A stretch of 48,335 bases of DNA, from NCBI RefSeq assembly GCF_947498175.1, contig NZ_CANMJB010000012.1:1-48335 (forward strand). The letters are read 5' to 3'. The stretch comes from an uncultured Algimonas sp. (GTDB taxonomy: Bacteria > Pseudomonadota > Alphaproteobacteria > Caulobacterales > Maricaulaceae). This document shows, piece after piece, positions 1 to 48,335 of the stretch. The notes under the pieces are model-generated. The model was not told the origin of the DNA, did not search any database, and saw nothing but the letters and a program-made list of their open reading frames with translations. The position numbers were made by a program, and so were the translations under genes. How positions within the stretch are numbered: position 1 is the stretch's first letter; each line of letters begins with the position of its first letter.

Positions 1-398
<398 letters not shown>

Positions 399-488
399 GT
401 GGCTCATCCTCTCATCTGGCCCACCTATCAGGCCGTTAAGGGTTCATTATGTCTGCAGCGTCATTCCTTGCGAAGCGACGCCGTATTC

Positions 489-562
489 TGGAGCGGGTAG
501 CGGGAATCGAACCCGCATACTCAGCTTGGAAGGCTGCTGCACTACCATTGTGCTATACCCGC
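489..562 (-). tRNA. tRNA-Gly (TCC anticodon)
   Basis: The minus strand folds as a cloverleaf. The acceptor stem is GCGGGTA/TACCCGC, the D-arm is GCAC/GTGC, the anticodon loop CTTCCAA carries TCC, and the T-arm is GCGGG/CCCGC with loop TTCGATT. The 3' CCA is encoded (489-491). The pair closing the anticodon stem at positions 27/43 is a G-A mismatch, leaving four good pairs. It lies between tRNA-Tyr and tuf and is probably processed from one transcript with them. Confidence 0.95.
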
Positions 563-605
563 CGCGTTGATCGAGACCGTACGGCCCGTTGAAATCCTGC
601 GGAAG

Positions 606-690
606 TGGTGGAGGGGGTTGGATTCGAACCAACGTACACATAGTGACCAGATTTACAGTCTGGCGCCTTTAACCACTCGGCCACCCCTCC
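606..690 (-). tRNA. tRNA-Tyr (GTA anticodon)
   Basis: This is a class II tRNA with a long variable arm. The acceptor stem is GGAGGGG/CCCCTCC, the anticodon arm CAGACTGTAAATCTG has GTA in the loop, and the T-arm is GTTGG/CCAAC. The 3' CCA is encoded (606-608). The GTA anticodon is a queuosine target; tgt and queA of that pathway are in this window at 8816-10979. It is the first gene of the tRNA-Tyr/tRNA-Gly/tuf group on the minus strand. Confidence 0.95.
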
Positions 691-851
691 CTGAAGGAAC
701 TCCTGATACCCCGAAGCATCCGACCCGGCCGATGGATCGAAAGCCCGAAAGTGCTGTTTTCCAACAAAAAACGCTCTGTCGCCCGCATGGCCATCGTGTT
801 AGCCGCGCTGGAAGACAGAGACATGATGTTGATCGAGGCGGGCATATAACG

Positions 852-1895
852 ATGGACGACGGTCCGCGCAAGAACGAAAACGCAGGCGGAACGGGCGGAA
901 AGAGCCGACGGCGCCCCGGTGGCGGCCATGCCAGCGGCAAGCGTGGCGGCAAAGGCGGCGGCGCGCCCCATAATGCACGCCAGACGGGAAACTCAGGCGG
1001 TCATCCGGACCGGGACTCTCCCATGCGCTCGAAAGGCATGATCGGCGGGTCGGCTAGGGACGCGAAAAAAGGCGGCCCGCGCCGATCCAAGGGCGCGCGC
1101 GATCATGGCGCCGTCACGACACCGCGCAAGCCGAATCGCGGAAACTACAACAAACGCAGCAATAAGGGCGCCGGACCCAATCCCTGGATCTGGGGCTGGC
1201 ACGCCGTGCAGGCCGTGTTGGCCAATCCGCGCCGCACCATCCATCAGATCATGGTGACGGAACAGGCCGCCGGACGGCTGGGCCTCGCCGACGGTCATCC
1301 CAATCTGAAAATGGTGGCGATGAATTATATCGACACCGCCTTGCCGCGCGGCGCGGCTCATCAAGGCGTCGCGGTCAAGGCCGCGCCGCTGGAATGGCCG
1401 GACCTGTCGCAGCTGGCCGACGATGCGGATGACGACGCACTCATCCTCGTGCTGGACCAGATCACCGATCCGCATAATGTCGGTGCCATGCTGCGCCTGT
1501 GCAGTGCGTTCGGTGTCTCCGCGCTCGTCATGCAGACCCGCAAGGCCCCACCATTGTTCGGCGCAACCGCCAAGGTTGCCGTGGGCTGCGTGGAAACCGT
1601 GCCCGTCTGCCTGGAGGTCAACATCGCCCAGTCGCTCAAGACGTTGCAGAATTTCGGCTACACCGTCGTTGGGTTGGCAGGCGAAACCGAGACGACCTTG
1701 CCGGATGCGCTATCGGGCGGCGGGCGCCGCGCCCTCGTCATGGGCGCGGAAGGGCCGGGCCTGCGCGAGCTGGTCGCCAAGAATTGCGACGTGCTAGCCC
1801 GCATCCCGATGCAAAGCCATGCCGTCGCGGGGCAAGCGGAAAGCCTGAACGTGGCCACGGCGGCGGGAATCGCGCTTTATGAGGCGCGCCGCTAG
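852..1895 (+). CDS. rlmB: TrmH-family 23S rRNA 2'-O-ribose methyltransferase (RlmB-like) with long basic tail
   Basis: SPOUT-class methyltransferase of the TrmH/SpoU family, the kind that methylates G2251 of 23S rRNA. All three SpoU motifs are present in the C-terminal 160 residues: ILVLDQITDPHNVGAMLRL (motif 1), ALVMGAEGPGLREL (motif 2) and SLNVATAAGIALYE (motif 3). A substrate-binding domain begins near residue 110 (WIWGWHAVQAVLANP). The first ~110 residues are a low-complexity Gly/Lys/Arg tail, presumably disordered and RNA-binding. The reading frame is open further upstream across the tRNA-Tyr gene; ATG 852 is the first start clear of it, with a weak GAGG at 835. A start at 1023 is possible. 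ubiA follows after 8 bp. Confidence 0.85.
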   Translation: MDDGPRKNENAGGTGGKSRRRPGGGHASGKRGGKGGGAPHNARQTGNSGGHPDRDSPMRSKGMIGGSARDAKKGGPRRSKGARDHGAVTTPRKPNRGNYNKRSNKGAGPNPWIWGWHAVQAVLANPRRTIHQIMVTEQAAGRLGLADGHPNLKMVAMNYIDTALPRGAAHQGVAVKAAPLEWPDLSQLADDADDDALILVLDQITDPHNVGAMLRLCSAFGVSALVMQTRKAPPLFGATAKVAVGCVETVPVCLEVNIAQSLKTLQNFGYTVVGLAGETETTLPDALSGGGRRALVMGAEGPGLRELVAKNCDVLARIPMQSHAVAGQAESLNVATAAGIALYEARR

Positions 1896-1903
1896 ACATA
1901 ATC

Positions 1904-2833
1904 ATGTCCAAGGTCGCCGACAGCCGCAACACGCATTGGGTCAACCGCACACCCAGTTTTCTCCGCCCCTATTTGCAGCTTTCCCGCCTCGACCGCCCTG
2001 TCGGCTATTGGCTGCTCGCCTTGCCCGGCTGGGTCGGCCTGATGGTGCCGTCCTGGCTGTGCCGTCCGGGCTGGCAGGTCTGGTCACCCCTTTACTGGGG
2101 CGGCCTGATCCTGATCGGGGCCGTCGCCATGCGCGGAGCCGGCTGCACCTATAACGATATCGTCGACCGGGATCTGGATGCCCAAGTCGAACGGACGCAG
2201 TCGCGCCCCCTGCCCTCCGGGCAAGTCACGGTGAGGCGGGCCTGGCTTTGGCTCGTCGCGCAACTCGCCATCGGCTTCGTCGTCTGGCTCGCCCTGCCTT
2301 GGGGCGCGAAACTTGTCGCTTTTGCCTCGATCCCCCTCGTCGCCGCCTACCCGTTCATGAAGCGCATCACCTGGTGGCCGCAGGTCTGGCTTGGCCTGAC
2401 GTTCAATTGCGCGGTGCTGGTGGCCTATGCGATCAAGACCGGCGGGCTCGATGCGACGATCGGGCTTGTCTATGCGGGGATGGCGATGTGGACGGTCGGC
2501 TACGACACGATCTACGCTCTGCAGGATCTGGAAGACGACGCCATGGCCGGCATCCGCAGCACGGCGCGCCGCTTCGGGTCGCGAGTCAGGTCGGGTGTGG
2601 CGCTGAGCTACGGCCTGTGCGTCGCGGCGATCACGGCCGGACTGTCGATCTCGCAGATGCCTCTCGCCGCCCTCGCCGTCATTCCCTTCGCCATCCATCT
2701 TTTCTGGCAGGTCATGAAACTCCGCTCTGATGACCGTCGCGGCGCGCTGCGCCTGTTCAAGTCCAACGGCTGGGCTGCGCTGATCCTGGCGGCCACGCTC
2801 GCCCTTGTGCAAACCGCGGTCACTCAGGCGTGA
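1904..2833 (+). CDS. ubiA: 4-hydroxybenzoate polyprenyltransferase
   Basis: Integral-membrane prenyltransferase that attaches the polyprenyl chain to 4-hydroxybenzoate in ubiquinone synthesis. The 309-residue length is usual for the family. The first Asp-rich motif is NDIVDRDLD (from residue 84), within GAGCTYNDIVDRDLDAQVE. The second is YALQDLEDD, where the enzyme binds Mg-diphosphate. The rest is a run of hydrophobic helices, with RPVGYWLL near the N-terminus typical of UbiA. It starts 8 bp after rlmB and is probably co-transcribed with it. The ribosome-binding site is weak, which fits read-through translation from rlmB. Confidence 0.95.
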   Translation: MSKVADSRNTHWVNRTPSFLRPYLQLSRLDRPVGYWLLALPGWVGLMVPSWLCRPGWQVWSPLYWGGLILIGAVAMRGAGCTYNDIVDRDLDAQVERTQSRPLPSGQVTVRRAWLWLVAQLAIGFVVWLALPWGAKLVAFASIPLVAAYPFMKRITWWPQVWLGLTFNCAVLVAYAIKTGGLDATIGLVYAGMAMWTVGYDTIYALQDLEDDAMAGIRSTARRFGSRVRSGVALSYGLCVAAITAGLSISQMPLAALAVIPFAIHLFWQVMKLRSDDRRGALRLFKSNGWAALILAATLALVQTAVTQA

Positions 2834-2905
2834 GAGAAACCTGATTGGCGTGTCACGCGTAAATCCTTACGTCGGAGCGGAGTCCGATCCGACGGAGAGA
2901 CCGAC

Positions 2906-3448
2906 ATGATCGACAGACGCCGATTCGCCTTGAGCAGCCTCGCCTTCGGAAGTTCCGCCATCGTCCTCACGGCGTGCGGCGCATCGTCCGCACCCGCCTC
3001 CCGGGCAACCCTTCAGAGAAAGACAGACGTCATGAGCGCATTAGACACCGACACCGACTGGGCCGAACTGACCAAGGCGGACTGGAAAGAGCGCCTGACC
3101 GAAGAGGAGTTCCACGTCCTGCGCAAGGAGGGCACGGAGCGCCCCTTCTCCAGCCCGCTCAACGACGAAAAACGCCCCGGCACCTTCGTCTGTGCCGGGT
3201 GCGGATTGCCTTTGTTCAAGACAGACATGAAATTCGATTCGGGTACGGGCTGGCCGAGCTTCTTCGACTATATAGACGGCGCGGTGGACACAAAGCGCGA
3301 CTTCAAGCTGATCGTGCCGCGCACCGAATATCACTGTGCGCGCTGTGGCGGGCATCAGGGTCATGTCTTCAAGGACGGGCCTGCCCCGACGGGTCTGCGC
3401 TACTGCAATAACGGCGTTGCGCTGGACTTCATCCCCGACGCTGCCTGA
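2906..3448 (+). CDS. msrB: Peptide-methionine (R)-S-oxide reductase, Tat-exported lipoprotein form
   Basis: MsrB reduces methionine-R-sulfoxide in proteins. Zinc cysteines form two CxxC pairs (C96/C99 and C144/C147), and the catalytic cysteine C167 lies in [11 protein letters not shown]. The usual resolving-cysteine position reads SGTGWPSF (Thr instead of Cys), so thiol recycling must use another partner. The N-terminus [15 protein letters not shown] has a twin-arginine motif, then a hydrophobic stretch and lipobox LTAC (C24). This suggests export by Tat and lipid anchoring, hence repair of envelope proteins. An internal ATG at 3032 ([10 protein letters not shown]) could give a cytosolic form, but GGAGAGA precedes the 2906 start. 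It stands alone, 72 bp after ubiA. Confidence 0.93.
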
Positions 3449-3565
3449 AACAGCGTTACCCATCCCTTAACCGAGGCTGCAATTTCACATAATTTCATGC
3501 TTGCCCGCAGCGTGGAGTCACCCCAATTATGGATCTATCGTTAGCCGTCCCATTGTGGGGCCGCG

Positions 3566-3595
3566 TTGAGAAAGGAGGTGTGATTTGTCTATCTT
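3566..3595 (+). promoter_or_regulatory. Sigma70-type promoter for the structured RNA
   Basis: TTGAGA (3566-3571) and TATCTT (3590-3595) are separated by 18 bp and are followed after 5-7 bp by the first base-paired segment of the RNA at 3601. The spacer holds AAAGGAGG (3571-3578), a strong Shine-Dalgarno-like word, which may instead serve a tiny TTG-initiated ORF at 3585 (see findings). Confidence 0.5.
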
Positions 3596-3600
3596 TTTTG

Positions 3601-3768
3601 AGGGGTCTGCCCAGAGCTGTTAGCTCAGCCTTTCGTAAACGCGAAACTGGGTAGGGTTTGCTCGCCGGATGCGTCCACAGAGTGAACCACAACGAAGCGG
3701 GCATGGTGTCCCGTAAGACCCAAACTTCAAAACGAGGCCCGCTGGCATTGTCGGCGGGCCTTTGTTTT
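3601..3768 (+). ncRNA. Putative structured small RNA with its own promoter and terminator, family unknown
   Basis: About 168 nt with no convincing protein. I can pair: closing stem GGGTCT (3603-3608) with AGACCC (3716-3721); CCCAG (3610-3614) with CTGGG (3647-3651), enclosing hairpins AGCT/AGCT (3615-3625) and TTTCG/CGAAA (3631-3646); the long stem GGTTTGCTC (3655-3663) with GAGTGAACC (3680-3688), capped by GGA-TGCG-TCC; and CGGG/CCCG (3698-3713). This is a multi-branched fold followed by a rho-independent terminator. Length and isolation would suit a 6S RNA, and an alternative rod-like fold using TTCGT/ACGAA (3632-3636 with 3692-3696) exists. I do not recognise 6S, tmRNA, SRP or riboswitch core sequences, so the family is left open. 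Confidence 0.6.
3736..3768 (+). terminator. Rho-independent terminator of the structured RNA
   Basis: GGCCCGC (3736-3742) pairs perfectly with GCGGGCC (3754-3760) across an 11-nt loop and is followed directly by TTTGTTTT (3761-3768). It lies 15 nt after the closing stem of the RNA on the plus strand. Confidence 0.85.
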
Positions 3769-3902
3769 ATCCGCCTTTCCAAAAAGTCATCTTTTCGGCC
3801 CATTTGTACCATATGGGCAATGTCTCTCCTATCTGGCCGCGCCTAGCAGGCACATGTCGCGCGAATCCCCGCGCTGCAGACCGTCGCGGTCGGAGTGAAA
3901 TC

Positions 3903-4322
3903 ATGTCGCCTTGGACATCCGCCATCAGCCTTCTGTTCGCCGCCACGCTCGCCGGCTTGTTCTGGCCGGCCGATGCCGCGCAGACACCGCTGCGGCCTGC
4001 CTCCGTAACGAAGGCCTCTATGACCCCGGTTACTGCGGCCCCGGTCATGGCCCGCGACATGGCCACTCAGACGGAGGATGTCGCCCTCGCCAATCGGTGC
4101 GTGCTGGACGGGATTGGCAAGGCCGACTGCCTTTGCGTCGTCAAGATCATGAAATTCGAGCTGCCGTTACGGACTTACCGCCAGGACGTCCGGGCTTATG
4201 TCAGACGCCAAGCGGGCTCGACCATACGTCCGGCCGTGCGAGACCTCGTCTCGGATGCATTGTTCACTGACCGTTGCGCCTCGGCCAACGATTTCTTCTT
4301 CCCCGGCCCGGCAGACCGCTGA
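3903..4322 (+). CDS. Small secreted protein of unknown function
   Basis: 139 residues starting at ATG 3903, chosen because GGAG sits 7-10 bp upstream and because residues 1-26 form a clear signal peptide (hydrophobic ISLLFAATLAGLF, cleavage likely after ADAA). The mature part has four cysteines, two of them in the segment CVLDGIGKADCLC, and two more conserved-looking positions (C in DRCAS). The Cys spacing suggests a small disulfide-stabilised periplasmic domain. I do not recognise the family. It follows the terminator of the structured RNA and precedes a YciI-like gene by 63 bp; no functional link is evident. Confidence 0.7.
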   Translation: MSPWTSAISLLFAATLAGLFWPADAAQTPLRPASVTKASMTPVTAAPVMARDMATQTEDVALANRCVLDGIGKADCLCVVKIMKFELPLRTYRQDVRAYVRRQAGSTIRPAVRDLVSDALFTDRCASANDFFFPGPADR

Positions 4323-4385
4323 CGAACGACGCCTGACGCACCGCGGTGGATTGCGGACATCGCGGCGCGGCGTTAGAGCCGCGCC

Positions 4386-4682
4386 ATGCCCGATTTCATG
4401 ATCCTGTCCAAAGACGTCGCCGAAGGCCCGGACATCCGCGCCCGCATCCGGCAGGACCATCTGGACTGGCTCGGCCAACCGTCTAACTGCACCGTTCTGT
4501 CGGCCGGACCTTGGCTCGACGACATGGATGTGATGCGTGGGTCCCTGCTAATTGTCAAAGCGCCGTCCCGCGAGGCATTGGAAGCCTGGATGGCCGAAGA
4601 TCCCTACGCCGTGGCGGGTCTGTCGGCCGACATCGACGTCAGGCCGTTCAATCTCGTGATCGGACGGCCCGACGGGCGCTGA
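4386..4682 (+). CDS. YciI-like protein (YCII domain)
   Basis: A 98-residue single-domain protein of the YciI family, a dimeric ferredoxin-like fold related to muconolactone isomerase. Family signatures visible are the His in RQDHLDWL (putative catalytic), the strand GSLLIVKAPSREALEAW, and DPYAVAGLSADIDVRPFNLV near the end. Reactions of most members are unknown; some carry out dehalogenation or ring chemistry. It lies 19 bp upstream of the cytochrome P450, so the two may form a small catabolic operon, which is inference from spacing only. Confidence 0.85.
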   Translation: MPDFMILSKDVAEGPDIRARIRQDHLDWLGQPSNCTVLSAGPWLDDMDVMRGSLLIVKAPSREALEAWMAEDPYAVAGLSADIDVRPFNLVIGRPDGR

Positions 4683-4701
4683 TACACGCAGGGGAACGCA
4701 T

Positions 4702-6033
4702 ATGGGTTTGCAATTGGTCACGGATACCGTCCTTCCCGACCGCGGCCCGCGCGATCCGGTTCACCCGATCCAATACCCTCTGACGCCCCCTGCCGATCTG
4801 GGCGAACCCCTCACTTTCGCCGTGGAACCGCCTTGGAAGGCGTTCCGATCGATGCGCGAAACGGCTCCGGTCATGTGGCATCCGCTGGACAACAAGAAGC
4901 TGGAAGGCTTCTGGGCACTGACGCGTTACGACGATATCCGAGCGGCCAGCCTCGATACCGGCATCTGGTCCTCGCAGATGGGCGGCATCATGATGGCTTA
5001 TGCCAACGATGCCCGACAGCATCCCAAGCTGCACTCCGCCTCGCTCAACACCATGATCTGCCTGGACGCTCCGCACCACATGCAGCTGCGGCGCGAACAC
5101 ATGCAGTTCGTGCGCCCGGATTTCGTCGCCGATCTGCGCCGCAAGGTCGATCAACGCGTGACGCACTTGCTCGACGGCGTCGAACGGAACGGACCGCGCC
5201 TGGACTGGGTCGAGCATTTCTCCTCCCGGCTGCCTCTCTTCACCCTGTGTGAAATGCTAGGCGTGCCAGAAGCCGACCGACCCCAGATCCGCGACTGGAT
5301 GGATATGCTGGAAATGGCGACATACGTGCTCGGCACCGGCGATCCGTCATCCATCGACCCGCAACTGGTCATGACATTCCTGACCGAAGTCGAAGCGATG
5401 TTCGCCTATGGCCGCGACATCTTGCTGGCACGGCGGGCCAATCCGACCGGCGACCTGCTTTCGGCCATCGCCAATGTCGAGATCGACGGCGAACGACTGC
5501 CAGACGAATTTCTCGACGGATCCTGGCTGCTCATCATTATCGCCGGGAACGATACCACACGCAACTCCCTGTCCGGCGGCTTGCGCCTGCTGGGCCGGTT
5601 TCCTGACGAGAAAGCTAAGGTGCTGACCGACCGCTCGCTGATCCCGAACATGTGTCACGAAATCGTGCGCATGGTCAGCCCGGTCATGTATATGCGCCGC
5701 ACCGCTTTGCAGGAGACGGAGATCCGCGGACAGATGATCGCCAAGGGCGAAAAGATCGTCATGTGGTACGGAGCCGGCAACCGCGATCCCGAAGTCTTTC
5801 CCGACCCCGACCGGTTCATCGTGACGCGCGAAAATGCCTCCAAGCATATCGCCTTCGGCACCGGCCCCCACCTCTGCATGGGCCAGCGCATCGCCAACAT
5901 GCAGCTGAACGCCGCCTTCACGCAGATATTCGACCGTTTCCCTGACATTGCGTGGACCGGCCAACAGACGATCCTGCCCAACAACTTCACACATTCGATC
6001 GGATCTTTGGAGGTGGATTTAGGTCCAGCTTGA
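4702..6033 (+). CDS. Cytochrome P450 monooxygenase
   Basis: A soluble bacterial class I P450 of 443 residues. The I-helix oxygen-activation motif AGNDTT is at 281-286, the K-helix ExxR at E320-R323 (EIVR), and the heme-binding loop FGTGPHLCMGQR has the thiolate ligand at C392. There is no membrane anchor, so electrons must come from a separate ferredoxin and reductase, neither of which is in this window. The N-terminal half (NTMICLDAPHHMQLRRE, with the C-helix His/Arg) resembles P450s acting on terpenoid, steroid side-chain or alkane substrates, but I cannot assign a CYP family. AGGGGA precedes the ATG. It probably shares a transcript with the YciI-like gene; about 1 kb of non-coding DNA follows. 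Confidence 0.96.
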   Translation: MGLQLVTDTVLPDRGPRDPVHPIQYPLTPPADLGEPLTFAVEPPWKAFRSMRETAPVMWHPLDNKKLEGFWALTRYDDIRAASLDTGIWSSQMGGIMMAYANDARQHPKLHSASLNTMICLDAPHHMQLRREHMQFVRPDFVADLRRKVDQRVTHLLDGVERNGPRLDWVEHFSSRLPLFTLCEMLGVPEADRPQIRDWMDMLEMATYVLGTGDPSSIDPQLVMTFLTEVEAMFAYGRDILLARRANPTGDLLSAIANVEIDGERLPDEFLDGSWLLIIIAGNDTTRNSLSGGLRLLGRFPDEKAKVLTDRSLIPNMCHEIVRMVSPVMYMRRTALQETEIRGQMIAKGEKIVMWYGAGNRDPEVFPDPDRFIVTRENASKHIAFGTGPHLCMGQRIANMQLNAAFTQIFDRFPDIAWTGQQTILPNNFTHSIGSLEVDLGPA

Positions 6034-6279
6034 TCGAACAGGTCTGGGTCCATCTCGGCACCGGCTCTTGCAGCTTTCGTCTTGCGTGCAGATCCAAGAA
6101 CGGCGAAACCGTTCGTCGCAAACCTCCCGCTCAGCAGATTTGTTCTAGAGGATAGAAGGGAAAAAAATCCGCCGTAAATCGAGTCGGTGTGTGGTGTGCT
6201 GGTCGCCTCTTTGTCCGCATACCCCGATGTGTCGGGGTTCAGCTCGTAGCCGCACAACCACGCTCGAGCCAGCCCGCCG

Positions 6280-6313
6280 CCTGGATCCCGACATCCGTCG
6301 GGATGAGCGGTGG
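6280..6313 (-). repeat. GGATCCCG palindromic module, copy
   Basis: TGGATCCCGAC-ATCC-GTCGGGATGA contains a perfect 8-bp inverted repeat (ATCCCGAC/GTCGGGAT). The outer words TGGATCCCG and CGGGATGA followed by a GGTGG match the palindrome at 19093-19128, so it is one more copy of the same module. Confidence 0.55.
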
Positions 6314-6381
6314 ATCAAAGGCTATCGTTTGTCTTACGTCGATCTGTCGTCACGGCTTGGCTTGCCCATCTCCCCGCAACC

Positions 6382-6470
6382 TCATCCCGGGCTTGGCCCG
6401 GAATCCGCCTTCCAGCCCTATCGGCTAGGCCAGCGGTCTGGTGATGGACTCCGGGCCAAGCCTGGAACGA
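6382..6470. repeat. Inverted pair of the CATCCCGGGCTTGGCCCGG module
   Basis: The sequence TCATCCCGGGCTTGGCCC at 6382 and its close inverted copy (6444-6470, reading back as TTCCAGGCTTGGCCCGGA) share about 21 of 25 positions and face each other across ~37 bp. Each copy is itself a palindrome (CCGGGC-TTG-GCCCGG). Together they could form a long cruciform or RNA hairpin. Similar modules sit at 6280 and inside the repeats at 18129 and 19086. Confidence 0.6.
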
Positions 6471-6826
6471 GGCCTGCAAAAGACACCGTCGCCAACACAT
6501 TCTCCCAGGTTTGTTGTCGTTCACACTCACGAGACGAGGGCGGGTTTGCCGCCACCTCTTGTGAACCTAACCTCGACCGAATTCAGGCAATAGGTGCCGG
6601 CACGAAAGGAGGATGGACGAGATGTCGCTCTGATGCCGATGTCCGGAAGACCGGACAGGCCTAGTTCCGACGCCGATCCGTATCCATCGCACAAATCATC
6701 CGGGCTTTCCCTACGCCAAGCCCCATCACCCACTTTTAGCCTCTTGCCCCTCCAGGGACGAAAGGGGCCGCGGACTACAAGGGCCATGTGTCGCAGACCG
6801 GGCGGCGGCAGGGGGTCGGACTCCCC

Positions 6827-6897
6827 GCGCGGGCTTCGCCTTCGTGTGGATGGTTCTTCTTTCGCTTCCCCATCACGAAGCAGGGCAACGCCTCGTG
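6827..6897 (+). repeat. Degenerate copy of the GCGCGGGC palindromic element
   Basis: It begins GCGCGGGCTTCGCC and ends CGCCTCGTG, the same outer words as the clearer copies at 18892-18967 and 48101-48176. The internal inverted arms are CTTCGTG and CACGAAG, and the central part TTCTTCTTTCGCTTCC loosely resembles the conserved loop of the other copies. Confidence 0.4.
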
Positions 6898-7013
6898 TCG
6901 CTTCGCGGCACTCACGCAGACTCGCCGTGGCCAGCATGTTTGGTCGCACCGAAAAGCATGCGTCGAAAACAATTCACATCACGAGCGTCGACGATAGGGG
7001 TGTTACGAGCGCG

Positions 7014-7045
7014 CAAAGAAAAAGCCCGGCTCGAAAGCCGGGCTT
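7014..7045 (-). terminator. Rho-independent terminator of the ompA-family gene
   Basis: AAGCCCGGC (7022-7030) and GCCGGGCTT (7037-7045) form a perfect 9-bp stem with a 6-nt loop. On the minus strand the stem is followed by TTTTTCTTT. It lies 26 bp beyond the stop codon of the porin gene. Confidence 0.92.
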
Positions 7046-7070
7046 CTTGCTTTCGGAATGTCCGAGAAGC

Positions 7071-8420
7071 CTAGTTGTTCATCATCGCTGTGCCGACTTC
7101 GGACAGCGTCAGAAGAACTTCCGTACGGCGGTTCAGCTGTTCGCGCACACCGTCGCCGGTCTGGACGAATGGCTCGGTCTCGCCTTTGCCTTCGGAGGCG
7201 ATCATCCCGGCATTGACACCCTGGCGGATCAGCTCTTCGCGAGCGTCTTCGGCACGGCGTTGGGACAGACCCTGGTTGTAGGAGGCCGGACCAGACGTAT
7301 CGGTGTGACCGACGACCCGGATATTGTCGATGCGGCAGAACTGGCCGACGTCGAGAATACGGTTGATCGTGTTACGTGTCTCAGCGGACTCGGCCACGTC
7401 GAATTCGTAATAGATCAGTTCCTGGCGGAATTGCTCTTCACATGCATTCACCGGGCACATGGCCAGATCGGATACGACCGTGAGGCCATCCGGGCAAGTC
7501 AGACGGACAGGCTCAGGCGGACACAGATCGAGATCGGTGACTTCCGTCACGCCGTCCCAGCAAAGAACCGTCGCAGGCGGGCAAAGCGCCAGATCCGTGA
7601 CGGTTGTGATGCCGTCGTCACACGTGTAGACGACGGGCGGAGGCGGAGGCGGCGGAGGCGTAACCTTGCCGAAGCGATAGCGGAAACCCGTCATCAGCGT
7701 ATGCGAGGTCAGGTCCTCGACCGTTGCACCGAGGCTGGCAAACACGCCGCCTGTTCCCGGAACGCCCGCTTGGATGTAGGTGCCGTCCAGATCGGCATCG
7801 CCAAGATCGGAATATTTGTAGGTTGTATCCCAGGTCAGGTTATCGGTGATGTTGTAGCCAAGACCTGCCATGAGGTTCCAGCCGAAACCCGTGTCCTTAT
7901 CGTCAACCTGGCAGGCACGGAATGCAGCAGCGTTAGGCGGCTGCGTCACGCAAACAGGGTGACGAACGAGCACGGGACCGTTTTGGAAGTCCTGCGCGGC
8001 CAAAGTCAGGTCATTACTCACAATACCCAGACCAGCACCGATATAGGGCTCGAAGCGGCCGAAATCGTTGAAGTCGTAAAAAGCGTTGAGCATCAGCGCA
8101 TTGGAGCGGATGCCCGCCGTCGTGAAGGGCTGATTGTCGATGGCGCCGAGGTCGTTTTGAAGCTGAGAGCCTTCAAGCTCGATGCGCCAGCCATTGCCAT
8201 AGTCATAGCCGAGAGCCAGCCCCAGAGCGAGATCGCCTTGGCCCTGAACTTCGCCGAGCATACCCGGAAACGCCGAATTTGTCGGCACGATGTCGGCATC
8301 GGTGACGACGCCGTAACCTGCCTGTCCCTTGATATAGACGCCGCTATCCTGTGCGGTTGCAAGCGTCGGCACTGCCATGAGCGCTGTCGCGGCTGCGGCG
8401 ATGAGAAGCCTATGCTTCAT
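7071..8420 (-). CDS. OmpA-family outer membrane protein with cysteine-repeat linker
   Basis: 449 residues: signal peptide (cleavage after ATAQ), an 8-stranded OmpA-type beta-barrel to about residue 250, a proline run (TPPPPPPPPP, ~253-262), and then three tandem ~20-residue repeats of the pattern C-x-DG-x-T-x-V-x-DL-x-x-CP (about 263-323). The last part is a C-terminal OmpA/MotB peptidoglycan-binding domain (330-440; VVGHTDTSGPASYNQGLSQR and LNRRTEVLL). It tethers the outer membrane to peptidoglycan. Start 8420 has ACGGAGG just upstream; a longer frame to 8552 lacks a signal peptide at its start. It stands alone with a strong terminator and a ~220-bp leader, as expected for an abundant protein. 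Confidence 0.95.
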   Translation of the reverse strand: MKHRLLIAAAATALMAVPTLATAQDSGVYIKGQAGYGVVTDADIVPTNSAFPGMLGEVQGQGDLALGLALGYDYGNGWRIELEGSQLQNDLGAIDNQPFTTAGIRSNALMLNAFYDFNDFGRFEPYIGAGLGIVSNDLTLAAQDFQNGPVLVRHPVCVTQPPNAAAFRACQVDDKDTGFGWNLMAGLGYNITDNLTWDTTYKYSDLGDADLDGTYIQAGVPGTGGVFASLGATVEDLTSHTLMTGFRYRFGKVTPPPPPPPPVVYTCDDGITTVTDLALCPPATVLCWDGVTEVTDLDLCPPEPVRLTCPDGLTVVSDLAMCPVNACEEQFRQELIYYEFDVAESAETRNTINRILDVGQFCRIDNIRVVGHTDTSGPASYNQGLSQRRAEDAREELIRQGVNAGMIASEGKGETEPFVQTGDGVREQLNRRTEVLLTLSEVGTAMMNN

Positions 8421-8639
8421 GATTTTCCTCCGTAAATGGTCCAAGCCATTAGTTCGATTCAGGTTTACGCACGCGGATGCGACGCGACTCCTGAAACCGC
8501 TGCTACACGAAAGCGTTCCATAATGCCAACGGGAGTTTTGGATTTCGGTCAAGTTTTGCGACAGTTTTCCCGTAAACGTTGCAAAACTGCACCAGTTTCG
8601 CCTCGTGACAGAGTCAACGAAATCCTAATCGGGAAGATT
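8421..8639 (-). other. Leader/promoter region of the ompA-family gene
   Basis: About 220 bp between the porin start and tRNA-Lys, reading toward the porin. The ribosome-binding site ACGGAGG is at 8425-8431. A TTGACC word (minus strand) occurs at about 8546-8551, but no well-spaced -10 was found, so the promoter is not placed. No coding frame is convincing. Confidence 0.4.
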
Positions 8640-8715
8640 TGGTACGCCCACACGGACTCGAACCGTGGACATCCTCATTAAAAGTGAGGCGCTCTACCAA
8701 CTGAGCTATGGGCGC
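8640..8715 (-). tRNA. tRNA-Lys (TTT anticodon)
   Basis: A cloverleaf on the minus strand: acceptor GCGCCCA/TGGGCGT (first pair G-T), D-arm word TAGCTCAGTTGGTAGAGC, anticodon stem CCTCA/TGAGG with loop CTTTTAA (TTT), and T-arm with GTTCGAGTC. The 3' CCA is encoded at 8640-8642. Confidence 0.95.
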
Positions 8716-8815
8716 TTGCCAAAAACGGCCGCAACGATCCGGATGCCGGTTTGCGGAAGCGGGCGCTACCTAGGCGCGGCGGCAGAACAGGTCAAGCCGC
8801 CTTGGCCCTTCTATT

Positions 8816-9928
8816 TCAGCCCCACTCTTGGCGGAACCGGACGACGAACGCGCCAAAGGTTCCGCCGGCGATCTCGACGCGGATTCGGCGCATGAGATCT
8901 TCGAAGTAGGCGATGTTGTGCCAGGACAGGATCATCTGGCCCAACATCTCGCCGGAGCGGATCAGGTGGTGGACATAGGCTTTCGAATAGGTCCGCGAGG
9001 CCGGGCAGTCGACCGACGCATCGAGCGGGCTGTCGTCTTCGGCGAATTCGGCGCGCCTGATGTTGTAGGGCCCACGGTCGGTCCAGACCTGCCCGTGACG
9101 GCCGGACCGGGTCGGGATGACGCAATCGAACATGTCGATGCCGCGCCAGACCGCCTCGACCAGATCGATCGGCTTGCCGACGCCCATCAGGTAGCGCGGT
9201 CTCTCGGCGGGCAGGTGCGGTGTCGTAGCGTCCAGCACGTCGCACATCGTCTCGTGCCCTTCCCCGACCGCGAGACCACCGACAGCATAACCGCCATATC
9301 CGCCCAAACGGATGGAGCGCTCCGCCGATTCGGCGCGCAGATCCGGATAGACCGAGCCTTGCACTATGGCGAACAGGGTCTGGCTGGGCCGCTCGCCGAA
9401 CGCCTCCAGCGATCGCTCGCCCCAGCGCAGCGACAACTCCATCGACGACCGCGCCTGATCCGGGCTGGCCGGGAACGGCGTGCATTCGTCGAACTGCATG
9501 CAGATGTCGGCGCCCAGCAATTCGGCCTGGATCTGCATGGAGCGCTCCGGGCTCAACATATGCTTGGAACCGTCGATATGGGACCGGAACTCGACCCCTT
9601 CCTCGCTCATGGTGCGCAGCTTGGACAGCGACCAGACCTGGAACCCGCCCGAATCGGTCAGGATCGGCCTGTCCCAGCGGCAGAATTCGTGCAGCCCGCC
9701 CAGTTTCGCGATCCGCTCCGCGCCGGGCCGCAGCATAAGATGATAGGTGTTGCCGAGGATGATGTCCGCCCCGGCTTGCCTGACCTGATCCATATAGACG
9801 CCCTTGACGGTCGCGGCCGTGCCGACCGGCATGAAGGCCGGCGTGCGGATGTCGCCGCGCGGGGTGCGCAGCGTGCCGGTGCGGGCGCGGTCCTCGGTCG
9901 CATCGATGTCGAAGGGAAAGATCGCCAT
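8816..9928 (-). CDS. tgt: Queuine/preQ1 tRNA-ribosyltransferase with an incomplete zinc site
   Basis: Tgt exchanges guanine-34 for preQ1 in GUN-anticodon tRNAs (Tyr, His, Asn, Asp). 370 residues: [13 protein letters not shown] (57-69), TDSGGFQ with Asp92, the substrate loop VGGLAVGEG, and [18 protein letters not shown] carrying the nucleophilic Asp. In E. coli zinc is held by C302, C304, C307 and a His. Here the equivalent run is [12 protein letters not shown]306, C308, S311, with the His kept (H337). Two of three cysteines are therefore gone while flanking residues (YSKAYVHHL) are intact. The ATG at 9928 follows the queA stop by 1 bp. Function is likely retained because all catalytic motifs remain, but zinc binding is doubtful. 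Confidence 0.95.
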
Positions 9929-9929
9929 C

Positions 9930-10979
9930 CTAGGCCTTCCAGATGAGCGAGCTGTCGCCGTAGGAGTAGAAACGGTATTCTTCCGCGATCGCATGGGCAT
10001 AGGCCGCCTGCATACGGTCCAGACCGGCCAGGGCGCTGACCAGCATGAACAGGGTCGAGCGCGGCAGATGGAAATTGGTCATCAATCCGTCGACGACGCG
10101 GAAACGGTATCCGGGCGTGATGAATATATCCGTTTCGCCGGACATGGCGCGGCCGTTCGAAGCTTCGAGCGCGCGCAGTGCCGTCGTTCCGACGGCTATG
10201 ATGCGGCCCCCTGTTTTCCGGGTCTCGACAATCTCTGCAGCGGTCTCGTCCTCGATCTCGAACCATTCGCTATGCATGTCATGATCTTCGGTGCGGTCCG
10301 ACTTGACCGGCAGAAACGTTCCGGCCCCGACATGCAGCGTCAGCCGCGCGGTCCGCACGCCGCGGTCATGAAGACGCGCCATGAGCTGCGGCGTGAAATG
10401 CAAACCCGCCGTCGGGGCGGCCACGCTGCCCGGGTCATCCGCATAGACCGTTTGGTAGTCCCGTTCATCGCGGGCATCGGCGGCACGCTTCCTGGCGATA
10501 TAGGGCGGCAACGGCATTCGTCCATGCGCTGACACGGCCGCATCCAGCGCGTCGCCAGACCGGTCGAAACGAAGTTCGACATCGCCGCCGTCGCGGATGG
10601 CCATGACTTCGGCCCGGAAATTGCTTGCGGACTTGTCCGCGAAGAGAACGGCGTCGCCGATCTTCAATCGCTTGGCGGGCCGGATGAACGCACGCCAGCG
10701 GTCCGGCGCGGTGCGCTTGTGCAGGTTGATCGTCAAGGAGACGTCGCCCCCGCCCCCGACGGGCCGGGCTGGACGGATGGCGGACAAGGCGGCCGGTATG
10801 ACCTTCGTGTCGTTCAGAACCAGCAGATCGCCAGACTGCAGCAGGTCAGGCAGATCGCCGACCGTGTGATCGCTAAGCGGCTCGGTCACGCACAAAAGCC
10901 GCGCGGCTTCGCGCGGCTCCATGGGCCGGAGGGCGATGCGGTCCTCCGGCAGGTGAAAATCGAATGCGGAAACGTCCAT
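9930..10979 (-). CDS. queA: S-adenosylmethionine:tRNA ribosyltransferase-isomerase
   Basis: QueA transfers and isomerises the ribosyl moiety of SAM onto preQ1-tRNA, forming epoxyqueuosine, the step after Tgt. 349 residues matches the family. It starts [17 protein letters not shown], contains [17 protein letters not shown] and THVGAGTF-like [15 protein letters not shown], and ends [15 protein letters not shown], all hallmark QueA segments. It lies immediately upstream of tgt (1 bp gap) and 24 bp downstream of the cyclophilin gene on the same strand. A single operon coaD-cyclophilins-queA-tgt is probable. Confidence 0.97.
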
Positions 10980-11003
10980 GGCTGGACGGCTTCGAAAAGA
11001 AGC

Positions 11004-11468
11004 CTAGCCTTCGACGACGCTCGCCTTGACGATCTTGCCGGGGTGGCGAGGCGGTTCGCCCTTTGGCAAGGCATCGACCAGGTCCATGCCGTCCTCGACT
11101 TCCCCCCAGACGGTGTACTGGTTGTCCAGGAACTGGCTGTCGTCCAAGCAGATGAAGAATTGGCTGGACGCGCTGTTGGGCTGACTGCTGCGGGCCATGG
11201 AGCAGACACCGCGCAAGTGAGGGTGCTTGCTGAATTCGGCCGGGATCTGCTTTTTCGCTCCACCCATGCCGGTGCCGTCCGGGCAGCCGCCTTGGGCCAT
11301 GAAGCCGTCGATAACGCGGTGGAAGGTCAACCCGTCATAAAAGCCGTCCTCGACCAGCGCCGTGATCTGCTCGACATGTTTGGGCGCCAGGTCCGGGCGC
11401 AGCAAGATGGTGACGTCGCCGGTCTGGCCCGTCTGCGTATCGACGGTGAGAATGAGTTTTTCGGACAT
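11004..11468 (-). CDS. ppiB: Cyclophilin-type peptidyl-prolyl cis-trans isomerase, cytosolic
   Basis: A 154-residue single cyclophilin domain without signal peptide. Signature segments are FHRVIDGFMAQGG, SMARSSQPNSASSQFFICL and the substrate-binding WGEVEDGMDLVDAL. It catalyses proline isomerisation during folding in the cytoplasm. An exported paralogue lies 29 bp upstream, so the pair cover cytoplasm and envelope. TAAGGGA-like sequence upstream gives only a modest ribosome-binding site; the first Met was chosen because the domain starts at once. Confidence 0.94.
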   Translation of the reverse strand: MSEKLILTVDTQTGQTGDVTILLRPDLAPKHVEQITALVEDGFYDGLTFHRVIDGFMAQGGCPDGTGMGGAKKQIPAEFSKHPHLRGVCSMARSSQPNSASSQFFICLDDSQFLDNQYTVWGEVEDGMDLVDALPKGEPPRHPGKIVKASVVEG

Positions 11469-11497
11469 GATGTTCCTGGTTGGTAAGGGATTGAACG

Positions 11498-12382
11498 TTA
11501 GAGCGTACGCGTAGGGATCTGCACATCGCAGACATCGTCATAGGTTTGCGTTGCGATCCAGCTGGAGAAGGCATCCGAGCCCGTGTCCAGCACCTGCACG
11601 ACCGGACGGTCGTCCTCCGGCAAATCGGCGGCGATGCGCACGCTGTTCATCTGATCGGGAACGAAACCGTCATTCTGGCCGACGACGCCTTCTTCGAAGG
11701 ATGTGAGATAATCATGTCCGAGCACGGTCGTGCCCCAGATGGAATATTGCGAATCCAGATGTTCGGCCTGGCCGCGCATCAGGAAGAACTGGCTGTTGGC
11801 GCTGGCCGGGTCGGATGTGCGCGCCATCGAAGTGACGCCGGCGCAATGCAGGCCGAAAGCGGCGACCTTGCCGTCGCGTGTCAGGATCGCCTGGCTGATC
11901 GGCTGGCTGGCGACCGGAAGGCCCTTGTAGAAGCCGGTGGCGATCTGCTGCTCTTCGGCGCCGCGGGCCGAGACCAACGTGATGGCCATGTCCTCGCCGC
12001 GGCGGAAACTGAATTCCGCCGGAATGTTGGGCAGGTCGCTGTCGCCCGTGCCGTCGCCGTTCGAGCCGTCGCCCGTCTGGTTCATGAAGCCGTCGATCAC
12101 GCGGTGGAACGGCACGCCGTCGTAGAAACCGTCGCGGGCCAGCTGCTTGACCTGCGCCACATGCAGCGGCGCGATCTCCGGCAGCAATTCGACGCCGATC
12201 ATGCCGTAGGCCGTATCGATCAGCATGAGGTTTTCGGGATCGACCGTCCGCCAGGCCGAGTCCGGAATGTCGGTCCCAGCCGTCACTTCGCCGTCGGCGT
12301 AACTTTGCGGCGGTTCGGCCGAACAGGCGGGGCTGGCGAAGGCCAGAACCGAAAGGGCGGCAAGACGGAAAACTGTCTTCAT
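11498..12382 (-). CDS. Exported cyclophilin-type peptidyl-prolyl isomerase
   Basis: 294 residues with an N-terminal signal sequence (KTVFRLAALSVLAFASPAC). The cysteine after ASPA could be a weak lipobox, otherwise signal peptidase I would cleave nearby. The cyclophilin domain has FHRVIDGFMNQTGDGSNGDG and SMARTSDPASANSQFFLM. It carries an insertion (EEQQIATGFYKGLPVASQP) and a C-terminal extension compared with the cytosolic paralogue. The role is likely folding of periplasmic or outer-membrane proteins. Its ATG overlaps the coaD stop by 4 bp (ATGA), so the two are translationally coupled. Confidence 0.92.
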   Translation of the reverse strand: MKTVFRLAALSVLAFASPACSAEPPQSYADGEVTAGTDIPDSAWRTVDPENLMLIDTAYGMIGVELLPEIAPLHVAQVKQLARDGFYDGVPFHRVIDGFMNQTGDGSNGDGTGDSDLPNIPAEFSFRRGEDMAITLVSARGAEEQQIATGFYKGLPVASQPISQAILTRDGKVAAFGLHCAGVTSMARTSDPASANSQFFLMRGQAEHLDSQYSIWGTTVLGHDYLTSFEEGVVGQNDGFVPDQMNSVRIAADLPEDDRPVVQVLDTGSDAFSSWIATQTYDDVCDVQIPTRTL

Positions 12383-12882
12383 GTGTACTTGTCCTTCAAT
12401 CGCAGCGCGACCTCCGGGGTCACGAACTGGTCGATGTCGCCGCCGAGCCGCGCGATTTCCTTGACCAAGCGCGACGCGATGGTCTGATATTGCGGATCGG
12501 CCATCAGGAAGACGGTCTCTATATCCGGGTTGAGCCTATCGTTCATGCCCGCCATCTGGAATTCGTATTCGAAGTCCGACACGGCCCGCAGGCCGCGCAC
12601 TATCATGCTGGCGCCGCATTCTTCAACGAAGTGTATCAGCAGACCTTCGAACGGTCGCACTTCCACCTCGATCCGGTCGCGGAAGGCGGACACCACGTTT
12701 TCCACCATTTCGACGCGTTCGTCCAAAGCGAAGAGCGGGTTCTTGCCGCGGTTGATGGCGACCGCCACGATCAGCTTGTCGCACAGGCGCGACGCCCGCT
12801 TCATGATGTCCAGATGCCCCAGCGTCATCGGGTCGAACGTTCCCGGATAGAGCGCGATGCGGTGAGTGGTGGGTGTGGCCAT
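12379..12882 (-). CDS. coaD: Phosphopantetheine adenylyltransferase
   Basis: The penultimate step of coenzyme A synthesis: ATP plus 4'-phosphopantetheine gives dephospho-CoA. 167 residues. The nucleotidyltransferase motif TxGH appears in YPGTFDPMTLGHLDIMKRA, the substrate loop is GLRAVSDFEYEFQMAGMN, and the C-terminal TIASRLVKEIARLGGD corresponds to the family ISSTxVRE segment. It is the first gene of a minus-strand run continuing through two cyclophilins to queA and tgt. Confidence 0.97.
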   Translation of the reverse strand: MATPTTHRIALYPGTFDPMTLGHLDIMKRASRLCDKLIVAVAINRGKNPLFALDERVEMVENVVSAFRDRIEVEVRPFEGLLIHFVEECGASMIVRGLRAVSDFEYEFQMAGMNDRLNPDIETVFLMADPQYQTIASRLVKEIARLGGDIDQFVTPEVALRLKDKYT

Positions 12883-12944
12883 GGCGAGCGGGACTTACGG
12901 GAGTGAATGCGGCAGAACCAGAAAATTCCGACTGGCTTCCCGCC

Positions 12945-13271
12945 TCAGTCGTCCGCCTCGTAAATAGCGTGGCGCGCAATCTTCAACTCTTCGGCCATCC
13001 GCTCGCGGATGGCCTGGTCGGACACGTCCACACCGGCCGCCGACAGGTCGCCGCTCAGCTTGCGGAAAACGTCTTCGTCGCCCGCCTCTTCCATGTCCGC
13101 GGCGATGACCTGCAAGGCGTAGGCGTCCGCTTCCGCACCGGACTTGCCCATCAGCGTGGCCGCCCAATGGCCCAGAGCCTTGTTGCGGCGCGCCTCGGCC
13201 TTGAATTCCTTGGCCGCGTCCAGAGCGAAGCGGGTCTCGGAAGCGTTCTTGCGGTCGTCGAACATGGACAT
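12945..13271 (-). CDS. DUF1476 protein, F1-ATPase inhibitor zeta subunit
   Basis: 108 residues starting MSMFDDRKNASETRFALD, the invariant beginning of the alphaproteobacterial DUF1476 family. In Paracoccus the homologue (zeta) binds F1 and blocks ATP hydrolysis. Almost all alpha-helical, with the second half EMEEAGDEDVFRKL-like (DMEEAGDEDVFRKLSGDL) as in the family. An upstream extension of the frame to 13334 is rejected because homology begins at 13271. It is transcribed away from purC, sharing a ~210-bp divergent promoter region, and lies 62 bp upstream of coaD. Confidence 0.92.
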   Translation of the reverse strand: MSMFDDRKNASETRFALDAAKEFKAEARRNKALGHWAATLMGKSGAEADAYALQVIAADMEEAGDEDVFRKLSGDLSAAGVDVSDQAIRERMAEELKIARHAIYEADD

Positions 13272-13484
13272 GGGGGCGATCCTTGAGCTGTCGCGCGGCA
13301 CGGAAAGTCCGGCCGCGTCACCGTCAGCGCGCAATACTAAGCCCGTTTCGCGGCGGCAAGGCGCAAATTGCGCCGGAACTTCACGTGACGGGAAATTAAA
13401 CGGGGACCGGATGGTGCGCGCCGTTGCCGCCCGCCGAGCGCTCGTCTATGGGGCGCGTTCCTCATTCAAGGAGTCGCGCGCCCG

Positions 13485-14261
13485 ATGAGCCGCCGCAAGC
13501 AAATCTACGAAGGCAAGGCCAAGATCCTCTACGAAGGACCGGAGCCCGGCACGCTGGTCCAATATTTCAAGGACGACGCGACCGCGTTCAACGCGCAGAA
13601 GAAGGCGACGCTGGACGGCAAGGGCGTGCTGAACAACCGCATCAGCGAATTCATCATGATGCGGCTGATGGAAATCGGCATCCCGACCCATTTCATCCGC
13701 CGCCTGAACATGCGCGAACAGCTCATCAAGCGGGTCGAGATCGTCCCCTTGGAAGTGATCTGCCGCAATGTCGCCGCCGGCACCATGTCCAAGCGGCTCG
13801 GCATCGACGAGGGCGAGAAGTTGCCGCGCTCCATTGTGGAATTCTGCCTCAAGCGCGACGATCTCGGCGATCCCCTGATCGCCGAAGAACATATCTACGC
13901 GTTCGGCTGGGCGAGCCAAGGCGAACTGGACGAGATCATCGCCATGACCTTGCGCATCAACGACTATCTGCAGGGCATGTTCGCGGGCATCGGCATCAAG
14001 CTGGTCGATTTCAAGCTGGAATTCGGGCGGCTGGAACATCCGGACGGGATGGGCGGACACATGATCGTGCTGGCCGACGAGATCAGCCCCGACAGCTGCC
14101 GCCTGTGGGACCGCGAGACCGACAGGAAACTCGACAAGGACCGTTTCCGCCGCGACTTGGGCGAGGTCACCGAGGCCTACCAGGAAGTCGCCACGCGCCT
14201 CGGCATCCTCAAGCCCAACCCGACGACCGCCAACATCTCCGTCATCTCCTCCAACGATTAG
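13485..14261 (+). CDS. purC: Phosphoribosylaminoimidazole-succinocarboxamide synthase
   Basis: SAICAR synthetase, which joins aspartate to CAIR in purine synthesis. 258 residues beginning [20 protein letters not shown], with [11 protein letters not shown] (ATP site), [17 protein letters not shown] and [13 protein letters not shown], all conserved. CAAGGAG lies 11 bp before the ATG. It heads a plus-strand operon purC-purS-purQ-purL, with purS 9 bp downstream. No purine riboswitch is visible upstream. Confidence 0.98.
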
Positions 14262-14270
14262 AGACTCCTC

Positions 14271-14522
14271 ATGATCGCTCGCGTCTATGTCGGCCTCAAA
14301 CCCGGTGTCCTCGATCCGCAAGGACGCACCATCGCCGCCTCCCTCAACGACCTCGGCTTCGACGAAGTCCAGGACGTCACGCAGGGCAAGATCATCGAAT
14401 TGAAGCTGGCCTCCGGCGAGCGCGACACCGTCGAAGCCCGCGTCAAGGAGATGTGCGAACGCCTGCTCGCCAATACGGTGATCGAAAGCTACCGCATCGA
14501 GCTGGACGAAGAGGAAGAATAG
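14271..14522 (+). CDS. purS: Phosphoribosylformylglycinamidine synthase, PurS subunit
   Basis: 83 residues, the small structural subunit that bridges PurL and PurQ and helps channel ammonia. It begins [18 protein letters not shown], typical of PurS, and includes [14 protein letters not shown] and the C-terminal [12 protein letters not shown]. purQ starts 2 bp after the stop. Confidence 0.96.
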
Positions 14523-14524
14523 GT

Positions 14525-15187
14525 TTGAGCACCGCCGTCATCGTCTTCCCGGCTTCGAACTGCGACCGCGACGCCGCCGTCGCGCTCGAAAAGGTCACGG
14601 GCAAACCGCCCCGCATGGTGTGGCACAAGGACACGTCCATCCCCGACGATGTGCGCTTCGTCGTCGTGCCGGGCGGGTTCTCCTATGGCGACTATCTGCG
14701 CTCCGGCGCCATCGCCGCCAACTCGCCGGTCATCCGGGACCTGAAGGACAAGTCCGAGGCGGGCCTGCCGGTGCTGGGCATCTGCAACGGCTTCCAGATC
14801 CTGACCGAAGCCGGGATGCTGCCCGGTGCGCTGATGCGCAATGCCAATCAGAAGTTCGTCTGCCGGATCAGCCGCCTGCGTCTGGCCAATGCCAAAACGC
14901 GCTTCACCAGCCAATACGACGCCAAGCACGAAATCGACGTTCCGGTGGCCCATCACGACGGCAATTATTTCGCCGACGACGAGACGCTTCGCCGCATCGA
15001 AGGCGGCGGCCAGGTCGTGTTCCGCTACAGCGAAAACCCCAACGGATCGCGCAACGACATCGCCGGGATCGTCAATGCGTCCGGCAATGTGCTCGGCATG
15101 ATGCCCCATCCCGAACGCGCCGTGGATACGGTGCATGGCGGCACGGACGGCATCACCCTGTTCAAATCCATTGTGGGGTCGCTGTAA
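14525..15187 (+). CDS. purQ: Phosphoribosylformylglycinamidine synthase, glutaminase subunit (TTG start)
   Basis: A class I glutamine amidotransferase supplying NH3 to PurL, 220 residues. The nucleophile is in [12 protein letters not shown], the oxyanion/entry strand is [16 protein letters not shown], and the His-Glu pair is MPHPERAV. The frame is open far upstream through purC, but homology starts at [15 protein letters not shown], directly after TTG 14525, and GAGGAA of the purS end provides the ribosome-binding site. Its TAA overlaps the purL ATG (TAATG). Confidence 0.96.
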
Positions 15188-17424
15188 TGGCGCGCAAGAA
15201 AAAGAGCGAGATCACACCCGAGATCGTCGCCGAACACGGTCTGTCCGAGGATGAATACGCGATCGTGCTCGACCGGCTCGGCCGTGAACCGAACCTGACG
15301 GAACTGGGCATCTTCTCGGTCATGTGGAGCGAGCATTGCTCGTACAAATCCTCGCGCCGCCATCTGGGCAAGTTCCTGACCACGAGCGACCGCGTCATCC
15401 AGGGGCCCGGCGAGAATGCGGGCGTGATCGACATCGACGACGGCGACGCCATCGTCTTCAAGATGGAGTCCCACAACCACCCGTCCTTCATCGAGCCCTA
15501 TCAGGGCGCGGCGACGGGCGTGGGCGGGATCATGCGCGACGTGTTCACCATGGGCGCGCGCCCCATCGCGCTGATGAACGCGCTGCGCTTTGGCGAACCG
15601 GGCCACCCCAAGACGAAAGCGCTGGTGTCGGGTGTCGTCGCCGGGATCGGCGGCTACGGCAATTGCGTCGGCGTGCCGACGGTCGGCGGGGAGACGAACT
15701 TCCACCCGGGCTATAACGGCAATATTCTCGTCAACGCCATGTGCGTCGGCCTCGCCCGCACCGACAACGTCTTCTATTCGGCCGCCAAGGGCGTCGGCAA
15801 TCCGATCTTCTATGTCGGGTCCAAGACCGGCCGCGACGGCATCCACGGCGCCACCATGGCGTCGGCCGAATTCGACGATGACAGCGAAGAGAAGCGCCCC
15901 ACCGTGCAGGTCGGCGATCCGTTTACCGAAAAGTTGCTGATCGAGGCCTGCCTGGAACTGATGGCGACCGACGCCATCATCGCCATCCAGGACATGGGCG
16001 CGGCGGGCCTGACCAGTTCCTCCATCGAGATGGCCGACAAGGGCGGCGTCGGCATCGCGCTGAACCTCGACAAGGTGCCGCAGCGCGAAACGGGCATGAG
16101 CGCCTACGAGATGATGCTGTCGGAAAGCCAGGAACGCATGCTGATGGTCATCCAGCCGGGCAAGGAGAAGCTGGCCTTCCAGGTGTTCGAGAAGTGGGAG
16201 CTGGACGTCGCCGAAATCGGCACCACGACGGATACGGGCCGGTTGGTGCTGACGCATAAGCGCAAGACCGTCTGCGACATCCCGATCGCGCCGCTGGCCG
16301 ACGACGCGCCGAACTACGACCGCCCGCACGAACCGACCGCGCCGCGCGAAATCCTCAAGCCGGACGAAGTGGACGAACCTGCAGACTACAACGATGCGCT
16401 CATCCAGGTCATGACCGATCCCGACATGGCGTCGAAACGCTGGATCTGGGAACAGTATGACCGCCACGTCATGGCCGACACGGTCGATAGCAGCCAGTCG
16501 GGCGGCGACGCCGCCATCGTGCGCATCCACGGGCCTGACGGGCCGACCGACAAGGCCGTGGCCATCACGACCGATTGCACGCCGCGCTATTGCTATGCCG
16601 ATCCGGTGCAAGGCGGTCGGCAGGCCGTGGCTGAGAGCTGGCGCAACCTGACCTGCGTCGGGGCCAATCCGGTCGCGATCACCGATTGCCTGAACTTCGG
16701 AAATCCGGAACGTTCCGAGATCATGGGCCAGTTCGTCGGCTGCATCGAGGGCATGAACGAGGCCTGCCGCGCCTTCGACTATCCGGTCGTGTCCGGCAAT
16801 GTGTCACTCTACAACGAGACGAACGGCGTCGCCATTCCGCCGACCCCGGCCGTGGGCGGGGTCGGTCTGATCCCGGATCTGACGCTGGTGCAGTCCCTGG
16901 GCGGCGCCCGGCCCGGCGATACGCTGATCCTGATCGGCGCAACGGAAGGCTGGCTTGGCAGCTCGATCTTCCTGCGCGCCTTGCAGAACCGCGAGGACGG
17001 CGCCCCGCCGCCCGTCGATCTGCAGGCCGAAAGGCACAATGGCGATTATGTCCGGAAACTGATCCGCAACCGCCGCGTGCGGGCCGTGCACGACCTGTCG
17101 GACGGCGGCCTCGCGGCGGCCGCTTGCGAGATGGCGTTCGCGTCAGGCATCGGCATGGAGCTGATCAATCCGAGCGAGCTGCCTGCCCATGCCTGGTATT
17201 TCGGCGAAGATCAGGCCCGCTACCTCATCAGTACGGATGGCAATTCGGTCAATCCGATCCTGACGACCGCCGACGGGCTCGGCGTGCCGGCCATGATCGT
17301 CGGCAAGGCCGGCGGCACGCGGCTGAAAGCCAAAGGCGCCTTCGATGTCAGCCTGGACGGGTTGCGCGGACGCTGGGAACAATGGATGCCCGAGTTGATG
17401 AGCGGCGCGACCGAGACGGTCTGA
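15187..17424 (+). CDS. purL: Phosphoribosylformylglycinamidine synthase, synthetase subunit
   Basis: The 745-residue small-type PurL, which converts FGAR to FGAM with ATP and ammonia delivered by PurQ. Conserved segments in order: [12 protein letters not shown], the ATP/Mg segment [51 protein letters not shown], and in the second half [13 protein letters not shown] and [12 protein letters not shown]. The one-base overlap with purQ implies coupled synthesis of the complex. bolA follows after 24 bp. Confidence 0.98.
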
Positions 17425-17448
17425 CGAAACGGGTTTGGAGACGATTCG

Positions 17449-17679
17449 ATGGCGATGGAAAAAGAGGCGATCGTGGCGATGCTGAAGGCCGCCCTGCCCG
17501 ACGCCGAAATCGAGATGATCGATCTGGCCGGCGACAACGACCATTGGAAGGCCGTCATCGTCAGCGAGCGGTTCCGCGGCCAGAGCCGCGTCGCGCAGCA
17601 CCAGCTCGTCTATTCGGCCCTGGGAGACAAGATGGGCGGCGAATTGCACGCCCTCGCCCTGGAAACCCGCGCCCCGTGA
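17449..17679 (+). CDS. BolA/IbaG family protein
   Basis: 76 residues with the class II KH-like BolA fold: HWKAVIVSERFRGQSRVAQHQ contains the conserved His and the FxGxxxVxxHQ core, followed by LVYSALGDKMGGELHALAL. BolA proteins partner monothiol CGFS glutaredoxins in holding or trafficking [2Fe-2S] clusters. A CGFS glutaredoxin gene lies 85 bp downstream, supporting that role. TTGGAG precedes the ATG by 8 bp. Confidence 0.93.
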   Translation: MAMEKEAIVAMLKAALPDAEIEMIDLAGDNDHWKAVIVSERFRGQSRVAQHQLVYSALGDKMGGELHALALETRAP

Positions 17680-17705
17680 CGGTGCCTCTGTAACGCCTTC
17701 GTCAG

Positions 17706-17734
17706 TTGAACCCCGTCCGGTCGCTTCCTACGTT
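17706..17734 (+). promoter_or_regulatory. Candidate promoter for grxD
   Basis: TTGAAC (17706-17711) and TACGTT (17729-17734) with a 17-bp spacer, about 30 bp before the grxD ATG. It would allow grxD expression apart from the pur operon. Confidence 0.45.
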
Positions 17735-17764
17735 GGACGCGACCTCACAGGAGACCCGCTTTTC

Positions 17765-18115
17765 ATGTCCGATACACCCGCCCCCGACCAGACGGTCAAG
17801 GACCAGATCGCCAAGACTGTCAACGACCACGATGTCGTGCTCTACATGAAAGGCACGCCGACCTTCCCGCAATGCGGGTTTTCGTCGACCGTCGTGCAGG
17901 TTTTCGACTATCTCGGCGTCGATTATTCGTCCGTCAACGTGCTGGAAGACCCGGCCGTCCGACAAGGCATCAAGGACATCAACAACTGGCCGACCATCCC
18001 GCAGGTCTTCGTCAAGGGCGAGTTCATCGGCGGCTGCGACATCGTCCGCGAAATGTTCGAGTCCGGCGAACTGCGGACGCTGCTGGCCGACAAGGGTGTG
18101 GAGATGGCGGCGTAA
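17765..18115 (+). CDS. grxD: Monothiol (CGFS) glutaredoxin
   Basis: 116 residues, Grx4/GrxD type. The active site is CGFS in KGTPTFPQCGFSSTVVQVF, with the glutathione-binding WPTIPQVFVKGEFIGGCDIV. These proteins bind a [2Fe-2S] cluster with glutathione and pass it on, commonly with BolA; the bolA gene is immediately upstream. It is the last gene before a ~1.2 kb non-coding repeat region. Confidence 0.97.
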   Translation: MSDTPAPDQTVKDQIAKTVNDHDVVLYMKGTPTFPQCGFSSTVVQVFDYLGVDYSSVNVLEDPAVRQGIKDINNWPTIPQVFVKGEFIGGCDIVREMFESGELRTLLADKGVEMAA

Positions 18116-18128
18116 TCCAACGTCTTGC

Positions 18129-18316
18129 CCCACAGGTCTGCGTCCCGCCATGCGGCTCTAGACCGCCAACGGCCATCTTCGCGAACCTCGTCGGACTGAG
18201 CATTCGTCCTTAAGGACGACAAGGAATTGCCGCGGCGCAAGCCCGGCGGCAGTTTGCCCGCCCATCTGCGTAGATCCTTATCCCTGACTCGATCCGGGAT
18301 CCATCTCCCAACCGTC
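18129..18316 (+). repeat. Left copy of a ~190-bp interspersed repeat
   Basis: It aligns along its whole length with the reverse complement of 19086-19277. Shared landmarks in order are TGCGTCCCGCCATGCGG, GCCAACGGC, a CGTCC-TTAA-GGACG palindrome, CGCAAGCCCG, and at the far end CCGGGATCCATCTCCC. By eye identity is roughly 65-75 percent with small indels. No protein is encoded. Confidence 0.7.
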
Positions 18317-19085
18317 ATAGCCAGCACGATCATCGCGCGATTGAGCCCGGAGTGAGGGCTGCTGCGACCGTTGCCCTTGATCTTCGTCGCCAGGGATGAC
18401 CGCATCGGCGTTTCGTACAAATCCCCTCCTTCGGGGCGCTCTTGCCAAATCCATCCTCGCTTATCGACTTGAGCGACCCATGGCGGTGCCTTGTAATCGC
18501 TCGGCCTTACAGAAAACCTTGGGAAAATGATCCTCCTTTTCGAAAGCTGTGATATCTTTCCGCCATTCCACTCCCGGTCACGAGGCGGTTGCATGACCGT
18601 GGTGGGGGTGGGGTTTTCCGGGAGGTCCGGATGGCGGGCGGGCGGGCAGCAGTCCGACGCGCGGCTCGCAAGAGCGGCGCGACAACCGCCCCGGACGGCC
18701 GAGCGGTGTTTATGCAACGCACCGATCGCCCGACCTTCCGTGTGGAGAGCGAACCTCCGGCTGTCGCCGGGTGGTGGCGAGAGGCGAGCGCCTTGGATGG
18801 GACACTGGCTGCGGTGTTCCCGGAGACCGTCGTCGCCCCGCCCGGCCCGACCGGACGCCCTCCATGCGGATGACCGCATCCGGGAACCGACGCGCGGGCT
18901 CCGTCCCAGCGTAAAAAGGTAAGTGTTTGCTTTGTTCCTTCGCCGGGACGGAGCCCGCGCCTCGTGCATTCTTCAAGGATGCGCCGCTCTTGCCGGGACA
19001 GGCCCCCGGTCGCAGGACTAGGCGTGGGCGGATGACGATCGGCGCGGGGCCGTGGGGTCCGTCACGGGGCGGCTGGGCTGGGCGG
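18317..19085. other. Non-coding centre between inverted repeat copies
   Basis: About 770 bp. Open frames exist but have skewed Arg/Gly/Pro composition and no recognisable domain or ribosome-binding site. It contains short hairpins (GCGGATGACCGCATCC near 18866), G-rich runs (18600-18660) and one clear copy of the GCGCGGGC palindromic element. I see no transposase or gene remnant. Confidence 0.5.
18890..18967 (-). repeat. GCGCGGGC palindromic element, best copy
   Basis: The 16-bp arms GCGCGGGCTCCGTCCC (18892-18907) and their perfect complement (18945-18960) enclose a 37-nt loop. Read on the minus strand the loop GAAGGAACAAAGCAAACAC continues to ACCTTTTTAC. That loop and the flank CACGAGGCGCGGGC recur at 48101-48176, so the loop as well as the arms is conserved. 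Confidence 0.75.
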
Positions 19086-19277
19086 AACGGTGGGGAGATG
19101 GATCCCGGGTCGGGCCCGGGATGAGGGGGTGGGGAGAGGAGGCCGGCAAGACGCCGTTCGGGCTTGCGGCGAGGTGTTCCCTTCGCGTCCATTGGGACGC
19201 GTGTCCGTGCCGGACAAGGTTTGCGACGGTTGCCGTTGGCAATCTTAGACCCGCATGGCGGGACGCAAACCTGGGGC
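19086..19277 (-). repeat. Right (inverted) copy of the ~190-bp interspersed repeat
   Basis: Read on the minus strand it starts CCCCAGGTTTGCGTCCCGCC and ends GGGATCCATCTCCCCACC, parallel to the copy at 18129. It has two internal palindromes: GCGTCC-CAAT-GGACGC and CCCGGG-CCCGA-CCCGGG. It ends 6 bp from the rpsD stop codon, so the rpsD transcript must run into it; it may act in 3'-end formation. Confidence 0.7.
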
Positions 19278-19283
19278 CAGTCG

Positions 19284-19901
19284 TTAACGCGAGTAGAATT
19301 CGATAACCAGGTTCGGTTCCATCTGCACCGCGTAGGGCACTTCGTCGAAGCTCGGCACGCGGGTGAAGGTGGCTTTCATGCCCTTGACGTCGAGGTCGAC
19401 ATAGTCCGGCACGTCGCGTTCGGCCAGTTCCAGCGCTTCGAGGACGAGGGCCATGGTCTTGGACTTCTCGCGGACCTCGATCGTGTCGCCGGGTTTGACG
19501 CGGTAGGACGGGATGTTGACCTTCTTGCCGTTGACCAGGACGTGGCCGTGATTGACGAACTGGCGCGCGGCGAACACGGTCGGCACGAACTTGGCGCGGT
19601 AGACGACGGCATCGAGACGCTGCTCCAGCAGGCCGATGAGGTTCTCGGACGTATCGCCCTTCATCCGGGTGGCTTCGTCATAGGTGCGGCGGAACTGCTT
19701 TTCGGTGACGTTGCCGTAATAGCCCTTGAGCTTCTGCTTGGCGCGCAGCTGCGTACCGAAGTCGGACATCTTGCCGCGACGACCGCCACCATGCTGCCCG
19801 GGCGGGTTGGGACGCTTGTTGACCGGGGACTTGGGACGGCCCCAGATGTTTTCGCCCATGCGGCGATCGATCTTGTATTTAGCGGAGTGACGCTTCGACA
19901 T
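19284..19901 (-). CDS. rpsD: 30S ribosomal protein S4
   Basis: A 205-residue primary 16S rRNA-binding protein. It begins [20 protein letters not shown], has the S4 RNA-binding domain [20 protein letters not shown] through [19 protein letters not shown], and ends VIEFYSR, all as in alphaproteobacterial S4. It stands alone rather than in an alpha operon. The start is the first Met, preceded by a modest AAGGGCG. Confidence 0.98.
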
Positions 19902-19996
19902 GGCGGCGCCCTTTCATATCTTCGCGGGCCGGCTTCCAGCATGTGCGGAGGCAATTGCAACGGCGACGGCGCGAATATCCCGTCTTGAAGGCGGGC

Positions 19997-20024
19997 GACA
20001 TACTGCAAAAAGACGTGAAGTCAA
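19997..20024 (-). promoter_or_regulatory. Probable rpsD promoter
   Basis: On the minus strand TTGACT (20024-20019) and TATGTC (20002-19997) are separated by 16 bp, about 95 bp upstream of the rpsD ATG. The leader contains GGGC-rich and CAATTGC segments that might allow S4 autoregulation, but no known S4-binding fold was recognised. Confidence 0.5.
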
Positions 20025-20064
20025 CACGGCCTGACAGGCCGTCCGAGAGGTGTATGGGGCGGTC

Positions 20065-20958
20065 ATGAACCGATCCCAGCAACCCGACAGCCGTGCCGGT
20101 CTCGTCTCCGGCCTGTCGGCCTATCTGATGTGGGGTCTGTTCCCCATCTATTTCGTCGCGACCAAGGCCGTGCCCGCTCCGGAGATCCTGGCGCACCGCA
20201 TCCTCTGGTCCCTGCCCTTCGGCCTGCTCATCCTCGTCTTCCGCAAGCAGATCGGGGCCATGCTGACGGCGCTGCGCCATCCGCGCACGCTGGGACTGCT
20301 GACGCTGGCTTCCGTCAGCCTGGCCGCGAATTGGGGGGTCTACATCTATGCCATCCAGATCGGGCAGATCTTCCAGGGCAGTCTGGGATATTACATCAAT
20401 CCGCTGATCTACGTCCTCGTGGCCGTCCTGTTCTTCGGCGAAAGATTGTCCAAGTTGCAGGGTCTGGCCATCACGCTGGCTTGCGCCGGAGTGCTGGTGC
20501 TGACGCTCTATGGCGGGCAGTTCCCGGTCATCTCCTTGTTCCTAGCGGTCAGCTTCACGATCTACGGCGTGCTGCGCAAGCTGATCGATGTCGGCGCCAT
20601 GCCGGGATTGTTCATCGAGGTGCTGGTGCTGCTCCTGCCCGCCGCCGGCTACATGGCGTGGCTGGCGCAGTCCGGACAGATCGTGTTCGGCACGGATCCG
20701 ACGCTCGATTGGCTGATGGTGGCGGCGGGTCCGATCACCGTGCTGCCGCTGCTGGCCTTCGCGTTTGCGGCCCGGCGCATACGGCTATCGACGCTGGGCA
20801 TCCTGCAATTCATCGGGCCGACCATGCAGTTCCTGTGCGGCCTCTATTACGGCGAAGCCTTCACGACGGCGCACGCCGTCTGCTTCGGGCTGATCTGGTG
20901 CGGGGTGGCGTTGTTCGCCTGGGACGGCTGGCGCGTCAGCCACCCATCATCCGCATGA
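20065..20958 (+). CDS. rarD: EamA/RarD-type drug/metabolite transporter
   Basis: An inner-membrane protein of ~297 residues with about ten hydrophobic helices. RarD-specific segments are GLVSGLSAYLMWGLFPIYF, EILAHRILWSLPFG, NWGVYIYAIQIG, and GPTMQFLCGLYYGEAF in the last helices. The substrate is not established for the family. GTG 20050 in the same frame is an alternative start; ATG 20065 is preferred because it follows GGGGCGG. The 3' end overlaps the convergent gene at 20936 by 23 bp. Confidence 0.92.
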   Translation: MNRSQQPDSRAGLVSGLSAYLMWGLFPIYFVATKAVPAPEILAHRILWSLPFGLLILVFRKQIGAMLTALRHPRTLGLLTLASVSLAANWGVYIYAIQIGQIFQGSLGYYINPLIYVLVAVLFFGERLSKLQGLAITLACAGVLVLTLYGGQFPVISLFLAVSFTIYGVLRKLIDVGAMPGLFIEVLVLLLPAAGYMAWLAQSGQIVFGTDPTLDWLMVAAGPITVLPLLAFAFAARRIRLSTLGILQFIGPTMQFLCGLYYGEAFTTAHAVCFGLIWCGVALFAWDGWRVSHPSSA

Positions 20959-21196
20959 GGAAGATGCCGAGCGCGAACGCCACGAAGTGAATGAGCGTTT
21001 GCTGGAAGACGAGGAAGGCCCCGTCGAGGATCATGTTGCGGTCCGGCGCCTGAGGCTGCGTCCTGAGCTGGTCGCGCCGTAGCGGAAACAGCAGCACCGC
21101 CGACAGGATGGCGACGATGAAAACCAGGAAGAACGGATAGGACAGATAGCCCAGACCGAAGCTGACGATCAGGGCGAGATAGGGAACGAAGCGCAT
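20936..21196 (-). CDS. Small membrane protein, unknown
   Basis: 86 residues with helices at about 4-36 (one long or two short hydrophobic segments, ending in Arg-Arg) and 58-84 (FLVFQQTLIHFVAFALGIFL). The loop between is polar (DQLRTQPQAPDRN). AGGGGC precedes the ATG. It converges on and overlaps the rarD 3' end. I do not recognise the family; it is accepted as a gene because of the clean membrane topology and ribosome-binding site. Confidence 0.7.
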   Translation of the reverse strand: MRFVPYLALIVSFGLGYLSYPFFLVFIVAILSAVLLFPLRRDQLRTQPQAPDRNMILDGAFLVFQQTLIHFVAFALGIFLMRMMGG

Positions 21197-21210
21197 GGCG
21201 CGCCCCTAGA

Positions 21211-21244
21211 GAAAGCGGACCGCACGTGCAACGCGCGGTCCGCA
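21211..21244 (-). terminator. Rho-independent terminator of the 21273-21710 gene
   Basis: GCGGACCGC (21216-21224) and GCGGTCCGC (21236-21244) form a perfect 9-bp stem. On the minus strand it is followed by TTTCTCT. It lies 28 bp beyond the stop of the upstream gene and 14 bp before the next start. Confidence 0.75.
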
Positions 21245-21272
21245 GCTTTGTCGTCGCTTCGCGAGAGGACGT

Positions 21273-21710
21273 CTATTCTTTGTCGATGTCGGTCGCGAAG
21301 ATGAACGTATCCATGCCGGCCGGAATGGTCGCATTGACAGTCGCGGGCAGGTCGTAGTCGCGGGCACGGACCGTGCCTTCGATGTCGATCATGTCACCGC
21401 GATTGATGTCGAGCATGCCTTCCTGGTTCGTGCCGGGCGTGCGGACTTCGTCGAACACGATGTAGTATTCCGTGCCGCTCATGTCTTCGGCGTAGAAGGC
21501 CATGTCGCCCGATACGTTGGTCACGCGCAGATCGTCCATGTCGACGGCGCTGTCGACCACGACGCGGTCGACCGTGCCAGTATCGACCGTATCGACATCA
21601 TCGTCGTTGCCGGCGAACCACCAGAAGAGCAGCGCAGCGAGTAGAAGCGCTCCCAGCAGCCACAGCCACCAGAGCGAATTTTCTTTCTTTTCGACGGGAA
21701 TCTCAGCCAT
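21273..21710 (-). CDS. Membrane-anchored protein with a possible OB-like domain
   Basis: 145 residues. A short cytoplasmic N-terminus (MAEIPVEKKENS) is followed by one Trp/Leu-rich transmembrane helix (LWWLWLLGALLLAALLFWWF), an acidic linker (GNDDDVDTVDT), and a ~100-residue beta-rich periplasmic domain (DLRVTNVSGDMAFYAEDM, MIDIEGTVRARDYDLP). The beta pattern and the word 'INRGDMIDIEGTV' resemble an OB-fold, but this is inference. AAGGAG precedes ATG 21710. It has its own terminator and so is probably a single-gene unit. Confidence 0.75.
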   Translation of the reverse strand: MAEIPVEKKENSLWWLWLLGALLLAALLFWWFAGNDDDVDTVDTGTVDRVVVDSAVDMDDLRVTNVSGDMAFYAEDMSGTEYYIVFDEVRTPGTNQEGMLDINRGDMIDIEGTVRARDYDLPATVNATIPAGMDTFIFATDIDKE

Positions 21711-21805
21711 GGGTCGTCTCCTTTTCGAATGAGTCGCCGCGCCTGGCACGACGCGGGACGGGAACGTTCAAGCTACGCGCATTCTGCGACGATGTTCCCA
21801 AAGCG

Positions 21806-22633
21806 TCAGTCCCCGTCGGGGACGATGCCGCGTTTGCGGTCGATATGGCGGCCTCGGCCCCTGGACAGGGCCTTGACGATTCCGCGAAAGGTCCGGACTT
21901 CCTGCTCGGTCATTCGCGCGCGGGTCAGCGGCGCCCGGATGTTGTGGCGCATCAATTCCTGCTTGGATCGGGGGTAGAAGAAACCCGCCTCTTCCAGTTC
22001 CGCTTCCAGGTGATCGAACAAACGGACCAGGTCTTCGCGCGGCGCCACGTCGGACAGGCTGTCGTCGAACGTATCCGGCACGCCTTCGCCCGCCGCGTAG
22101 AGGAAGGCGAAGACATTGACGGCCTGCGCCAGGTTGAGCGACTGGAAGGCCGGATTGACCGGATAGGTCAGGATCGCATCCGAAAGCGCCACGTCCGCAT
22201 TGGCGAGGCCGGACTTCTCCGGCCCGAACAATATGCCGGTCCGCGTGCCGGACGCCTCCAGAGCGCGCAAGCGTCCGCCCAGGCCTTCGACGCCTTCGAC
22301 CGGCAATTCGATGTCGCGGCGCCGCGCCGTCGCGGACAGCACATGGTTCAGGTCGGCCACAGCCGCCTCGGTCGTGTCGAATATGGACGCCGACTCGATC
22401 ACCGACAAAGCGCCGGCCGCCAGCGTGACCGCCGCTGGATTGGGCCAGCCGTCGCGCGGGGCGACGAGCCGCAGATCCGTCAGGCCGAAGTTCAGCATGG
22501 ACCGCGCGGCTGCGCCGATGTTCTCGCCCAGTTGCGGATTGACCAGGATCACCGCCGGAACGGTTTGGGAAGCCACGCCCACGGTGCGGCCCAATTGGTC
22601 GCGGACTTCCTTGCCGGGCTTGTTCGCGCCCAT
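21806..22633 (-). CDS. trmJ: tRNA (Cm32/Um32) 2'-O-methyltransferase, TrmJ family
   Basis: A SPOUT methyltransferase of 275 residues. Motif 1 is [20 protein letters not shown], motif 2 [16 protein letters not shown], and motif 3 [19 protein letters not shown]; together these are characteristic of TrmJ. The C-terminal helical extension ([20 protein letters not shown]) is also typical. It methylates the ribose at position 32 of tRNA. GAGGTG precedes the ATG. It is divergent from icd with a ~95-bp shared upstream region. Confidence 0.92.
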
Positions 22634-22728
22634 GTCATCACCTCGCCGATAGTGCTTTAACTCTGGACACGCTTTGCTATACGCGCCCGCGAAATTCCAA
22701 GACTTTGCTGAAAAGAACAGAGGACCTC

Positions 22729-23940
22729 ATGGCCAAAATCAAGGTGAAGAATCCCGTCGTCAACATGAATGGCGACGAGATGACCCGCATCATCTGGGAC
22801 ATGATCATCGAACGGCTGATCGAGCCCTATCTGGACATCGACCTGCTCGACTACGACCTGTCGATCCAGAGCCGCGACGCGACCGACGACCAGATCACGG
22901 TGGATGCCGCCGAAGCCATCAAGAAGCACAATGTCGGCATCAAATGCGCGACCATCACGCCGGACGAAGCCCGCGTGGAAGAATTCGATCTCAAACGCAT
23001 GTACCGGTCCCCCAACGGCACGATCCGCAACATTCTCGGCGGCGTGGTGTTCCGCGAACCGATCATCTGCTCGAACATTCCGCGTCTGGTCCCCGGCTGG
23101 ACGCAGCCCATCGTCATCGGCCGCCACGCTTTCGGCGACCAGTACAAGGCCACAGACTTCGTGGTTCCCGGCCCCGGCACGGCGACGATCAAGTTCGAAG
23201 GCGAAGACGGCGAGGTCATCGAGCACAAGATCTTCGACTTCCCCGGCGGCGGCGTGCTGATGGGCATGTACAATCTGGACAAGTCAATCGAGGACTTCGC
23301 CCGCGCCTGCTTCAATTACGGCGTCCAGCGCCGCTGGCCCGTCTACATGTCCACCAAGAACACGATCCTGAAAAAGTATGACGGCCGCTTCAAGGACATC
23401 TTCCAGGACGTCTACGACAATGAATTCAAGTCCAAGTTCGAAGCGTTCGGCGGCGAGTACCAGCACCGCCTGATCGACGACATGGTCGCGGCGGCCATGA
23501 AATGGTCCGGCGGCTATATCTGGGCCTGCAAGAACTATGACGGCGACGTGCAGTCCGACACGGTGGCGCAAGGGTTCGGCTCGCTCGGTCTGATGACGTC
23601 CTTCCTGCTGACGCCGGACGGCAAGACGATGGAAGCCGAAGCCGCGCACGGCACGGTCACCCGCCATTACCGCAACCACCAGAAGGGCGAGGCGACATCG
23701 ACCAACTCGACCGCGTCGATCTTCGCCTGGACCCGAGGCCTCGCCCACCGCGCCAAGCTGGACGACAACGAAGCGTTGCTGAAATTCGCCACCGGTCTGG
23801 AAGAAACGGTCGTCGATACCATCGAGGGTGGCCAGATGACCAAGGACCTCGCATTGCTGGTCGGAGACAAGCAGGGCTGGCTGACCACGACGGGATATCT
23901 GGAAGCCATCGACGAGAACTTCCAGAAGAAGATGAGCTAA
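22729..23940 (+). CDS. icd: NADP-dependent isocitrate dehydrogenase (homodimeric type)
   Basis: A TCA-cycle enzyme, 403 residues, of the eukaryote-like dimeric subfamily common in alphaproteobacteria. It begins [20 protein letters not shown]; the isocitrate-binding [23 protein letters not shown] and the NADP-site [15 protein letters not shown] are present. AGAGGA lies 8 bp before the ATG. A TATACG word at about 22679 could be a -10 element, with TTTAAC 16 bp upstream as a weak -35. Confidence 0.98.
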
Positions 23941-24069
23941 AGGACATAGCTCCATGTGGGCTCCGGAACCGGCCCATTGGCGAAAACACCCGCTCCGAGC
24001 AAAGCGAGGGGCAGTCGTCGTGTTTGGGTCATGCGCCCGACCCCAGCGCGCTGAGCGGTCGCGAACCCC

Positions 24070-24468
24070 ATGCACGGCATCCGCCTGAACCAAGTTACGC
24101 TCGCGGCCACGGACATGGCCGCGAGCATCATGTTTTACGAAACACTCGGCTTGCGGCTCATCGTGGATGCTGCTCCGCGCTATGTGCGCTTCGAGTTTCC
24201 CGATCCGCCCGGCGGCGGGGAGCCGGCCACCCTGTCGTTGCACCATGTCTGTGAGGATTGGCGCGCGCCCGAGGACTGGCCGCTCGTCTATCTGGAAGTG
24301 GACGACGTCGCGGCTTGCCTTGCGGACACGGGGCTGACCCCGTTGGCCCCGCCCGAACTGAAATCCTACGCCTGGGAAGAAGCGGATGTGCTCGACCCGG
24401 CCGGAAACCGCCTTCGGTTGTACAAGGCCGGCATGGCCAGGCGGTTCCCCGACTGGCGGATCGATTGA
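24070..24468 (+). CDS. VOC (glyoxalase/dioxygenase) superfamily protein
   Basis: 132 residues forming one pair of beta-alpha-beta-beta-beta modules: LNQVTLAATDMAASIMFYETL at the start, VYLEVDDVAACLADTGL in the middle, and DVLDPAGNRLRLYKAG at the end, the last being the usual metal-ligand Glu/His strand (here NRLRLYK, without an obvious Glu). The reaction is unknown. It is 129 bp downstream of icd. Its TGA is overlapped by the TTG start of the next small gene, so the two are coupled. Confidence 0.88.
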   Translation: MHGIRLNQVTLAATDMAASIMFYETLGLRLIVDAAPRYVRFEFPDPPGGGEPATLSLHHVCEDWRAPEDWPLVYLEVDDVAACLADTGLTPLAPPELKSYAWEEADVLDPAGNRLRLYKAGMARRFPDWRID

Positions 24469-24734
24469 AAGACTTCCTCGAAGCCTGGGAGGCCCTTCCC
24501 GAAGGCAATTTCTTCGGTCATTACAAAGGCACGCGCTACGGCATCACCCGCACAGAACGCGACAGTGGGCGCCAAGCCTGGCTCTGGGCCGAGGAGCTGG
24601 GCGGCCCGCATCGGGTCAGCGCCAATCTTTACCGTCTGGCGTCCGGGACCCTGCTCAAGCCCTGCGAAATGCCGGAAGCGGTCGTGATCGATTTTGTGCT
24701 GAACGTTCGGCCAATCGCCCACGAACCGCGATGA
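24465..24734 (+). CDS. Small conserved-looking protein coupled to the VOC gene (TTG start)
   Basis: 89 residues read from TTG 24465, which overlaps the previous stop (TTGA). The frame begins KDFLEAWEALPEGNFFGHYK and contains ITRTERDSGRQAWLWAEELG and SANLYRLASGTLLKPCEMP, with one cysteine near the end and a final strand VVIDFVLNVRP. The amphipathic pattern looks like a real folded domain. No function is recognised; similar proteins in related bacteria are sometimes mislabelled as methionine sulfoxide reductases (recollection, unchecked). No ATG exists at the right place. Confidence 0.7.
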   Translation: MKDFLEAWEALPEGNFFGHYKGTRYGITRTERDSGRQAWLWAEELGGPHRVSANLYRLASGTLLKPCEMPEAVVIDFVLNVRPIAHEPR

Positions 24735-24778
24735 CGATATCGCGTGTCGGGATGGGCGTGCTATGCTAGATTTCACCC

Positions 24779-25576
24779 ATGCGGTACATGCTGGCAATCC
24801 TCATAGGGCTCTGCGCCTTTGACGCGTCTGCACAGGACGAGACGGACCGGACCATACGCCTGGGCGGCGCTCTCGCCTACATTCCCGAATATGCAGGATC
24901 GGGCGACTACGATCTGCGCATCCTGCCCTTCATCGCCTTCGACGATATTGCCGGGTTCGAACTGAACGGTCTGGCCCTCACCTATCCATTGATCGATGCC
25001 GGCACGGGCCGGGGACCGGGCCAATGGTCGTTCACCGCCGGGCCACGGGCGGCCTTCGATTTCGGCCGCGACAGCGAGGATAGCCCGACCCTGACAGGGT
25101 TCGAGGATATCGGGGCGAGCCTGCTGACGGGCGGTTTCGCCCGGGCGACCTACGGCCCGCTTGGATTTCGCATCGATGCGGGACAGGACGTGATCGGCGG
25201 TCATGAGGGATTCATTGCCGACGTCTCGGTCGGCACTTTCATCCCGGAAGGGGTCATTGCCGACAAATTCGCTCTTGCACCGGCCCTGACGCTGAGCTGG
25301 GCCGACGGAAACCATAACCAAGCCGTCTATGGCGTCACGCCGCAGCAAGCGGCCGCATCAGGTTTGCCCGTCTACGATCTAAGCGGCGGCTTTCATCGCG
25401 CCTCCGCCAATCTCGTCGGCTTCTACCAGATCGACGAACGCTGGCAGATCACCACGATCCTGTCCTACCGTGAATATCTGGGCGATTATCGCGACAGCCC
25501 GATCCTGCGCGCCCCGGACGGTGTGACCTCGGATGTTTTCACCCTGATCGGAATTTCCAGGACGTTCACACTGTGA
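24779..25576 (+). CDS. MipA/OmpV family outer membrane protein
   Basis: 265 residues: a signal peptide (RYMLAILIGLCAFDASAQ), then a beta-barrel of the MipA/OmpV type with YIPEYAGSGDYDLRILPFIA near the N-terminus, alternating hydrophobic strands, and a terminal aromatic-type strand VFTLIGISRTFTL. MipA in E. coli scaffolds murein synthases; OmpV-like members act as porins, so the role here is uncertain. No ribosome-binding site is visible upstream, but a TATGCT word at 24762-24767 may be a -10 element, which would give a near-leaderless mRNA. The stop overlaps the next start. Confidence 0.9.
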   Translation: MRYMLAILIGLCAFDASAQDETDRTIRLGGALAYIPEYAGSGDYDLRILPFIAFDDIAGFELNGLALTYPLIDAGTGRGPGQWSFTAGPRAAFDFGRDSEDSPTLTGFEDIGASLLTGGFARATYGPLGFRIDAGQDVIGGHEGFIADVSVGTFIPEGVIADKFALAPALTLSWADGNHNQAVYGVTPQQAAASGLPVYDLSGGFHRASANLVGFYQIDERWQITTILSYREYLGDYRDSPILRAPDGVTSDVFTLIGISRTFTL

Positions 25577-26028
25577 AGTTCGTTCTGACGATGTCCGCCG
25601 CGCTGTTTCTTTCAGGTTGCGCAACATCCAACATAGCCGACCCGGAACAGCAAAGCGCTCGTTGCGACGATATCTGGACGATCAATTCTGTAACGGCCCT
25701 GCCTGACCGGACTTCGGAAGCTAAACGCTATTACGAAGCGGCCTGGCTTCCCGCGCGCAGGGTCGCGAAAGAGAAAGGCGTCATCAAGGACTTCCATCTC
25801 CTCTCGACTCAGAAACCCGACCAACCGGGCTTTCAGCTCGTCACGGTCTATGAGGACGCCGATCAGTTCGCTGCCAGCGAAGAGGCTTTCCAATCGATCT
25901 TCAGGGCGATGGAACTACCCAGGCCGCTGCTCATAGATGGGTTGGAACGCGCGCAGATCATCGCCGACACATCCGGCGCGGATGACTACCGTTTCGTCGT
26001 CTCGCCGGCGGGTCCCTGCAGACCCTGA
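25573..26028 (+). CDS. Putative lipoprotein (GTG start)
   Basis: 151 residues from GTG 25573, overlapping the MipA-family stop by 4 bp. The N-terminus KFVLTMSAALFLSGCATSN is a lipoprotein signal with lipobox LSGC. The body (EAKRYYEAAWLPARRVAKEKGVI..., FQLVTVYEDADQFAASEEAF) suggests an alpha/beta, dimeric ABM-like fold, but I do not recognise a family. Coupling to the MipA-type porin suggests a joint envelope role. It ends 4 bp from the convergent ftsA stop. Confidence 0.8.
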   Translation: MKFVLTMSAALFLSGCATSNIADPEQQSARCDDIWTINSVTALPDRTSEAKRYYEAAWLPARRVAKEKGVIKDFHLLSTQKPDQPGFQLVTVYEDADQFAASEEAFQSIFRAMELPRPLLIDGLERAQIIADTSGADDYRFVVSPAGPCRP

Positions 26029-26032
26029 CGGA

Positions 26033-27292
26033 TCAGAAGTTTTCCCTCAGCCATTGCACGGAACGCGAAAGCGCATTCCCGGAATAGCGGGATTTCTGGT
26101 AGCGGCGGCCCGACAGGTCCGGGGGGCCGGAGACGGCTTCGCCGGTCGCTTCGAACGCATGGCGGAGCAAGCCCGTCACGACCGCGAAATCAGGTCCGCT
26201 CAGCGCGTCCGACAGTCCGAAGACGCCGTGCGGCGATCCCATGCGCACACGCTTGTTGAAGACCAGCTCCGTCAGTTCCGGCAGTCCGGATAGCTGTGCC
26301 GCACCGCCTGTCAGCACGATCTGCCGTCCCGAATAGCTGTCCAGCCCGGCATCGTAGAGCCGGTCTTTGACCAGCTCCAGCGTCTCTTCCGTGCGCGCGC
26401 GGATGATGGCCGTCAGGCGGGAGCGTGGCTCATGCTGCAGCTCTCCCATGGCGGCCACGGGCGGGCACGGGATCTGCTCGAAATCGTCGCGCGCGCCGTG
26501 CAGAGCGGAGCCGTAGAACAGCTTGATCCGCTCGGCCGCCTCGATCGGCGTGTTGAGGCCGTGAGCGATATCCGCGGTGACGTTGCGCCCGCCCACACCC
26601 ACGGCATCGACGTGGACCAGCGTGTTGTCCCGGAACACGGCGACCGTCGTCAAGCCCGCGCCCATATCGATCAGCGTCACCCCGAGGTCGCGTTCGTCTT
26701 CTGTGAGAACGGATTGCGCAGCCGCATAGGGGCTGACCGTGACGCTGCGAAGCGACAGATGGCAGCGTTCGATACAATGGGCGAGGTTGCGCAGCGGGCC
26801 GATCCCGGCCGTCACGAAATGCATGTCCACGCCCAGCCTCTGGCCGAACATGCCGCGCGGATCACGAATGCCGGTTTCGCCGTCCACCTCCCAATCGCGC
26901 GGCAGGGCATGAAGGATAGCGTAATCCGGTTCGGCCAGTTCCGTCAGCGACGAACCGATCACGCGTTTCAGATCGCGGTCCGCGATGGCCCCCGAAGCGA
27001 ATTCGGTCTGGACACGCAGGTGGCGCGAGGTCAAGGAGCGCAGGCCGACATTGACGATCACGCCGTGGACCGAAACCCCGGCTGCGCGCTCCGCCTTCTC
27101 AACCGCTTTGCGAATACCGATCTCGGCGGCATCCAGATCGACGACGGCGCCGGCTTTCACTCCGCCGCTGATCGCTGTGCCGCTCCCTAACAGGCGCACG
27201 CCAACGGACGGATCCTTGCGACCGATCAGGCAGGCGACCTTGCTCGACCCCAGATCGATGACGCAGACCGTATCCGGGCTTCCGGACCTCAC
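26033..27292 (-). CDS. ftsA: Cell division protein FtsA
   Basis: Actin-like ATPase that anchors FtsZ to the membrane and activates septal synthesis. 419 residues from GTG 27292, which overlaps the ftsQ stop (GTGA). ATP-site segments are VCVIDLGSSKVACLIG, GVTLIDMGAGLTTVAVF and IVLTGGAAQLSGLPEL. The C-terminal amphipathic membrane-targeting helix SRSVQWLRENF is intact. The longer open frame upstream is rejected because it overlaps ftsQ. It is the last gene of the dcw cluster here; ftsZ does not follow. Confidence 0.97.
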   Translation of the reverse strand: MRSGSPDTVCVIDLGSSKVACLIGRKDPSVGVRLLGSGTAISGGVKAGAVVDLDAAEIGIRKAVEKAERAAGVSVHGVIVNVGLRSLTSRHLRVQTEFASGAIADRDLKRVIGSSLTELAEPDYAILHALPRDWEVDGETGIRDPRGMFGQRLGVDMHFVTAGIGPLRNLAHCIERCHLSLRSVTVSPYAAAQSVLTEDERDLGVTLIDMGAGLTTVAVFRDNTLVHVDAVGVGGRNVTADIAHGLNTPIEAAERIKLFYGSALHGARDDFEQIPCPPVAAMGELQHEPRSRLTAIIRARTEETLELVKDRLYDAGLDSYSGRQIVLTGGAAQLSGLPELTELVFNKRVRMGSPHGVFGLSDALSGPDFAVVTGLLRHAFEATGEAVSGPPDLSGRRYQKSRYSGNALSRSVQWLRENF

Positions 27293-28167
27293 GCGTCGAT
27301 GCGTTGCGCAGGCGTCAAGGTTACACGGTCCGGCAGACGCAGATCGACGACGGCGAATTCCAGCCTGGCGCTCCGCTTTCTCACGGCCGCATACCGGCGC
27401 AGCGCCGGGCCGACGCCTTCCGCCGGAAGTCTGAGCACGACGCCGTCCGAGAGCCGGATGTCCCACCGGCCGGAGGGCAGCAGGGTCAACGTCTCGGTTT
27501 CTTCCCAGACGGCTGGATGGATTTTCAGAGTGTCGACCAGTTCACCTGAGGCGGCGACGGCATCCGCCCCGATGAAAAGGCGCAAGCCGGGCGGCAAATG
27601 ATCCAGTCCGGCCGCATAGGGCGCGATGATCGATCCGTCGCGAGCCGCCAGATGAAGCTGTCCGTCCTGCTGGTACAGCGCGTAAGGGGTGGTCTCGACC
27701 AGCTGCACGACGATCCGGTTCGGCCAGAGGCGACGGACCACGGCCCGGTCCACCCAGGGCAGGCTTTCCGTATTGCGCTGCGCGCGGTCCAGATCGGCGC
27801 CGAAAAAATAGTCGCCCTCATAGATGCCGACCGCCGCGCGCACGTCTGATTCATTCAGGCGTCCCTCGCCCGTCACGTCGATGCGCTGCACGGTGAAGCC
27901 CATGGCCATAAGGCGGTCGCGCTTATAGTCGCCGACCGTGTCGCGAACCGTCGCGAGATGTCCGCCGAGCCACAATGCGAGAAAAGCCAACGCCAGAAAG
28001 GTCAGCAGGATCGAGCCCGTGGCCCGCACCATGGACGCCCTCGACCGGGTCGCCGACCGCAGACCCGCATGCATCCGGGACTGAACCAGCCGGGACGCGC
28101 CGCGCAAACCCGGCTTCAGCGGGCTGACGCGCGCGGCTTTTGGCGGTCTTGCGCCCTTCTTGGCCAT
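27289..28167 (-). CDS. ftsQ: Cell division protein FtsQ
   Basis: A bitopic protein of 292 residues linking early and late divisome parts. A basic N-terminal tail is followed by a transmembrane helix at about 51-69 (SILLTFLALAFLALWLGG) and a POTRA domain beginning FTVQRIDVTGEGRLNESDVR and continuing LPWVDRAVVRRLWPNRIVVQ. The FtsQ beta domain follows to the C-terminus. ATG 28167 lies inside ddl (52-bp overlap) but is preceded by AGAGGA with 6-bp spacing, which supports it. Confidence 0.95.
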   Translation of the reverse strand: MAKKGARPPKAARVSPLKPGLRGASRLVQSRMHAGLRSATRSRASMVRATGSILLTFLALAFLALWLGGHLATVRDTVGDYKRDRLMAMGFTVQRIDVTGEGRLNESDVRAAVGIYEGDYFFGADLDRAQRNTESLPWVDRAVVRRLWPNRIVVQLVETTPYALYQQDGQLHLAARDGSIIAPYAAGLDHLPPGLRLFIGADAVAASGELVDTLKIHPAVWEETETLTLLPSGRWDIRLSDGVVLRLPAEGVGPALRRYAAVRKRSARLEFAVVDLRLPDRVTLTPAQRIDA

Positions 28168-29093
28168 GATGCATCCTCTACCATCCAGCGACACAGCGCC
28201 CCGAAGCCCATGCCGCGATGCAGACATTGCTCGGGGACCAGCGATGTCGGAGTCATTCCAGGCTGAGTATTAAGCTCAAGCATTACCAATCCATTTACCA
28301 CATCCGTTTCAGATGGGTTTTCCGGCCAATCCACGTCGTTCAACCGGAAATCCGCTCGCGTGACGCCTTGGCAGCCGAGCGCGCGGTGCGCGGTTTCGGC
28401 ATTGCGCAGCGCCAACTGCGTCACGGCCTCCGGCAGATCGACATCGACCACATGCCGCGACCCGCCATCGGCATATTTCGCGTCATAGTCGTACCATTCG
28501 CCGCGCGGCAGGATTTCGGTCACGCAGACCGACTTCCCGCCGATGACGGACACGGTGAGTTCCCGGCCGGGAATGAACGGTTCGATGACCGGGACTTCGC
28601 CGAGGCCCTCGTCACCCGCGATGGAGGCGAGCAGGTCCTCGGTTTCATGCGAAACGATATAGACGGAAGCCGAACTGCCGGATCCATTCGGCTTGACGAC
28701 ATAAGGCACGGGCAGGAGCCCGCCTTGCGCGATTTCGTGCCGGGGCGCGACGCGGCCTTGCGGCACGGTGATGCCGTGCAATGCGAATATGTCCTTGGCC
28801 CATTCCTTGTTCATGGCGAGCTTGGACGCCGCAACACCGGAATGGGTGTAAGGCAGCTGGAGCTGCTCGAGCACGCCCTGCACCTCGCCGTCCTCCCCCC
28901 AATCGCCGTGGAGCGCGTTGAAGACGACATTCGGCGATGCGGCTTTCAGATCGTCGGCTATGCGGTCGGGATGCGCGTCGATTTCGACTACCTTATACCC
29001 TTCACCGCGCAGTGCTTGCGCGCATTCCGCGCCGCTGACCAAGCTGACCTCGCGCTCGGCCGAGATGCCGCCTTTCAGGACGGCGACCTTCAT
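28116..29093 (-). CDS. ddl: D-alanine-D-alanine ligase
   Basis: An ATP-grasp enzyme making the D-Ala-D-Ala dipeptide for MurF, 325 residues. It starts MKVAVLKGGISAEREVSL; further signatures are NALHGDWGEDGEVQGVLE, KPNGSGSSASVYIV, EPFIPGRELTVSVIGG and LELNTQPGMTPTSLVPEQ. The start overlaps the murB stop (ATGA) and the 3' end overlaps ftsQ by 52 bp. Confidence 0.97.
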   Translation of the reverse strand: MKVAVLKGGISAEREVSLVSGAECAQALRGEGYKVVEIDAHPDRIADDLKAASPNVVFNALHGDWGEDGEVQGVLEQLQLPYTHSGVAASKLAMNKEWAKDIFALHGITVPQGRVAPRHEIAQGGLLPVPYVVKPNGSGSSASVYIVSHETEDLLASIAGDEGLGEVPVIEPFIPGRELTVSVIGGKSVCVTEILPRGEWYDYDAKYADGGSRHVVDVDLPEAVTQLALRNAETAHRALGCQGVTRADFRLNDVDWPENPSETDVVNGLVMLELNTQPGMTPTSLVPEQCLHRGMGFGALCRWMVEDASWPRRAQDRQKPRASAR

Positions 29094-29986
29094 GCGAGCC
29101 TTCCGATCCGGCGCACTTCCCAATCCAAGGTGATCCCCTGCGTTTCCAGCACCTTTCCCCGGACACTCTCGCCAAGCGTCTCCAGATCGGCCGCCGTGGC
29201 ACCGTCCGCATTGATCATGAAGTTGCAATGCTGCTCGCTCATCTGGGCGCCGCCGACGCGGTGGCCGCGCATCCCGGCCGCGTCGATCACCTTCCAGGCC
29301 GAGTGACCCTCCGGATTCTTGAAAGTCGATCCGCCGGTCTTGGATCGGATAGGCTGGGACTGTTCACGGCGTTCGGTGATTTCGTCCATGCGCGCGCGGA
29401 TGGCGTCGGGGTCGTCGGCCGTTCCTTCGAAAGTAGCGGAGACGAATATCAGATCGTCCGGTGCGGTGCTGTGCCGATAACCATAGCCGAAATCCTCGAG
29501 GCTCATCACACTCCGGCGACCTCGCCGGTCGATCGCCACGGCCTCGACCAGCACATCGCAAGTCTCCGTGCCGTAGCAGCCCGCATTCATACGCAACGCC
29601 CCGCCGATCGTGCCCGGCACGCCTGCGTAGAATTCCAGACCCGCGATACCGGCTTCGGCGGCCGCCTTGGCCACGCGCGCGTCCAGCGCCGCCGTTCCGG
29701 TCATCAGGCGCACGCCGTCCGGCTCGATCCGGCCGAATGCCGGCCCGAGCCGGATCACGACGCCTTCGATCCCACCGTCGCGGACCAGCGTGTTGGAGGC
29801 AACGCCTAGAACAGTGACAGGAATTTTCGGGTCGATCGTGGACAGGAACAGCGCCAGGTCGGCTTCGTCCTTCGGCATGAACAGGACATCCGCCGGACCG
29901 CCGACACGCAGCCATGTGTAGGGCGCCAGCGCGACATCGGCCTTCAGCGATCCGCGCACCTCCGGCATCCGGTCGATCAACGCCAT
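29090..29986 (-). CDS. murB: UDP-N-acetylenolpyruvoylglucosamine reductase
   Basis: An FAD enzyme reducing UDP-GlcNAc-enolpyruvate to UDP-MurNAc, 298 residues. The FAD site is VLGVASNTLVRDGGIEGV, then GVPGTIGGALRMNAGCYG and the catalytic serine segment KTGGSTFKNPEGH, typical of type II MurB. The ATG shares one base with the murC stop (TAATG). Confidence 0.97.
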   Translation of the reverse strand: MALIDRMPEVRGSLKADVALAPYTWLRVGGPADVLFMPKDEADLALFLSTIDPKIPVTVLGVASNTLVRDGGIEGVVIRLGPAFGRIEPDGVRLMTGTAALDARVAKAAAEAGIAGLEFYAGVPGTIGGALRMNAGCYGTETCDVLVEAVAIDRRGRRSVMSLEDFGYGYRHSTAPDDLIFVSATFEGTADDPDAIRARMDEITERREQSQPIRSKTGGSTFKNPEGHSAWKVIDAAGMRGHRVGGAQMSEQHCNFMINADGATAADLETLGESVRGKVLETQGITLDWEVRRIGRLA

Positions 29987-31404
29987 TACGACCCCAGCGC
30001 TTCGGCCAGGCCACCCGCCCAATAGGTGATGTCTCCGGCGCCCAGGCAGATTACGAGGTCGCCGTCCGTCAGGTCGCCTCTCAGATCGTCGGCCAGCGTT
30101 TCTTTGGACGTCAGAGACACTTCCCGATGACCGTGGCTGCGAATGCTGTCCACGAGCGACGGCGCCGAAACGCCTTCGATCGGGTCTTCGCCCGCGGCGA
30201 ACACATCGGCGATGCGGACCGTGTCGGCATCGTTGAAGCAGGTCGAGAAATCCTCGAACAGATCGCTGAGCCGGGAATAGCGGTGCGGCTGCATGACCGC
30301 ATGAACGCGACCCTTGGAAACCTGCCGAGCGGCTTGCAGCACGGCCGCGATTTCGACCGGATGATGACCGTAATCGTCGATGATGGTCACGCCGTTCCAG
30401 TCGCCGACCGGCGTGAAGCGGCGCTTCACCCCGCCAAAGCCCATCAGCGCCTTGCGGACATCCGCCTCGCCCATGCCCAGTTCGCGCGCCACGGCGATGG
30501 CGGACAGGACGTTCTGCGTGTTGTGCTTTCCGGCCATGGGCAGGAACAGATCGCTCCACCGCGTTTCGCTGTCCGTATCGCGGAACAGCACATCGAAGCG
30601 CGTTCCGTCCGGCTCCAGCGACAGATCGACGGCGCACACCGCCGCCTGCGGGTTGAAGCCGTAGGTGATGATGCGCCGGTCGGAGACGCGGCTGACCAGC
30701 GCCTGGACTTCCGGATGATCGGTGCAGAGCACGGCGAAGCCGTAGAAGGGCAGGTTTTCGACGAAACTGTCGAAGGCAGCGCGCAGCGTGTCGAAGCCAC
30801 CGTAATGCTCCATGTGCTCGGGATCGATGTTCGTGACCACAGCGACCGTGGGAAGGAGTTTCAAGAAAGAGCCGTCGCTTTCGTCGGCTTCGACCACCAT
30901 CCACTTGCCCATGCCGAGCTTGGCGTTTGACCCGTAGGCGTTGATGATCCCGCCATTGATGACGGTCGGGTCCAGATCGCCGCCTTCCAGCAGCGCAGCG
31001 ATCATGGTGGTCGTCGTCGTCTTTCCGTGCGTTCCGCCGACCGCCACTGTCCATTTCAGGCGCATCAGTTCGGCTAGCATTTCGGCGCGGCGCACCACCG
31101 GAATGGACCGGGCGCGCGCTTCGACGAGTTCGGGATTGTCCGGCTTGATCGCCGAGCTCATGACGATGGCGCCTGCGCCGACGACCTGTTCGGCCTTCTG
31201 GCCGATGAAGATGGTAGCACCGAGGGATTTTAGCCGTTCCGTGATCGGCGATTCGCGCATGTCGGAACCCTGGACCGCATAGCCGAGATTGAGCATCACT
31301 TCGGCGATGCCGCTCATGCCGATGCCGCCGATGCCGACGAAATGGATCGGCCCCATGTCGAAAGGCACCTTGGTGGCGAGATTGCGGGGTTGGATATCGG
31401 TCAC
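29986..31404 (-). CDS. murC: UDP-N-acetylmuramate-L-alanine ligase (GTG start)
   Basis: 472 residues; adds L-Ala to UDP-MurNAc. The N-terminal Rossmann loop is [18 protein letters not shown], the ATP loop [18 protein letters not shown], and later segments [13 protein letters not shown] and [14 protein letters not shown] are typical of MurC. GTG 31404 begins 1 bp after the murG stop with GGAAAG just upstream. No nearby ATG precedes the Rossmann motif except one directly before it. Confidence 0.96.
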
Positions 31405-31405
31405 G

Positions 31406-32494
31406 TTACTTTCCGGCGGCAGAGACGACGAGCGCGGCCAGATCGCGCGCGGCGTCCGGTCTGGCGAGCTTAGAAGCGTTTCGGCCCGCGCGGTCAAGCC
31501 AGTCCGTGTCATTGAGCGTCTCCGTCAGAAGCGAGGTGAGTCGCTCTGCGGTGAAGGCGGATTCGGGCAGGATCTTGGCCGCACCGAGGCGTTCCAGGGT
31601 CCGCGCATTGGCCGTCTGGTGATCGTCCATCGCAATGGCCAGCGGCACTAGGATGGAGGGCTTTCCCATCAGCGCGATCTCGGACACGGAGGATGCTCCC
31701 GCACGGGCGATGACAAGATCCGCGTTCGACAGATGCTGCTCGATATCCGTGAAAAACGTGTCGAGATTGGCCGATATGCCGGCATCCTCGTAGCGTTTTC
31801 GCGCCGCGTCGATATGGGTCTGCGTCGCCTGCTGCGTCACGGATATGCGGTCGCGAAGTGAGTCCGGCAGACCGGCAATCGCTTTGGGGATGACATCGGA
31901 AAGAATGTTGGCACCCAGCGACCCTCCGACAGCCAGGAGCCTCAATCTGCTCTCGTCTTCCTGAGAAGACCCTTTGATGTCGGGGCGCGCCGCGTCGAGT
32001 AGCACATCGCGTAATGGATTGCCCACAGCGACATGGTTCGCCCGCACCGGCAGCTTTGCCAAATCCTCGAAGCCGCTCGCCACGATCGTGGCTTTGCGGG
32101 CGAAGACTCGGTTGACCCGGCCGAGCACGGCGTTCTGCTCGTGAATGACGCGCGCGATATTCAGGCTTTCGGCCGCCCGCAGGGCCGGGAAGCTTGGATA
32201 ACCGCCAAAACCGACGACCACGTTCGGCGTCCAGTCGCGCATGAACGCCTTGGCCTGCCGCACGCCTTGCGCCAGCTGCAACGCACCGCGCACGGCTTTG
32301 ATGGGACGGCGCGGCGAAATGGATGCGGCCTTCACCTCGATAATCGGGTCGGCCTTGATACGTCCGGTATGCTTGCGCCCGCGCGCATCCGTGATCATGG
32401 CGCACTGCCAACCCATCCGGGTCAGTTCCTCGGATAGGCTTTGCGCCGGGAACATATGTCCCCCGGTCCCTCCGGCCGCAAGCAGGGCGCGCAT
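31406..32494 (-). CDS. murG: UDP-GlcNAc:lipid I N-acetylglucosaminyltransferase
   Basis: 362 residues, family GT28; converts lipid I to lipid II on the cytoplasmic face of the membrane. The N-terminal glycine loop is [17 protein letters not shown]. Further signatures are [26 protein letters not shown], and the UDP-GlcNAc site [20 protein letters not shown]. It starts 4 bp after ftsW. Confidence 0.97.
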
Positions 32495-32498
32495 GGTC

Positions 32499-33644
32499 CT
32501 AGGTCCGGTAGGCGCCGGGACGGCGCCGCGTGAAGGCCAGGATCAGCCCGGCCGCGAAGCAGAGCGACAGCAGGGATGATCCCCCATAGGAGATGAACGG
32601 CAGCGTCATGCCCTTGCTCGGCGCCATGTTCAGATTGACGCACAGGTTGATGATGGCCTGCATCCCGATCAACGTGGCAAGCCCGGCCGTGGCCAGTTGG
32701 CAGAACTGGTCGTTCAGGCGCAGCGCGTTGGAAAAGGCGCGGATGACGAAAGCAGCGATCAGAGCGATAAGCATCGCGCTGATGAGAAAGCCGAACTCTT
32801 CGACCGATACGGCGAAAATGAAATCCGTATGTCCGTCCGGTAGATCGTATTTCACCGCGCCCTCCCCCGGCCCGCGACCGAAGAAGCCGCCGCCAGAAAT
32901 CGCTTCCAGCGCCTTGTCGGTCTGGAACGAATCCGATCGGTCGGGCGACAGGAATGCAGAAACGCGCGCCCTGACGTGTGGCAGGGCCAGGTAGGCGCCG
33001 AACGCCCCCATCATCGTCACGCCCAGCATGACGAGCAGCCAACCGATCGACATGCCGGCGAAGAAGAAGACAGCGGCGAAACAAAGTGTCAGCAGAAAGG
33101 ACTGCCCAAAATCCGGCTGGGTGATGAGCATCAAAATCATCGATGCGTACACGCCGAGCACGATCAGCACGGCCGGCACGTTCGGATCGCGCTTGGCGGC
33201 CGCGAACATCCAGGCGGCGAAGACGATGAAGGCGGGCTTGGCGAACTCGGATGGCTGCAGCGAGAAGGCGCCGAGCCGGATCCAGCGCACCGCGCCTTTC
33301 ACCTCGAACCCGACAAGCGGCAGGGCCGCCATGACGAGGATCGAACCGAACAGCGCCAGAATGCCGATGCGGCGGGCGCCTCGCGGCGTGAACAAGGAGA
33401 CGACGACAGCGCCCGAGAAACCGGCCACGGCAAACAAGCCGTGTCTCAGCAGGAAGTGGAAAGGCGACCCGATGCCGAGCCGGTGCGACGCCGCCGGAGA
33501 CGCCGCCATGGACAAGACCAGCCCGGCGCAAAGCAGGCAGAGCAGCAGCATCAATGTCAGCTGATCGATCGACCGCCACCATTCGGTCAGCAGAAACCGC
33601 TGCGAGCGAGAGGTCAGCGACCGCGGCATGATCGCAACACTCAT
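32499..33644 (-). CDS. ftsW: SEDS septal glycosyltransferase FtsW
   Basis: 381 residues and about ten transmembrane segments; polymerises lipid II together with FtsI. SEDS signatures include GSPFHFLLRHGLFAV, QPSEFAKPAFIVFAAW, TQPDFGQSFLL and the C-terminal GMTLPFISYGGSSLLSLC. ATG 33644 overlaps the murD stop (ATGA); upstream in-frame extensions lie within murD and are rejected. Confidence 0.97.
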   Translation of the reverse strand: MSVAIMPRSLTSRSQRFLLTEWWRSIDQLTLMLLLCLLCAGLVLSMAASPAASHRLGIGSPFHFLLRHGLFAVAGFSGAVVVSLFTPRGARRIGILALFGSILVMAALPLVGFEVKGAVRWIRLGAFSLQPSEFAKPAFIVFAAWMFAAAKRDPNVPAVLIVLGVYASMILMLITQPDFGQSFLLTLCFAAVFFFAGMSIGWLLVMLGVTMMGAFGAYLALPHVRARVSAFLSPDRSDSFQTDKALEAISGGGFFGRGPGEGAVKYDLPDGHTDFIFAVSVEEFGFLISAMLIALIAAFVIRAFSNALRLNDQFCQLATAGLATLIGMQAIINLCVNLNMAPSKGMTLPFISYGGSSLLSLCFAAGLILAFTRRRPGAYRT

Positions 33645-35083
33645 GCCGCGGTCCCCCGCGATGCGGCTTCGGCCGACTTGGCGAACAGGTCTATCAACCT
33701 GTCGACCTCTTCGCGGAATGCGTCGCCACGGACTTCGAAATTGCGGAACTGATCGAAACTGGCGCAGGCTGGCGACAGAAGAACGACCGCGTCCTTCAAA
33801 CCCGACGCCAGCGCATCGTGCGCCGCACACAACACCGCCATCTTCAATGTGCCCGAAACTTTGCAATCGACCGAAGCGCCGCGAAGCGTGCGCGAAAAGC
33901 CCGGCGCCGCTTCGCCGATCAAATAGGCTTTACGGATGTTGGACCTTAAATCCATCAGCGGTTCGATCCCGCCATCCTTCGCGACACCGCCCGCGATCCA
34001 GAATGCATTCTCGTAACTCGATAGCGCCTGCCATGCGGCTTCGGCATTGGTCCCTTTGCTGTCGTTGATAAAGCGCACCCGTCCGACGGATCCCAAATTC
34101 TCCATCCGGTGCGCCAGTCCCGGAAAGGACAGGATCGCTTCGCCGATGGGTCGCGGTTCGATGCCGAAGCTGGATACCGCCGCATAGGCGGCCGCCGCAT
34201 TCTGGGCGTTGTGCATGCCTTCGAGCGCGAGGGCTTTGCCCAGGTCGCAGACGACCCGGCCATTGCGCGCCGTTCGGTCCACCAGCTGTCCGCCCAGGGC
34301 GCAGACGCCGTGACCCAAGGCCCGCCGCGCCGAAATCGGAACTATGCGCCGGCCGTTCCGGGCTTTCAGCTTCGACGTCAGCGCCTTGCCGAAATCGTCG
34401 TCCACGCCAACCACGACCGTGTCGTCGGATGTCTGGTTCAGGAAAATCCGTTCTTTCGCCGCACCATAGTCGCTCATCGTGCCATGCCGGTCGAGATGGT
34501 CCGGGCTGAGATTGAGAAACACCGCCGCGTTGGCGCGCAAGCTGAACGTGCGTTCGAGCTGGTAGGAAGACAGCTCCAGCACGTAGTGGGTTCCGGCATG
34601 CATCCGGTCCAGATCGAGCACGCCGCGACCGATATTGCCGCCGATCTGCGCGTCCTTGCCAAGTGATTTCAGGATATGGCCGATCAAGGCCGTCGTCGTG
34701 GATTTGCCGTTCGTGCCCGTGATGGCAATGACCCGCGGACGGTCGGCAACGGGACGCGCATTGATCTCGCGCGCCAGGATTTCGATGTCGCAGATGATTG
34801 GCACGCCCGCGACGCGCGCCGCCCGTGCGGTCGGATGCGGCTCTGGCAGGATGTGCGGCACGCCGGGCGACAGGACGAACTCGTCCACTTCGGACCAATC
34901 GATGGCAGACAGGTCGCGCAAGGCCACGCCATCCGCTTCGGCGGCGGCCCGTGCGCTCTCGTTGTCGTCCCACGCCCAGACCTCCGCGCCGCCCGCTTGC
35001 AGCGAGAGCGCAGCCGAAACACCGGTCCGGCCGAGGCCGAAGACGGCGACGCGCCGTCCGTCGAATGTGGTCGCCTTGATCAC
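33641..35083 (-). CDS. murD: UDP-N-acetylmuramoyl-L-alanine-D-glutamate ligase (GTG start)
   Basis: 480 residues; adds D-Glu. [17 protein letters not shown] near the N-terminus is the UDP-binding loop, [18 protein letters not shown] the ATP loop, and [14 protein letters not shown] and [12 protein letters not shown] are MurD-type segments. GTG 35083 overlaps the mraY stop (GTGA). Confidence 0.97.
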
Positions 35084-36174
35084 CGCAGCTTCAACGTGGC
35101 GAGCCCGATCAGGGCGAGAATGATGGCGATGATCCAGAAGCGGATGACGATGGTCGGTTCCTGCCACCCCTTCTGTTCGAAATGATGGTGGATCGGCGCC
35201 ATGCGGAAGACCCGCTTGCCGGTCAGTTTGAAGCTGACGACCTGGACGATCACGGAGACGGCTTCGAGCACGAACAGCCCGCCGATGATGGCCAGCACGA
35301 TCTCGTGCTTCGTCGCCACGGCGGTCGTGCCGAGCGCGCCGCCTAGCGCGAGGCTCCCCGTGTCGCCCATGAAGATCATGGCGGGCGGCGCGTTGTACCA
35401 GAGGAAGCCGAGCGACGCGCCGATGATGGCGCCCAGGAAGATCGTCACCTCGCCCGAACCCGGCACGAAAGGCACGCCGAGATAGCCGGAGAATACCGCA
35501 TTACCGACCAGATAGGCGATGAAGGCGAAGGCGGAACAGGCGATCATCACCGGCACGATGGCCAACCCGTCCAGACCGTCCGTCAGGTTCACCGCATTGG
35601 CGCTGCCCACGATGACGAGGCAACCGAAGGGGATGAAGAAGAGGCCCAGATTGATCCAGAAATCCTTGAGCAGCGGAATGGCCAGCCCGGTATTGAAGCT
35701 GTCTTCCGCCGGGATCGCGCCCATCAGGATCCAGACCGCAAGGGCGGCGATGAGGAATTCCAGCAGCAACCGGATCTTGCCGGGAAAACCCTTGTGGCTC
35801 TGGCGGCTGACTTTCAGGAAGTCATCGTAGAAACCGATCAGCCCGAAACCGACCGTGACCATGAACACGGTCCAGAGGAATGGGCTCGATAGATCGCCCC
35901 AAAGCAGCGTCGAGATGACGACCGAAAGCAGGATCAGCAGCCCACCCATGGTCGGCGTTCCCGCTTTCTCGATGATATGGCTCTGCGGCCCGTCTTCGCG
36001 GATCGGCTGGCCCTTGCCTTGTTTTTGGCGCAGCCAGTCGATCATGCGCGGCCCCAGCACGAAAGCCACAAGCAGCGCCGTCATCACCGCTCCGCCGACA
36101 CGGAAGGTGATGTAGTTGAGCAAGTTGAAGATCTGGTAGTCTTCGCTCAGCGGTTCGAGCCATTCATAGAGCAT
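35080..36174 (-). CDS. mraY: Phospho-MurNAc-pentapeptide transferase
   Basis: 364 residues with about ten membrane helices; forms lipid I on undecaprenyl phosphate. Signatures are [53 protein letters not shown] and the [13 protein letters not shown] metal/substrate loop. The ATG shares one base with the murF stop (TGATG); earlier in-frame codons lie within murF. Confidence 0.98.
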
Positions 36175-37532
36175 CAGTCCGGCCCTCCCCGTTTGAGCCG
36201 GCCGGCCAAACGGCCAAGCCCCGTCGCATTCGATCCCTTGATCAGCAGCACGTCGCCGTCGCGGAGTTCGTCGCGCAGCGCGTCGTCGATCAGCTCGATC
36301 GTATCCGCTTGCAATGCGCGCAGATCGCGCGGCAGCGCACCGCGCAAGGAGCGCATGCATTCGCCGATGGTCAGCACGCGCGCAAACCCGGCCTTCTGCA
36401 AAGGGTCCGCTAGTACGGCATGCAATTCGAGTTCGTCAGCGCCCAGTTCATGCATGTCGCCCAGCACGGCGATCTTGCGGCCCGGCTGCAACGCGGCAGC
36501 CGCGATGGCGGCGCGCATGGAGGTCGGATTGGCGTTGTAGCTCTCGTCGATCAGCGTGACGGATTTGCCGTCGATTATGACCGTATGGATATCGCCGCGA
36601 CCGTGGCTCGCCTTGACGCCCGACAGTGCGTCGGCGGCACGTTGTACATCCAGACCCAGAGCATGGGCGATGGCAATACAGGCGGCGGCGTTATGGTCCC
36701 AATGTTCACCGGCCACGTTCAGTTCAACGCTCACGGAATCGCCTGCGACGTCGAGGCGGACCGTGCCGCCATCGGCCCCGTGATCGGACGATAGAATACG
36801 GATATCGGCGTCGTCGGAGCGGCCGAACGTCACGATGCCCAAGTTTTCGGCCAGCCTGCGAATGCGCGGCGTGTATTCATTGTCGGCGTTCAGGATCAGC
36901 AAGCCGTCTTCGACCAGGCCGTGGCGAATTTCAGCCTTGGCGTCGGCGATGTCCGCGACGCTGTCGAAATTCGCCCTGTGCGCGCCCGCAACCGTCGTGA
37001 TCAGCGCAATGTGCGGGGCGACCTGCTCGGATAGATCGGTCAGTTCTCCGGCATGGTTCATGCCGGTTTCGAACACGGCGAAGTCCGCCTCCGGCGACAG
37101 CGTCGCCAGCGTGATCGGCACGCCGAGATGATTATTGAACGAGCGGGCAGATATGTGTGTCGGACCGAAAGCGGACAGCATGATGCCCAAGGCGTCCTTG
37201 ACGCTGGTCTTACCGACGGACCCCGTCACGGCGATCCGGCGGGCCTGACTGCGTTGCCGACCGGCCAGGCCGAGAGCCCGCAAGGCGACCATCGTATCGT
37301 CTACGATCACGGACGGTGCGAACCCATTCCGGTCGGCCAGCGTTCCGGCGGCGCCTGCCATCAGGGCTGCATCGATGAAATCGTGCCCGTCGCGCGCATC
37401 GATCAGCGGCACGAACAAATCGCCCGGCCGGGTTGTGCGTGAGTCGATGGACAGGCCCGTCGCCTCGAACGTTCCATTTTCATGTCCGTCGGTCGCAGCC
37501 GCGATGTCCGCCGATGTCCAGAGCGAACTCAC
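36174..37532 (-). CDS. murF: UDP-MurNAc-tripeptide-D-Ala-D-Ala ligase (GTG start)
   Basis: 452 residues; adds the D-Ala-D-Ala made by Ddl. The ATP loop reads [17 protein letters not shown]. Downstream are [29 protein letters not shown] and [16 protein letters not shown], all MurF hallmarks. GTG 37532 overlaps the murE stop (GTGA). Confidence 0.97.
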
Positions 37533-38950
37533 GACAGCAGCTCCTGCACGACGGTGACGTCGTTGAAGGGAATGATCGTGTCGCCGACGATCTGGCCTTG
37601 TTCATGGCCCTTGCCCGCCACGACGAGGCAATCACCCGGTTTCAGCCGCGCGATCCCTTCAGCGATGGCGGCACGCCGGTCGCCGATCTCGGTCGCATCC
37701 GGGCAGCCGCTCAGAACCGCCGCTCGGATTGCGGCAGGGTCTTCGCTGCGCGGATTGTCGTCGGTGACGATGACGTCGTCGGCATGGCGGCAAGCGGCCG
37801 CGCCCATTTTGGGGCGTTTGTCCGTATCGCGGTCGCCGCCGCAGCCGAACACGACGTGCAGGCGGCCTTCCACATGCGGACGGACGGACCGCAACAGCTT
37901 CGACAGGCCGTCTTCCGTATGGGCGAAATCGACGAAGACGGGCGCGCCGTTCCCCGTCGTACCCGCAATTTCGAGCCGTCCCGCAACGCCGGACAGGGTC
38001 GACAGCGCGGACAGGGCGTCGTCTTTCGTGACGCCCGTCGCCATGGCCAGACCCAGTGCAGTCACAGCGTTCAGAGCCTGGAATTCGGCGGCAAGCGGCA
38101 GCTCGACTTCCGCGCGGTCGCCGTCGATCACCAACGTCAGGAGCTGCGAGGCGGCGCGCGGCATGATTTCGGCGATCCGAACGTCGCGGCCGGCCCAGCC
38201 GACCGAACGCACGTCGAACCCTTTGGCGTCGCACATGTCTTGGATTGTCCGTCCCGCCTCGTCGTCCACCATGACCACGACTGGCCGGCCATCGGGCAGA
38301 AGTTCGGTGAAAAGGCGGGCCTTGGCATCGAAGTAGGCTTCCGGCGTGCCGTGATAATCGTAATGATCCTGCGTCAGGTTTGTGAAGCCTGCGGCGCTGA
38401 GCGTCACTGCGTCCATGCGGCGCTGATCGAGACCGTGCGACGAGGCTTCCATGGCGGCATGGGTGATGCCGCGCGCCTCAAGATCGGACAGGGTTCGGTG
38501 CAAAGCCAGCGCATCCGGCGTCGTATGGCTCATCGGCTCCAGATCATCTGCGAGGCGAACGCCCAGCGTGCCGAAACAGGCCGAAGCACGCCCAGCCGAT
38601 TGCCAGATCTGGCGCAGGAATTCGACAGTGGAGCTTTTGCCGTTTGTGCCGGTTACGGCCACGATCGTTTCGGGCTGGTCCGGATAGAGCCGCTTGGACA
38701 GGCGCGCATAATCGAGACGCGGATCCCGAGAAGCGAGCAGCGGCAGGGTCTGCGTCTGCGCTCCCGACGTGCTCAGGACGGCGATCGCGCCGTTATTGAT
38801 CGCTTGCGGAATGAAGTCGCGCCCATCCAGGAATGTGCCTGGCAGCGCGGCGAAAACATAGCCGGGTTCGATCTGCCGTGAGTCGCAACTCAGTCCTTGG
38901 ATGACCGTATCGCCGGACAGGCCGATATCGCCGAGCGTCAGCCGTTTCAT
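37529..38950 (-). CDS. murE: UDP-MurNAc-L-Ala-D-Glu:meso-diaminopimelate ligase
   Basis: 473 residues. Segments are CDSRQIEPGYVFAALPG, the ATP loop AVTGTNGKSSTVEFLRQ, TNLTQDHYDYHGT and VTDDNPRSEDP. The DNPR motif is the mark of ligases that add meso-diaminopimelate rather than lysine, so the peptidoglycan is of the usual Gram-negative type. The ATG overlaps the ftsI stop (ATGA). Confidence 0.97.
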   Translation of the reverse strand: MKRLTLGDIGLSGDTVIQGLSCDSRQIEPGYVFAALPGTFLDGRDFIPQAINNGAIAVLSTSGAQTQTLPLLASRDPRLDYARLSKRLYPDQPETIVAVTGTNGKSSTVEFLRQIWQSAGRASACFGTLGVRLADDLEPMSHTTPDALALHRTLSDLEARGITHAAMEASSHGLDQRRMDAVTLSAAGFTNLTQDHYDYHGTPEAYFDAKARLFTELLPDGRPVVVMVDDEAGRTIQDMCDAKGFDVRSVGWAGRDVRIAEIMPRAASQLLTLVIDGDRAEVELPLAAEFQALNAVTALGLAMATGVTKDDALSALSTLSGVAGRLEIAGTTGNGAPVFVDFAHTEDGLSKLLRSVRPHVEGRLHVVFGCGGDRDTDKRPKMGAAACRHADDVIVTDDNPRSEDPAAIRAAVLSGCPDATEIGDRRAAIAEGIARLKPGDCLVVAGKGHEQGQIVGDTIIPFNDVTVVQELLS

Positions 38951-40611
38951 CGCAGCGCCTCCGTATTCAGCCGTGCCGTCTTGCGGATGTCCCGCGCGCC
39001 CGGCAGCATCGGTCCGATCCGTTCGATGATCGCACCCGTCGTCGGTGCGGCGTTCCACCCCGCGGTCGCAAACCCATGCGTTTCCGGCAGGCCTTTGGGT
39101 TCGTCGAGAGTCACGATCAGCGCATAGCGCGGATCGGAATGTGGGAAGGCCGAGATGAAGGATGTGACGAGACGGTTGCGATCGTAACCGCCGCGATAAG
39201 GCTTCTCCGCCGTGCCGGTCTTGCCCATGACTCCGAAACCCGGGACGTCGGCCTTCTTGCCAGTCCCTTCCACGACAGTCAGCCGCATCATGTCGGCCAG
39301 ATCCTGCGAAACCCGACTGGAGAAGACGCGGCGCGTTTCCGGCGGGCGCGTGGCATCGCGTTTCAGAACTGTCGGTGCGATATAGACGCCGTCATTGAGC
39401 AAGGCGGCGGTCGCCGCCGTCAGAGCCAACGGTGTGACGGCCAGACCGTGGCCGTAGGAGACGGTCACGGTCGCCATCTCGCCCCAATGGCTTTGAATCT
39501 GCGGGCGGGCGCTTTCGGCCAATTCGTAAGGCACGCGGTCCATCAAGCCGAGCCCGCGCAGATAACGCTGCATCCGCTCCTTGCCGATCCGCTGGGCCAG
39601 CATGGCTGTGCCGCGATTGGAGGATTCAGCCAAGACGTAATCGAGCGATAGCGGTTCCTTGGCCGGATGGTCGTCGCGAATGAACTTGTTCAATACCTTG
39701 TAAGGCTTGTGCACGTCGAACATCTCCTCCCGCTCGGCCAACTTGTCTTCCAGCGCCATGGCGACGGTCAGCGGCTTGAAGACGGAACCAAGATCGTAGG
39801 TCGACATTGCGGCGTGATTGAAGCGGGCTTCAGGCGAAGCCGCGCCGTAATCGTTCGTGTTGAAATCCGGTACGGACACCATGGCGACGATCTCGCCGGA
39901 CTGGATGTCCATCAGCACGGACGCCGCCGAGAGCGCGGAATAGTGTTCGACGCTTTTCTTGAGTTCTTCTGCGATCGCGAACTGAACGCGGCCATCGATG
40001 GATAGCGTCAATGCCGGGGCCGTGTCCCCGACCAGGCGGTCCTCGAAAGCGCGTTCCACTCCGGCCGCACCGGCCAGATCGATATCTGTCCAACCGACCA
40101 GATGGGCGGCGAGCGGCGCGTTGGGATAAGCACGCCGGGGTTCGCGACGAAATCCCAGTCCCGGATGGCCGAGCTCGAACACGGCTTGGCGTTCCTTCGG
40201 CGATAGACCCCGGTCGATCCAGACGAATGCCCGTTCGGAGGCGAGCTGTTCGACTATGCGGGATCTGTCTAGACCGGGACGGATGTGCGCCAGCGCATCC
40301 GCCGTTTCCTGTGGGTTCCAGATGCGCGCAGGCTCCGCATAGAGCGAATAGCTCGACAAGGTGGTGGCGAGCAGCAGGCCGTTCCGGTCGGTGATGTCGG
40401 CCCGGTCGAGCGTGATCTGCGCCGGCGCGGCACGGCGATGCGCGTCCGGCGACAGCAAGGCGACTTCGGCCAGGCGCAGCAGGACGAGCGCCATCATGCC
40501 GAGAAACAGGATCAGGCTGATGCGGATGCGGATCCGGCCTTCCGATACGGCGGCGTGATTCACATCGGCAAGCGCGACCGAGCGCGTGCTGGCGAAAGGA
40601 GACAGGCTCAT
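38947..40611 (-). CDS. ftsI: Septal peptidoglycan transpeptidase FtsI (PBP3)
   Basis: 554 residues. A cytoplasmic tail and one transmembrane helix (ISLILFLGMMALVLLRLAEV) are followed by the pedestal domain starting ADITDRNGLLLATTL and the transpeptidase domain with DLGSVFKP (SxxK nucleophile), ESSNRG (SxN) and GKTGTAEKP (KTG). It cross-links septal murein with FtsW. The ATG overlaps the ftsL stop. Confidence 0.97.
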   Translation of the reverse strand: MSLSPFASTRSVALADVNHAAVSEGRIRIRISLILFLGMMALVLLRLAEVALLSPDAHRRAAPAQITLDRADITDRNGLLLATTLSSYSLYAEPARIWNPQETADALAHIRPGLDRSRIVEQLASERAFVWIDRGLSPKERQAVFELGHPGLGFRREPRRAYPNAPLAAHLVGWTDIDLAGAAGVERAFEDRLVGDTAPALTLSIDGRVQFAIAEELKKSVEHYSALSAASVLMDIQSGEIVAMVSVPDFNTNDYGAASPEARFNHAAMSTYDLGSVFKPLTVAMALEDKLAEREEMFDVHKPYKVLNKFIRDDHPAKEPLSLDYVLAESSNRGTAMLAQRIGKERMQRYLRGLGLMDRVPYELAESARPQIQSHWGEMATVTVSYGHGLAVTPLALTAATAALLNDGVYIAPTVLKRDATRPPETRRVFSSRVSQDLADMMRLTVVEGTGKKADVPGFGVMGKTGTAEKPYRGGYDRNRLVTSFISAFPHSDPRYALIVTLDEPKGLPETHGFATAGWNAAPTTGAIIERIGPMLPGARDIRKTARLNTEALR

Positions 40612-40967
40612 GGCGTCTCCTCCGCTGGCAGCTCATCGACCGCAGCGTCGGACAAGGCCAGCAGTCCAGCCAACGTGATCGTGTTTTCCGTGGTGACGGG
40701 AACGAGATCGAGGCGGGCCTCCGAGAGACGACGCAGGCGTTCCGGATTGGCGAGCACCGCTTTTTCGGCCGTCAGCACGCCGATGGCGGCCTCATGCTGC
40801 GCAATGCGTTTCTCCAGGCTCGCGACTTCGGCGCGCGCGTCCTGGGCACGTGTCTTGACGAAGAAGAGCACCATGGTCAGCGACAGGCCGAGCATGATCA
40901 GCAGGAACAGGCCGAGTCGACGGGATGTCCGCTCGACCGGCGTGTAGACATAAGGCGCCGCGCTCAC
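40608..40967 (-). CDS. ftsL: Cell division protein FtsL (GTG start)
   Basis: 119 residues: a short cytoplasmic part, one transmembrane segment (LGLFLLIMLGLSLTMVLFFV), then a coiled-coil heptad region (RAEVASLEKRIAQHEAAIGV) and a short C-terminus. Sequence conservation of FtsL is low; the call rests on topology, size and position between rsmH and ftsI. GTG 40967 overlaps the rsmH stop. Confidence 0.88.
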   Translation of the reverse strand: MSAAPYVYTPVERTSRRLGLFLLIMLGLSLTMVLFFVKTRAQDARAEVASLEKRIAQHEAAIGVLTAEKAVLANPERLRRLSEARLDLVPVTTENTITLAGLLALSDAAVDELPAEETP

Positions 40968-41956
40968 GCCAGACGCTCCAGCGTCGGCAGTTCCGTCCGC
41001 GGCGGATGCCAGCTCTCAGCCTCGCAATCGTGAGCGGACGCGTCCGTCCGCACCGCCATGCGCAGCTTGGCCGAGCGTGCGCGTGGATTGACAGCCTCCT
41101 CGGATCTGGACGGCTTGACGACGGAACGCCGCGGCAGGATAAAACTCGGCGCTGGGCCTTCGCGAGTGACGGCCGGGGCGTAGCGCGAGCCGCCTTCCAC
41201 ATCTCCGGCCCGGTCGCGCAGAAACTGCTTCGCGATCCGGTCTTCGAGCGAATGGAAGGTCACGATCACCAGCCGCCCGCCGGGTTCGAGCAGGGCTTCC
41301 GCCGCGCAAAGGCCGCGATAAAGTTCGCCTAGCTCGTCATTGATGAAGATGCGCAAGGCTTGAAACACACGGGTCGCGGGATGGATCTTGCCGGTGCGGC
41401 CGATGGCGGTTTCGATAATGTCGGCCAGTTGTCCCGTCGTCGCGATATCACCGTCCATGCGGGCTTCGACGATGCGCCTTGCCGCGCGGCGGGCGTGGCG
41501 TTCCTCGCCATAGACCTTGAAGAGCGTTGACAACGCCGCCTCGTCCAGTTGCATCACCGCGTCGCGCGCCGTCGGTCCGGACCGGCTCATGCGCATGTCG
41601 AGCGGACCGTCCTTCTGGAAGGAAAAGCCGCGCTCGGCCCGGTCGATCTGCATGGAGGAGACGCCGATATCGAACACGACGACATCTACAGGTGGAATAT
41701 CGTGACGGTCCATATCCGAGAACGGCGTTTCGATCAGGCGGAAGCGACCTGGATAGGCTTTGGCCAGTTCGCTCGCGCGCGGTTGCACGGTCGGATCGCG
41801 GTCCAGACCGACCACATCGCATTTTGCGGCCCGAAGGAAGGCTTCGCTGTAGCCGCCATGACCGAAAGTGGCGTCCACGACCGTATCGCCGTCCGCGACC
41901 GCGGCGGCATCCAGCACGGCGTCCAGCATGACCGGAATATGCGGCCGTGCGCTCAT
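40964..41956 (-). CDS. rsmH: 16S rRNA m4C1402 methyltransferase
   Basis: 330 residues. It begins RPHIPVMLDAVLDAAAV, with the SAM-binding VDATFGHGGYSEAFLRA, FDIGVSSMQIDRAERGFSF, GPLDMRMSR, RIFINDELGELYRGL and VITFHSLEDRIAKQF-like VIVTFHSLEDRIAKQF. It N4-methylates C1402 in the ribosomal P site. The start overlaps the mraZ stop (ATGA), the usual mra arrangement. Confidence 0.97.
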   Translation of the reverse strand: MSARPHIPVMLDAVLDAAAVADGDTVVDATFGHGGYSEAFLRAAKCDVVGLDRDPTVQPRASELAKAYPGRFRLIETPFSDMDRHDIPPVDVVVFDIGVSSMQIDRAERGFSFQKDGPLDMRMSRSGPTARDAVMQLDEAALSTLFKVYGEERHARRAARRIVEARMDGDIATTGQLADIIETAIGRTGKIHPATRVFQALRIFINDELGELYRGLCAAEALLEPGGRLVIVTFHSLEDRIAKQFLRDRAGDVEGGSRYAPAVTREGPAPSFILPRRSVVKPSRSEEAVNPRARSAKLRMAVRTDASAHDCEAESWHPPRTELPTLERLA

Positions 41957-42405
41957 GGCCTCACGACGCCCATCACTAGCGGGGCGCCCTTGACCCGTTC
42001 ACGCATTGCCGCCTTGCGGATTTCGTGCGCATCGGGCTCCCAGACCTGGAAGCGATTGCCCAAACCGACGAATGTCGCGGCTGTCGTCAGCCCGGCATGG
42101 TCGCGCAGCGTTTCGGGCAGCACGACGCGGCCCGTTTTGTCATAGCCGAGACGGCGTGCCTCGCCGAGCAGCATGACCTGTTGCGCTTCCGCCTCTTCCG
42201 GCGAGAGCGAACCATCCATCACGCGGTCGAAGATTTCGCGCTGGATCGAATCCATCAGCGCCTTTCCCCCACCTTCGAGGAAACTTCCGCGTACGCTCGG
42301 CCAGATGAAAACGGCCGCATCGTCGCCGATGGCGTCGCGGAAACCGGACGGAACGGATGTCCGTCCCTTGGCATCGATCGCATGTGTCGAAGTCGACAAG
42401 AACAT
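41953..42405 (-). CDS. mraZ: Transcriptional regulator MraZ
   Basis: 150 residues with two AbrB/SpoVT-like DNA-binding halves, each with the family DxxxR loop: HAIDAKGRTSVPSGFRD near the N-terminus and GYDKTGRVVLPETLRD in the second half. MraZ forms a ring-shaped oligomer and controls its own dcw operon. Four 10-bp-spaced TGG repeats 47-80 bp upstream are the likely operator. It is the first gene of the 15-gene cluster. Confidence 0.96.
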   Translation of the reverse strand: MFLSTSTHAIDAKGRTSVPSGFRDAIGDDAAVFIWPSVRGSFLEGGGKALMDSIQREIFDRVMDGSLSPEEAEAQQVMLLGEARRLGYDKTGRVVLPETLRDHAGLTTAATFVGLGNRFQVWEPDAHEIRKAAMRERVKGAPLVMGVVRP

Positions 42406-42451
42406 TGTGGCACCCTGCGCACGGCCCGCCGGTCAGGGATGGGGCGGGCCG

Positions 42452-42485
42452 TGGCTATCCATGGGATATCGTGGGAATTCATGGT
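42452..42485. promoter_or_regulatory. Probable MraZ operator (four TGG repeats at 10-bp spacing)
   Basis: On the plus strand TGGC, TGGG, TGGG and TGGT begin at 42452, 42462, 42472 and 42482, exactly one helical turn apart. MraZ of E. coli is known to bind TGGG repeats with 10-bp periodicity in its own promoter. Here the repeats read on the strand opposite to mraZ. A weak promoter TTAAGG-16-TAACAA (minus strand, 42534-42507) would place the repeats just downstream of the transcription start, where bound MraZ would repress. Confidence 0.7.
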
Positions 42486-42612
42486 CATCAATCCCGCGTT
42501 GAACTTTTGTTAGCTATAGTTCCGCGAACCTTAATAGACTGTGAGTCCTGTGGATAAGAGGATGTTTCGCTTTCGATTCAATGTTGTGGCTTGTGGACCG
42601 CGTCGGGAAAAG

Positions 42613-42977
42613 CGTCAGAGGGCCTGTAAGCCGGGTTCTGTCCGGCGGATTTCTCCGCCTGTGCGGCCATTCATCTGGGCGGGCCGTTACCGACCCGCTC
42701 ATGCAACCGACCCGGACGACATCGGCGAAACCCGACATGCGCCGTCCCTATTTGGTCTTGCTCCGGATGGGGTTTACCGTGGCGGCCTTCCTTGCGGTCG
42801 GCCCGGTGCGCTCTTACCGCACCCTTTCAGCTTTTCCGGGGACGAACCCCGGTAGTCTTCTCTCTGTGGCACTGTCCCTTGGCTCACGCCAGCCGGGCGT
42901 TACCCGGCATCCTGCTTCGCTGGAGCCCGGACTTTCCTCGGCACCCGAAAGTGACGCGGCCGCCCGGCCCTCTGACG
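42613..42977 (-). ncRNA. rnpB: RNase P RNA (type A)
   Basis: The catalytic RNA of RNase P, about 365 nt. The ends pair as P1 (CGTCAGAGG with CCTCTGACG). Universal segments on the minus strand include GAGGAAAGTCCGGGCTCC, CACAGAGA, GGTAAGAGCGCACCG, AGACCAAATAGG and, near the 3' end, ACAGAACCCGGCTTACAGG. The open frames overlapping it on the plus strand are spurious. It lies between the epoxide hydrolase (37 bp) and the mraZ control region on the same strand. Confidence 0.97.
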
Positions 42978-43014
42978 TCGCCCATGTAGGGACGCCAGCT
43001 CGCTGCGTCCATAG

Positions 43015-44133
43015 CTACAGCGCGCCGAAAAAGCGCTGAAGGTCGTCGGCCACGATGCCGGGCTGTTCCCATTCCATGAAATGGCCGCCCTGATCCGTCT
43101 CCGTCCAATGACCGATCGGCCCCTGGCGTTCCATCCATTCGCGCGGGGTCGGGAACATGTCGTGTCTCGGCATCAGATAGCCGACCGGCACGTCGGCGCG
43201 GCCCCAGCTGCCCGGCGAGCGCACGGCTTCGTAATACAGCCGCATGGAGGATCCGATGGTCTGGGTCGCCCAGTAGATCGTCAGGTTCGTCAGGAAGGCG
43301 TCCCGCCCGACCCGGCTCATCGGGTCGCCGTCATGGTCGACCCATTTGTGGAACTTCTCGACAATCCAGGACGCCAACCCGGCCGGCGAGTCGTTCAGCG
43401 CGACGGCGAGCGTCTGCGGCTTGGACGCGTGGAGCTGTGCATAGGCCATCTCGGTCTGCATCCAATTCTGTGCATTCGCGACGAATTCCGCCTCGGCCTC
43501 CGACAGGTCTGTCGGGATCTCGCCCTGCAGATAAGGGTTCGTGCCGCCCGTGTGGGAGCCGATGACGGCCTCCGGATGGGACAGGGCCATGGCCGACGCC
43601 ACGCCCGCGCCCAGATCGGACGACCGCATGCCGTAGCGTTCATAGCCCAGAACGTCGTGCATCAGCGCATGCATCATCGGCGCCATCGCCGCCGGGCTCA
43701 TGCCCGGTTCGGACGGGCGGTCGGAGAAGCCGAAGCCCGGCAACGACGCCGCGACGACGTGAAAGGCCGGCTCGCCTTCGGTCAATTGCGGGATCAGGTC
43801 CAGCATCTGCACGAAGGAGGACGGCCAGCCATGCAGCAGGAGCAACGGGATCGCATCGTCCCGCGACGATGTCGCGTGAACGAAATGCACGTCCAGCCCG
43901 TCGACCCGCGCCTTGAAATGGTCGAACCCGTTCAGCCGGTCCTGTTCAGCCTCCCAGTCATAGCCGTTCCGCCAGTAATCGATCAGGGTTTCGAGATAGT
44001 CTGTCTTAGTCCCGTAATCCCAACCGGCGCCCGCGACCGTGTCCGGAAAGCGTGTCTGCGAGAGCCGCGCGCGAAGATCGTCGATGATGTCGGATGCGAT
44101 GTCGATGGTAAAAGCGTCGGCGTTGGATGTCAT
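43015..44133 (-). CDS. Epoxide hydrolase (alpha/beta hydrolase with EHN domain)
   Basis: 372 residues. The N-terminal epoxide hydrolase region (IIDDLRARLSQTRFPDTVAG) precedes the alpha/beta core. LLLLHGWPSS provides the oxyanion HGWP motif, SSDLGAGVAS the nucleophile elbow with Asp, HTGGTNPYLQ a cap segment, and GGHFMEWEQP the catalytic His. The enzyme opens epoxides to diols; physiological substrate is unknown. GGGAGA precedes ATG 44133. It is on the same strand as caiB and lon, separated by 88 bp, and just upstream of rnpB. Confidence 0.93.
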   Translation of the reverse strand: MTSNADAFTIDIASDIIDDLRARLSQTRFPDTVAGAGWDYGTKTDYLETLIDYWRNGYDWEAEQDRLNGFDHFKARVDGLDVHFVHATSSRDDAIPLLLLHGWPSSFVQMLDLIPQLTEGEPAFHVVAASLPGFGFSDRPSEPGMSPAAMAPMMHALMHDVLGYERYGMRSSDLGAGVASAMALSHPEAVIGSHTGGTNPYLQGEIPTDLSEAEAEFVANAQNWMQTEMAYAQLHASKPQTLAVALNDSPAGLASWIVEKFHKWVDHDGDPMSRVGRDAFLTNLTIYWATQTIGSSMRLYYEAVRSPGSWGRADVPVGYLMPRHDMFPTPREWMERQGPIGHWTETDQGGHFMEWEQPGIVADDLQRFFGAL

Positions 44134-44221
44134 GACGATCTCTCCCGATTGGCCCTCAAAGCATAGCACATATGCAAGACGATTGCATGACCCGCCCTCG
44201 ACCCGACTTGGAAACCGGCGT

Positions 44222-45547
44222 TCAGGACCAACGGGGCGGATCGGCATGGAGGCGCCGCGCAGGCCTGTCCCAATGCATCGCCTGGTCGGACGGCCAGCGC
44301 ACGCGCCGCGCCGGACCCCAGTCGGTCGGCTCCACCGGCTCCGCCAGATCGGCCGCGCCCACCGGTGCCAAGTCAGCCCCGTCATTGTCCGCCGGAACCG
44401 AAGCCAGCAGCGCCGCAGTCCGCGCCAGCGACAGCCGCGCCGACATGGGCCGCCCCAACCGCACCGCCCGCATCACCGCCGCCGCCATCAGATAGCCCGT
44501 CGCGAAGTCCAGCGCCTGGACGGGCAGCGGCATGGGCGTGTCCGCGCCCGCCCATTCCATGCCGCGATGAGCGATTCCGCTGCTCATCTGCACGAGGCTG
44601 TCGAAGCCGCGCCGTCCGGCCCATGGTCCGGTCCAGCCATAGGCGTTGAGCGCCACGTCGATCAGCCGCGGATTGGCCGCCCGTCGAACGGACTCGCCCA
44701 GTCCCAGCGCGTCGAGCGCATCCTTGCGGTAGCCGTGAACGAAGACATCGGCCTCCGACAGCAAGTCCAGAAGCTGCCTGCGGCCATCCTCCGTCTTCAG
44801 ATCCAGCGTGGCCAGCCGCTTGCCCGGCGTCACTTCGGTCTCCACGAGCGCCTCGCCCCAGCCAGGCGGATCGATGCGCAGCACATCCGCGCCGAACCCC
44901 GCCAGCGTGCGCGTGCAGACCGGCCCGGCCAGTACGCGCGTCAGGTCCAGAACTTTCAGTCCGCGCAAGGGCCGCTCGGCCGGACCGGGCCGCCACAGCG
45001 TGCCGCGCCCGTCATGACGCTGCCAGGCGATCAGGGGTTCGGATGCGACGGCGCGGCCTTGCGGATGCGCCCGCCAGTCTTCCAAGCTCATCAGCCGCGC
45101 CGCACAGCCGTCCTGCGCGACGACGGCCGCCTCGACCGCTTCGGCGGGCATTCCGGCGACGACCGCTTCGACCCGGGCGCGGTCGGCGTCGACATCCAGC
45201 GCGCGCAGGGCGGCGGCCTTGTGATGGGGCGCGTTGGTGTGCAGGCGGACGAAGCCGTCTGCGGCGCGGTAGATGCCCGCCAGCGCGTCCCAGACGGGCG
45301 GCAGCTCCCAGCCTTGGGGTTGGACCGTGAAGCCGAACCAGAGCGACGCCAGACGGCGGTCGATCACGACCGGCGCGCGCCGATCCGCCAGCGCGCCCGC
45401 TTCCGCGCAGGCCGCGCCGATGGAGGCGACGGCCAGGTCGCTGACGGCGAAGGCGGAGGGCCAGCTGCCCTGCCCTGTTTCCGCGTAGTCCGGACCGTCC
45501 ATTCCCGCCGCGTCGAGCGCGGCCGAAATCCGGATCCGGATGTCCAT
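44222..45547 (-). CDS. CaiB/BaiF family (class III) CoA transferase
   Basis: 441 residues. The core PLRGLKVLDLTRVLAGPVC and TLAGFGADVLRIDPPGW, followed by LDLKTEDGRRQLLDLLSEAD and VALNAYGWTGPWAGRRGFD, are typical of this family, which moves CoA between organic acids through an Asp-linked intermediate. The first ~190 residues are an extra, less conserved half, so the order resembles members with a swapped or duplicated domain. The substrate is unknown. The ATG shares one base with the lon stop (TGATG), so it is translated downstream of lon. Confidence 0.88.
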   Translation of the reverse strand: MDIRIRISAALDAAGMDGPDYAETGQGSWPSAFAVSDLAVASIGAACAEAGALADRRAPVVIDRRLASLWFGFTVQPQGWELPPVWDALAGIYRAADGFVRLHTNAPHHKAAALRALDVDADRARVEAVVAGMPAEAVEAAVVAQDGCAARLMSLEDWRAHPQGRAVASEPLIAWQRHDGRGTLWRPGPAERPLRGLKVLDLTRVLAGPVCTRTLAGFGADVLRIDPPGWGEALVETEVTPGKRLATLDLKTEDGRRQLLDLLSEADVFVHGYRKDALDALGLGESVRRAANPRLIDVALNAYGWTGPWAGRRGFDSLVQMSSGIAHRGMEWAGADTPMPLPVQALDFATGYLMAAAVMRAVRLGRPMSARLSLARTAALLASVPADNDGADLAPVGAADLAEPVEPTDWGPARRVRWPSDQAMHWDRPARRLHADPPRWS

Positions 45548-47949
45548 CAGTGGGGTTGGGTGCCCATGTCCGGACCGGTCTCCAGCGACGGCGTGCCGCC
45601 CAGCAGGATACCGGACAGCTGCGCTGCGTCGGCCTCGGTCCAGTCGATGGCCACAGGCGCGGATGCCAACGCATGTTCCAATACCTCGTCCACCGAGCCG
45701 ACCGGGATGATGCGCAATTCGTCCTTCACATTGTCCGGAATCTCGGCGAGGTCCTTCTCGTTCTCGTCGGGGATCAGCACGGTCGTCACGCCGCCGCGCA
45801 ATGCGGCGAGCAGCTTCTCCTTCAATCCGCCGATCGGCAGGACGCGGCCGCGCAAGGTCACTTCGCCCGTCATCGCGACGTCGGAGCGCACCGGAATGCC
45901 GGTCAGCACGGACACCATGGCCGTGACCATGGCGATGCCCGCGCTCGGCCCGTCCTTGGGCGTCGCGCCCTCGGGCACATGGACATGGATGTCGCGCGAA
46001 CGGAACTCGCGCGGAGAGATCCCCAACTCCGGCGCGCGCGCCTGGACGTAGGAGTTCGCCGCCGAGATCGATTCCTTCATCACCTCCTTGAGGTTGCCCG
46101 TCACCGTCATCTTGCCCCGGCCCGACATGGAGACCGCTTCGATGGTCAGCAGATCGCCGCCCACTTCGGTCCAGGCCAGACCGGTCACGACGCCGATCCT
46201 GTCTTCCGTCTCGGTGCGGCCGAAACGATGTTTCTTCACGCCGAGGAAATCGCCGATATTGTCCGCCGTGACGCCGATCGCTTCGGACTCGCCCTTGATG
46301 ATGAAGGTCAGCGCCTTGCGCGCCAGCCGGGCGATTTCGCGCTTGAGCGAGCGCACGCCGGCTTCGCGCGTATAGTAGCGGATGATCGCGCGGACCGCAT
46401 CGTCGGACACGTCGAATTCGTCCGCCTTCAGCCCGTTTTCCTTGAGCTGTTCGGGGATCAGGTGGCGACGCGCGATTTCGACCTTCTCGTCTTCCGTATA
46501 GCCCGGAATGCGGATGATCTCCATCCGGTCGAGCAAAGGCTGCGGCATGTTCAGGCTATTGGCCGTGGTGACGAACATGACGTCGGACAGGTCGTAATCC
46601 ACGTCCAGATAATGATCGTTGAACGTATCGTTCTGTTCCGGATCCAGCACTTCGAGCAGAGCGGCGCTCGGGTCGCCGCGATGGTCGTGGCCCATCTTGT
46701 CGATCTCGTCGAACAGGAAGAAGGGGTTGACGTATTTCGCCTTCTTCATCGACTGGATCACCCGGCCTGGCATGGAGCCGATATAGGTCCGGCGATGGCC
46801 GCGAATCTCGGACTCGTCGCGCACGCCGCCCAGGCTGACCCGCACGAATTCGCGGCCCGTGGCTTTCGCGATGGACTTGCCGAGCGAGGTCTTGCCCACG
46901 CCGGGCGGGCCGACCAGGCACAGGATCGGGCCCTTCACCTTCTTCGTACGCGTCTGCACGGCGAGATGCTCGATGATGCGTTCCTTGACCTTGTCGAGGC
47001 CGTAATGATCCTGGTCGAGAATGGCCTGCGCCTTGTCGAGATCGCGCTGGACGCGCTTCTTCTTGCCCCACGGCACGGACAGCATCCAGTCGATATAGTT
47101 GCGCGACACGTTGGCTTCCGCGCTCATCGGGCTCATCTGCCCCAGCTTCTTCAGCTCCTTGGTCAGCTTCTCGCGCGCTTCCTTGGACAGCTTGGTCTTC
47201 TCGGCCTTTTCCAGCAGCTCGGCCATCTCGTCGACCTCGTCGTCGCCGAGCTCGGTCTTGATCGCCTTCATCTGCTCGTTGAGATAATATTCGCGCTGCG
47301 TCTTCTCCATCTGGCGCTTGACGCGGCTGCGGATCTTCTTCTCGACCTTCAGCACGGAGGTCTCGCCGCCGATGATCTCCATGATCCGGGCGAGCCGTGC
47401 GGCCGGGTCGGGCATTTCCAGCAAGGCCTGCTTGTCCGCCAGATCCGCGCCCAGATGCACGGCGACCGTGTCGGCCAGCTTGGATGCATCGGTCGTATCG
47501 ACGACGGAGGCGACGACTTCCTCGGCGATGCGGTTGTTGACGGTGCCGAAATCGGCAAACGCCTCGCGCACGTCCTTGGCCAGCGCGCCGGATTTCGCCG
47601 TGTCGAACTCGGTCGGCAACGGCTCCAGCGCGCCTTCCAGATAGCCGTCGCGCGCCGTCAGCCCGGTCGCTTTCGCGCGCACCTGGCCTTCGACCAACAC
47701 CCGCACCGTGCCGTCCGGCAGCTTGAGCAACTGCATGATCTTGGCCACGCAACCGAAATCGAACAGATCGTCCGCACCCGGCGAGTCCGTTTCCGGATCG
47801 CGCTGCGTCAGCAGGAAGATCTGCTTGTCTGCGGACATGACCGCTTCCAGCGCCCGGATGGACTTTTCGCGGCCGACGAACAGCGGCACGACCATGTGCG
47901 GAAACACGACGATGTCGCGCAAGGGAAGAACGGGAAGGGTCTGCGTCAT
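45547..47949 (-). CDS. lon: ATP-dependent protease La
   Basis: 800 residues, LonA type: N-terminal LAN domain ([20 protein letters not shown]), coiled-coil region, AAA+ module with Walker [10 protein letters not shown] (347-355) and Walker [12 protein letters not shown], and the protease domain with the Ser-Lys dyad S669 ([11 protein letters not shown]) and K710 ([11 protein letters not shown]). It degrades misfolded and regulatory proteins; in Caulobacter it removes DnaA and CcrM. No strong ribosome-binding site or sigma32 promoter could be placed upstream. The acidic C-terminal tail after residue ~785 is longer than in E. coli. Confidence 0.98.
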
Positions 47950-48335
47950 ATCAGGCGGCGGCTTTCAAAGGTTCGGACTCGATAGGCGACAAGGTGGGAG
48001 AGCCGCGAGCCAAGCGCAAGGCCAGGAGTCAGGAAAGCAAGGGGATAGGTACGACCGGGCATCGGGGCCACGGCGGGGTCGGTCTGTGCCGCCGGTTGGC
48101 GACACGAGGCGCGGGCTTTCGCTCCCGAAGGATTGAAAGCAAAGACACACCTATTTACGGGGGCGAAAGCCCGCGCGAGGAGTCCGGCCCGATGCCGCCG
48201 TCCGGCGTGGGGCCCACCCCTGAGATCCACGGCCTCCCCCCGACTGCCGAACCTGGCAAGGCGGGGATCTTAAGCGCGCGCGGAGCCCAGGGACCAGCCA
48301 CACGTCGGGACGAGACATCGGAGGACGCGGACGGC
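47950..48335. other. Non-coding region upstream of lon
   Basis: About 386 bp to the window end without a plausible gene; the open frame at 47946-48230 (minus) is Arg/Pro/Ala-rich and spans a palindromic repeat. It must hold the lon promoter, but no well-spaced -35/-10 pair was identified. A copy of the GCGCGGGC palindromic element lies at 48101-48176. Confidence 0.5.
48101..48176 (+). repeat. GCGCGGGC palindromic element, third copy
   Basis: Arms of 19 bp, GCGCGGGCTTTCGCTCCCG (48109-48127) and its complement with one wobble (48158-48176), enclose a ~30-nt loop GAAGGATTGAAAGCAAAGAC continuing to ACCTATTTAC. Loop and left flank CACGAGGCGCGGGC match the copy at 18890-18967 in opposite orientation. 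Confidence 0.75.

Follow-up and report, generated by a model that had tools for sequence, protein, structure and literature searches.

The 48,335-nt stretch of DNA analysed here (the window) carries a gene for a structured RNA that belongs to no Rfam family, a stand-alone gene with the strongest support that a comparison of sequences can give, and we regard it as close to certain that a conserved RNA gene lies at this place. Across its relatives the fold has been conserved through many paired mutations, and an unfolded stretch resembling a ribosome-binding site has stayed nearly unchanged. Through this linker the RNA may act in trans on translation initiation, a mechanism that we put forward tentatively as our preferred reading and consider doubtful when taken by itself; the conserved RNA gene and such a mechanism, taken jointly, fall a little short of being probable. 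The predicted architecture runs from a 5′ hairpin (P1) through the linker to a helix (P6) that closes a branched core, made up of P5 (with P4 and P2′ inside it), P3a and P3b, and ends in an intrinsic terminator. The features are the following:

3481 to 3495, plus strand: AT-rich dyad of the putative promoter, AATTTCACATAATTT, placed where an UP element would sit
3501 to 3506, plus strand: probable −35 box TTGCCC (TTGCCA, TTGTCA or TTGCAA in many relatives)
3525 to 3530, plus strand: weak candidate −10 box AATTAT, poorly conserved among relatives
3544 to 3564, plus strand: P1 hairpin, GCCGUCCCA-UUG-UGGGGCCGC, 8 pairs
3570 to 3579, plus strand: GAAAGGAGGU, a perfect Shine-Dalgarno sequence in the linker, whose GAAAG is also the 5′ strand of the alternative helix P2
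3585 to 3623, plus strand: micro reading frame of UUG, 11 codons and TAG (TTG in 41 of 41 copies)
3603 to 3608, plus strand: 5′ strand of the closing helix P6, GGGUCU, covarying with 3716 to 3721
3610 to 3614, plus strand: 5′ strand of P5, CCCAG, pairing with 3647 to 3651
3616 to 3629, plus strand: P4 hairpin, GCUG-UUAGCU-CAGC, with 100% of alignment cells paired
3630 to 3634, plus strand: CUUUC, able to pair with 3570 to 3574 (P2, hiding the Shine-Dalgarno sequence) or with CGAAA at 3642 to 3646 (P2′)
3642 to 3646, plus strand: CGAAA, 3′ strand of P2′ (CGAA is present in 36 of the 40 sequences folded)
3647 to 3651, plus strand: 3′ strand of P5, CUGGG, pairing with 3610 to 3614
3655 to 3688, plus strand: P3a arm, enlarged in the sub-clade of the window, its arms complementary in most copies
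3697 to 3714, plus strand: P3b hairpin, GCGGGCAUGGUGUCCCGU, with all 5 counted pairs changed on both sides
3716 to 3721, plus strand: 3′ strand of P6, AGACCC, covarying with 3603 to 3608
3734 to 3762, plus strand: intrinsic terminator hairpin with loop GCAUUGU, followed by a T-rich run

The original prediction described a self-contained structured RNA gene of an unknown family in a gene-free gap, and both parts of that description were borne out. The locus lies on contig C12 of a 2.85 Mb genome (G000), in a gap (3449 to 3902) between msrB, which ends at 3448, and a following gene whose start codon is at 3903. No supported protein gene occupies this gap, as the two frames listed there (105 aa on the minus strand, 62 aa on the plus strand) are not kept among relatives: a minus-strand frame of at least 80 aa crosses the RNA in three of the 13 loci of the genus, and the one at the window locus falls alone in a separate BLAST cluster. 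All 4227 Rfam families stay below their cut-offs in the RNA stretch, among them the 6S, alpha-tmRNA, SRP and riboswitch families for which a covariance search had been proposed; at E 10, positions 3440 to 3920 gave five sub-threshold matches, the best at E 0.33, and four of the five lie over the terminator. Elsewhere in the window are genes for tRNA-Gly(TCC), tRNA-Tyr(GTA) and tRNA-Lys(TTT) (489 to 690 and 8640 to 8715, minus strand), and at 6189 to 6664 the frames give repeat-like peptides, which leaves the impression of a dispersed alphaproteobacterial intergenic repeat.

A BLAST search with positions 3560 to 3780 found matches in 13 of the 18 genomes of the genus, the window's own included, and these 13 genus copies were used to build the first covariance model. 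By covariance model 41 of 137 genomes of the family carry the RNA, in one copy each and in seven of 19 genera, all at E 1.7e-25 or better; when the loci were fetched, 40 of the 41 matched model positions 1 to 168, and the remaining one (L095) is cut by a contig end. A second model (R2), run with strict filters on a draw of 398 genomes from 59 genera of the order, gave 23 matches, all in the same seven genera, and no copy outside the window's family. A search with laxer filters, run without a positive control, gave no match at E 1 in 32 genomes that had lacked an earlier match, and with the filters turned off no match below E 1.6 appeared in 18 ubiA loci of non-carrier genomes. In five loci of other genera in which msrB stands beside ubiA (L121, L129, L130, L132, L133), inspection by eye of the 420 nt after msrB revealed no RNA-like segment.

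The inheritance of the RNA can be followed through UbiA, which is encoded two genes upstream. A tree was made from the 28 of 41 carriers with at least 240 UbiA residues on the fetched locus and from 18 loci without the RNA, and all 28 carriers fall into a single clade of 30 rows with support of 100/99. The two non-carrier rows inside this clade are G008, in which ubiA is present with no msrB behind it, and G051, whose contig stops 216 nt past the msrB match. Two other misses within carrier genera, G010 and G011, have no ubiA match either, and further negatives within carrier genera include at least G004, G005, G039 and G058 (from the laxer-filter search). The simplest reading is a single origin followed by a few losses or assembly gaps, with the family apparently limited to a single clade within the Litorimonas/Hellea group; its carriers include the named and cultured Litorimonas cladophorae KCTC 23968 (G002), which belongs to the window's genus, and Hellea sp. 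(G036), which belongs to another carrier genus (g7). As to a mobile origin, no match was found among 72,556 plasmid records, and viral contigs held no exact match to one 35-letter pattern, which fixes the spacing and AAAGGAGG and misses part of the family itself.

The fold is supported by covariation. In alignment A4, 28 named pairs are of standard type in 93.5% of 1127 cells, against 86.0% in shuffled alignments and 36.8–49.2% when the pairing is slid, and changes on both sides occur in 83 cells, where shuffles give 23.7, whilst two other measures do not rise above the shuffles (pairs changed on both sides, 11 vs. 9.2; further pair types, 29 vs. 27.0). A4 descends from models that contained some of these helices (P6 in R1, others in R2) and leans towards them, so P6 was also counted by sequence anchors alone. 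This helix is the stem 3603–3608/3716–3721 that had been singled out for a covariation check, and it withstood the check: pair 3607/3717 is of standard type in all 41 copies (C-G in 35, U-A in 6) against 35.9 in shuffles, and pair 3608/3716 in 37 of 41 (U-A in 29, C-G in 8) against 31.4, with pair 3606/3718 at chance level (34 vs. 32.4). Unguided mutual information over 40 distinct rows places two P1 pairs (3550/3558 and 3551/3557) and one P3b pair in its top three positions, and the top 15 include 3607/3717 of P6 and 3619/3626 of P4, with non-helical pairs mixed in. P1 is paired in 97.2% of cells with 3 pairs changed on both sides (40 sequences), P4 exchanges G-C for A-U at 3619/3626 in 5 sequences, and P3b is paired in 84.5% of cells, local misalignment notwithstanding. 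P5 would be a weakly supported helix: its CCC/GGG is invariant, and its outer pairs are standard in 35 and 24 of the 41 copies against 34.4 and 21.7 in shuffles.

A second stem put up for the same check, 3655–3663/3680–3688, stands in the window's sub-clade (three genomes, whose folds were read); the other copies have in that position an arm, mostly shorter, whose sequence is different but complementary. The arms of P3a vary between genera, with AUUAA/UUAAU, AAGA/UCUU, GCGU/GCGU, UCC/GGA and CCG/CGG recovered by a best-run search made without a control. Another helix, P3 (GGGU with ACCC), had been used in building R2 and was dropped because one of its pairs fails in 12 and another in 10 of the 41 copies, partly through misalignment, and because its bases are already accommodated in P6 and P5. 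A further helix, P6b (UUUUGAG with CUUCAAA), might form and shows no covariation, and RNAalifold run on A4 picks a different long-range pairing, between the linker and the 3′ end, in columns that are nearly invariant. The dinucleotide-shuffle z score of 3601 to 3768, terminator included, is −4.27, and that of the core without the terminator is −1.41 (median over 39 homologues, −1.44); most of the score thus belongs to the terminator, folding energy alone is weak evidence, and it is the covariation that shows the structure.

The gene would be a complete transcription unit, in which a promoter of its own, as we infer it, gives a transcript of ~230 nt that ends at the intrinsic terminator. The conserved block starts abruptly at 3544, and we predict a transcript start at ~3536–3544 and a length of ~225–235 nt, which moves the 5′ end upstream from the proposed position near 3601 and replaces the proposed length of ~165 nt. 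The promoter first suggested, TTGAGA-18-TATCTT, had to be given up: a scan gives one such site vs. 0.3 expected, but its −35 box occurs in two of 41 homologues and the site sits inside the conserved RNA, whose match begins at 3544. The likely promoter, judged from its sequence, is 3481 to 3530. Its dyad has the form GAAATTTCATAAAATTTC in several relatives, and comparable AT-rich blocks can be seen by eye upstream of many homologues; the pattern taken from the window site matches once in the window (≤2 mismatches) vs. 0.02 expected. The relatives' form followed by TTGC occurs once each in five of eight genomes, always at the RNA, and this exact pattern is absent from the other three, G000 among them. 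A regulon sharing the dyad was considered and rejected, an 18-mer (≤2 mismatches) having matched only the RNA locus in four of the five matching genomes (six searched), G017 having an additional weak site and G000 no match. Among the 39 homologues for which 70 nt upstream are available, the best TTG-led two-box site begins 38–43 nt before the RNA in 35 (the exceptions are L075, L076, L079 and L087), a count made without a shuffled control.

At the other end, the rho-independent terminator was correctly called, with one hairpin in the scan vs. 0.6 expected and a counterpart of 11–16 pairs and a T-rich stretch in 41 of 41 homologues. Its stem covaries widely, and its loop is AUACUGU in 32 of 41 and close to that in the others; such a loop, held constant while the stem changes, suggests that it has a use. 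We wrote a UACUG-type pattern after seeing the loops, so that it is fitted to them, and with it the terminator-like hairpins of the 41 sources divide into 30 near the RNA 3′ end and 6 elsewhere when they have the motif, and 10 near the RNA 3′ end and 18 elsewhere when they do not (overlapping hairpins counted apart). Further hairpin-like copies of the terminator kind lie just downstream in G009 (L023), G012 (L025) and G014 (L028).

The most conserved part of the RNA is the linker, GAAAGGAGGU-N4-6-UUG. AGGAGGU is present in 41 of 41 rows (as GAAAGGAGGU in 34 and GAGAGGAGGU in 7), a UUG follows the Shine-Dalgarno core at 4–6 nt in all 41, and UYUAUCU comes after the UUG in 39, L078 and L093 being different. 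The linker holds AAAGGAGGU (AGAGGAGGU in seven copies), AAAGGAGGU being the complement of the 3′ end that 16S rRNA generally has in bacteria. In the proposed mechanism the linker would present its Shine-Dalgarno sequence either to this rRNA end or to an RNA-binding protein, and an exchange of helices would gate it, P2 (CUUUC with GAAAG) being the closed state and P2′ (CUUUC with CGAAA) the open one. We advance this switch as a hypothesis drawn from modelled folds. P2 is paired in 96% of cells, and none of its pairs is changed on both sides. Of the 36 copies that have both helices, 28 give energies no more than 4.5 kcal/mol apart when either P2 or P2′ is forced, and relative to the free fold forced P2 costs 8–13 kcal/mol in six of the seven GAGAGG copies and 8.6–11.7 kcal/mol in L022, L076 and L077. 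Four copies (L069, L070, L085, L086) have no CGAA; an extra insert, hairpin-like by eye, follows CUUUCG there (CUUCCG in L086) and replaces CGAAA, so P2′ would be unable to form in them. P2′, P6b and a Shine-Dalgarno hairpin (AGGU with AUCU) all rest on nearly invariant bases, and for this reason covariation does not distinguish which of them, or P2, forms. In its fullest form, the reading is of a noncoding RNA that mimics a ribosome-binding site, in which the scaffold would display AAAGGAGGU and UUG, either for the 30S subunit or for a site-reading protein, could be closed by the helix switch, and would tune translation initiation globally in this clade; that whole picture we regard as fairly unlikely.

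The main rival to a role in translation initiation is an ordinary base-pairing small RNA, possibly served by a chaperone of the Hfq type, for which the linker, the P3a loop or the terminator loop (UACUG) would be the mRNA seed and the resemblance to a Shine-Dalgarno sequence incidental. This is a serious possibility, well short of probable, and it agrees with a stand-alone gene that ends in a terminator and has several conserved unpaired stretches; it would, however, turn a perfect Shine-Dalgarno core with a well-spaced UUG in every one of the 41 copies into a coincidence. Nor does the linker core have a long conserved antisense match: the only place in G000 with its reverse complement (≤2 mismatches) is the RNA itself, which makes a long antisense target unlikely in that genome, and the same search in eight genomes gave 58 matches, of which 8 are the RNA and 50 lie off the locus, vs. 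40 for a reversed control.

The UUG also opens the micro reading frame, and the RNA might on that account be the messenger of a 12-residue peptide, or carry a translated micro-frame whose translation would unfold P6, P5 and P4. An in-frame stop (TAG or TAA), which 40 of 41 copies have at one shared codon and the other (L091) one codon earlier, suits such a messenger, as does the presence of both the Shine-Dalgarno sequence and the UUG in every copy. The pattern of substitution speaks against it: variable sites number 4, 6 and 5 by codon position, a third-position bias was looked for over the 41 copies and not found, and most codon variants alter the residue, from which it would follow that the peptide is not the conserved thing. 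Codon 8, moreover, varies together with its P6 partner, and the frame overlaps strongly structured parts of the RNA. We consider a micro-messenger distinctly unlikely.

Two other explanations tie the RNA to its neighbours, which we compared by clustering with BLAST, picking genes as longest frames and checking one protein per cluster in Pfam. Among the 41 loci, the upstream genes as called include msrB in 32 and ubiA in 29 (Pfam SelR and UbiA), and the frequency of msrB is what recommends an origin by processing from the 3′ untranslated part of msrB mRNA. Against that origin stand the promoter-like block upstream of the core, described above, and the arrangement of several loci: L076 and L077 have their upstream gene on the opposite strand, a layout that favours a promoter of the RNA's own, and in six (L019, L025, L026, L078, L079, L094) the nearest upstream gene belongs to another cluster (c10). 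We judge such an origin improbable, and slightly more improbable still is a cis-acting leader, a riboswitch or attenuator, of the downstream gene. A leader would account for the terminator, the competing helices and the same-strand downstream gene found in many copies, but the first downstream genes come from unrelated families: MarR in many loci, sigma-54 in all eight g9 loci (L074, L080, L081, L083, L084, L087, L092, L093), in the window a gene with no Pfam match, and others besides. In six loci (L020, L022, L076, L078, L085, L094) a clustered gene running on the opposite strand comes first downstream, and all six g16 loci have an opposite-strand pseudouridine synthase, which in three of them is the first gene called. 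Downstream genes of such varied kinds, some on the other strand, speak against a leader that serves one fixed gene. In the g9 loci the RNA lies directly 5′ of the sigma-54 gene, and a ribosome hibernation factor gene then follows in seven of the eight.

A diverged housekeeping RNA would fit by size and single copy, but 6S, tmRNA, SRP RNA and RNase P RNA are all found elsewhere in G000, and this explanation can practically be dismissed. 6S RNA (RF00013), which the original prediction had kept as an alternative identity, is excluded, with no match at 3440 to 3920 even at E 10 and the genome's own copy at G000:C3:191780-191938 (55.6 bits vs. a cut-off of 46.4). Alpha-tmRNA (RF01849) has no match at the locus, lies on G000:C6 with 248.8 bits and was found in six of seven genomes tested; the bacterial small SRP RNA (RF00169) likewise has no match here, lies on G000:C4 and was found in seven of seven. 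The sole window match of RNase P class A (RF00010) is that RNA's own gene at 42611 to 42975 on the minus strand (295.3 bits).

Among known systems, 6S RNA is similar as a single-copy, stand-alone structured RNA of comparable size; its shape is a rod with one central bubble, whereas the window RNA has a branched core. The orphan structured RNA classes that comparative genomics has yielded in bacteria are similar as a general kind, having covarying structure and no known function. The ribosome-binding-site switches of mRNA leaders likewise place competing helices around a Shine-Dalgarno sequence; unlike them, the window RNA has no constant downstream gene and has a terminator directly 3′. In the literature searched we found no paper on a small RNA in Litorimonas or on an sRNA in Robiginitomaculum, and one paper on Hyphomonadaceae and riboswitches concerned, in its accessible part, methionine regulation. 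By analogy, and on the accessible part of its description, the nearest functional counterpart that we met in print may be CcnA of Caulobacter crescentus, a noncoding RNA of 182 nt that is sited at the replication origin, uses a CCCC loop and has been proposed to act on ribosome-binding sites (PMC8959179). CcnA as described there is likewise a stand-alone alphaproteobacterial RNA of similar size with a proposed action at ribosome-binding sites; the window RNA differs in sitting after ubiA-msrB and in itself carrying GGAGGU, and the locus and the CCCC loop of CcnA, in the accessible description, make it look like another RNA.

With its strong covariation, one copy in each carrier and inheritance along one clade, the new RNA family is a solid addition to the catalogue of RNAs. 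A fixed Shine-Dalgarno-UUG linker in an apparently non-coding RNA raises the question of whether it serves as a ribosome bait, as a micro-messenger or as a protein-binding site, and the 41 aligned copies make the family testable in the cultured Litorimonas cladophorae KCTC 23968.
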